Of a stretch of 42,077 nt of DNA, positions 1 through 42,077 are shown piece by piece. This DNA comes from an uncultured Bacteroidota bacterium (GTDB lineage Bacteria > Bacteroidota > Bacteroidia > Chitinophagales > Chitinophagaceae), in contig CAIVEH010000017.1 of assembly GCA_903904855.1 (NCBI GenBank), positions 1 to 42,077 on the forward strand, given 5' to 3'. The number at the start of each line of letters is the position of its first letter. The first letter of the stretch is position 1. Position numbers and translations under genes: made by a program. Under the pieces are notes generated by a model, which worked only from the letters and a program-made list of their open reading frames with translations, did no database searches and was not told the DNA's origin.

Positions 1-190
1 CTATTAAAATATTCATCTTCGGCTATAATTATTTCCGCTTCATCTTTAGCTTTTTTCCTGGCTCTTTTAGCCGTTTCTACGCATGAGACACTACTTTACT
101 TAATTTGGTGTAATCTGCATTTTTAATAACATAAATATATTTATTAATATAAGATTGACTAAAAACTGTCGGTTGCCATTTGTTCGTGAA
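1..190 (-). pseudogene. Possible broken gene fragment at the window edge
   Basis: On the minus strand, one frame reads through residues ADYTKLSKVVSHA and then meets TAG near position 75. Another frame continues from about 80 down to position 1 with a lysine- and glutamate-rich stretch (AKRARKKAKDEAEIII) and runs off the window. The two pieces join if one frameshift is assumed close to 75-85. I do not recognise the family with confidence; the first piece only loosely recalls the N-terminus of KptA-type RNA phosphotransferases. It could also be chance coding potential in an AT-rich spacer. Confidence 0.2.
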
Positions 191-302
191 TAAAAAATGT
201 ATTTTCTGGAATTATAAGCAATAGGTTTAGGCCAATATTCACAATAAATCTACTAAAATAAAATAAAGTATCCAATTGGCAAATTATTGAAAAATACAAT
301 CG

Positions 303-340
303 CATTGTTTCTGCTTTGCTATCCTGAATCAGGAACAATG
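303..340. repeat. Nested inverted repeat (hairpin)
   Basis: CATTGTT at 303-309 is complementary to AACAATG at 334-340. Inside it TCCTGA at 322-327 pairs with TCAGGA at 329-334, sharing one base with the outer arm, so the two stems are alternatives or partly nested. It lies in a gene-free stretch 30 bp before the first REP-like unit and may belong to the same family of palindromic elements. Confidence 0.5.
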
Positions 341-371
341 AGGAGCAGCAAGTAAATGCCTTTGGGTCTTA

Positions 372-445
372 CTAGCGGATTGAAAATCCTCAATCATTTG
401 GGTCGGGATTATAAATCCCGACCAGCGGGTTACTTAAAAAGTAAC
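372..445. repeat. REP-like palindromic unit, copy 1
   Basis: Three small hairpins follow one another. GGATT/AATCC is at 377-381 and 385-389. CGGGATT/AATCCCG is at 404-410 and 414-420 with loop ATA. GTTACTT/AAGTAAC is at 429-435 and 439-445. The first two hairpins and the linker CATTTGGG recur in copy 2 at 582-637. This is the architecture of bacterial REP/BIME elements, which are often mobilised by RAYT (Y1-type) transposases. No transposase is encoded nearby. Confidence 0.6.
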
Positions 446-581
446 AGCAAAAGTTATAGTTTTCGTTGCTTGGTCGGATTCAGCGAACTATCTGCCATTT
501 GGGTTTAGGTGGCCACAGAGTCCTGCAAAGGCGGGATTAACATTCGAACAGTGCTAGTTTTTGAGACGCTTCCCAAAAAAA

Positions 582-637
582 CGCGGATTGCAAATCCGCA
601 ACCATTTGGGCCGGGATTATAAATCCCGACTAGCGGG
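582..637. repeat. REP-like palindromic unit, copy 2
   Basis: GCGGATT at 583-589 pairs with AATCCGC at 593-599, and CGGGATT at 612-618 pairs with AATCCCG at 622-628, loop ATA. The linker CCATTTGGG matches copy 1. The flanking GACTAGCGGGG matches the GACCAGCGGG that follows the second hairpin in copy 1. Copies 1 and 2 are direct repeats about 210 bp apart and diverge mainly in the first stem, where changes on both arms keep the pairing. Confidence 0.6.
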
Positions 638-720
638 GTTTTAGATATTATAAAAAAATAAATTCTACACCAAAGTTGAAATTCTATTCCCCAGCAAAGT
701 CCCTTTAGGGATTTAGGGTT

Positions 721-1617
721 TTATTTCATCCACTTCTCAACCAGTTTCTGATCCAGCTCCGGGTAGCCGGTATTTTCTTCTACCATGCTGTTGTTGAGCC
801 AGAAAATCTGGGGGAAGATGCCGTGTGTGTAATTTAGGAATTCTTCCCGCTTGAGGCGGGTGTAGGATATATTCCTGGCCTGGGTTTCTTTCCAGAAATC
901 GGTAAGGTCGCTTTCTACTCCGCCCAGGATCATAAAGAAGGGTATAGCTGGATCTTTGAGCATCATGTTGTGCATTTTAAGGGCTGCTTTGCGGCAATGC
1001 ATACATGATGGGCTGAGGAAGGCTACTATGTGCTTGCCCGTGGTGAGATCGGTGGCAGGGGCCCATCTGGCATCGGCATATATGGGTTTCAGGCTCATTT
1101 TGTATACTTCGTAAACCGGGAAAACAAGGTATATGGTAACAAATGTGCCTGCCAGCAGCAGCAGTGGTACTATATCTGCAAAGCGGAAATTAAAGCCCCT
1201 GGCTTTGCGTATGAGCAGGCCGATAATGCCCAGCATAATAATGTTTTTTACCAACGATACAGAAGGCCGCATCCATATGGCATCGCCAAAGCAGCCGCAG
1301 TTTACATTGTCGCCTGCTTTTATCCATAAGTAAATAAGGAAGAGGCTAAAGAATACAAGCAAGGCAAAGGCAGATTTTAATACCCAATTATTCTTCCCGA
1401 AAAAGTGCAGTACCATCAATGCTCCCAATGTAGCCTCCAGCCCAATGAAGAACCGTGCAGCTATTTTGGCATACAGCAAGGGGATGTGCGTGAATTCTAC
1501 CATTGTATATTCGAACGACTGGATGGTAGGGAAGAGCTTGGTGTAGGCTGAATAAAGGAATAGTGCGCCAGTGGCTATGGTAAGGAGAATGATCAATAGG
1601 CGCTGCAATCTGTTCAT
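721..1617 (-). CDS. MauE/DoxX-like membrane protein with thioredoxin-like C-terminal domain
   Basis: This is a 298-residue inner-membrane protein. The N-terminal half has about five hydrophobic segments (roughly 7-25, 48-70, 80-100, 118-138, 146-166) and the motif NCGCFGDA at 106-113, which is characteristic of MauE/DoxX-related proteins. The C-terminal part (about 190-298) looks like a thioredoxin fold exported to the periplasm, with CMHC at 205-208 in the context SPSCMHCRK. MauE-type proteins are linked to disulfide handling during periplasmic maturation of partner enzymes. A redox role (passing electrons or disulfides between membrane and periplasm) is inferred, and the substrate is unknown. 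No partner gene is adjacent. The ATG at 1617 precedes the first membrane segment, and a TAATTTTG box lies just upstream. Confidence 0.8.
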   Translation of the reverse strand: MNRLQRLLIILLTIATGALFLYSAYTKLFPTIQSFEYTMVEFTHIPLLYAKIAARFFIGLEATLGALMVLHFFGKNNWVLKSAFALLVFFSLFLIYLWIKAGDNVNCGCFGDAIWMRPSVSLVKNIIMLGIIGLLIRKARGFNFRFADIVPLLLLAGTFVTIYLVFPVYEVYKMSLKPIYADARWAPATDLTTGKHIVAFLSPSCMHCRKAALKMHNMMLKDPAIPFFMILGGVESDLTDFWKETQARNISYTRLKREEFLNYTHGIFPQIFWLNNSMVEENTGYPELDQKLVEKWMK

Positions 1618-1637
1618 TAATCGGAGAAATAATTTTC

Positions 1638-1645
1638 CAAAATTA
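1638..1645 (-). promoter_or_regulatory. Putative -7 box for the MauE-like gene
   Basis: The minus strand reads TAATTTTG, an exact match to the Bacteroidota -7 consensus TAnnTTTG, about 20 nt before the ATG at 1617. No TTG is seen at the expected -33 spacing, so only half of the promoter is supported. Confidence 0.4.
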
Positions 1646-1661
1646 AAGGGATAAAGTGAGT

Positions 1662-1823
1662 ATGGCTACTGGTATTTTTACAGCAGTTGTTATAATTGTT
1701 ATTATTAGGGCAATTTTATTTCCAGTACCAAAACAAATTGGACTTAACGCTAAAGTACTCATTATGTTTTTACTTATGTTACATCAAAATAAACCGTTGA
1801 AACGGTTATGGGTTGCAATTTAA
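1662..1823 (+). CDS. Possible 53-residue membrane peptide
   Basis: ATG at 1662 opens a 53-codon frame whose first 20 residues are strongly hydrophobic (MATGIFTAVVIIVIIRAILF), with a second hydrophobic stretch around KVLIMFLLML. The last dozen codons run into the palindrome at 1792-1807. An AAAGGG lies 12-17 nt upstream of the start as a weak ribosome site. It could be a small membrane protein, or the remains of a longer gene cut by the palindromic element. No family is recognised. Confidence 0.2.
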   Translation: MATGIFTAVVIIVIIRAILFPVPKQIGLNAKVLIMFLLMLHQNKPLKRLWVAI

Positions 1824-1851
1824 TATTATTACCTACGGTTGAAACCGTAGG
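1792..1851. repeat. Pair of palindromes of a second REP-like family
   Basis: AACCGTT at 1792-1798 pairs with AACGGTT at 1801-1807. CCTACGGTT at 1832-1840 pairs with AACCGTAGG at 1843-1851. Both have the two-base loop GA. The shared ACGGTT/AACCGT core shows that they are related units. They sit between genes, with no clear terminator U-run after either stem. Confidence 0.6.
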
Positions 1852-2019
1852 CTTTGTAATTTAGGTTTGTTTAGAACGGAGGTTGTATAGCTATATAAAT
1901 ACAGAGTTAAAAGTATTGTATGTATTAAATAAAACAGCGATGAAATTGGAATTTTATTAACTTGGAATTAATTATTTATTTTCAAATGCGAATTATTTGT
2001 AAAAATTGTGCAGGATTAT

Positions 2020-2049
2020 TTGTTACGGATTCCATAGTACATACTTTTG
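2020..2049 (+). promoter_or_regulatory. Bacteroidota-type promoter of the lipoprotein gene
   Basis: TTG at 2020-2022 (within TTTG) and TACTTTTG at 2042-2049 are separated by 19 bp. This matches the TTG/TAnnTTTG architecture of the housekeeping sigma factor of this phylum. Transcription would start near 2056, which leaves a leader of about ten bases before the ATG at 2067 and fixes that ATG as the start. Confidence 0.7.
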
Positions 2050-2066
2050 CGAAAAAAATCGATATT

Positions 2067-2525
2067 ATGAAAAAAGTATTAAGTATTGTGGTCATAGCAA
2101 TGATTGGCCTGTTCGTATTTACTGGTTGCACTAAGAAAAGCAGTAGCAGTCCCTCTTACACGATGAAAGCTACGGTGGGTAGTACTGCTTTCAGTGTAAC
2201 TAATTGTCTTGCAAATATTAATTCCACTTTACTAAGTGTTTATGGTTATGGTGGAAGCGGAACAACTGCTACATTTCCTAACATTACTCTTCAGATGTCC
2301 AATTACACTACAACCGGCACATTTACGATAGACACTACCGCAGTATTTCCAAGTCTGACTCTTGAATACTTCCCTACATCGGCGCTGACTGATGTGAAAA
2401 TGGCAAAAACAGGCACTTTGACAATATCATCTGTGACTTCGACGGTTATTTCCGGTACTTTTTCATTTGTTTGCACTGACGGAACTGCTGTTACAGGTGG
2501 ATCATTTACTGCAAAAAGGTATTAA
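2067..2525 (+). CDS. Small secreted lipoprotein of unknown function
   Basis: This is a 152-residue protein with a lipoprotein signal peptide (MKKVLSIVVIAMIGLFVFTG followed by Cys21). The mature part begins with a Lys/Ser linker and is rich in Thr, Ser and beta-strand-like stretches. The pattern (a short beta-rich domain, then FTIDTT, TGTLTISSVTSTVISGTFSF, ending GGSFTAKRY) resembles the DUF6252-type lipoproteins common in Bacteroidota, but this family call is tentative. It should be anchored in the outer or inner membrane; no partner is suggested by the neighbours. It is a single-gene unit with its own promoter and a strong terminator. The frame is open upstream to a TTG at 1962, but the promoter position and the signal peptide support the ATG at 2067. 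Confidence 0.75.
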   Translation: MKKVLSIVVIAMIGLFVFTGCTKKSSSSPSYTMKATVGSTAFSVTNCLANINSTLLSVYGYGGSGTTATFPNITLQMSNYTTTGTFTIDTTAVFPSLTLEYFPTSALTDVKMAKTGTLTISSVTSTVISGTFSFVCTDGTAVTGGSFTAKRY

Positions 2526-2547
2526 TAAAATTTCAATCTTTATTTGG

Positions 2548-2577
2548 ACCGCCTGGTATACTCAGGCGGTTTTTTTG
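2548..2577 (+). terminator. Rho-independent terminator
   Basis: ACCGCCTG at 2548-2555 pairs with CAGGCGGT at 2563-2570 and is followed by a run of T residues. It closes the lipoprotein transcription unit. Confidence 0.85.
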
Positions 2578-2935
2578 TGGGGATTCCGTTCAATAATAAT
2601 TTGTAGGACAGAATACCCCGTTTTCTGATATTGTATTTTTCATAACCGTCGGTGAATTTAAGGCAGCCTGCAAACGCAAAAAAGTGTAGTATAGTACCTG
2701 AAATGCCCTAAAATGAATTTATTCTTAGATTATATCAAAAACCTTAAGAAAACTTTAACACAAAAATAAAATTTTAACTCAAATTTAACTTTTGTCTGAA
2801 AGCTGCGCCAGCATTGATTTTTTGTCAGAAAAAGTCATTTGCAAGGTTAAAATTACATTATTAAAAAATTAATTTCAGGCTATTTTACTGGTTTTTCGGA
2901 AGAATTTCAATTTTCACACAAAATTTGGAATATTT

Positions 2936-2967
2936 TTTGCTTAATTGATGCACATGCGGTATCTTTG
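2936..2967 (+). promoter_or_regulatory. Promoter of the rpoB-rpoC unit
   Basis: TTTG at 2936-2939 and TATCTTTG at 2960-2967 are 20 bp apart and match the Bacteroidota consensus. Transcription would begin near 2974, giving a leader of about 125 nt before the rpoB ATG. The leader is long enough for an attenuator or autoregulatory structure, but I could not identify a convincing fold by eye. Confidence 0.65.
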
Positions 2968-3100
2968 CCATCCTTTTTCCTAAGGTACAAGTACGTGCAA
3001 AAATTTATTTTGACCATTTCCTGTTAATACCATTGCCTGAAAGTTGGGCCCAGCCTAGCTATCGGGAGTTTTTTGTTTGTAAAAGGAGTAAAAAAATAGT

Positions 3101-6100
3101 ATGGCTACACCACAAAAAAAGACAGCATCCGGGCGTGTGAACTTCGGAAAGTTACACGATGCATCAGCTACCCCCGACCTGCTGGCGATTCAGCTCCAGT
3201 CATTCCAGGATTTTTTCCAGCTCGAAACTACGCCAGATAAGCGTAATAACGAAGGATTATTCCGGGTTTTTAAGGAGAATTTTCCGATCACAGATACGAG
3301 GAACATTTTCGTATTGGAATTCCTGGATTATTTCATTGACCCGCCCCGCTACACCATCGATGAGTGTATGGAGCGCGGCCTGACTTATTCAGTTCCGCTG
3401 AAAGCCAAGCTGAAGCTGAGCTGTAACGATGAGGAGCATGTGGACTTTGAAACTATTGTTCAGGATGTGTTCCTGGGTAATATCCCTTACATGACTCCCC
3501 GTGGCACATTTGTGATCAATGGCGCTGAGCGTGTTGTTGTATCTCAGTTGCACAGGTCTCCTGGTGTGTTCTTCGGTCAGAGTGTTCACCCGAACGGAAC
3601 CAAGATATACAGTGCGCGTGTAATTCCTTTCAAGGGTGCCTGGATGGAGTTTGCTACAGATATTAACAATGTAATGTATGCGTACATTGACCGTAAAAAG
3701 AAATTCCCTGTAACCACACTGCTACGTGCAATAGGTTATGAAACAGATAAAGACATTCTTGACCTGTTCGGCATGGCAGATGAGGTGAAGGTGGATAAGA
3801 AAAGCCTGGCTCCGCACATTGGCCGCAAACTTGCTGCCCGTGTATTGCGCAGCTGGACTGAAGATTTTGTGGATGAGGACACCGGCGAAGTAGTAACCAT
3901 TGAGCGTAACGAAGTGGTACTTGACCGCGACAGTGTGCTTGATGAAGATAACGCTACACTGGTACAGGAAATGGGTATTAAAACCATATTCCTCCAGAAA
4001 GAAGAAGTGAGCGGTGATTACTCAATCATTTACAATACCTTAAACAAAGATACTTCCAACTCTGAGCTTGAAGCCGTTCAGCATATCTACCGCCAGTTGC
4101 GCGGATCGGATGCGCCGGATGATGAAACAGCACGTGGTATCATTGAAAAACTGTTCTTCAGCGATAAGCGTTATGACCTGGGTGAAGTTGGCCGTTATAA
4201 GATCAACCGTAAATTAGGACTGGATATCAACCTGACTACTAAAGTACTTAGCAGGGAAGATATCATTTCGATTATTAAATACCTGGTACGTCTTACCAAT
4301 GGAAAGGCCGATATTGATGATATTGACCATTTGAGCAATCGTCGTGTTCGTACAGTAGGTGAGCAGTTGTTTGCGCAGTTCGGTGTTGGTCTGGCCCGTA
4401 TGGCCCGTACCATCCGTGAGCGAATGAATGTGCGTGATAATGAGGTGTTTACGCCAATTGACCTGATCAATGCTCGTACCCTTTCTTCAGTTATTAATTC
4501 GTTCTTTGGTACATCACAGTTATCCCAGTTCCTTGACCAGACCAATCCATTGTCTGAAATTACCCACAAACGCCGTATCTCGGCGCTTGGTCCGGGCGGT
4601 TTGAGCAGGGAGCGTGCCGGCTTTGAGGTAAGGGACGTACACTACAGCCACTACGGCCGTCTGTGTACCATTGAAACACCTGAGGGACCAAATATCGGTC
4701 TTATCTCTACACTCTGCGTTCACGCACAGATCAATGATATGGGTTTCATAGAAACTCCATACCACAAGGTTAGAGAAGGTAAAGTGGATCTTAAGAATTT
4801 CCGCTTCCTGAGCGCTGAAGAAGAGGATCTTGCCAAGATCGCCCAGGCAAATGTGCCTATGGATGATAAAGGCAACTTCCTGGAAGATAAAATCAAGTCG
4901 AGGCAGACAGGTGACTTTCCTATCCTTGACCCACATGAGGTAGAATACATGGACGTGGCTCCTAACCAGATCGTTGGATTGAGCGCATCACTGATTCCCT
5001 TCCTGGAGCATGATGATGCCAACCGTGCGCTGATGGGATCAAACATGCAACGCCAGGCAGTTCCGCTTATTATACCACAGGTGCCGATTGTAGGTACCGG
5101 ACTGGAAGCTAAGGCCGCCCGCGATGCACGTATTCAGATACATGCAGAAGGCAATGGGGTAGTAGAGTATGTGGATGCAGATCATATACATGTTCGTTAT
5201 GATCGCGGTGAGAAAGAAAGGCTCGTGTCTTTTGAAGATGACCTGAGAATATATACGCTTACCAAGTATAAGAAAACCAACCAGAGCACAGCAATGACCC
5301 TTCGTCCTAGCGTTCGCAAAGGACAGAAGGTGAAGACTGGAGATTTCCTTACTGAAGGCTATGCTACCCAGAATGGTGAGCTGGCACTGGGAAGGAATCT
5401 GAAAGTAGCATTCATGCCATGGAAAGGTTACAACTTTGAGGATGCGATAGTGATCAATGAAAAGGTGGTGCGTGAAGACTGGTTCACATCGGTGCATATT
5501 GATGAGTATGAACTGGAAGTACGTGATACCAAGCTTGGTGAAGAAGAACTGACTGCTGATATACCGAACGTAAGTGAAGATGCAACAAAGGATCTTGATG
5601 AATATGGTATTATACGTATAGGCGCTCATGTGGGTGAAGGTGATATCCTTATTGGTAAGATTACACCAAAGGGAGAAACTGATCCTACTCCTGAAGAGAA
5701 ATTGCTTCGTGCGATCTTCGGTGATAAAGCTGGTGATGCAAAGGATGCTTCTCTGAAAGCTCCGAGCGGAACTGAGGGTATTGTTATCAGCAAGCAGCTG
5801 TTTCAGCGTGCCAAAAAAGACAAGAACTCAAAGGTGCGTGAGAAGACAGCGATGGAGAAAATCGAAAAAACTCACGAGAAGAACCTGGAAGACCTGAAGA
5901 ATTTCTTGTTTGAGAAATTACTTGTGTTGCTGCGCGAAAAAACTTCAGCAGGTATTACCAATAATTTCGGTGAGACAGTATTGAGTAAGGGTGGAAAGTT
6001 CAATTCAAAAACACTCAGTTCAATAGATTACCAGAATGTGAACCCACTTGGCTGGACAGGCGATAAGGAAACTGACGACCTGATCAACCAATTGCTGCAC

Positions 6101-6913
6101 AACTTTAATATTAAATTCAACGAAGAACTGGGCCGCTACAAGAGGGAGAAATTCAACCTCAGTATTGGTGATGAGTTACCAGCTGGTGTACTGAAACTGG
6201 CTAAAGTTTACCTGGCCAGCAAGCGTAAGCTGAAGGTGGGTGATAAAATGGCGGGTCGCCACGGTAACAAGGGTATTGTGGCAAGGATAGTGCGTGAAGA
6301 AGATATGCCGTTCCTGGAAGATGGAACTCCGGTGGACGTGGTATTGAATCCGCTGGGTGTACCTTCCCGTATGAACCTGGGTCAGATATATGAAACCATC
6401 CTTGGATGGGCCGGTGAAAAGCTGGGTCAGCGTTATGCTACTCCGATCTTTGATGGTGCATCTGTAAAGGAAATTGAAGACCTGATTAACCTTGCAGGTT
6501 TACCTGACTTTGGACATACTTATTTGTATGATGGTGAAACAGGGGAGCGTTTCCACCAGAAAGCAACTGTGGGTATTATCTATATCATCAAACTGCATCA
6601 CATGGTTGATGACAAGATGCACGCACGTTCTATCGGGCCTTACAGCTTGATCACGCAGCAGCCATTGGGAGGTAAAGCACAGTTCGGTGGACAGCGTTTT
6701 GGTGAGATGGAGGTTTGGGCACTCGAGGCTTATGGAGCATCGAACATCCTGCAGGAATTACTGACTTTGAAATCGGATGATATTGTTGGCCGTGCCAAGA
6801 CTTACGAAGCAATCGTTAAGGGAGACAATATACCTAAGGCAGGTATACCAGAGTCCTTCAATGTATTGGTGAATGAACTTCGCGGATTAGGATTAGAATT
6901 GAAATTTGAATAA
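3101..6913 (+). CDS. rpoB: DNA-directed RNA polymerase subunit beta
   Basis: This 1,270-residue protein has the full length of Bacteroidota RpoB. With RpoC it forms the catalytic centre of RNA polymerase. The rifampicin region is present from [10 protein letters not shown] at 468-477 through [14 protein letters not shown]. The positions equivalent to E. coli D516, H526 and S531 are D479, H489 and S494, all wild type, so no target-site rifampicin resistance is predicted. Other hallmark stretches are [39 protein letters not shown] and the C-terminal [20 protein letters not shown]. The ATG at 3101 follows AAAAGGAG (3081-3088). rpoC follows in the same direction, but 452 bp away because another gene lies between them. 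Confidence 0.98.
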
Positions 6914-6928
6914 TCAGTCTAAAGTCTA

Positions 6929-6946
6929 AAGTATTAAGTCTAAAGT
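6929..6946 (+). repeat. Left arm of the inverted repeat flanking the IVP gene
   Basis: AAGTATTAAGTCTAAAGT at 6929-6946 is complementary at 17 of 18 positions to 7328-7345. Shorter direct copies of AGTCTAAAGT begin at 6916 and 6923, so the left arm is itself a small tandem array. The arms enclose the IVP gene and nothing else. Confidence 0.75.
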
Positions 6947-6975
6947 TTAGACCTGATATAAAAGCTGAAATTGAA

Positions 6976-7323
6976 ATGAATAACTTTAAGGAGTTAATAG
7001 TTTGGCAAAAAGCAGTAGATTTTGTTGTTAAGATTTACGAAGTAACAAATTATTTTCCTGACAGTGAACGTTACAATCTGGTTAGTCAGAAGCAGAGAGC
7101 AGGTACCTCAATACCGAGTAATATTTCGGAAGGTGCAGGTAGCAATTCTGTAGCAGTTTTTAAGAATCACCTGACAATTGCGTTAGGCTCTTCTTATGAA
7201 TTAGAAACGCAAATAATAATTGGTAGAAAATTAAATTTTATTAGTGAGGAACGTCATAAGGAATTAATAAAAGATTTAAATGAGATTCAGAGAATGACTC
7301 TCGGTTTATATAATTCCTTATGA
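6976..7323 (+). CDS. Four-helix-bundle protein, 23S rRNA intervening-sequence (IVP/S23) family
   Basis: This 115-residue protein has the signature start of the family (FKELIVWQKAVDFVVKIYEV), the centre SQKQRAGTSIPSNISEGAG and the tail typical of S23/IVP proteins (Pfam PF05635; four helix bundle protein). Such proteins were first found in the intervening sequences of 23S rRNA genes and also occur as stand-alone genes; the fold resembles the Avd accessory protein of diversity-generating retroelements. Its molecular role is not established. Here it sits between rpoB and rpoC, 62 bp after the rpoB stop and 42 bp before the rpoC start, same strand, inside an 18-bp inverted repeat. The A+T content looks higher than in the rpo genes, which suggests insertion. 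Confidence 0.9.
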   Translation: MNNFKELIVWQKAVDFVVKIYEVTNYFPDSERYNLVSQKQRAGTSIPSNISEGAGSNSVAVFKNHLTIALGSSYELETQIIIGRKLNFISEERHKELIKDLNEIQRMTLGLYNSL

Positions 7324-7327
7324 TGGT

Positions 7328-7345
7328 ACTTTAGACTTAAGACTT
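7328..7345 (+). repeat. Right arm of the inverted repeat flanking the IVP gene
   Basis: ACTTTAGACTTAAGACTT at 7328-7345 is the reverse complement of 6929-6946 with a single mismatch. Weaker complementarity extends a further dozen positions outward on both sides. In the rpoB-rpoC transcript the arms could pair and loop out about 381 nt containing the IVP coding sequence. Confidence 0.75.
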
Positions 7346-7365
7346 ACTACTTAATACTTAGAAAA

Positions 7366-10300
7366 ATGGCAGTAAAAAAAGATAATCGCCCAAGACCGGG
7401 ATTTGGTAAGATAACCATCAGCCTTGCATCTCCGGATGTAATACTTGACCGTTCTTATGGAGAAGTATTGAAGCCTGAAACAATAAATTACCGTACCTAC
7501 AAGCCTGAGCGTGATGGCTTGTTCTGTGAGAAAATATTCGGCCCGGTAAAGGATTACGAATGTTATTGCGGTAAGTACAAGCGTATCCGTTATAAGGGTA
7601 TTGTTTGCGACCGTTGCGGTGTAGAAGTAACTGAGAAAAAGGTTCGCCGTGAGCGCCTGGGCCACATCAAGCTGGTGGTGCCTATCGTTCATATATGGTA
7701 TTTCAAGAGCCTCCCAAATAAAATAGGCTATCTTCTTGGCGTTAGCTCCAAGAAAATGGAGAGCATCGTTTATTACGAGCGCTATGTGGTAGTAGCAGCA
7801 GGAGAAGCTGAAGAAATGATCAGGACAAAACTGAACCTGAAAGATTCGGAAGATACTGCACAGCAATTGCTTACTGAAGATGAATACCTGGAAATACTGG
7901 ATGGCCTGCATAAGGATAACCAGCATCTGCCAGATGAAGATCCGAATAAGTTTATAGCCAAGATGGGCGCTGAAGCGGTGCATATGCTGCTTTCGCGTAT
8001 TGATCTTGACGCTTTATCTTACGATCTGCGTAACTCAGCAGCCAACGAAACTTCACAGCAACGTAAGCAGGAAGCTTTGAAGCGCCTGAGTGTTGTTGAG
8101 GCTTTCCGTGATGCCAATACCCGTATTGAGAACAGGCTGGAGTGGATGGTAATGCAGTATATTCCTGTTATTCCACCCGAACTGCGTCCGTTGGTTCCTT
8201 TGGATGGTGGCCGTTTTGCGTCATCCGACCTGAATGACCTTTACCGCAGGGTTATTATCCGTAATAACCGTCTGAAACGCCTTATAGAAATCAAGGCTCC
8301 TGAAGTAATCTTACGTAATGAAAAACGTATGCTCCAGGAAGCTGTGGATTCATTGTTTGATAACAGCCGTAAATCGAATGCCGTTAAGGCAGAAGGTGGC
8401 CGTGCGCTGAAATCATTATCAGATGTACTGAAAGGTAAACAAGGCCGTTTCCGTCAGAACCTGTTGGGAAAACGCGTTGACTACTCTGGTCGTTCGGTAA
8501 TAGTGGTAGGTCCGGAAATGAAACTGCATGAGTGTGGTTTGCCAAAGGATATGGCAGCGGAGTTATTCAAACCGTTTATTATCCGCAAGCTTATAGAAAG
8601 AGGCATTGTAAAAACAGTTAAGAGTGCGAAGAAACTGGTAGAGCGTAAGGAAGCTGTGGTTTGGGATATCCTTGAGAATGTACTGAAGGGCCACCCGATC
8701 ATGCTGAACCGCGCCCCAACGCTGCATAGATTATCTATACAGGCATTCCAGCCTAAACTGATTGAAGGAAAGGCAATACAGCTTCACCCACTCGTATGTT
8801 CGGCGTTCAATGCGGATTTCGATGGTGACCAGATGGCTGTTCACGTTCCGCTGAGCAATGCTGCTATTGTAGAAGCTCAGGTACTGATGCTGGCTTCGCA
8901 CAACATCCTTAACCCACAGAATGGTACGCCGATCACCCTTCCTTCTCAGGACATGGTACTTGGTCTGTATTACATCTCTAAGGGCAAGAAATCGACCGAA
9001 ACTGAAAAGGTAAAGGGCGAGAATAAAGCTTACTACAGTGTAGAAGAGGTAATTGTAGCGCATAATGAAGGAAAGGCTGATCTCCATGCATGGATCAAGG
9101 TACGTGCCAATGTGCGTGAAGCAGATGGCAGTATCGTTGTTAAGCTCATAGATACTACCGTAGGTCGCGTATTATTTAACCAGTTTGTTCCAAGGGAGAA
9201 TGGTTTTGTAAATGCACTGCTTACCAAGAAATCTTTAAGAGAGATCATTGGCCAGATATTGAAGAATACCAATATCCCTAAAACAGTTCAATTCCTTGAT
9301 GATATCAAGACCCTTGGATTCCGTACGGCATTCAGAGGTGGATTGTCGTTCAATATCAAGGATCTTACCGTTCCGGATATTAAAGAGAAACTGGTAGAAA
9401 ATGCTCAGGTGGAGGTAGACGAAATCTGGGAAAACTACAACATGGGTCTGATTACCAATAACGAGCGATACAACCAGGTAATTGATGTATGGTCGCGCGT
9501 GGATACCCGTGTGACTGAAACATTGATTCGTGAAATGGCAGCAGACAAGCAGGGCTTCAACTCTGTGTACATGATGCTTGACTCTGGTGCGCGTGGATCT
9601 AAACAGCAGGTAAAACAGCTTGCCGGATTGAGAGGTCTGATGGCTAAACCCCGCCGTAGTGGTTCATCAGGATCAGAAATTATTGAGAATCCGATCCTTT
9701 CTAACTTTAAGGTAGGATTGAGTGTATTGGAGTACTTTATCTCAACCCATGGTGCGCGTAAGGGCCTTGCGGATACGGCACTTAAAACGGCGGATGCGGG
9801 TTATCTGACACGCCGTCTGGTGGATGTGGCACAGGATGTGGTTATCACAGGTGAAGATTGCGGTACTCTTCGTGGTATTGCAACATCGGCACTCAAGGAT
9901 AATGAAGAAATTGTGGAACCATTGTATGACCGTATCTTAGGCCGTACTTCGCTGCATAATGTTTACGATCCTATTTCCGAGGAACTGATAGCTAATGCCG
10001 GTGAGGAAATTACTGAAGATATTGCTAAAAGAATAGAAGACAGCGCGATTGATACAGTTGAAATCCGCTCGGTACTGACTTGCGAAAGCCGCAGGGGTGT
10101 ATGTGCCAAATGCTATGGTAAAAACCTGGCTACAGGATACATGACCCAGAAGGGCGATGCAGTAGGTATCATTGCAGCACAGTCGATCGGTGAGCCGGGA
10201 ACACAGCTTACGCTGCGTACCTTCCACGTGGGTGGTGTTGCGGGTTCATCAGCTATCGAATCACAATTGGTGGCCCGTTTCGATGGAACCATTCAGTTTG

Positions 10301-11691
10301 ATGGTCTGCGTACTACCAAGTATAAAGATGCAGAAGGCGCTGACCAGACGGTAGTAATAGGCCGTACAGGAGAGGTGCGTATAGTGGATATGGCCAATGA
10401 CCGCCTGCTTATTACCAACAACATACCTTATGGTTCATTGTTGCGTGTAGCCAATGGCAAGAAGGTTGTGAAGGGTGATGTAATCTGTACGTGGGATCCG
10501 TTCAATGCGGTAATCATTTCTGAAATTTCGGGTAAGGTTCGTTTCGATGCGGTAATAGAAGGTATTACTTATCGTGAAGAGGCAGATGAGCAGACAGGAC
10601 ACCGCGAGAAAGTGGTAATTGAAACAAAGGATAAAACAAAAATACCATCCATATACATTGATGGCGCTAAAGACCAGAAGATGTATAACCTTCCGGTAGG
10701 TTCGCACATCGTTGTCAATATTGATGATGAAGTGGCCAACGGAACGGTACTGGTGAAGATACCACGTGTGATGGGCCGTAGCCGGGATATCACGGGAGGT
10801 CTGCCAAGGGTAACTGAGCTGTTTGAGGCACGTAACCCAAGTAACCCTGCCGTAGTAGCTGAAATAGATGGTGTGGTAGGATTTGGTAATGTGAAACGTG
10901 GTAACCGTGAGATCGTGGTTGAGTCGCGCGAAGGACTGGTGAAGAAATACCTGGTGCCGCTGACCCGTCATATCATGGTGCAGGATGGCGACTTTGTAAA
11001 GGCTGGTACATCACTCTCTGATGGTGCCACTACACCAAGCGATATCCTGTCGATCAAGGGGCCGTTTGCGGTGCAGGAATACCTGGTAAATGAAATACAG
11101 GAAGTATATCGTTTACAGGGTGTGAAGATTAATGACAAGCACATTGAGGTGATTGTTCGCCAGATGATGCGTAAGGTGAATATAGTTGATCCGGGTGATA
11201 CCAAGTTCCTGGAAGAAGATACAGTAGATAAGTTTGAGTTTATGGACGAAAACGACTGGATCTATGATAAGAAAGTGGTAACCGAATCAGGCGCAAGCGA
11301 TAAGATGCACCCTGGCCAGATCGTTACACTGCGTGAGATCCGTGAAGAAAACAGCGGATTGCGCAGGGCTGATAAGAAACTGGTAGAGTACCGTGATGCA
11401 AATCCGGCAACATCTTCACCAATGCTTCTGGGTATTACCAAGGCGTCTCTGGGTACACAAAGCTGGATATCAGCAGCATCGTTCCAGGAAACTACCAAGG
11501 TATTGTCTCAGGCATCCATCAATGGTAAGGCTGACTTCCTGATGGGCCTCAAGGAAAACGTTATTACAGGTAACCTCATCCCTGCGGGAACCGGTATGCG
11601 CGAATTCGATGACCTGGTAGTAGGTTCTAAGGAAGAGTTTGAACTGCTGCAGGCCAACAGGGATGTGCTTCAGTTTGACGAGGAAGAATAA
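7366..11691 (+). CDS. rpoC: DNA-directed RNA polymerase subunit beta'
   Basis: This 1,441-residue protein has the expected length for Bacteroidota RpoC. The N-terminal zinc-binding cysteines are C66, C68, C81 and C84. The catalytic magnesium motif NADFDGDQM places the three aspartates at 484, 486 and 488. The second zinc site is formed by DCGTLRG together with [13 protein letters not shown], and the stretch [19 protein letters not shown] precedes the trigger loop. It pairs with RpoB in core polymerase. The start is the ATG at 7366, preceded only by an A-rich leader without a clear Shine-Dalgarno, which is common in this phylum. The leader lies directly after the right arm of the IVP inverted repeat, so pairing of the arms may affect access to this start. 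Confidence 0.98.
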
Positions 11692-11719
11692 GATCAGGAT
11701 TTTCAGGATTGTTTAATAG

Positions 11720-11745
11720 ACCGCTCAGAAATGGGCGGTTTTTTT
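11720..11745 (+). terminator. Rho-independent terminator after rpoC
   Basis: ACCGCTC at 11720-11726 pairs with GGGCGGT at 11733-11739 (one T-G wobble), loop of six bases, followed by a T-run to 11745. It ends the rpoB-IVP-rpoC unit. Confidence 0.8.
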
Positions 11746-11778
11746 ATGCCCGTAAGTGGCTCATTTCCATCATTTTCT

Positions 11779-11807
11779 CCCGTTGGTTAGGTTTATTGAC
11801 CGTTGGT
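11779..11807 (+). promoter_or_regulatory. Candidate LytTR-type operator (tandem direct repeat)
   Basis: CCGTTGGTTAGG occurs twice, at 11780-11791 and 11800-11811, exactly 20 bp apart, which is about two helical turns. Read as 9-mers, the second copy ACCGTTGGT (11799-11807) fits the published LytTR consensus [TA][AC][CA]GTTN[AG][TG] at all nine positions, and the first, CCCGTTGGT (11779-11787), fits eight of nine. The spacer is 11 bp, against the usual 12-13. A third near-match, ACCGTTAAA, lies at 11866-11874. A LytTR regulator is encoded about 6 kb downstream. Binding is inferred. Confidence 0.45.
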
Positions 11808-11884
11808 TAGGATAATTTGTTAATGGGGGTTTAACGAATGTAGATTGCGATGTAAACATTTTTTAACCGTTAAAACTAAATAAG

Positions 11885-12086
11885 ATGAAAAAAAACAAAA
11901 TTATTGAATTCAGCTATTATGCACGCCATATCCGGCGCAATTTCTATTACAAAGCATAAGGTTAATACTTCTTCTGGCATACCCACATTTACAGCAGATA
12001 ATGTTGGTATTGGTAGTATTTGGGCTACAATCATATTGCCCGGTTTTACTTTGCAAAACACAACTCTATATTTTTTTACCACTTAA
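11885..12086 (+). pseudogene. Doubtful short gene frameshifted in an A8 run
   Basis: ATG at 11885 is followed by eight A residues (11888-11895) and, as written, the frame stops after about 22 codons. With one A fewer it would continue as MKKTKLLNSAIMHAISGAIS and run about 66 residues to the stop at 12084-12086, just before the next gene. The frame from 11904 is open, but the opposite strand is open too, and no family is recognised. This may be chance, a decayed gene, or a homopolymer error. Confidence 0.2.
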
Positions 12087-12097
12087 AAAATTGACTA

Positions 12098-14800
12098 ATG
12101 AAAAAAACATTGAATTACATGGTAGTTGCGATGGCCCTGCTGATCTACATAGGAGCGGGCGCGCAGACAACACAAATACACATCGGGGATCCTAGAAACC
12201 AGTTGGCCACCCACATAAAAGTAATGGCCACAGGTGAAAAAATAATTGCCGGATATGACTACGATCTGGTTGCAGGCGAGGTTGCAAATGCACAGATGAT
12301 ACTGATGAAGGTGGATGCAGCAGGCTCTACCATCATATGGCAGGAGAAATTTGGGATGCCTGGAACGAATAACCTGGTTTATGATATGATTCTCACGATC
12401 CCAGTGGCTGCCACCGACGGAGATATAGTAGTGGTTGGCTCAATGGGTCGTAATAATGTGTATGCCGACAACCACGCAGCTATCCTGAAATTCAGATCAT
12501 CGGACGGAAGCCTGGTATGGCAAAAAATAATAAGGGATCCAGATCCGGCTGATGTGGGAGGGGAAGTGTTTTCTGCTGTAACTGCCCTAAGCGATGGTCG
12601 GCTGGTAGCAGTAGGCACGCACGATGCCCGTCCTCATAATTCCAATGCTATGATCTACGTGTTCTCGGCTATGGGTGTACCACAATACAATGAGATTGAT
12701 GGAATGACAGAAAGTGATGGTTACCTCGGCATTACCACCGACGGTACAGACTGTTATATTACAGGTACATGGGTTGGTAATTATACCGATGCGCGCGTTC
12801 ACAAATATACGCCGGCTGCGGTAGGCTCCGGGATGGGAACTTTCGGCGTAATGGGGTGGTCAAGGTACTTCGATTTTACCCTTACAGGCGTAAAAGGTGA
12901 TCAGGCACTACAAGACAATTTCTTCACCGATATATATCTTGTCGGCGGGGAACTAATGATATTGGGAGGATCCTTGCACAACTATTTATACGGAGCTGGC
13001 GAAGGTGAAAGTATTTGCAGGCTAAACGCCAGTGGTCTACCCGACATTACTACCGAAGGGCTATGGCAGATACAGAACAGTGGTATGACCTACAGCGGCG
13101 CTGTAAAAATGGCGGTGGTAGATCGTAATCACATTTATAATGTACAAAGCCCCACCAACGTGTGGACAGATCCGATCATATGGCTGGCAGGTACATCTAA
13201 TAATACGGTTGTCACTGATATCAGCTTATTGCCTTCGGGAACTGCTCCAGTTGTGAGTAATACTGTACTATACAAGTCATTTCCTCCTAGCCTCCACTCG
13301 TTGTTCGACATGGCAATGGTTGGTTCTGATCTGCAAATGGCCGGGAGTACAAATGATCCATTACATGGTTATGGCAATAATGATATTTATTTCGTGAAAA
13401 CGGCCAACAGCCTGCCTGTTGGTACCAACCCTAAAGTGTGCGACAGCCGCGATGTGGCATGGGGCGATGCGTTTCCGCTTGTTGAAAGCCACCAGTATTT
13501 CACCAGAAGCTATTTTAATCCGGTATTCACTAATGTTTTTCCGGTATCTACATTTTATCAGATTGGGCCGCTTGTATGTGATGACTCTACCAAGCATCAA
13601 CCATGTACTGATAGCTCAAAGCTGGTAATTACAAGCACTACTGATGCAAACGGCAACTGTATATTTTCTGCTACAGCTTATGTTTGGACTGCAAACGAAA
13701 TACTGGGTTATGAATGGCAAGGCGCCGGACCGGCACAAATTGATCATACACATGCTACCAGCGATACATATACCTTCACAGTTACTCCTGGAGGAACTGC
13801 TGTTATAAAAGTGACCGTGTTTGTTGTTGACACTACTTTTATAGATACAGTATCCGGCCCATGTTGCAGTGTAGTGCTCACTCAAACAGTAACCTGCAAT
13901 CATAAGGATTCCACCTATTGCGGCTGCTTTGATACATCACTGTGTACTCTTACATATATTGGTATGAGTGGCCATGATGGTAAATGTCATTTTACAGTAA
14001 CGGCTAACCAGATTACCAATAAGGGTTGCCAGTTCCTGGGATACAAATGGATCACATCGTCATTTAGTACAGGAATAATATCATCTAACACTGGTACGGT
14101 AATTGTAAATCCAGGTACAACAGGTTTTGCAACGGTAGTTTTTTATGCACTTACTCCTGCTGGTGATACCTGTGTGTTTACACGGTGGGTAAAATTAATT
14201 TGTCCTGGCGACGTAGGTGGACCAGGTTGTTTTAATACAGCTTTAACAACACTAACGGCTACAAGTGTACCAGGCTTTGGTGGAAGCTGCAATTTTACAT
14301 GCACCGCTTCAGCTACTACAATTCCTCCTTACGTTGTTACCAGTTACAGATGGTACAAAAATTCTGTTTACGATCCTACATATACCACCAATACTTTCCC
14401 TGTTAACGTGCCTTCAATGATAGCCGCAAATGTGCAAGTGATTATCAGTTCTGTTAGTCCAAACGGAGATATCTGTACCGACACGCTCCATTTAATCCTG
14501 AGCTGTGACGGCGGAGTGGGGACTGCGGAGCGTCCCGGGCATTCAAATGAAGGAGGACAAGTCAGTTCAGGCAATGACATATCTATTTTCCCTAACCCTA
14601 CCGAGAACATGGTTATAGTTTCATCTTCTAATACTGAAATAACAAATATAGAGGTTATAGATGTAAATGGTCAGAAAGTTGGGACTTACAATTTTGAGCA
14701 TACAAAATCAACAACCATATCGCTCGATAATCTCCCTCCGGGCACGTATTTATTCAAGGTGAATGGTTCGACATCGAAGGTCGTATCGAAAATAAAGTAG
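12098..14800 (+). CDS. Secreted propeller/PKD-like protein with T9SS sorting domain
   Basis: This 900-residue protein begins with a Sec signal peptide (about 1-22, ending GAGAQ). Residues about 25-470 form repeats of the type seen in beta-propellers, with strands such as DGDIVVVGSMG, DGRLVAVGTHD and GELMILGGS. Residues about 505-800 hold three Ig/PKD-like modules rich in cysteine, each starting with a phrase like LTYIGMSGHDGKCHFTVTA. The last 75 residues (IFPNPTENMVIVSS through PPGTYLFKVNG to VVSKIK) are a type A T9SS C-terminal sorting domain, so the protein should cross the outer membrane and be attached to the cell surface or released. Ligand and function are unknown. It is a single gene, downstream of a candidate LytTR operator. 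Confidence 0.8.
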   Translation: MKKTLNYMVVAMALLIYIGAGAQTTQIHIGDPRNQLATHIKVMATGEKIIAGYDYDLVAGEVANAQMILMKVDAAGSTIIWQEKFGMPGTNNLVYDMILTIPVAATDGDIVVVGSMGRNNVYADNHAAILKFRSSDGSLVWQKIIRDPDPADVGGEVFSAVTALSDGRLVAVGTHDARPHNSNAMIYVFSAMGVPQYNEIDGMTESDGYLGITTDGTDCYITGTWVGNYTDARVHKYTPAAVGSGMGTFGVMGWSRYFDFTLTGVKGDQALQDNFFTDIYLVGGELMILGGSLHNYLYGAGEGESICRLNASGLPDITTEGLWQIQNSGMTYSGAVKMAVVDRNHIYNVQSPTNVWTDPIIWLAGTSNNTVVTDISLLPSGTAPVVSNTVLYKSFPPSLHSLFDMAMVGSDLQMAGSTNDPLHGYGNNDIYFVKTANSLPVGTNPKVCDSRDVAWGDAFPLVESHQYFTRSYFNPVFTNVFPVSTFYQIGPLVCDDSTKHQPCTDSSKLVITSTTDANGNCIFSATAYVWTANEILGYEWQGAGPAQIDHTHATSDTYTFTVTPGGTAVIKVTVFVVDTTFIDTVSGPCCSVVLTQTVTCNHKDSTYCGCFDTSLCTLTYIGMSGHDGKCHFTVTANQITNKGCQFLGYKWITSSFSTGIISSNTGTVIVNPGTTGFATVVFYALTPAGDTCVFTRWVKLICPGDVGGPGCFNTALTTLTATSVPGFGGSCNFTCTASATTIPPYVVTSYRWYKNSVYDPTYTTNTFPVNVPSMIAANVQVIISSVSPNGDICTDTLHLILSCDGGVGTAERPGHSNEGGQVSSGNDISIFPNPTENMVIVSSSNTEITNIEVIDVNGQKVGTYNFEHTKSTTISLDNLPPGTYLFKVNGSTSKVVSKIK

Positions 14801-14818
14801 CAAATACAAAGCATTAAC

Positions 14819-14841
14819 AAAGGCCCCGGGGATGGGCTTTT
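14819..14841 (+). terminator. Weak terminator after the T9SS propeller gene
   Basis: AAAGGCCC pairs with GGGCTTT with one bulged G, followed by a short T-rich stretch. The stem is imperfect. Confidence 0.45.
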
Positions 14842-14907
14842 GTTATTTACCTGGTGTGCAAAGCTAAAGGTAATTGCAATTTGTTATACATATACCCAAT
14901 AGAGAAT

Positions 14908-14935
14908 GGCGCACCTGAAGAGGGCGCCTTCTTAT
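14908..14935. terminator. Possible hairpin between convergent genes
   Basis: GGCGC at 14908-14912 pairs with GCGCC at 14924-14928, in the gap between the rightward gene ending at 14800 and the leftward gene ending at 14945. The following TTCTTATT is only moderately T-rich. It may serve either strand. Confidence 0.35.
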
Positions 14936-14944
14936 TGAGTAAGG

Positions 14945-17785
14945 TTATTGATTCATGAACCTGGAATACAAAACAATCACCACCTCTGTTCCTGTCTGAT
15001 CACTATTGTTAAGATTGTTGATTTCAATAGAAAAGGTGACCTTGTAGAAATCGGAAATACGCTTCAGCCGCTTGCGGATAAACTCTATACCGAGAGATAG
15101 TTTTTCGGTGGCAGGGGTGTTTGTTTTTATTTCAGTTAATCCAACGCCGTTATCAGTAATTCTGATAATCAGGTAATGGTCGGTTGAGATGCTTAAATCT
15201 ACAGTTATGGTAAAACCATCGAGCTCTTTACGGAAGCCATGGACTACGGAATTTTCAACAAAAGTATGTATCAGCAGGGGAGGGATGTTTACCTCATCTG
15301 AGTTGGCAATTGAGTTGTCTATTTTCAGCGTTATCCTGTTATCAAAGCGGAGATTCTGCAGGTGAATATAATTTTTAATCAGGCTGAGTTCTTTTGAAAC
15401 AGGGATAAAGCTGAATTGCAGGTTTTCGATATTCTGCCTGATCAGCCTGCTTAAAATGGCGAGGTAGTTATTGGCAGTTTCTTTTGAGCCAATATTTATT
15501 AAATTCTGAATGTTGTTGATGGCGTTGAATATGAAATGCGGATTGATTAATGAATTGATTGACCTATGTTCCAGCTGCAGGTAATTCAATTCATTCTGAA
15601 ATAAATTCTGCCGGTGTTTATGATAGGCCATAACGATGAGTATAGTAGCAATAATTAATAAAAAGAATACGAGCATATAAAACTCATAAGTAAGGTAGAA
15701 AGGAGGAAGTATTTTAAGATTGATAAATTTTGAAGGTGTGGAGAGATTGTTATCAGTTATTGACTTAATCTCGATCTGATAATCATTATATTTTTCGATA
15801 AGGATGTCCAGATTATCGGAAGATGAGTTGTTCCATGTTCCGGTACTATTACTGGAAATAAGACGGTAGGCATAGTGGCTGGGAATGTTGTTGAATTTTA
15901 ATGAACTCAAAGAAACTGCAACATGCGTATGCAGGCTGTTTTTTATTATGATGACACTATCACTTCTTGTTTTACCATTTACTGCAACATTTTCAATATA
16001 AAAAACCGGTTGCTCTATCTCTCTGTTAAGCAAGCTGTTTTCGAAAATGTAAAAATCACCGCTCAGATTGCAAATAACATTATTTGCGAAAACATAAAGA
16101 TCAAGCAAATCTGATTGCTTTATGGGGTATTCTATTTTCTTAGCTCCGTTCGTTATATTGTATAAATCATCAACTAAATAATATCCTTTACTTGTATTCA
16201 GAATATATTTTACAGTGCCGGCAGAAGCATTGATGGTGCTAATACCAAAGCATGAAAAGGGGAGGTTAGGAATTACCTGTTTTCTGTTCTTTTTCCGGAT
16301 ATCATATGTAGTCAGATTCTGGTCGTTGGTAATAACAATAAACTTATCATTTAATAAATAGCTTTTTGCTATTGATTGGTCACGATTTAGGCTATCAATT
16401 GGTGAATAACTAAAAGAAGTCATATCGTAAGAGAATACTTTGTTATTGTGATAGCAATAAATATTACTGTTGTTATGGTCATAAATTCCATAACCATCAG
16501 ATCCTATGGAGATAGGAGGACTGAGAGATATTGTATCAGAAATTGTGGCAATATTCAGGTCTGCCCACCTGATTAAAATATATTTATTTTCAGAAATTTT
16601 AAAAATATTTTTAAAATTAGATATTTGAATTAATTTATCGTTATTCCTGTTAAGGCAATATCCAACAGTCTTGTGTGCATAGAAAAAATATTTATTGTCA
16701 ACATATACCGGAATAAAATCGTCTTTAAACTGAAAATTAATTTTCTCCAGAATAGATGAGTCATTTTCTTTATAATGAAAAATCGAGTTATTTTTTATGA
16801 AAAATATCTGATGGTTTGTAGCTTCTATGAGGTTAAAGCCAGCAACATCAGGTAAAGATTTAATCTTGTCCAGGTTCTTATCGAGGTAATAAATGCCGTT
16901 ACGAGCTGTAGTGATCCAGAAATTGCCATAAATATCCTGAGCTGTGCAACTGATTTCCTGATGTGAAAAAAGCGTGTTTTTTTTATGAGTTTTTGTATTG
17001 ATGATTATTAAACCATTTTTGGTGGCGCAAAATACATTTTCTTTTCCGTCATAATATATGTGTATTACATTATGATAAAAATTGAGTAAGGTATCTCTGT
17101 AATCCCAGATTAATGAGTCGCTAATGTGTATTTTGATACCATCTTTATCGGATGAAAGGCGGTATTTAAAATCATGAAAACTATTGGTTTTATCAGTCAA
17201 TATTTTATCTGCAACAATATTGTTTACTAAGGACGTAATTTTATGCTCTGAAAAGATTTTAAATATATTATTCTCCTTCCAAATGAACGACACTTTTTCA
17301 TCGTAGTTTTGCCCAAGTATCAAAGTGCATGTTGTATCATGCAACTTATATACACTTCCTTCTTTATAGCCTATGTATAGTGATGAGTCAATATCTTCAT
17401 AAATATATTCTATGTAGCTGATTATAGGCAGTTTTTTCAGCAGTTTGTCTTTTTTCTCGTTATACGCAGTATCATTTCTGATATAACAAGGCTGTCCGTT
17501 ACTGGTAAAAAGCCAAAGTCTACCTGATCTATCCTGGTATCCATGATAAATATCGTTGTCACTAAGTCCGTTTACTACTGAGAAATTTTTAAAATTTTCC
17601 CCATTGAATTTGGATACGCCTTTATTGGTAAAGAACCACATATACCCTTTATGATCGTGAAGAGAGTGATAAACCCTGTTGCTAATGAGTAAATTGGAGG
17701 TTGTATATTGCTTATAGTAATAGCCGTAAGATGGGATGTTGCAAGTAACCAGCAACCATAGAATTATGGAAATTAAACGCTTCAA
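14945..17785 (-). CDS. LytS-type sensor histidine kinase with periplasmic propeller
   Basis: This 946-residue protein has a signal peptide, then a long periplasmic region of two-component-regulator propeller repeats (for example YHSLHDHKGYMWFFTNKGVSKFNG) and a Y_Y_Y-like domain near 620-695. A single membrane segment lies at about 703-720. The cytoplasmic kinase belongs to the His_kinase family PF06580: H-box INPHFIFNAINN with H750, N-box PPLLIHTFVENSVVHGF with N845, and the ATP-binding ITDNGVGL near 880. Such kinases phosphorylate LytTR response regulators. Translation starts at a TTG at 17785, separated by one base from the TGA stop of the regulator reading frame (17787-17789), so it is probably coupled to it. 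The ligand is unknown. Its base composition is more AT-rich than that of the flanking genes. Confidence 0.9.
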   Translation of the reverse strand: MKRLISIILWLLVTCNIPSYGYYYKQYTTSNLLISNRVYHSLHDHKGYMWFFTNKGVSKFNGENFKNFSVVNGLSDNDIYHGYQDRSGRLWLFTSNGQPCYIRNDTAYNEKKDKLLKKLPIISYIEYIYEDIDSSLYIGYKEGSVYKLHDTTCTLILGQNYDEKVSFIWKENNIFKIFSEHKITSLVNNIVADKILTDKTNSFHDFKYRLSSDKDGIKIHISDSLIWDYRDTLLNFYHNVIHIYYDGKENVFCATKNGLIIINTKTHKKNTLFSHQEISCTAQDIYGNFWITTARNGIYYLDKNLDKIKSLPDVAGFNLIEATNHQIFFIKNNSIFHYKENDSSILEKINFQFKDDFIPVYVDNKYFFYAHKTVGYCLNRNNDKLIQISNFKNIFKISENKYILIRWADLNIATISDTISLSPPISIGSDGYGIYDHNNSNIYCYHNNKVFSYDMTSFSYSPIDSLNRDQSIAKSYLLNDKFIVITNDQNLTTYDIRKKNRKQVIPNLPFSCFGISTINASAGTVKYILNTSKGYYLVDDLYNITNGAKKIEYPIKQSDLLDLYVFANNVICNLSGDFYIFENSLLNREIEQPVFYIENVAVNGKTRSDSVIIIKNSLHTHVAVSLSSLKFNNIPSHYAYRLISSNSTGTWNNSSSDNLDILIEKYNDYQIEIKSITDNNLSTPSKFINLKILPPFYLTYEFYMLVFFLLIIATILIVMAYHKHRQNLFQNELNYLQLEHRSINSLINPHFIFNAINNIQNLINIGSKETANNYLAILSRLIRQNIENLQFSFIPVSKELSLIKNYIHLQNLRFDNRITLKIDNSIANSDEVNIPPLLIHTFVENSVVHGFRKELDGFTITVDLSISTDHYLIIRITDNGVGLTEIKTNTPATEKLSLGIEFIRKRLKRISDFYKVTFSIEINNLNNSDQTGTEVVIVLYSRFMNQ

Positions 17786-17786
17786 T

Positions 17787-18547
17787 TCAGTTTGAGTTAT
17801 TCAGAAATGACATAAAATCGTTTACTCGTCTTTTGGCCAACATGATAATTTCATTATTGACCATTTTGATATTAACCCCATCATTTTTTACTAGTGAGGC
17901 TATTTTGTTTATGTTTATAATATGTGATTTATGCACGCGGAATAGGAAAGGGAAAACATATTCTTCCTCCAGTTTATTGAGCGGTTTACTCACCACAATG
18001 GTTTTGAATTCATTGTTAAAGGAAAAGGTTATTTCGGAATAAAAGCCGCTTCCTGTAATATATATAATGTCATCAGATTTTATGACGTATATCTTATCTG
18101 AATTTTTTATTATGATTTTTTTTTTTTTTCTTCGGGATACTCATCAGGCAGCCTGGTGGCTGGCTCGCTCAATAAAAAATGCTTCCGGATTTTTATATAA
18201 CACTCCAGAATGTCGTCTTCGAGCAATGGTTTAAGAATATAGTCCAACGCTTCTACCTTAATAGCTTTGATAGCGTATTGCTGATAAGCGGTAACAAAGA
18301 CAATTTTGAAATCAAGATCGGGATTCTGAGCCAGCAGATTGAAAATATTATCGTTGAATATCTCAACATCTAAAAATGCAAGGTCGATTTTTTTTGCTCC
18401 GGCTTGCTCCATTGCCTCCTTTAAAGTATTACCAGCGGCTATTATAGCAATATCAGGGCATAACTTAGAAAGGTAATGATTGAGGTTGGTTATACAGCCA
18501 TCTTCATCATCAACTATTATAGCATTGATTTTTTTGTTTTTCTCCAT
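17787..18547 (-). pseudogene. LytTR response regulator split by a homopolymer frameshift
   Basis: The receiver part starts at the ATG at 18547 and has the acidic pair D13/D14, phospho-acceptor D60 (LAFLDVEI), T86 and K106 (ILKP). As written it runs into a stop at 18110-18112, right after a run of 14 A residues on the coding strand (18116-18129). Beyond that run another frame continues without interruption to 17787 as a complete LytTR DNA-binding domain (SDDIIYITGSGFYSEI, FLFRVHKSHIININKI). With 15 A, or 12 A, the whole reads as a REC-LytTR protein of about 253 residues, a normal length for the family. It is followed directly by its cognate kinase. The break may be a sequencing indel, transcriptional slippage or phase variation. 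Confidence 0.85.
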
Positions 18548-18663
18548 TATTGGAAAATCTATTTTGGCTCAATCCAGAATGAGTACTAAAATAGATAAAA
18601 TTCTGTACAAGCACTATTTTGTTTTTTATTCTTCAGGAAACAATTGGTATGCCTTAGGTGCGG

Positions 18664-19776
18664 TCACTTTTTTATTATGCTACCCTGAATTGGCACACAA
18701 GCCTTTTCAACTTTGCGTACTCTGTTATTTACCGGGTCGCATATATAAAGGTTGCCGGCAGCATCTATGGTAAGGCCTGCTGTACTCAGAAATTTTGCAG
18801 CTGTGGCCGGGCCGCCATCGCCACTATAGCCAGTTACGGCAGTACCTGCAAAAGTTGAAATTATGCCTGAAGGATTAACTTTTCTAACACATAGGTTGTT
18901 GTAATCAGAAATATATACATTTCCTGCGCCATCAACTGCAACATCGGCTGGGCCAGAAAGTTCTGCAGCAGTTGCAGGGCCGCCATCACCATAGTATGCT
19001 CCTAATCCGGGATCGGATGCATAACCATTACCAGCAAAGGGGGTTATAATACCTGCCCTGGTTATTTTGCGCACCCGGTTATCATCATAATCTGCAACAT
19101 ATAAATTGCCTTCAGCATCGAGCGCCATGCCTTTGGGTTTAACCATGCCAGCAGCCGTGGCCGGCCCGCCATCGCCGCTGTAAATAGGATTTCCGTTGCC
19201 AGCTAACCGGGTAATAATTCCTGCCTTATTTATCTTGCGGATGTTGCTGTTGTCGGAGAAAATTATATTCTCCTCTTTGTCGAGTATGATGCCATTAGGG
19301 CCTGCACCCAGGCAGGCATAAACTGCCCTGCCGCCATCGCCAGAAAGGGCGTCGGAGCCATTACCTGCAATGGTAGTAGCAATTCCGGTGTTGCTTATTT
19401 TACGTATCCGGCTGTTGCCATGATCTGCCACATATATATTACCCGTTGCATCGCAGGCTACACCAGTTATTTCAGAAAATTCTGCTGCTGTTGCCATGTC
19501 GTTATCACCTCTGTATCCTGTAACAGCGCCACCTGCTATAGTAGTAATTATGCCTCTGGTATTTATCTTCCGGATACAGTAGTTATAGTCATCGGCAATA
19601 TATAAATTTCCTGCTTTATCAGTGGTAATTCCATATGGAAAAAATACCTGGGCAGTAGCCGCCGGACCGCCATCACCTGTACGGCCAATTATTCCGTTAC
19701 CAGTAATAGTAGTAATGGTTTGGGCATAAACGGTGCAACCAGAAAGTAATAAAAACAACAATAATATATTCTTCAA
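18664..19776 (-). CDS. Secreted NHL-repeat beta-propeller protein
   Basis: This 370-residue protein has an N-terminal signal peptide (MKNILLLFLLLSGCTVYAQ). The rest consists of six NHL-type repeats of about 55-60 residues with the pattern GDGGPATAA, then AGNLYIADxxNxRIRKI, then GIITTIAGNG, enough for a closed six-bladed propeller. A Cys precedes the end of the signal peptide, but the cleavage site after YAQ looks like signal peptidase I. There is no T9SS sorting domain. It presumably acts in the periplasm or is released; NHL propellers usually bind other molecules, and no enzyme motif is visible. The start appears to be TTG at 19776, since stops precede it in frame and no ATG lies within the signal peptide. 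It lies 116 bp upstream of the response regulator on the same strand and may be cotranscribed with it. Confidence 0.8.
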   Translation of the reverse strand: MKNILLLFLLLSGCTVYAQTITTITGNGIIGRTGDGGPAATAQVFFPYGITTDKAGNLYIADDYNYCIRKINTRGIITTIAGGAVTGYRGDNDMATAAEFSEITGVACDATGNIYVADHGNSRIRKISNTGIATTIAGNGSDALSGDGGRAVYACLGAGPNGIILDKEENIIFSDNSNIRKINKAGIITRLAGNGNPIYSGDGGPATAAGMVKPKGMALDAEGNLYVADYDDNRVRKITRAGIITPFAGNGYASDPGLGAYYGDGGPATAAELSGPADVAVDGAGNVYISDYNNLCVRKVNPSGIISTFAGTAVTGYSGDGGPATAAKFLSTAGLTIDAAGNLYICDPVNNRVRKVEKACVPIQGSIIKK

Positions 19777-19888
19777 AACTAATAATTATTAGGCAAAATT
19801 AACCAACAGCAATGAATGTGCAATGTTATATTAATCCTGTCTTATTTTCAAAACATTCTAGAAGGTATAATAATCCGGTTGGCTGATA

Positions 19889-19896
19889 TAACTTTG
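19889..19896 (+). promoter_or_regulatory. Putative -7 box for nadE
   Basis: TAACTTTG matches TAnnTTTG and lies 34 nt before the nadE ATG. There is no TTG at the -33 position, so the promoter is only half supported. Confidence 0.4.
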
Positions 19897-19930
19897 CAAC
19901 AGATTGATAGCATAACTTTATATCAGATAA

Positions 19931-21610
19931 ATGAAAATATTCCTTGCCCAGCAAAATTATCATATAGGTGATTTTGAAGCCAATACCAGCAAAATACTGG
20001 CAGCCATAGAAGTGGCTAAAAAACAGAACGGTGACCTAATTGTTTTTTCGGAACTGGCTATATGTGGGTATCCTCCCAGGGATTTTCTGGAGTTTGAAGA
20101 CTTTGTGGCGGAGGCATTGATTTCAGTTGATAAAATAAGGGAAGCGGCTGATACTATAGGAGTGCTTGTTGGGGCACCATCGCCGAACCCGATGAAGAAA
20201 GGTAAGAATCTGTTCAATAGCGCCTACCTGCTTTATGAAAAGGAGATAAAAGGCATTGTGCATAAGACCCTCCTTCCCAATTATGATATTTTTGATGAGT
20301 ATCGTTATTTCGAACCTGCATTTGAGTGGAATGTACTTACTTTTAAGGGTATAAAACTGGCCGTAACTATATGTGAAGATATTTGGGACCTGGTAGATGA
20401 CCCGATGTACAGACGGCACCCGATGGATGAACTGGTGAAACAGGGGCCTGAATTGATGATTAACCTGAGCGCATCGCCCTTTGATTATATTCATGCTGAT
20501 GGCAGAAAGGGCACAGTGAAAAAGAATGTGCTGAAATACAAGATTCCAATGGTGTATTGCAATACTGTGGGTTCACAAACCGAGATTGTTTTTGACGGTG
20601 GATCGCTGGTGATGAATGCTGATGGGGACCTTGTGGCAGAGATGCCCTATTTCTCTGAATCAATGCAATGCGTAAACTGGGTAAAAGGCGGATTTGAGGA
20701 GAAGATAGTGAGGCCTGCCGCCAATGTGCCTATAGTTAAGTTGACTCCGGAAAATTTTGAACCTGAAAAAAACACAGGGAAAATTCATGAGGCTTTGCTA
20801 CTGGGAATCAGGGACTATTATGGTAAAATGAATTTCACCAAGGCCGTGGTTGCCTCATCGGGTGGGATAGACAGTGCAGTAGTGCTGGCACTGGCATGTG
20901 AGGCATTGGGAGCTGAAAATGTTCACGCACTTTTGCTGCCATCACAATTCTCTTCGGACCACTCTGTGAGTGATGCGGTAAAATTATCTCAGAACCTGGG
21001 GAATCCATATGATATACTAGCTATAAAAAATATTTTTGATGCATTTGATTTAACGCTTAAGCCAATATTCAATGATCTTCCATTTAATGTAGCGGAAGAA
21101 AACCTGCAATCGCGGATAAGGGGGGCACTAGTAATGGCGTTGTCAAATAAATATGGTTATATACTTCTTAACACCTCAAATAAGAGCGAGCTGGCTACAG
21201 GGTATGGAACTCTTTATGGCGATATGGCGGGCGGGCTTGGGGTGCTTGGAGACTTGTACAAACAGCAGGTTTATGCATTGGCCCGTTACATTAACCGAAG
21301 CAAAGAAATTATACCGGAAAATATCATCAATAAAGCTCCTAGCGCTGAATTAAGGCCCAACCAAAAGGATAGTGATAGCCTGCCTGATTACTCGATCCTT
21401 GATCCGATACTTTACCAGTATGTGGAAAGGCGGCAGGGGCCTAAAGAAATTGTGGAAATGGGTTATGATACCGCTCTTGTAGCCAGGATTCTGAAGTTGG
21501 TAAATGCCAATGAGTATAAGAGGAATCAGTTTTGTCCTATTATACGGGTATCGCCAAAAGCGTTTGGGATAGGCAGGAGAGTGCCGATTGTGGGGAAATA
21601 TTTATCGTGA
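19931..21610 (+). CDS. nadE: Glutamine-dependent NAD+ synthetase
   Basis: This 559-residue two-domain enzyme amidates nicotinic acid adenine dinucleotide to NAD+ with ATP and glutamine, the last step of NAD synthesis, in the cytoplasm. The N-terminal nitrilase-type glutaminase has the catalytic triad E41 (VFSELAICGYPPRD), K112 (HKTLLPNYDIFDE) and C148 (TICEDIWD). The C-terminal synthetase has the ATP pyrophosphatase loop SSGGIDS at 309-315, and the later motifs NTSNKSELATGYGTLYGDMAGG and PSAELRPNQKDSDSLPDY. The length is at the shorter end of the two-domain NadE class. The ATG at 19931 starts directly at the first strand of the glutaminase (MKIFLAQQNYHIGDFE). The next gene begins 37 bp downstream. 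Confidence 0.96.
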   Translation: MKIFLAQQNYHIGDFEANTSKILAAIEVAKKQNGDLIVFSELAICGYPPRDFLEFEDFVAEALISVDKIREAADTIGVLVGAPSPNPMKKGKNLFNSAYLLYEKEIKGIVHKTLLPNYDIFDEYRYFEPAFEWNVLTFKGIKLAVTICEDIWDLVDDPMYRRHPMDELVKQGPELMINLSASPFDYIHADGRKGTVKKNVLKYKIPMVYCNTVGSQTEIVFDGGSLVMNADGDLVAEMPYFSESMQCVNWVKGGFEEKIVRPAANVPIVKLTPENFEPEKNTGKIHEALLLGIRDYYGKMNFTKAVVASSGGIDSAVVLALACEALGAENVHALLLPSQFSSDHSVSDAVKLSQNLGNPYDILAIKNIFDAFDLTLKPIFNDLPFNVAEENLQSRIRGALVMALSNKYGYILLNTSNKSELATGYGTLYGDMAGGLGVLGDLYKQQVYALARYINRSKEIIPENIINKAPSAELRPNQKDSDSLPDYSILDPILYQYVERRQGPKEIVEMGYDTALVARILKLVNANEYKRNQFCPIIRVSPKAFGIGRRVPIVGKYLS

Positions 21611-21620
21611 TAAAATAATT

Positions 21621-21628
21621 TATATTTG
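21621..21628 (+). promoter_or_regulatory. Putative -7 box for the Uma2-like gene
   Basis: TATATTTG matches TAnnTTTG, 19 nt before the ATG at 21648. A -33 TTG at proper spacing is not seen, so cotranscription with nadE is also possible. Confidence 0.4.
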
Positions 21629-21647
21629 CAGTAAATGATTTTTAAAA

Positions 21648-22232
21648 ATGGAATTGGCAGATCTGGATCTCAATAAAATATATAGTTATGCCGATTACTT
21701 CAAATGGCAATTTGAGGATAGGGTAGAGCTTATAAAGGGTAAGATATTCAAGATGAGCCCTGCACCCAATTTTGACCATCAGGAATTGGTAGGTGAAATC
21801 ATGTACCAATTTAAAAAGTTTTTGCGAAAAAAACCTTGTAAAGCTTTTGTTGCTCCATTTGATGTTCGACTGCCAATAAAATCAAAAGAAGATAAAGATA
21901 TATACACTGTCCTACAGCCAGATGTTTGTGTGGTTTGTGATACATCAAAATATGATAAGAGAGGTTGTGTAGGGGCACCTGATATTGTTGTAGAAATTCT
22001 CTCTCCAAGCAATAATGAAAAGGAACTCAAGAACAAATTTGATATTTACGAAGAATCAGGAGTGCTGGAGTATTGGATAGTTTCGCCTCAAGACAGGACT
22101 TTCCTTGTAAACAGACTGGTAGACGGTCACTATGTTACATCCCGGCCTCTGGTTTCGGGCGATGTGGTTTCTACAAATGTTTTGCCAGGTTTTGAATTGG
22201 ATCTGAAGGAATTATTTGATTGTTTGGATTGA
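21648..22232 (+). CDS. Uma2 family (DUF820) restriction-endonuclease-like protein
   Basis: This 194-residue protein matches the Uma2 family (PF05685), which has a PD-(D/E)XK nuclease fold. Visible marks are the start YADYFKWQFEDRVELIKGKI, the HQELVGEIMYQF helix, the acidic QPDVCVVCD, IVVEILSPSN, and the lysine-containing KELKNKFDIYEESGVLEYWIV. D in QPD, E in VEIL and K in the following helix are the likely metal and catalytic residues. These genes are multiplied in cyanobacteria and some Bacteroidota, and their cellular role is unknown. No transposase or toxin partner is adjacent; it lies between nadE and a permease gene. Confidence 0.88.
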   Translation: MELADLDLNKIYSYADYFKWQFEDRVELIKGKIFKMSPAPNFDHQELVGEIMYQFKKFLRKKPCKAFVAPFDVRLPIKSKEDKDIYTVLQPDVCVVCDTSKYDKRGCVGAPDIVVEILSPSNNEKELKNKFDIYEESGVLEYWIVSPQDRTFLVNRLVDGHYVTSRPLVSGDVVSTNVLPGFELDLKELFDCLD

Positions 22233-22298
22233 AGAGCCTGTCTTTGATTTTTTGGTTTTGCAATTCGATAGAAAATAGGCTTTATAAAAGCAAACAAT

Positions 22299-22306
22299 TA
22301 CTTTTG
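22299..22306 (+). promoter_or_regulatory. Putative -7 box for the permease gene
   Basis: TACTTTTG matches TAnnTTTG and lies only 8 nt before the ATG at 22315, so the transcript would be almost leaderless. No -33 TTG is evident. Confidence 0.35.
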
Positions 22307-22314
22307 ATTCCATC

Positions 22315-24039
22315 ATGAAGCAAGACATTTTCCGGAAGAAAACGCTGTCGCATATAAATCAGGAAGTGGCTGAAGGGCTAATAGAGGGGCATGCAAGGAA
22401 TATGCATAAGGTGCTCACTGTGCGCGACCTTACTTTTATGGGTATTGCTGCTATAGTGGGGGCTGGTATATTCAGTACTATTGGCAAGGCCAGTTTCGAT
22501 GGAGGGCCAGGTATTATTCTGTTGTTTTTATTTATTTCGGTTGCTTGTGGATTCTCGGCTATATGCTATGCCGAATTTGCAAGTATGGTTCCGGTTTCGG
22601 GCAGCGCTTATACATATAGTTATGTGGCCTTTGGAGAGCTGATTGCCTGGATAATAGGGTGGGACCTGCTGATGGAATATGCCATAGGTAATATAGCAGT
22701 TGCGATATCCTGGAGTGATTATTTCTGCTCGCTCGTGGATAGTATACGAATAGGCAGCTTCCGGCCACATATACCAGAATACCTTGCTACCGACTACTGG
22801 ACAGCCAAAGACCAGATAACTGATGCTGCAAAACTTGCCTGGGGACATGCTCCAATCATTGGAGGAGTAAGGTTTATCTGCAACATACCTGCCTTTCTCA
22901 TCACTTTTGTGATCACCTGGGTAATTTATATTGGTATTAAAGAGTCGAGACGAAGTACCAATATTATGGTGATACTGAAGATGGCCATTATTCTGCTGGT
23001 AATGATAGCTGGCTGCTTTTATGTGAATACCAGCAACTGGACGCCTTTTCTACCCAATGGCATAGGTGGAGTGCTTACCGGTACATCGGCAGTTTTCTTT
23101 TCTTATATAGGTTTTGATGCCATCAGCACTACTGCTGAAGAATGCAGAAATCCCCAGCGCGACCTGCCAAGGGCTATGTTTTATTCGCTCATTATCTGTA
23201 CCGTAGTTTATATACTTGTAGCGCTTGTACTTACTGGTATGACAAGCTATACGCATCTGAATGTTGGCGACCCGCTGGCTTACGTATTCAGCACTATGAA
23301 CAGCAAATGGGCCAACTGGATAGCAGGCGTGATATCTATTAGCGCTGTTATTGCCACCGCAAGTGTGCTGCTGGTCTTCCAGCTCGGGCAGCCCAGGATT
23401 TGGATGAGTATGAGCAGGGATGGACTATTGCCCCCAATATTTGCCCGGATTCATCCCAAATATAAAACACCATCGTTCAGCACAGTACTTACCGGGCTGG
23501 TAGTGGGTATACCTGCATTGTTTATGAACCTCGGCGTAGTGGTGGATCTTACCAGTGTTGGTACGTTGTTTGCTTTCGTGCTTGTTTGCGGAGGTATATT
23601 AAAATTGCAGAACGACCCCCACAGGTTGCAGAGTAAATTCAAAACGCCTTATCTTAACGGTAAGTGGCTGGTGCCACTACTTTTTATTGTGTCTGTAATT
23701 TTGTTCCAGGTATTATATCCAGGAGGGTTTAAAGGGTATCTGAATTTTGCTGATCCGAAAGGCAATGTTACCTGGGATGTAATCCGTACCAAGGTTCCTT
23801 TTTTTCTTTTTGGAATCACTTTCCTTGTAACAACAATTTTATCGTTTCTGAAAAACTATTCCATAATTCCGGTTCTCGGATTTTTGTGTTGCACCTACCT
23901 GCTGTCTGAGTCGGGTACAACCAACTGGGAGCGGTTTCTGATCTGGCTAATTGTGGGGCTTGTGCTTTATTTTGTATATGGTTATAACCACAGCAAGTTG
24001 GGGTGGAAGGATGGTAAGCAATTGAGTACGGAGAAATAA
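22315..24039 (+). CDS. APC-family amino acid permease (cationic amino acid transporter type)
   Basis: This 574-residue polytopic inner-membrane protein has about 12-14 hydrophobic segments. The first membrane helix carries the APC-family substrate motif GIAAIVGAGIFSTIG. Other family marks are CYAEFASMVPVSGSAYTYSYVAFGELIAW in part, SAVFFSYIGFDAISTTAEECRNPQRDLPR and the loop GQPRIWMSMSRDGLLPP. These are typical of the cationic amino acid transporter (CAT) branch, including YfnA-like proteins. It should import an amino acid with protons; the exact substrate cannot be read from the sequence. An insert between helices (about residues 155-175) is longer than usual. Transcribed alone or with the Uma2-like gene 82 bp upstream. 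Confidence 0.9.
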   Translation: MKQDIFRKKTLSHINQEVAEGLIEGHARNMHKVLTVRDLTFMGIAAIVGAGIFSTIGKASFDGGPGIILLFLFISVACGFSAICYAEFASMVPVSGSAYTYSYVAFGELIAWIIGWDLLMEYAIGNIAVAISWSDYFCSLVDSIRIGSFRPHIPEYLATDYWTAKDQITDAAKLAWGHAPIIGGVRFICNIPAFLITFVITWVIYIGIKESRRSTNIMVILKMAIILLVMIAGCFYVNTSNWTPFLPNGIGGVLTGTSAVFFSYIGFDAISTTAEECRNPQRDLPRAMFYSLIICTVVYILVALVLTGMTSYTHLNVGDPLAYVFSTMNSKWANWIAGVISISAVIATASVLLVFQLGQPRIWMSMSRDGLLPPIFARIHPKYKTPSFSTVLTGLVVGIPALFMNLGVVVDLTSVGTLFAFVLVCGGILKLQNDPHRLQSKFKTPYLNGKWLVPLLFIVSVILFQVLYPGGFKGYLNFADPKGNVTWDVIRTKVPFFLFGITFLVTTILSFLKNYSIIPVLGFLCCTYLLSESGTTNWERFLIWLIVGLVLYFVYGYNHSKLGWKDGKQLSTEK

Positions 24040-24112
24040 AAGGTATCGGGCTTAATTCTAAAAGGATACAGACAACTGTCCATTAATATCGCTCAGTCCC
24101 AAAGCCATTTTG

Positions 24113-24120
24113 TACCTTTG
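24113..24120 (+). promoter_or_regulatory. Putative -7 box for the arylsulfotransferase-like gene
   Basis: TACCTTTG matches TAnnTTTG, 82 nt before the ATG at 24203, in the gap after the permease gene. No -33 TTG at the usual spacing. Confidence 0.35.
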
Positions 24121-24202
24121 AGCGGGTTTTAAATAGCATCTCCACTCACCAGAGCAGATTGAAATTATATTTAATAACCCTGAAAACATTACACCGTTAC
24201 TT

Positions 24203-25708
24203 ATGTTTAAAATCAGCATACTGGGTTCGCTATTTTTAATGGTCTTCCAGGTCAGCGCACAGGTATTACCATTGGAAGGCAGCCGATTAAATTACAGATT
24301 GGTTGGATTTTCAATTAATGAACAACCGAAACAACAGTCTTATAAGATTGAACTGGCTAAAGGTTATTTCAATGATACGGTTGCATTTGCCAAAGAGATT
24401 ACCAGAGTTTATGACTGTACCGGCAGGGAAAATGTACTGGAGGTTCCGTCATTCGGCGTGCAGTATACCTGGCGGTTTGTATATCCTGACTCAAAACCTG
24501 CCAGGAAAAGCAAATTGTATCATTTCAGCACAATGACAAATGAACATGTAGATACCACCAAATTGCGCCTTAGGGTTACTAAACCAGCGTCAACAGTATG
24601 CCGGGATTATTTTGTATCTATAGATGCAGGTGGGGTACTTTATGACATGAAGGGCGCACCGGTATGGTTTATTCCGGACACCAATGGCATTGGAGGCATT
24701 ATGGGTGATCTGCAGTTTACCTCCAGGCCATCAATGACATTTATCAGGAATACGGACGCGTATGAAATTGGTTTTGATGGAAGCATTCTATGGCATGCAC
24801 CTACCCACAGCTATATCGCAGATACTAATTCAGAGAAGTATCATCATGAATTTGTCCGGCTCTCAAACGGCCATTATATGATTTTGGGTATACAGATGCT
24901 GATGTGTAAACAATATTCAGTAAAAGACAGTAATTATATAGTTACATCTAACGACCGGAGTTTAGCTGGAGATTATAAGCCCTGCAGGTTTGGAACACTA
25001 ATTGAATATGATGAAAAGGGGAAGGTTATATGGTCGTGGAAATCATCAGATCATATACTTAACAGTGATTTTGCCTATTATAAGGGTGAAGCAGATACAA
25101 ATCTTCGTTTCGATCCACATGAAAATGCATTCTACTTTGATGACCAGCATAAAATTGTATACCTGGGTTTCAGAAACCTGGACAGAATAGTGAAAATTGA
25201 CTACCCCAGTGGACAAGTACTTGGGTTTTATGGTGAAAATTTTAAGCCAGGAATGTTATCCCAGGGGAGGGGTTACTTCTGTAATCAGCATAATATAAGC
25301 AGGACACATGATGGCTTGTTGTACTATTTTAATAATAATTCATGTAAGCTAACCGATTCACTTCCTTCAATTATTTTGCTGAAGGAGCCAGGTGCGGGAG
25401 ATGATAGTTTTAAAAAGGTTTGGGAGTACACATGTACTGCTGAAGATGCCAAAATAAAGAAATTTGCCAGCGGGGGTAATGTGATAGAATTGCCCGACTA
25501 CTCCTTTTTTGTTTGTATGGGTAGTGAATACAGTAAAATGTTCATTGTAAACCGGGATAAAGAAATATTATGGACCGCTTTACCTGAAAAACATCACCAA
25601 ACTGAGCGGGATTTCAGGGCCAACCGGCAATACAGAGCAAATATTATTACAAGAAAATATCTGGAGCAACTTATCTGGAGTGCAGAAAAGCGGAGTATTA
25701 CAAAATAA
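24203..25708 (+). CDS. Secreted arylsulfotransferase (ASST)-like protein
   Basis: This 501-residue protein has a signal peptide (about 1-19, ending VSAQ). The N-terminal part (about 20-125) looks like a beta-sandwich. The rest has the propeller phrases of arylsulfate sulfotransferases: HHEFVRLSNGHYMILG with H214/H215, IWSWKSSDHI, FDPHENAFYFDD with H306, and FCNQHNISRTHDGLLYYFNN with H363. In characterised ASSTs, histidines at similar positions carry and transfer the sulfate between phenolic compounds. Conservation of these histidines supports an enzyme, but the acceptor is unknown and many Bacteroidota members are uncharacterised. No sorting domain is seen, so it is probably periplasmic. It stands alone between the permease and a giant surface protein. 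Confidence 0.75.
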   Translation: MFKISILGSLFLMVFQVSAQVLPLEGSRLNYRLVGFSINEQPKQQSYKIELAKGYFNDTVAFAKEITRVYDCTGRENVLEVPSFGVQYTWRFVYPDSKPARKSKLYHFSTMTNEHVDTTKLRLRVTKPASTVCRDYFVSIDAGGVLYDMKGAPVWFIPDTNGIGGIMGDLQFTSRPSMTFIRNTDAYEIGFDGSILWHAPTHSYIADTNSEKYHHEFVRLSNGHYMILGIQMLMCKQYSVKDSNYIVTSNDRSLAGDYKPCRFGTLIEYDEKGKVIWSWKSSDHILNSDFAYYKGEADTNLRFDPHENAFYFDDQHKIVYLGFRNLDRIVKIDYPSGQVLGFYGENFKPGMLSQGRGYFCNQHNISRTHDGLLYYFNNNSCKLTDSLPSIILLKEPGAGDDSFKKVWEYTCTAEDAKIKKFASGGNVIELPDYSFFVCMGSEYSKMFIVNRDKEILWTALPEKHHQTERDFRANRQYRANIITRKYLEQLIWSAEKRSITK

Positions 25709-26094
25709 ACCGTTTCATTTCATTATTAAACAGCAATTAATAGGCATGTTATAGAATCAATTGAAATTACATTCAATATTTAGATATTAAATTTTATTGC
25801 TTTACTAACATTTGCCCAAATTAATACGCCCTATATAACTTGAGTTGTGCTTGGTTTTATGGTTACTAAGGTTTCAATCAAGAATCTGTTGAAAAAAAAA
25901 AGAGTCAAAATTTTTTTATTGAAACTTATTTCTCTAAATTTAGCCTCATTATTGATAAAAAACGAATTAGTGAATAACTTTTTACCTGTTAAAGGGTATT
26001 TATGTCCTTTTGTGCAGGTTAATTTATTTTTAATTAAGTCTGAAACAGCATATTAAACCATAGTTTGTTTATTTTCTAAAAAAAAGAAAAGCGT
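25709..26094. other. AT-rich spacer before the giant repeat protein
   Basis: No credible gene; a 69-codon frame at 25847-26056 has biased, lysine-rich composition and no recognisable domain. No good TTG/TAnnTTTG pair was found, although TATAACTTGAG near 25832 is a degenerate match. The stretch between about 25890 and 25990 is notably rich in A and T runs. Confidence 0.5.
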
Positions 26095-29000
26095 ATGAAA
26101 AAGTTCTATGTTCTTGCTATTGCTCTATTAATGTGCCAACTGGCGCAATTAAGCTTTGCTCAATCAACCACTTTTAACTGGAATGGAACATCATTTGGGA
26201 CGGGAACCTCTCAAACGTATACTGTTCCTGCCGGTGTAACCCAAATTGGTATTGATATGAAAGGCGGTTGCGGAGGAGGAGGTTATGTCAGTTCTGGTAG
26301 TCCTGGTCCAGTAGTATTAGGAGGCCGTATTCAATGTTCGGTGAATGTAACACCAGGAACAACACTATATGTATTTGTTGCCGGTGCGGGTCAGACAGAT
26401 GGCAGTGGCGCATATACTCCGATAGGAGGATGGCCGGGCGGCGCCAATGGCCAAGGATTTTCAGCAGCAGGTGGCGGAGCTACTTTTATAAGCTTAGCCA
26501 ATTCACTTATTGGTGCAGCGCCAACCAGCGTAATTGCGGTTGCCGCAGGTGGTGGTGGTGGTGGCGACTGGGGTACTACCGGCGGAGTTGGTGGTGGCCT
26601 CACAGGCGCTGCCGGTGGCACATATGCAGGCTCATATGTTGGCGGCGGTGGTGGTACCCAAACAGGTCCTGGTACAGGTGGTAATGCCAATGGATCACAA
26701 GGTATAGGTGGTGCATGTGGTAGTTCTGCCGGTGGCGGCGCCAGCGGCTGGTGGGGCGGTAACGGTGGTGCCAGTATCGGCGCAGGCGGCGGTGGCGGTT
26801 CTTCTTATGCCAACCCAACTTATTTAATAGGCTCTGCAGTACATACCAGTGGTTACAGCAGCGCCAATGGCAACGGACAGGCAATTATTACAGTATTATG
26901 TACTTCTCCTGGTGTTATTACAGGTACTCTGGCAGTATGTGCCGGTAGTACTACTACACTTTCAGATCCGACCAGCGTTGCAGGCGGTGTATGGTCGAGT
27001 AGCAATACCGCAGTAGCTACTATTGGTTCTTCAAGTGGCATTGTGACCGGACTTACGCCTGGTACAACAACAATTACCTATACTGTTGGTAATCCTTGCG
27101 GCGCTCTTGCCACAGCTGTTGTTACAGTAAATCCTTTACCGGGTTCTATCTCCGGTTCAGGAAGCGTATGTATTGGTAGTTCAACTACACTCACACCTTC
27201 AACACCAGGCGGATCATGGAACAGTAGTAGTCCATCTACAGCTTCGGTTGCTTCACTTACAGGAGTAGTAAGTGGTGTAGCTGCAGGTACTGCCAACCTT
27301 ACCTATACCTTACCTACTGGATGTTTAATAACTTACCCAATGACGGTAAATACAGCGCCTTCGGCAATTACCGGTGTTACATCTGTTTGCCCTGGTTATA
27401 CCACAACTTTATCAAGTACACCATCAGGTGGTACCTGGACCAGCAGCAATACGGCACTGGCAACTGTTGTTAGTACGACAGGTGTTGTAACAGGTGTTTC
27501 AGGTGGAAGCCTTGCTATATCATACACTGCACTAACAGGTTGTACTGTCTCTACATCATATACTGTAATAAATATGAACCCGATAGTGGGTGTATTGGGG
27601 ATGTGTACTTTAGGTGCAACTACCACGCTCACTGATGCTACATCAGGTGGTACATGGAGTAGTACGAATACTTCGGTGGCAACTATCGGTTCTTCCTCTG
27701 GTGTTCTGACAAGTATTGGATTCGGTATTACGACCATATCTTATACTCAGGGTAGTTGCACTGCTACAGCAATTGAGGATATTTCCCCAACATCAGGCAG
27801 TTTGTTTACTGTTACAGGTGGAGGCAGCTATTGCACAGGTGCAACCACGGGCGCTACGATAGGCCTGAGCGGTTCAACCAGCGGGGTTAGTTACCAGTTG
27901 TTCAATGGTTCAGGACCTGCAAGTATTCCAATATCAGGCGCTGGTTTCGCGTTCAACTTCCCTGGAACTTATTTTGCAGGTACCTATTATGTAGTTGCTG
28001 ATTATGGTAGTTCCTGCGCCCAGACGATGACAGGTAGCGTAGTTGTTTCAGCAAATCCATTACCAACAGCATTTACTGTATCAGGCGGCGGCGCTTATTG
28101 CGGTGGCGGAACAGGTACTCATATTTTTCTTAATTCCTCAACTATCGGGATTAACTACCAGCTTTATAATGGTACCACACCTGTAGGTTCACCAATATCT
28201 GGTACCAGCGCTGTTCTAGACTTTGGTCTTCAGACAGCAACAGGTACTTATTCGGTTGTAGGGACTAATGTAACTACCGGTTGTGTTGGCAATATGTCGA
28301 ATACTGTTACTATTACAACAAATCCATTGCCAAGCCAGTTTACTGTTACGATCACAGGCGGCGGTACATACTGTGCAGGTGGTATTGGTGATACAATCGG
28401 ATTAAGTACATCTACTGTTGGTGTAAACTATACATTATATTATGGAGGTACTACCACCGGCGTTACTCTTGCCGGTACCGGTTCAGCTATTTCTTTCGGA
28501 TCATGGACTTCTGCAGGTGTTTATACTGTAGTAGCTACAAATACTGCTACTTCATGTACGAATACAATGCTGAATTCCGTAACGATTTCAGTAAGTCCAT
28601 TGCCAACTGTGTTCACTGTTACAGGTGGTGGCGCATATTGCGCTGGCGGATCAGGTGTTCATCTTGGTTTGAATTCTTCTACTATTGGAGTAGGCTATAA
28701 ATTATATCTTGGTACTACTCAAGTCGGTTCAACATTCCCTGGCAGCGGGGCAGCTCTTGACTTTGGTACTTTTTCCACAACAGGATCTTACACAGTGGTT
28801 GCTGTTAATGCTACCACAGGATGTACCAGCAATATGAGCGGAAGCGCTGTAATAACAATTAATCCGGCACCAACAAGTTTTTCAGTTACCGGTGGCGGAT
28901 CTTATTGCGCAGGTGGTACCGGTATGCCGGTTGGCCTCAGCGGTTCAGTGAGTGGTACAACTTATGCTTTGTATAATGGAACATCACTTGTTGGCGGTGC

Positions 29001-32000
29001 TTCAGGTACTGGGGCAGCCATCAGCTTCGGATCACAAACTGCTGCAGGAACATATACTGTTGTTGCTACCAATCTTACAACCGGCTGTATAGGCGGTATG
29101 AGTGGAAGTGTAAACATTACCATCAATGCATTGCCTCCGGTATTCAGTGTATCAGGCGCTGGCCCTTATTGTGCAGGTGGCACAGGTGTTCACATTGGCC
29201 TAACCGGATCAACCTCAGGTATCAGTTATCAGTTGTTGGTAGGTGGTATTGCCAGTGGCACAGCAGTTTCCGGAACAGGCGCTGCAATTGATTTTGGTTT
29301 TAGAACAGCAGCAGGTTCGTATACAGTTGTAGCAACAAACTCAACTACTGGTTGCACCAGTATTATGACCGGAAGTGTTTCCATATCAATAAATCCATTA
29401 CCTACAGTGTATGCTGTAACCGGCGGAAATCCCTACTGCTCAGGTGGCACCGGATCAATTGTTGGTCTGGCTGGATCTAATACTGGAATCAGTTACCAGT
29501 TAATGAATGGTACCGGCACAATTGGCTCGCCGATTGCAGGTACTGGTTCTGCCCTCACTTTTGGTTTGCAGACTCTTACAGGTACTTATACGGTAGTTGC
29601 ATCCAATACAACAACTGGTTGTATTGCTACTATGTCAGGCAGCCCGACAATATCAATACTTCCATTACCAACAGCATATACAGTTACTCCAGGTACCGGC
29701 AGTTATTGCGCAGGTAGTGCTGGTGTGCATGTATTGCTGAGTAATTCAACTTCAGGAGTAAATTATCAGTTATTAAATGGTACAACTCTGGTTGGTACTC
29801 CGGTTTCCGGCAGTAGTTTCCTACTGGATTTCGGAGCTCAGACAGCAGCAGGTACTTACGTTGTAGTTGCTACCAATACCTCTACTACATGCGCCAATAA
29901 CATGGCTGGCAGTTCTGTGATTACAATTAATCCTTTGCCAACTGCTTATCCAGTAACTGGTGGTGGAAATTATTGTGCTACCGGAACAGGAGTTCATATC
30001 GGACTTCTTGCTTCAACAGTTGGCGTAAATTACCAATTATTTAATGGACCAGCTACTGTTGGCGCTCCAATAGCTGGTACAGGTGCAGCACTTGACTTTG
30101 GACTGCAGACAGCTGCCGGTACTTATTTTGTAGTTGCTACAAATGCCACAACAGGATGTACCAACAATATGACAGGAAGTGTTGTAATTACAATTAACCC
30201 GCTTCCAACCTTGTATACACTTACTGGTGGCGGCAATTATTGTTTCGGTACTTCCGGATCAGTTGTCGGACTTAGCAGTTCTGATTTGGGAATAAATTAT
30301 CAGTTGTTTAATGGTGGTTCAATTGTTGGAGCTCCAGTAGCCGGTACAGGTTCTGCTATCAGCTTTGGTTCGCAGACAGCAGTTGGTACTTATACAATTG
30401 TTGCAACCAATACAGTTACAGGTTGTACGGCAAATATGACCGGCAGTACCGCAATTAATATTAATCCGTTACCAAGCCTGCATATTGTAACAGGTGGTGG
30501 TAATTATTGCCCGGGAGGAACCGGTGTGCATGTTGGCCTTAATACATCAGATATCGGTATTAAATATCAGCTGATGAGAGGAACAACATCTGTAGGTGGC
30601 CTGGTAAATGGTACAGGACTTGTTCTTGATTTCGGATTACAGACTATAACTGGTGTTTATACTGTAGTGGCAACAAATTCAACGACTGGCTGTACAAATA
30701 CAATGACAGGCAGCGTATCCGTAGGTATTTCTGCTCTTCCTGTAGTTTATAATGTAACAGGCGGCGGTAATTACTGTCCTTCAGGTACAGGTGTTCATAT
30801 AGGATTGAACGGATCGAATCTGGGAGTGAATTATCAGTTATTAAATGCTGGTGTACCGGTATCCGGCGGATTGATGGCAGGTACAGGATTGCCACTTGAT
30901 TTCGGATTGATTACAGCAACAGGCTTTTATACAATTGTTGCAACCAGTTCTACAACAACCTGCTCATCGAATATGAATGGCAGCGCTACAATTGGTATCA
31001 GCCCATTACCTGGAGCGCACAGCGTAACAGGCGGCGGAAATTATTGCCCAGGTGGAGTTGGATCGCATGTTGGAATTGATGGTTCAGACCTTGGTGTGAA
31101 TTATCAGTTGATGAACGGCTCTCTGCTTGTTGGTACACCAGTTGCCGGAACAGGATCATCTATGGATTTTGGTACATTCACAGCTACGGGTACTTATCAT
31201 ATTGTTGCCATCGGAGCTATTTCTACATGTACCAATAATATGACAGGAAGCGCTACAATAGGCCTTAATGCATTGCCAGTTGCTTATACTGTTTCAGGTG
31301 GTGGTAATTACTGCGCAGGCAGCGCAGGTGTTCATATTACTTTGAGTGGCTCAATGACTGGAATTAACTACCAGCTGTATATTGGTACTACTCCTGTAGG
31401 AGGACCGGTTGCAGGTACAGGTTCATTGCTTGATTTTGGCCCGATTACCGGTGCCGGTACTTATACAATAGTTGCTACAGATGCTCTGACAGGATGTTCA
31501 AACAACATGACCGGAAGTGTGGTTATTGGTATTAATGCTCTTCCAGTGCCTTATGCAGTAACTGGTGGTGGTGCATTCTGTACTGGTGGTACAGGACTCC
31601 ATGTACTTTTGAGCGGATCAAATACTGGCGTTTCTTATCAGTTATTTAATTCTGCTGGTCCGGTTGGAGCTCCAATGCCAGGTACCGGATTTAGCCTTGA
31701 TTTTGGTTTCCAGACTGCTTTAAGTGTTTATTATGTTGTTGCTACCAATATCCTTACAGGATGTACCAATAATATGACAGGTACAGTAATTATCTCAGCA
31801 AGTCCATTGCCTACTGTTTATACAGTAAGCAGCTCAAGCAGTAATTACTGTGCAGGCGGAGCAGGTGTTGACATTACATTATCTGGATCAAATACAGGTA
31901 TTACTTATCAGTTATATCGTGGTGGTGCACCTGTTGGCGCATCACTTGCCGGTACTGGTTCTCCTCTTGATTTCGGATACAACACACTTGCCGGAACCTA

Positions 32001-34239
32001 TACTGTAGTTGGACTTAATACATCTACCTCATGTACACGGAATATGGCAAGCAGCGTTACAGTTGTTATTAATCCATTGCCAGTAGCATACACCATTACA
32101 GGTGGAGGTAACTACTGTAGCGGTGGTACAGGAGTTAACGTAGGTTTGAGTGGTTCGGTTACTGGTGTTTTATATCAGTTATATAATGGTTCATTAGCAT
32201 CAGGAACCCCTGTTGCAGGAACCGGAAGTGCAATCAGTTTTGGTCCTCAGACAGTTGCCGGTACTTATCATATCGTTGCTACCAATCCTGCTACAAGTTG
32301 TACAAATATGATGTCGGGTACTGTAACAATTGGTGTTAATGCATTACCGATTTCTTACACTGTTCTGGGTGGTGGTAATTATTGCTACGGTACTACTGGT
32401 CCGGATATCAGCCTGAGCAGTTCTAATACTGGAATACGTTACCAGTTATATATCGGATCTTCTGTAGTTGGCTCAGCTATTGCAGGCACAGGTGGTCCGC
32501 TTGACTTCGGTTCACTCACAGCATCAGGAATTTATACAGTTATCGCTACAAATACAACAACCAGCTGCACCAGCGATATGTCGGGTAGTGCAACTATTGC
32601 AATTAATCCTGCCCCAACTGCATTCAACGTAATTGGTGGTGGTAATTATTGCCAGGGAGGCGCAGGTGTTCATGTAGGTTTAAATAGTTCTACATCTGGT
32701 ATCTCTTATCAGTTGTTCAACGGATCAACTCCTGTTGGATCAGCCGTTACCGGTACAGGCGGCTCTATGGATTTCGGATACCAGACTACAGCAGGTACTT
32801 ATAGTGTAGTGGCTGTTAATCCGGCTACAGGTTGTTCTGGTACCATGTCAGGAAGTGTTAATGTAGGTATTAATCCTTTACCTGCTCCATTTAATGTAAC
32901 AGGTGGTGGTAACTATTGCGCATCGGGTACAGGAGTACTTGTTAGCCTGAATGGTTCTGCATCAGGTATTAACTATCAGCTGTATTATGGCCTGTTAGCT
33001 TCAGGATCTCCTGTTGCAGGCACAGGTGGTATACTAAACATGGGAATGCAGACAGGTGCAGGCAGCTATACAGTTGTTGCTACAAATGCAACCACAGGTT
33101 GCACAAGGAGTATGACTGGCAGCGCAACTGTAAGCATTACTCCTCTGGTTACTCCGGTAGTAACAATCAGCACAACCGCAGGCGATACATTATGCTCTGG
33201 TGTTTACACAACATTTACTGCAGCACCTGTTAACGGTGGTATCAGCCCAACTTACAGCTGGACTATTAATAGTATTCCAGTATCAGGTACAGGTAGTTCT
33301 TATTCTTACCTTCCTGTTAATGGTGATGTTCTTGGTGTGGTTATGACAAGCAATGCAACTTGTACTTCATTACCAACTACAGCCAATCACCTGAATATGA
33401 ATGTACTTCCACAGGGTACTCCGGCAGTAAATATTGCTGCTGATCCGGGTAATGAAGTTTGTGTTGGCACTTCAGTTACATTCAATACATCAACAACATT
33501 TGCAGGTTCTGCTCCTTCTTATTCATGGTTTAAGGGAACAACGAATGTAAGTTCTGCCTCTTCATTTACTTATGTGCCAGCTAATGGCGATGTGATCTAT
33601 TGTGTTCTGAACAGCAACTATCATTGCCGCACTGCAAATACTGCTACCAGCTCAAATATCACAATGACAGTAGATGCCAATACTACTCCGACAGTTTCGG
33701 TATCTGCAAATCCTACAGGTAAATACACACCAGGAGAAACAGTTACTTTCACTGCTACTTATTCTAATGCAGGTGTAGGCCCAACATTCCAGTGGCTGGT
33801 GAATAGTGTTCCGGTTTCTGGCGCTAATTCTTCAGTATATGTTACCAGCAGTTTGAATGACGGTAATATCGTAACCTGCCAGGTAACCAGTGGTGGCAGT
33901 TGTGCCGGAAATGTAGGTTCAGGTTCAGTAACTGTTCATTTTTCCGGTGTAGGTGTTCAGCCGGTTACTGTTTCAGGCACTGAAATTTCAGTTGTTCCTA
34001 ACCCTAACAAAGGCAACTTTACAGTAAAGGGCAACTTTGGTACGCTGAATGATGAAGCAGTTACTCTTGAGATCACTAATGTATTAGGCCAGGTTATTTA
34101 TACTAATCAGGTTATGACTCATAATGGTGAAATCAATGAGCAGGTTCAACTCAATAACAACACTGCCAATGGCATGTATTTGTTGAGTGTTCGTACTACA
34201 TCTGACATCAAGGTATTTCACATGGTTATTGAACAATAA
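26095..34239 (+). CDS. Giant secreted repeat protein with T9SS sorting domain
   Basis: This is a 2,714-residue protein. Residues 1-22 are a signal peptide (ends LSFAQ). Residues about 25-265 are a glycine-rich domain (VPAGVTQIGIDMKGG and many GGGG runs). Four Ig-like (Big_2-type) modules follow to about 565, with GGTWSSSNTAVATIGSSSG phrases. Residues about 570-2352 are 20 tandem repeats of about 89 residues with the core TGGGNYC...GVHIGL...GINYQL...GTG..LDFG...AGTYTVVATN..TGC...MTGS....INPLP. Three PKD-like modules (about 2353-2625) lead to a type A T9SS sorting domain (VVPNPNKGNFTV to the end). It should be a long filament on the cell surface; an adhesive or motility-linked role, as for SprB-like proteins, is inference. 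A strong terminator follows. Confidence 0.88.
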   Translation: MKKFYVLAIALLMCQLAQLSFAQSTTFNWNGTSFGTGTSQTYTVPAGVTQIGIDMKGGCGGGGYVSSGSPGPVVLGGRIQCSVNVTPGTTLYVFVAGAGQTDGSGAYTPIGGWPGGANGQGFSAAGGGATFISLANSLIGAAPTSVIAVAAGGGGGGDWGTTGGVGGGLTGAAGGTYAGSYVGGGGGTQTGPGTGGNANGSQGIGGACGSSAGGGASGWWGGNGGASIGAGGGGGSSYANPTYLIGSAVHTSGYSSANGNGQAIITVLCTSPGVITGTLAVCAGSTTTLSDPTSVAGGVWSSSNTAVATIGSSSGIVTGLTPGTTTITYTVGNPCGALATAVVTVNPLPGSISGSGSVCIGSSTTLTPSTPGGSWNSSSPSTASVASLTGVVSGVAAGTANLTYTLPTGCLITYPMTVNTAPSAITGVTSVCPGYTTTLSSTPSGGTWTSSNTALATVVSTTGVVTGVSGGSLAISYTALTGCTVSTSYTVINMNPIVGVLGMCTLGATTTLTDATSGGTWSSTNTSVATIGSSSGVLTSIGFGITTISYTQGSCTATAIEDISPTSGSLFTVTGGGSYCTGATTGATIGLSGSTSGVSYQLFNGSGPASIPISGAGFAFNFPGTYFAGTYYVVADYGSSCAQTMTGSVVVSANPLPTAFTVSGGGAYCGGGTGTHIFLNSSTIGINYQLYNGTTPVGSPISGTSAVLDFGLQTATGTYSVVGTNVTTGCVGNMSNTVTITTNPLPSQFTVTITGGGTYCAGGIGDTIGLSTSTVGVNYTLYYGGTTTGVTLAGTGSAISFGSWTSAGVYTVVATNTATSCTNTMLNSVTISVSPLPTVFTVTGGGAYCAGGSGVHLGLNSSTIGVGYKLYLGTTQVGSTFPGSGAALDFGTFSTTGSYTVVAVNATTGCTSNMSGSAVITINPAPTSFSVTGGGSYCAGGTGMPVGLSGSVSGTTYALYNGTSLVGGASGTGAAISFGSQTAAGTYTVVATNLTTGCIGGMSGSVNITINALPPVFSVSGAGPYCAGGTGVHIGLTGSTSGISYQLLVGGIASGTAVSGTGAAIDFGFRTAAGSYTVVATNSTTGCTSIMTGSVSISINPLPTVYAVTGGNPYCSGGTGSIVGLAGSNTGISYQLMNGTGTIGSPIAGTGSALTFGLQTLTGTYTVVASNTTTGCIATMSGSPTISILPLPTAYTVTPGTGSYCAGSAGVHVLLSNSTSGVNYQLLNGTTLVGTPVSGSSFLLDFGAQTAAGTYVVVATNTSTTCANNMAGSSVITINPLPTAYPVTGGGNYCATGTGVHIGLLASTVGVNYQLFNGPATVGAPIAGTGAALDFGLQTAAGTYFVVATNATTGCTNNMTGSVVITINPLPTLYTLTGGGNYCFGTSGSVVGLSSSDLGINYQLFNGGSIVGAPVAGTGSAISFGSQTAVGTYTIVATNTVTGCTANMTGSTAININPLPSLHIVTGGGNYCPGGTGVHVGLNTSDIGIKYQLMRGTTSVGGLVNGTGLVLDFGLQTITGVYTVVATNSTTGCTNTMTGSVSVGISALPVVYNVTGGGNYCPSGTGVHIGLNGSNLGVNYQLLNAGVPVSGGLMAGTGLPLDFGLITATGFYTIVATSSTTTCSSNMNGSATIGISPLPGAHSVTGGGNYCPGGVGSHVGIDGSDLGVNYQLMNGSLLVGTPVAGTGSSMDFGTFTATGTYHIVAIGAISTCTNNMTGSATIGLNALPVAYTVSGGGNYCAGSAGVHITLSGSMTGINYQLYIGTTPVGGPVAGTGSLLDFGPITGAGTYTIVATDALTGCSNNMTGSVVIGINALPVPYAVTGGGAFCTGGTGLHVLLSGSNTGVSYQLFNSAGPVGAPMPGTGFSLDFGFQTALSVYYVVATNILTGCTNNMTGTVIISASPLPTVYTVSSSSSNYCAGGAGVDITLSGSNTGITYQLYRGGAPVGASLAGTGSPLDFGYNTLAGTYTVVGLNTSTSCTRNMASSVTVVINPLPVAYTITGGGNYCSGGTGVNVGLSGSVTGVLYQLYNGSLASGTPVAGTGSAISFGPQTVAGTYHIVATNPATSCTNMMSGTVTIGVNALPISYTVLGGGNYCYGTTGPDISLSSSNTGIRYQLYIGSSVVGSAIAGTGGPLDFGSLTASGIYTVIATNTTTSCTSDMSGSATIAINPAPTAFNVIGGGNYCQGGAGVHVGLNSSTSGISYQLFNGSTPVGSAVTGTGGSMDFGYQTTAGTYSVVAVNPATGCSGTMSGSVNVGINPLPAPFNVTGGGNYCASGTGVLVSLNGSASGINYQLYYGLLASGSPVAGTGGILNMGMQTGAGSYTVVATNATTGCTRSMTGSATVSITPLVTPVVTISTTAGDTLCSGVYTTFTAAPVNGGISPTYSWTINSIPVSGTGSSYSYLPVNGDVLGVVMTSNATCTSLPTTANHLNMNVLPQGTPAVNIAADPGNEVCVGTSVTFNTSTTFAGSAPSYSWFKGTTNVSSASSFTYVPANGDVIYCVLNSNYHCRTANTATSSNITMTVDANTTPTVSVSANPTGKYTPGETVTFTATYSNAGVGPTFQWLVNSVPVSGANSSVYVTSSLNDGNIVTCQVTSGGSCAGNVGSGSVTVHFSGVGVQPVTVSGTEISVVPNPNKGNFTVKGNFGTLNDEAVTLEITNVLGQVIYTNQVMTHNGEINEQVQLNNNTANGMYLLSVRTTSDIKVFHMVIEQ
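27800..33150 (+). repeat. Coding tandem repeat array, 20 units of about 267 bp
   Basis: Counting the TYC/NYC cores between GGG and GVH gives 20 consecutive units inside the giant gene, each ending near INPLP. Each unit carries two cysteines, one in the YC core and one in the TGC/TSC near its end, which probably form a disulfide. The units differ at many synonymous and non-synonymous positions, so they are old or were diversified, and no two are identical in DNA by eye. Confidence 0.85.
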
Positions 34240-34268
34240 TCATTTCTGGTATTACTGGTTTTATAATT

Positions 34269-34299
34269 GCGGGGGCGCTGATAAGCGCCCCGCTTTTTT
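34269..34299 (+). terminator. Strong terminator after the giant gene
   Basis: GCGGGGGCGCT at 34269-34279 pairs with AGCGCCCCGC at 34284-34293 (one bulged G), loop GATA, followed by six T residues. This is the most GC-rich stem in the window. Confidence 0.9.
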
Positions 34300-34413
34300 A
34301 ATATAAAAGGCAATGCAAAAATTATCCCGGTACAGAATTAACCGGAATTTATTGTTTAAACCAATATAGCAATAGAGGTTATCTGGTACTATATACGGAT
34401 ATTTGTTGTTCAG

Positions 34414-35583
34414 ATGAAAAATATGAAAATCGGTATTGTTTGTTACCCCACATTCGGAGGAAGCGGTGTGCTCGCCACAGAATTGGGTATTGCCCTGTCT
34501 GACAAAGGGTATGAGGTGCATTTTATTACCTACGAGCAGCCTGTGCGTCTTAACCAGGCGTTCCATCCCAATATCTATTTTCATGAGGTTAAGGTGCCTA
34601 CCTATCCGTTATTTGATTTCCCTCCGTATGAAACAGCCCTTGCCAGCGCGATGGTTAATGTGATTGTTAATCAGGAGTTGGATATTCTTCATCTGCATTA
34701 TGCCATTCCTCACGCATCCGCAGCCTATTTTGCCCGCCAGATACTCAGGAAGTCGGGTAGGGATATCCCCTTCATCACCACTTTACATGGTACCGATATT
34801 ACCCTTGTAGGCAAGGATCCTACTTATGAGCCGGTAGTAACATTTTCCATAAATGAATCGGATGCGATAACTGCGGTTTCTGATAACCTGCGGGAGGAAA
34901 CGTTACGATCGTTCAAGATAGAAAAAGAAATACATGTTATCCCCAATTTCGTTGATATCAAACGTTTTCACCAGACGGATAAAGACCATTTTAAACAGAT
35001 GCTGGCACCGGATGGCGAGCGGATATTGGTGCATGTGTCCAACTTCAGAGCTGTGAAAAGGGTGAAGGATGTAATAAGGATATTTGAAAAAATTCATAAA
35101 GAAATTCCTTCCAAATTGCTGATGATAGGTGATGGACCCGACAGGCAAAGCGCTGAAGACCTTGCCCGAGCGCTGGGCATTTATGCCGATATCCGATTCC
35201 TGGGCAAGCAGGAACAGATAAGTGAAATACTGAGTATCTCAGACCTGTTTATTTTGCCATCAGAAACCGAGAGCTTCGGTCTCTCGGCACTTGAGGCTAT
35301 GGCATGCAGCGTGCCGCTTATTTCCTCAAATGCCGGTGGCTTGCCTGAGATAAATATAGAAGGAAAAACTGGCTTTATGGGCAATGTGGGCGATATTGAC
35401 GTAATGGCAGAAAAGGCCATCTACATACTGGGTGATGATGCCAGATTGAAAGAATTTAAAAAAGCAGCAATTGCCCAGGCGCGCCACTTTGAGAAGCAGC
35501 ACATAATACCTATGTATGAGAAACTTTATTGCAAAGTGATAGCGGCTTATAAAAAAGGTACTTGTGCTTTTACTGAACAATGA
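34414..35583 (+). CDS. bshA: N-acetyl-alpha-D-glucosaminyl L-malate synthase
   Basis: This 389-residue GT4 glycosyltransferase joins N-acetylglucosamine from UDP-GlcNAc to L-malate, the first step of bacillithiol synthesis, in the cytoplasm. Diagnostic stretches are IGIVCYPTFGGSGVLATELG at the start, PLFDFPPYETALASAM, LHLHYAIPHASAAYFARQIL, TLHGTDITLVGKDPTYEPV and the EX7E pair E286/E294 in ETESFGLSALEAM. The family's usual length is 375-390. A second ATG three codons on (34423) would give the more typical start MKIGIV, and neither has a clear ribosome site. Bacteroidota often make bacillithiol; the remaining genes (bshB, bshC) are not in this window. Confidence 0.94.
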   Translation: MKNMKIGIVCYPTFGGSGVLATELGIALSDKGYEVHFITYEQPVRLNQAFHPNIYFHEVKVPTYPLFDFPPYETALASAMVNVIVNQELDILHLHYAIPHASAAYFARQILRKSGRDIPFITTLHGTDITLVGKDPTYEPVVTFSINESDAITAVSDNLREETLRSFKIEKEIHVIPNFVDIKRFHQTDKDHFKQMLAPDGERILVHVSNFRAVKRVKDVIRIFEKIHKEIPSKLLMIGDGPDRQSAEDLARALGIYADIRFLGKQEQISEILSISDLFILPSETESFGLSALEAMACSVPLISSNAGGLPEINIEGKTGFMGNVGDIDVMAEKAIYILGDDARLKEFKKAAIAQARHFEKQHIIPMYEKLYCKVIAAYKKGTCAFTEQ

Positions 35584-35624
35584 TAAATTTCCTGGCCAAG
35601 ATATGTGTAGTTAATATGAATCTG

Positions 35625-35654
35625 TTGTAAACTGTTATTTATTTTTTAATTTTG
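35625..35654 (+). promoter_or_regulatory. Bacteroidota-type promoter of yajQ
   Basis: TTG at 35625-35627 and TAATTTTG at 35647-35654 are separated by 19 bp, a full consensus match. Transcription would begin near 35661, about ten nucleotides before the ATG at 35672. Confidence 0.7.
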
Positions 35655-35671
35655 GTGTAAATACATACACT

Positions 35672-36163
35672 ATGCCGTCGTTTGATATAGCCAGTAAAGT
35701 AGACTTGCAGACACTTGACAATGCAGTGAACATTGCCAAAAAGGAAATTGACAACCGTTTTGATTTCAAGGGCACGCACGTAAACTTTGAGCTGAACAAA
35801 AAGGATATGACCATTCTGATTGAAGTGGAAAGCGATATGAAGCTGAAGCAATTGGAGGATGTATTACTTACACGCTCTATGCGCCAGGGTATTGAGGCAA
35901 CCAGCTTTGATATGAGCAAGGAGCCATCGGCCAATGGCAAGTATGTGCGTAAAACGATAACGATAAAGAATGGTATTGATAAAGATTATGCCAAGAAAAT
36001 AGTGAAGGTGATCAAAGACAGTGGCCTTAAGGTGCAGGCAGCAATAATGGACGACATAATACGCGTAACTGCCAAGAAAATTGATGATCTTCAGGATGTG
36101 ATACAACTATGCCGTACCTCTAATATTGACCTGCCGCTGCAGTTTATTAACATGAAGAGCTAG
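35672..36163 (+). CDS. yajQ: YajQ family nucleotide-binding protein
   Basis: This 163-residue protein matches the YajQ/UPF0234 family over its whole length. Marks are MPSFDIASKVDLQTLDNAVN, KEIDNRFDFKGT, the central SFDMSKEPSANGKYVRKTI, and the end DDLQDVIQLCRT...LPLQFINMKS. Family members fold as two RNA-recognition-like domains and bind nucleotides; the Xanthomonas and Pseudomonas homologues bind cyclic di-GMP and affect transcription. Whether that holds here is unknown. It has its own promoter. Its last 17 bp overlap, tail to tail, the 3' end of the minus-strand TOPRIM-like gene. Confidence 0.93.
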   Translation: MPSFDIASKVDLQTLDNAVNIAKKEIDNRFDFKGTHVNFELNKKDMTILIEVESDMKLKQLEDVLLTRSMRQGIEATSFDMSKEPSANGKYVRKTITIKNGIDKDYAKKIVKVIKDSGLKVQAAIMDDIIRVTAKKIDDLQDVIQLCRTSNIDLPLQFINMKS

Positions 36164-36797
36164 TTGGAGGTTTATTTGTAAGATAAGCATTTATCCTCCT
36201 TACCTCATTGAATTGTTTTATTAGTCCTGCCATATTGAGATTGGCTAGTAGTAATGGACCATCTTTCAATTTGCCGTATTTTTTCTTTTTTGTGGTACCA
36301 TTTTTTTTATATCTGAAATACCTACTTAAAACTATACCTAGCCAATAATCAGGGTTCTTGATGTTTTCAGGAATCAATTTGAATATGTCGTCACCTTCTA
36401 TATTGCCAGTTCGGATAAAGGTATCAGAATAGGTTTTGATTATTGCGGAAGGTTGGGATAATATCCAGGTTTCCATTGCCTGAACCATAAAAAAAACCTG
36501 ATCTTTGTATTCAGATAAGCTAAATTCTTCCAGTTTATTTGCCAAATCAGATTCCGGGCAATCTGAATCAATAAGTAAAATGCAGTTTCCATCAGGTTGA
36601 GTTGCAATAAATGATTTTACAGCTTGTTTATAACCACTGCCTGATTCAATAACCAGATTAAAGGATGATGGTTCAAAAATTCCTGATAGAAGTAAATGAA
36701 AACTTTCCCGGAATTTTTCACTGTTATCAAATGTTTCCGCATCAATATTATCATGAGGAAGCACACCGCCTTCAACTACAATTTTAATGGTTACCAT
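36147..36797 (-). CDS. TOPRIM-like DUF4276-type protein, partner of the AAA ATPase
   Basis: This 216-residue protein starts with a strand and acidic residue (KIVVEGG, E9) and has CILLIDSDCPESD with D77 and D79, the arrangement of TOPRIM metal-binding residues. The later VQAMETWILSQPSAI and the lysine-rich KKNGTTKKKKYGK are typical of DUF4276 proteins found next to OLD-like ATPases. It starts seven bases inside the ATPase gene (ATGGTAA contains both start and stop), so the two are coupled. A nuclease or effector role is inferred from comparison with AriB of PARIS, AbiL/RloB and OLD nucleases, which it resembles in organisation only. Its final codons extend 17 bp into yajQ, giving an odd serine-rich tail (PPTSSSC). 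Confidence 0.72.
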   Translation of the reverse strand: MVTIKIVVEGGVLPHDNIDAETFDNSEKFRESFHLLLSGIFEPSSFNLVIESGSGYKQAVKSFIATQPDGNCILLIDSDCPESDLANKLEEFSLSEYKDQVFFMVQAMETWILSQPSAIIKTYSDTFIRTGNIEGDDIFKLIPENIKNPDYWLGIVLSRYFRYKKNGTTKKKKYGKLKDGPLLLANLNMAGLIKQFNEVRRINAYLTNKPPTSSSC

Positions 36798-38017
36798 CTC
36801 TTACCCCCGATTTTTCCCCTGAGCCAGAGCTGACCTACTAAAAAATCATCGCTCCAGTTTTCAAAATCAGTTTCTGTTTTGCGGGTGACAATGGTTTTAT
36901 TATTTTCATCTTTTTCGAATACGATTACATCATCAATTTCGAATGAATTTAATAACTGTGGGGAGTGAGTAGCAATAATAACTTGTGAATTAGTTGATGC
37001 TTTTTTTATGACTTCGGCAGTAGTATTAATCATGTCAGGATGCAAACCGATTTCAGGTTCATCAATACATACAAGGTTCCCTCTATCTGGATTAAGAAAA
37101 ATCGATAAAATTAACAGATACCTTAAGGTGCCATCAGATATTTGCTCGATTCCTACAGTTTTTGCCAATTTTTTTTCTCTGAGAGTTAAATAGAAATTAT
37201 TGCCTAATTTATCGAAACTAATATCTTTGAAATTTGGATTTACCTTATTCAACATTTCTTCAATTTTTTCATATTGAAGTGTATGATGGTTTTTAAGTCT
37301 GCTTAAAATTTGTACCAGATTTTCACCTGAAGAAAGCAATTTTGTTTCAATACCATCAAAACTTTTTTGACGAATTCTACTTTCCAAAGTTGTGTCAAAG
37401 TAATCGTAAACTGATATTGAATCTATGGCTAATTTAAGAGTATATAAAGGCAAAAATCTAATTGGATCTGAAATTTGTCTTAGAATAAGTTCCTGTTCTT
37501 TAAAAGATATACTTCTATCATTCTGAGGATAATGCTGAATACCTACCTTACTATTTTCCCTAGTTGAAATAATACCTTTGCCATTATCCATTTTAAGAAA
37601 AACAAATGGAGTAGTTTGTTTTTTTTCCTTACCATTGTATAAATATTCCTCAACATAATATGAGGTAACGCCAGTTTTGTGAATGGTAATTTCATAAACT
37701 AGATTTTCACGAAACTCATATCCGTTTCCATTAACAACTTTATTAATTACTTCACAGTCAAACTCATAAAAGAGTTTTATTGTATCAGATTTTGATTCAT
37801 TGAAATTGGCTACCGTATTAAAACCTCCCCAATCCTTTAAGAATAATTTTTCTAATCCCTTTCCAGATATACTTTCGTATAGGAAACGAATTGCTTTCAG
37901 AAAATTTGATTTACCACTACCATTAATACCTACTAATATATTTACTCCTGCGTTTAATTCTATTGTGGTTGATTCACTGAAAGAGAAAAAATTTTCGAGT
38001 GTTATCCTTTTTATCAT
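36791..38017 (-). CDS. AAA/ABC-type ATPase of an OLD-like two-gene module
   Basis: This 408-residue protein belongs to the AAA_15/AAA_21 group of SMC/ABC-like ATPases. The start KRITLENFFSFSESTTIELN is typical of these; Walker A is GINGSGKS at 30-37. The signature-like ISDGTLRYLL and Walker B LVCIDEPEIGLHP (D319, E320) are intact, and H351 in IATHSPQLL is the switch histidine. It contains no TOPRIM domain of its own, which the next gene supplies. Proteins of this kind sense or regulate in phage-defence pairs, but no test of that can be read from the sequence. The pair is more AT-rich than its neighbours, suggesting acquisition. A TAACTTTG box lies four bases before its ATG. Confidence 0.87.
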   Translation of the reverse strand: MIKRITLENFFSFSESTTIELNAGVNILVGINGSGKSNFLKAIRFLYESISGKGLEKLFLKDWGGFNTVANFNESKSDTIKLFYEFDCEVINKVVNGNGYEFRENLVYEITIHKTGVTSYYVEEYLYNGKEKKQTTPFVFLKMDNGKGIISTRENSKVGIQHYPQNDRSISFKEQELILRQISDPIRFLPLYTLKLAIDSISVYDYFDTTLESRIRQKSFDGIETKLLSSGENLVQILSRLKNHHTLQYEKIEEMLNKVNPNFKDISFDKLGNNFYLTLREKKLAKTVGIEQISDGTLRYLLILSIFLNPDRGNLVCIDEPEIGLHPDMINTTAEVIKKASTNSQVIIATHSPQLLNSFEIDDVIVFEKDENNKTIVTRKTETDFENWSDDFLVGQLWLRGKIGGKRW

Positions 38018-38021
38018 GTCA

Positions 38022-38029
38022 CAAAGTTA
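38022..38029 (-). promoter_or_regulatory. Putative -7 box of the ATPase/TOPRIM pair
   Basis: The minus strand reads TAACTTTG (TAnnTTTG) ending five bases before the ATG at 38017, so transcription would begin at or just before the start codon, giving a leaderless or near-leaderless message. No -33 TTG is present at the usual distance. Confidence 0.4.
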
Positions 38030-38249
38030 ATATTAAAAATCATTTTTTTTTGAAGTGTTCTAACAAATTGAAATTTACTCCGATCAAGTTTTTGTCAGGT
38101 TTAATACTTTTATGTAACAAATGTGGTATTCTTACTAAATTAAAAAGCATTCCGAACAATTGAAATAGATTCAATCAAGCGATAACCATAAAATAGTACT
38201 GACTATCCTACAATAATCATCTGCACTATAAATACCTCAAAATACCACT

Positions 38250-38257
38250 TATCTTTG
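38250..38257 (+). promoter_or_regulatory. Putative -7 box of the TPR/MORN gene
   Basis: TATCTTTG matches TAnnTTTG, 25 nt before the ATG at 38283. No -33 TTG is seen. The box argues for the ATG at 38283 rather than the TTG at 38274. Confidence 0.4.
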
Positions 38258-38282
38258 AATCGGTAACTATAAATTGAATCCG

Positions 38283-40343
38283 ATGTCTAAATTCTATAAA
38301 TTCCTGCTTTTTGCGGTAATTGTTCTGGGTACAGGAAATGCGAAAGCGCAAATTCCTTATATCGATTCGAAGGAGGTGCTGAAACAAGGGTATGAGCAGC
38401 ATAAAGACCGGAACTACAAGAAAGCGCTGGAATATTACCGGCAGATAAACGAAGCAGATACCAATTATGCTGCCGCAGTTTACGAACAGGTGCTTACACT
38501 ACAGGCAGATAGTTCATTTAATGACGCAAAGACTCTTGCATTGTTTGGGTTACGCCTTCCAAGAGCAAACCAACGTGATTTTCTGCTGGCACTGGCGGCT
38601 TCCTTCGATTACCTGGGCCAGCCAGACAGTTCATTGATTATTTATGATTCTTTAAGAAGGTTATACCCAACCGATCATCAGTCTGCTTATGAAAAAGGTA
38701 TTCTTTACTTCAGGAAAAAGAATTACGACAGTGCGATTTCCTATTTCCAGCAGTCATTGTTGATAAACCCAAACTATTATAAATCGCATTATATGCTTGG
38801 GCTGGTATTTGCCCTGCAGGGAAGATTGACGGAATCGGTAATAGCCATGCAAACTTCACTGTTAATGACTTCAAATGCCGACCAGGCAAAGAAGTCCATT
38901 TTGATAATCAATAACATTATAACAGGTAATGATGAATCGGTAAAAATGCATAGTGAGAAGAATGAAAAATACAGTCATCCGGTTTTTGATGAAATTGATG
39001 ACCTGATACTTTCAAAACTGGCGCTGCACGATGAGTATAAATTGCAGATGAGCCTTAATGACAATATTTTCAGGCAGTCGCAACTGGTAATGGAGAAGCT
39101 GAAATATGACCCGGCAGATGGCAATTTTGTAATGCAGTTTTATGTACCTGTGCTAACACAATTATTCAGAGATAAAATGTTTGAACCCTTTATTCTTGAG
39201 CTTTATTCGGGTTTTGGTTTTGAAAATGTCGATAATCTTACCAGGAAACGATCAAAGGATGTCGAAGAAGTAAAAGGTATAGTATTCCCTTATTTCAATA
39301 AGATACAAGCCACAAGAGAGCTGTATTTTAAAGCCCGTGCAAATGCCAGAGAAATGTACCACTACAATACGGAGGATAACAGGATAATAATAGGGGAAAT
39401 TAAAACCATAGGCAAAGAAAGGCTAATTACCGGTAGCGCCACTTTTCTGCGGGGCGACCATACTATAAAAGCAAGAGGCACTTTTAATGCAATGGGTAAA
39501 AAAGAAGGGTGGTGGTACTATTATTATACTACTGGAAAATTGATGTCAAAAGCTTTTTATAAGAATGATGAAGAGCGGGATACATCATTTGATTATTATG
39601 GCAACGGTAACCTCAGGCAGATGGTAACCCGGGATATAGCAGGAAATAAAAAGATTGAATACAACTATGAGTATGGTGGTTGGTTATCATCGGTAAAAAC
39701 AACATTGCCTGATAAAACTGTGGAGGACAATAGCTACTATGCCGGCGGACAGCTGGAAAGCAGGGTAATTTATGATGGTGATAATGTTAAAGACGGTGCC
39801 TACACTATTTACTTTGACAATGGCAAGGTTAAGAAACAATTGGTAATTAAAGGTGGCAAGATTGAAGGTCTGCTAAAAATGTTCTACAGAAACGGACAAT
39901 TGAGTAGCAGTTTGAATTATGTAAAGGGTAAAGAAGATGGCGCTTATGAGGATTACTATGCAAACGGGCAACTAAAAGAAAAGGGAACGTATTCCTCAGG
40001 TAAAAAATCGGGACCGTATGAAATTCATACCAATACGGGCAGGCTGGAAGAAAAGGGTATTTATGATGACGGTGCTAAAGAAGAAATATCAAGGTATAAT
40101 GATAGTAGCGCCCTTTTCGCTTATTTTAAACTAAAGAAAAATGTACCTGTAAAACTCAGATTCCTGGATGAAGACCAGCATGTACTGTATGAAAAGGAAG
40201 ATAAAAACGGAATTTATGAATACCCGATTTATAATGCCATCGGGAATAAATCGGTGGATATGAAAATAAGCGAGAATGGAAACAGGAACGGCTTGCTTAC
40301 ATTCTATTATTATACCGGGGCCAGAAGCGAGGCGGGCAATTAA
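38283..40343 (+). CDS. Secreted TPR and MORN-repeat protein, N-terminal part
   Basis: The protein is 686 residues from the ATG at 38283 (an in-frame TTG at 38274 is less likely). A signal peptide (FYKFLLFAVIVLGTGNAKAQ) is followed by TPR-like helices up to about 220 (EKGILYFRKKNYDSAISYFQ; KSHYMLGLVFALQGRLTESV). From about 390 on, MORN_2-type repeats appear (KKEGWWYYYYTTGKLMS, YRNGQLSSSLNYVKGKEDG). It ends ARSEAGN then TAA at 40341-40343. The frame continues open beyond this stop for another 416 codons of the same repeats, so this is probably one gene of about 1,100 residues broken by a nonsense codon. Such YwqK-like proteins are common in Bacteroidota and have no settled function. Confidence 0.8.
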   Translation: MSKFYKFLLFAVIVLGTGNAKAQIPYIDSKEVLKQGYEQHKDRNYKKALEYYRQINEADTNYAAAVYEQVLTLQADSSFNDAKTLALFGLRLPRANQRDFLLALAASFDYLGQPDSSLIIYDSLRRLYPTDHQSAYEKGILYFRKKNYDSAISYFQQSLLINPNYYKSHYMLGLVFALQGRLTESVIAMQTSLLMTSNADQAKKSILIINNIITGNDESVKMHSEKNEKYSHPVFDEIDDLILSKLALHDEYKLQMSLNDNIFRQSQLVMEKLKYDPADGNFVMQFYVPVLTQLFRDKMFEPFILELYSGFGFENVDNLTRKRSKDVEEVKGIVFPYFNKIQATRELYFKARANAREMYHYNTEDNRIIIGEIKTIGKERLITGSATFLRGDHTIKARGTFNAMGKKEGWWYYYYTTGKLMSKAFYKNDEERDTSFDYYGNGNLRQMVTRDIAGNKKIEYNYEYGGWLSSVKTTLPDKTVEDNSYYAGGQLESRVIYDGDNVKDGAYTIYFDNGKVKKQLVIKGGKIEGLLKMFYRNGQLSSSLNYVKGKEDGAYEDYYANGQLKEKGTYSSGKKSGPYEIHTNTGRLEEKGIYDDGAKEEISRYNDSSALFAYFKLKKNVPVKLRFLDEDQHVLYEKEDKNGIYEYPIYNAIGNKSVDMKISENGNRNGLLTFYYYTGARSEAGN

Positions 40344-41591
40344 ACTGAAGGCGATGAGGATGGAGATAATAAAATGTTCTTCAAAGATGGTAAAATAAGG
40401 ACGGAGCAAAGCTATGCGAAGGATAAAAAAGATGGCTATTATAGGAACTACTATTATAATGGGATAGTAAATTCGGAAGGATGGTATAAAGAAGGGAAAA
40501 AGCAGGGTTTGTGGCGATATTTTCAGATAAACGGGAAATTGAAGAATGAAATTTATTACCTCAATGATGAAATAAATGGTAATTACGTTTACTACAATGT
40601 TAATGGCGAAATAGAGGACAAGTTCTTGTATGATTACGGTATACCGGTTGGGTATGTATGTTATGATACAGCCGGCAACCTGGTAGACAGTAATTATTTT
40701 GGTACTCGCAACGGCGAGTTTGCTTTTACCCATTTCAAAGCTCAGCCAAAGCTGGTGGATTCAAGGTTTACTATAAGGGACGGGAATTATGATGGGCCCA
40801 CAACCTGGAGTTTTGTAAATGGAAATGTAAGCAAGCGGGAATATTTCAAAACAGGTCACCTGGATAGTTTAAGTACTACTTATTTTCCTGATGGTAAGGT
40901 TAGTATTAAAGGAATGTACACGAATGGACAGAAAACCGGTAAATGGGAATATTTTGATGAAACAGGAAGCCTGGTAAGGGATGAGGATTACAACAGCTTT
41001 GGTGAACTTGATGGTAAGGTAAATCTTTATGCCTGTGGAGTCAGGCACTTACAGTATAGTTACGTAAGTGGCAATAAATCGGGTGAGCAGAATTACTATG
41101 GCGAAAATGACAGGGTAGCGTTCAAACTGATTTATCTGGATGATAATCTTACAGGGTATACCTATGAAGGTAAAGATGGTAAAATACTACCGGTAATAAA
41201 ACTGAAGAATGGAACAGGAAAAATGGTGGCTTATTACAGTAATGGCAAAGTTTCGGGAGAAGCAAACTTCAATCAGAATGTTGTGCAAGGCCCGCTTAAG
41301 GTATATTATTCAAACGGCCAGGTTTCGGAAGAACGCAATTATAAATATTTTGACCTTCATGGCCCTTTCAAAAGGTTTAATCAGGATGGCAAACTGGTTT
41401 ATGAAGCCAATTACGTTGATGATGAAGTAAATGGAGCTGAACGCACATATAACAAAGACGGGAAGATGATAATAGACGCAAATTATTATCATGGTCATAA
41501 ACATGGAGCAACAGTAGTATGGGATGCGGCAGGTAATAACAGCTCGGTATATAATTATCATTATGGATTGCTAACAGCCACATCAAAATAA
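40344..41591 (+). pseudogene. MORN-repeat C-terminal part after an in-frame stop
   Basis: This segment is in the same frame as the preceding gene and has no other stop. A separate start is possible at the ATG at 40374, giving 405 residues without a signal peptide. It holds about ten or more MORN_2 units of the type KKDGYYRNYYYNGIVNSEGWY, NGKVSGEANF and GPLKVYYSNGQVSEERNY. The TAA falls inside one MORN unit, at the place where the unit normally has a tyrosine (GN*TEGDEDGDNKMFFKDGK), so TAT or TAC to TAA is the simplest explanation. Without a signal peptide a stand-alone product would stay in the cytoplasm, which favours a single broken gene or readthrough. Confidence 0.7.
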
Positions 41592-41977
41592 TGGCCCATT
41601 CACAAATAAGCGGTTACTGGTATACTGTATTTGCCCTCAGCTACGTAATACTGACTACAGGACAATCTGCTGTTATGGCACAGGAATATGATGTTATCTA
41701 TAAAAAATACAGCAATGAGCAGGCAGTATTCACCTCGGTTAAAGAGCAATTGGTGATAGATAATGAGAAGGGCATACTGGTAGCTCACAGTAATATATCG
41801 AGAGAAAAAATGCTGATCGGTGAATTGTCGCCAGGCATTTTCAACAAAGAGTTTATTTACTATAGTTCCTTTAATAAATTGCTGGACTTTGATGCCGGTG
41901 CCTCTATATACGAAAACAACGGGTACAGGAAATTAAATAAGTTTACTTCAAAAACCATTATAGGTATAGGCGTTTAG
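41591..41977 (+). CDS. Partial secreted protein, possibly DUF3857-type, truncated by frameshift
   Basis: The ATG overlaps the stop of the previous gene (TAATG), so the two are probably coupled. A hydrophobic N-terminal segment ending in VMAQ suggests a signal peptide. The mature part (EYDVIYKKYSNEQAVFTSVKEQ and onward) has the beta-strand pattern of the N-terminus of DUF3857/transglutaminase-associated proteins, though this is tentative. The frame stops at 41975-41977 after only 128 residues, far short of that family. Pieces in other frames continue downstream (DRNNVALPYGEE at about 41976-42014; ERRITFACVNS from about 42004), consistent with one or two frameshifts. Confidence 0.5.
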   Translation: MAHSQISGYWYTVFALSYVILTTGQSAVMAQEYDVIYKKYSNEQAVFTSVKEQLVIDNEKGILVAHSNISREKMLIGELSPGIFNKEFIYYSSFNKLLDFDAGASIYENNGYRKLNKFTSKTIIGIGV

Positions 41978-42077
41978 ATCGCAATAATGTAGCTTTGCCT
42001 TATGGAGAGGAGAATTACCTTTGCATGTGTTAATTCAATTATGTTCAACCTACGGTTTAAAACAGACGACGACTGCC
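41978..42077 (+). pseudogene. Probable continuation of the frameshifted gene to the window end
   Basis: An open frame from about 42001 (ATGGAGAGG) reads MERRITFACVNSIMFNLRFK and runs off the window. Together with DRNNVALPYGEE in another frame it looks like the continuation of the gene starting at 41591. The fragment is too short to assign. Confidence 0.3.

Follow-up and report, generated by a model that had tools for sequence, protein, structure and literature searches.

An IVP-family gene between complementary heptad arms in the rpoB-rpoC spacer of a Chitinophagaceae bacterium: a candidate intervening-sequence-type cassette in a protein-coding operon

The closest described counterpart of the unit presented here is the intervening sequence (IVS) of the Coxiella 23S rRNA gene, in which an S23p open reading frame (ORF) lies within a 28-bp terminal stem that is cut by RNase III in vitro (PMC4990558). 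Two or three GACAGAT heptameric repeats precede this ORF, and the cut occurs at the first repeat (PMC4990558). That paper describes it as unclear what IVSs and the S23/IVP protein do and where they come from, and it treats IVSs only in rRNA (PMC4990558). Some of the insertions in the 16S and 23S rRNA genes of CPR bacteria are reported to carry an IVP ORF as well (PMC11270868), and Avd (4DWL) and the PF05635 protein 2GSC have been described as homologous (PMC10053308). In Flavobacterium columnare, a gene for a four helix bundle protein is reported, among phage elements, between those for guanylate kinase and nicotinate-nucleotide adenylyltransferase (PMC5524665), and a change in expression has been measured for an IVP gene of F. 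psychrophilum (PMC5787105). Heptad repeats are known, too: TAACTGA heptads were described before start codons in Beggiatoaceae, further cases being reported from cyanobacteria and a number of Bacteroidetes (PMC4679880). That account makes no connection with IVP genes, since the terms “helix bundle,” “23S,” “S23” and “intervening” are absent from the main text of that paper. The protein family, the architecture of IVSs and the occurrence of IVP ORFs in rRNA insertions are already known; among the matches listed in open-licence PMC full texts, no paper links complementary heptad arms to IVP genes located elsewhere than in rRNA.

The window analyzed here, i.e., the whole stretch of 42,077 nt from an uncultured Chitinophagaceae bacterium, contains rpoB (3101–6913, Pfam RNA_pol_Rpb2 domains) and rpoC (7366–11691, Pfam RNA_pol_Rpb1 domains) on the forward strand, and the spacer between them is filled by a single ORF on the same strand (6976–7323), in line with an earlier note on this DNA, which had placed an IVP gene alone between the two polymerase genes. 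The ORF is thus sense to the host transcript, as in an IVS. Its frame is intact, and its product, an S23-type four-helix-bundle protein of 115 aa, belongs to the 23S_rRNA_IVP family, as it exceeds the curated cut-offs of both PF05635 (E 7.6e-37; 126.2 bits versus 33.8 in a profile search) and TIGR02436 (E 1.3e-33; 115.4 bits versus 24); solved structures among its relatives are 2gsc and 2rld. Identity as the Avd protein of a diversity-generating retroelement (DGR) was considered and rejected: the match to bAvd (NF033474; E 7.5e-6, 25.2 bits) stays below the cut-off of 80 bits, and the neighbors are rpoB and rpoC, without an adjoining reverse transcriptase. A group I or II intron was rejected as well, given that no Rfam match up to an E value of 1 was obtained for positions 6600–7700. 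The IVP gene is the only gene inside the unit (hereafter the rpoBC unit), and a transposase is absent from it.

On either side of the IVP gene lies a degenerate heptad array on the forward strand, each consisting of four tandem heptads plus three bases. The left arm, (AGTnnnn)4AGT (6916–6946), starts 2 nt past the rpoB stop codon and has a period of 7, with AGTCTAA as first, second and fourth heptad, AGTATTA as third, and a final AGT. The right arm, (ACTnnnn)4ACT (7328–7358), represents the same type of array on the other strand, is complementary to the left arm and ends 7 nt short of the rpoC ATG. The inverted repeat of 18 nt described in the earlier note does match at 17 of 18 positions (6929–6946 versus 7328–7345), its pairing further out extends to the full ungapped arms of 31 nt, which are 81% complementary, and the extra direct copies at the left correspond to AGTCTAAAGT, found three times, at 6916, 6923 and 6937. 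Weak, on the other hand, is the suggestion that the arms mask the start of rpoC, because the ATG sits 7 nt beyond the right arm. No other heptad array of the AGT or ACT type reaches 24 nt in the 42-kb window. Elsewhere in the window, at 402–423 and 609–630, a palindrome-like sequence, GTCGGGATTATAAATCCCGAC, occurs as two inverted copies.

Complementary arms turn out to be the rule for IVP genes, and the rpoBC unit is one case of it. The sample comprised the source genome (G000) and 60 related genomes, 46 of them with a match (the matches of G052 and G034 were not among the fetched loci); 97 loci with 103 profile matches yielded a related set of 80 distinct full-length units with flanks of 150 nt, and the best local complementarity of the left with the right flank served as arm score. 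All 80 units match PF05635, and 38 of them also match bAvd at an E value of 0.01. The median arm score is 21, and 62 of the 80 units score at least 16, compared to 4 of 809 displaced windows with equal spacing and 14 of 240 mismatched left/right pairs; the rpoBC unit of the window scores 19, and none of the 809 displaced windows reaches 20. In a second, named set, made up of the best 80 loci of a longer match list (79 after removal of L152 at a contig end), the same threshold is reached by 57 of 79 units versus 11 of 1737 displaced windows and 30 of 237 mismatched pairs. When the flanks of 132 other genes in the same loci were scored, 14 reached 16, and nine of these genes proved to be further IVP genes, so that arms indicate IVP genes even where the gene was not sought; with those nine removed, arms remain in 5 of at most 123 other genes. 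Two relatives of IVP genes, L006 and L007, have scores of 8 and 9 and are therefore without arms. These near-identical (91%) Avd-like genes of the source genome (on C163 and C106; L006 is typed as Avd) probably belong to diversity-generating retroelements. Thirteen of the 80 named loci contain two IVP ORFs each (e.g., L131, L164, L180), and in L131, judged by coordinates, one of them lies on either side of a thiolase gene.

In addition, 24 plasmid records contained a match, the 15 records listed being cyanobacterial, and ten plasmid loci were examined. Six of these ten have arms scoring at least 14 (compared to 4 of 115 control windows), for instance GGGAACA arrays in Nostoc. On two cyanobacterial plasmids (L347, L351), IVP genes lie between cas6 and cas4 of CRISPR loci, and the flanking repeats of L347 (AAAAGCT-type) are direct rather than inverted. 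The STRR heptanucleotide repeats of cyanobacteria share a period of 7 and degenerate words with IVP arms; they are not known as arms of IVP genes, and they are compared here through the ten plasmid loci only. No match was found among phage records, and no larger cargo between distant arms in the four stretches searched.

The arms are heptad arrays in most units: of the 120 left arms that measure 24 nt or more, 86 repeat best at a period of 7 and 28 at a period of 8, compared to 12 and 21, respectively, of 159 control segments. The words themselves vary widely (AGTCTAA, AGTAGAT, AAGTCGT, TTGATTAG, CAGTTGA, AATTCGAC, etc.), whereas the complementarity of left and right arm is kept. Among 12 rpoBC units, a left arm pairs better with its own right arm than with that of another unit (mean 18.7 versus 14.0; 1 of 20000 permutations, in a statistic that ignores descent). 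That arm words move with the gene between different junctions is weakly indicated.

Heptads of this kind are not confined to IVP units. Complementary arms, which the earlier note had suggested looking for around all IVP genes of the genome, are indeed common (62/80, 57/79 and 6/10 in the three samples), and repeats of the AGTCTAAAGT type are not exclusive to IVP genes. At up to two mismatches, AGTCTAAAGTCTAAAGT has 81 hits in the source genome (some overlapping within arrays) but only 3 for the reversed control, and AGTNNNN x4 has 310 hits, which overlap within arrays, versus 90. Forty-nine heptad sites without an IVP gene were fetched from the source genome (L268–L286, L287–L321): 26 are ACT arrays shortly 5′ of a start codon (11 of which also qualify as lying shortly after a stop), 13 are AGT arrays that closely follow a stop, and 10 are of other kinds. 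IVP-free arrays also lie between rpoA and rplQ (L322, 985–1015) and between prs and rplY (L323, 2778–2808), gene names being taken from translations. Since the same heptads occur at IVP-free gene borders, IVP units either draw on a class of repeats spread over the genome or are its source. These sites and the AGTCTAAAGTCTAAAGT counts, together with the published pre-start heptads of Beggiatoaceae and others (PMC4679880), would fit the explanation that the arms are ordinary gene-border heptads (AGT after stops, ACT before starts) serving translation or message ends, and that a small gene landing between two of them acquires arms by default. However, only 4 of the 49 sites are accompanied by a complementary partner at up to 420 nt, unlike most IVP genes, arms are as rare among the non-IVP genes of the same loci as stated above, and left and right words change jointly. 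We consider this explanation quite improbable; it is the paired arrangement of the heptads that distinguishes IVP units.

The history of the rpoBC unit was followed in 35 genomes of the genus, in 27 of which the end of rpoB was readable. Thirteen of the 27 rpoB-rpoC junctions carry an IVP gene (one with an in-frame stop, one truncated by the contig end), four carry remnants as judged by eye (G012, G017, G022 and G029, that of G022 consisting of arms only), and ten carry none; outside the genus, no IVP gene was found in the 18 readable of 22 junctions, whose spacers measure 19–119 nt. The IVP tree has three classes, which match the arm words: A (AGTCTAA; the unit of the window), B (AGTCGAA) and C (AGTAGAT). 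In the rpoB tree, by contrast, G028, whose unit is of class C, groups with G000 and G026, both of class A (support 99/98). In AU tests, the IVP data reject the grouping of G000, G026 and G028 (p 0.002), whereas the rpoB data reject a separation of class C from A+B (p 0.008); they also reject class A, though weakly (p 0.044). Between G000 and G028, similarity is 84% and 85% in the adjoining 150 nt of rpoB and rpoC, compared to 65% in the IVP gene. As the classes of gene and arms are concordant with each other and discordant with the rpoB tree, gene and arms changed hands jointly at the rpoB-rpoC site, by either cassette transfer or recombination with short flanks. The earlier idea that IVP genes travel with such repeats is thereby borne out within the genus, where gene and arms behave as one cassette exchanged between species.

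A small gene of the rpoBC operon that is plainly inherited by vertical descent and surrounded by chance repeats would account for the fact that all 13 units of the genus occupy the same site. This explanation is hardly credible in view of the conflict with the rpoB tree, the ten of 27 junctions without the unit and the four with remnants; furthermore, it is opposed by the controls with displaced windows, mismatched pairs and other genes, and by the presence of IVP units at dozens of other junctions. Where the gene is present, its protein is maintained by selection: dN/dS is 0.06–0.15 in eight orthologue pairs (a ninth is saturated), values that are rough because most dS are near or above 1. 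On an rpoB tree of 26 rows, presence of the unit is unclustered (9 changes; 327 of 500 label shuffles are as low). With 5 of 23 inner branches starred, this tree is too poorly resolved to separate losses from gains, though the remnants do show losses.

Present, remnant and absent states (13/4/10) were thus found when the junctions of relatives were compared, as the earlier note had proposed, without an exact empty site among them: the unit-free rpoB-rpoC spacers of the genus hold unrelated short palindromes and gave no clean target site. By eye, the ten IVP-less spacers (G014, G007, G030, G013, G020, G004, G031, G002, G008 and G034; L038–L061) each contain a short palindrome of another kind, for example GTAGAGACGC..GCGTCTCTAC, which is imperfect in G020. 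The rpoB-rpoC spacer of the genus therefore seems to be usually hairpin-bearing. A similar survey covered fadN-fadA spacers in a Flavobacterium-type genus, where 30 of 79 matches were fetched and 13 junctions were readable (L244–L266). Two of these 13 contain IVP units, one is a 5-nt spacer, and ten are spacers with other inverted repeats (by eye), several of them with heptad-like arms and a short loop; a clean target site was not found among the 13 here, either.

The variety of junctions is considerable. In a strict count, with neighbors of at least 110 aa and arms scoring at least 14, 122 armed units with callable neighbors are located at 67 gene pairs (149 units at 82 pairs overall), and a first count, which admitted neighbors down to 60 aa and split some pairs, gave 159 units at 96 pairs. 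Recurrent junctions in the first count, named from translations, are fadN/fadA (27), rpoB/rpoC (11), sdhA/sdhB (6), fadA/acyl-CoA dehydrogenase (6) and mutA/mutB (3); others include sufB/sufC, atpD/atpC and a gene pair ending in argH. Arm-flanked IVP units sit in operon spacers of many kinds. Armed units with two neighbors (score at least 14) are co-directional with both in 58 of 61 cases of the named set and, rpoBC units excluded, in 41 of 51 of the related set; in the named set, three units are exceptions, two of which (L171 and L186, at atpD/atpC) arise because atpC is too short for the gene filter. Between co-directional neighbors, an armed IVP gene is antisense in 0 of 58 (named) and 1 of 42 (related) cases, i.e., 99 of 100 are sense. 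The sense orientation is partly expected, because neighboring genes in these loci lie on one strand in 185 of 211 pairs, and arm-free units between co-directional genes are sense just as frequently (23 of 24). On the cyanobacterial plasmids, 3 of 10 IVP genes are antisense to both neighbors.

Could the arms act in RNA? A fold predicted for positions 6905–7380 of the forward strand has an MFE of −118.9 kcal/mol (z −5.56 versus 100 dinucleotide shuffles) and pairs both arms at the base of the structure. Judged by their 81% complementarity over 31 nt, the controls and this fold, the arms are able to form a terminal stem like that of an IVS. Selection on a stem in sense RNA should favor G.U over A.C among the mismatches between arms. 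Among all arm mismatches, 170 are G.U and 218 A.C, compared to 381 and 568 in cross pairs (Fisher p 0.22), and among isolated mismatches the numbers are 20 and 48, versus 55 and 59 in cross pairs (p 0.013). The latter excess of A.C over G.U constitutes a strand asymmetry in the 126 IVP units scoring at least 14. Selection on a sense-RNA stem is unsupported by this test, which, taken alone, speaks against it, and the plasmid copies in antisense orientation agree with it.

These two observations favor an explanation at the level of DNA, in which the arms are the ends of a mobile cassette and their complementarity is kept by moving or copying, through a single-stranded DNA hairpin or template switching, with no cut in RNA. 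The exchange of cassettes between species, the arms-only remnant of G022, the IVP-less hairpins seen by eye at fadN-fadA in the Flavobacterium-type genus and the existence of plasmid copies, some of them antisense, would all be accommodated. Against this stands the orientation of 99 of 100 armed units between co-directional genes in the sets dominated by Bacteroidota, which would require strong selection if the cassette could insert in either orientation, as well as the absence of a transposase inside the unit and the variation of arm words from unit to unit. We regard the DNA-level explanation as somewhat unlikely.

On balance, we lean toward the reading, slightly on the probable side, that the rpoBC unit, with its IVP gene between a left and a right heptad arm, represents a cassette of the IVS type that sits in a spacer between protein-coding genes of an operon and whose arms would be cut as part of an mRNA. 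The earlier proposal of an mRNA intervening sequence is thus retained in part: arms, variety of junctions, cassette-like behavior and likeness to the 23S IVS speak for it, while the missing G.U preference and the three of ten antisense plasmid copies do not. The cassette would be transcribed and translated within the rpoB-rpoC message, and its arms could form a stem of roughly 30 bp that closes a loop containing the IVP gene. RNase III may then cut the stem and separate the rpoB and rpoC messages, which would be of little expense to the host, since neither the rpoB nor the rpoC frame extends into the arms. The host probably tolerates the cassette without depending on it. The IVP protein probably attaches to nucleic acid of the unit that encodes it and helps to maintain or spread that unit. 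Sequence comparison itself shows a cassette with heptad arms that is found at dozens of junctions, has a sense orientation in operons of Bacteroidota, encodes a protein under purifying selection, has been exchanged as a block of gene and arms between species and has decayed in some of them.

A wider hypothesis, which we consider unlikely, holds that IVP units form one mobile family common to Bacteroidota, Cyanobacteria and rRNA genes and marked by the pair of heptad arms. The IVP protein, a relative of Avd, would recognize its own arm repeats, RNase III would excise the unit from messages and rRNA alike, and the unit might spread to hairpin-forming or heptad-bearing spacers, possibly via an RNA copy made by a reverse transcriptase in trans; the 23S IVS would then be merely the best-known landing site.

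Cassettes at many core-gene junctions of relatives suggest that cut-out pieces are not limited to rRNA. Should the messages of core operons carry the same unit, its processing and spread could be studied by removing a single copy, with the ribosome left untouched, and expression of operons such as rpoBC might vary between close species by means of a removable cassette. The heptad arms, in turn, provide a sequence mark for finding further units and for probing what the IVP protein binds.

How does the unit compare with the systems described so far? The bAvd protein of diversity-generating retroelements is a distant relative of the IVP protein of the rpoBC unit, and the two Avd-like genes of the source genome differ from this unit by being without arms. 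The insertions of CPR bacteria differ in that they are described inside rRNA genes and mostly with homing endonucleases (PMC11270868). The TAACTGA repeats resemble the arms as period-7 intergenic arrays, those of Maribeggiatoa being placed mostly a few nucleotides before a start (MacGregor, 2015; PMC4679880), and the heptad sites without IVP genes in the source genome are similar to these pre-start repeats of Beggiatoaceae. Unlike IVP arms, the TAACTGA repeats are described as direct, with one indirect repeat in the Maribeggiatoa genome (PMC4679880). The closest likeness is to the 23S rRNA IVSs of Coxiella burnetii and Leptospira. They differ from the rpoBC unit in location, as the latter lies in an mRNA spacer, between rpoB and rpoC, and not in helix 9, 25 or 45 of 23S rRNA, and in the fate of the host pieces, which here are messages that need no holding together. 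Conserved 23S words were found at none of 158 IVP loci, most of them with short flanks, and none of these loci is therefore itself seen as an rRNA IVS. Shared by both are the scattered occurrence with signs of horizontal transfer, the sense ORF of the IVP family inside complementary arms, and heptameric repeats, which in the published account of Coxiella are described on the 5′ side only (PMC4990558). With about 430 nt, the Coxiella IVS also has about the size of the rpoBC unit, and it is this agreement in parts, order and approximate size on which the reading as an IVS-type cassette in mRNA is based.
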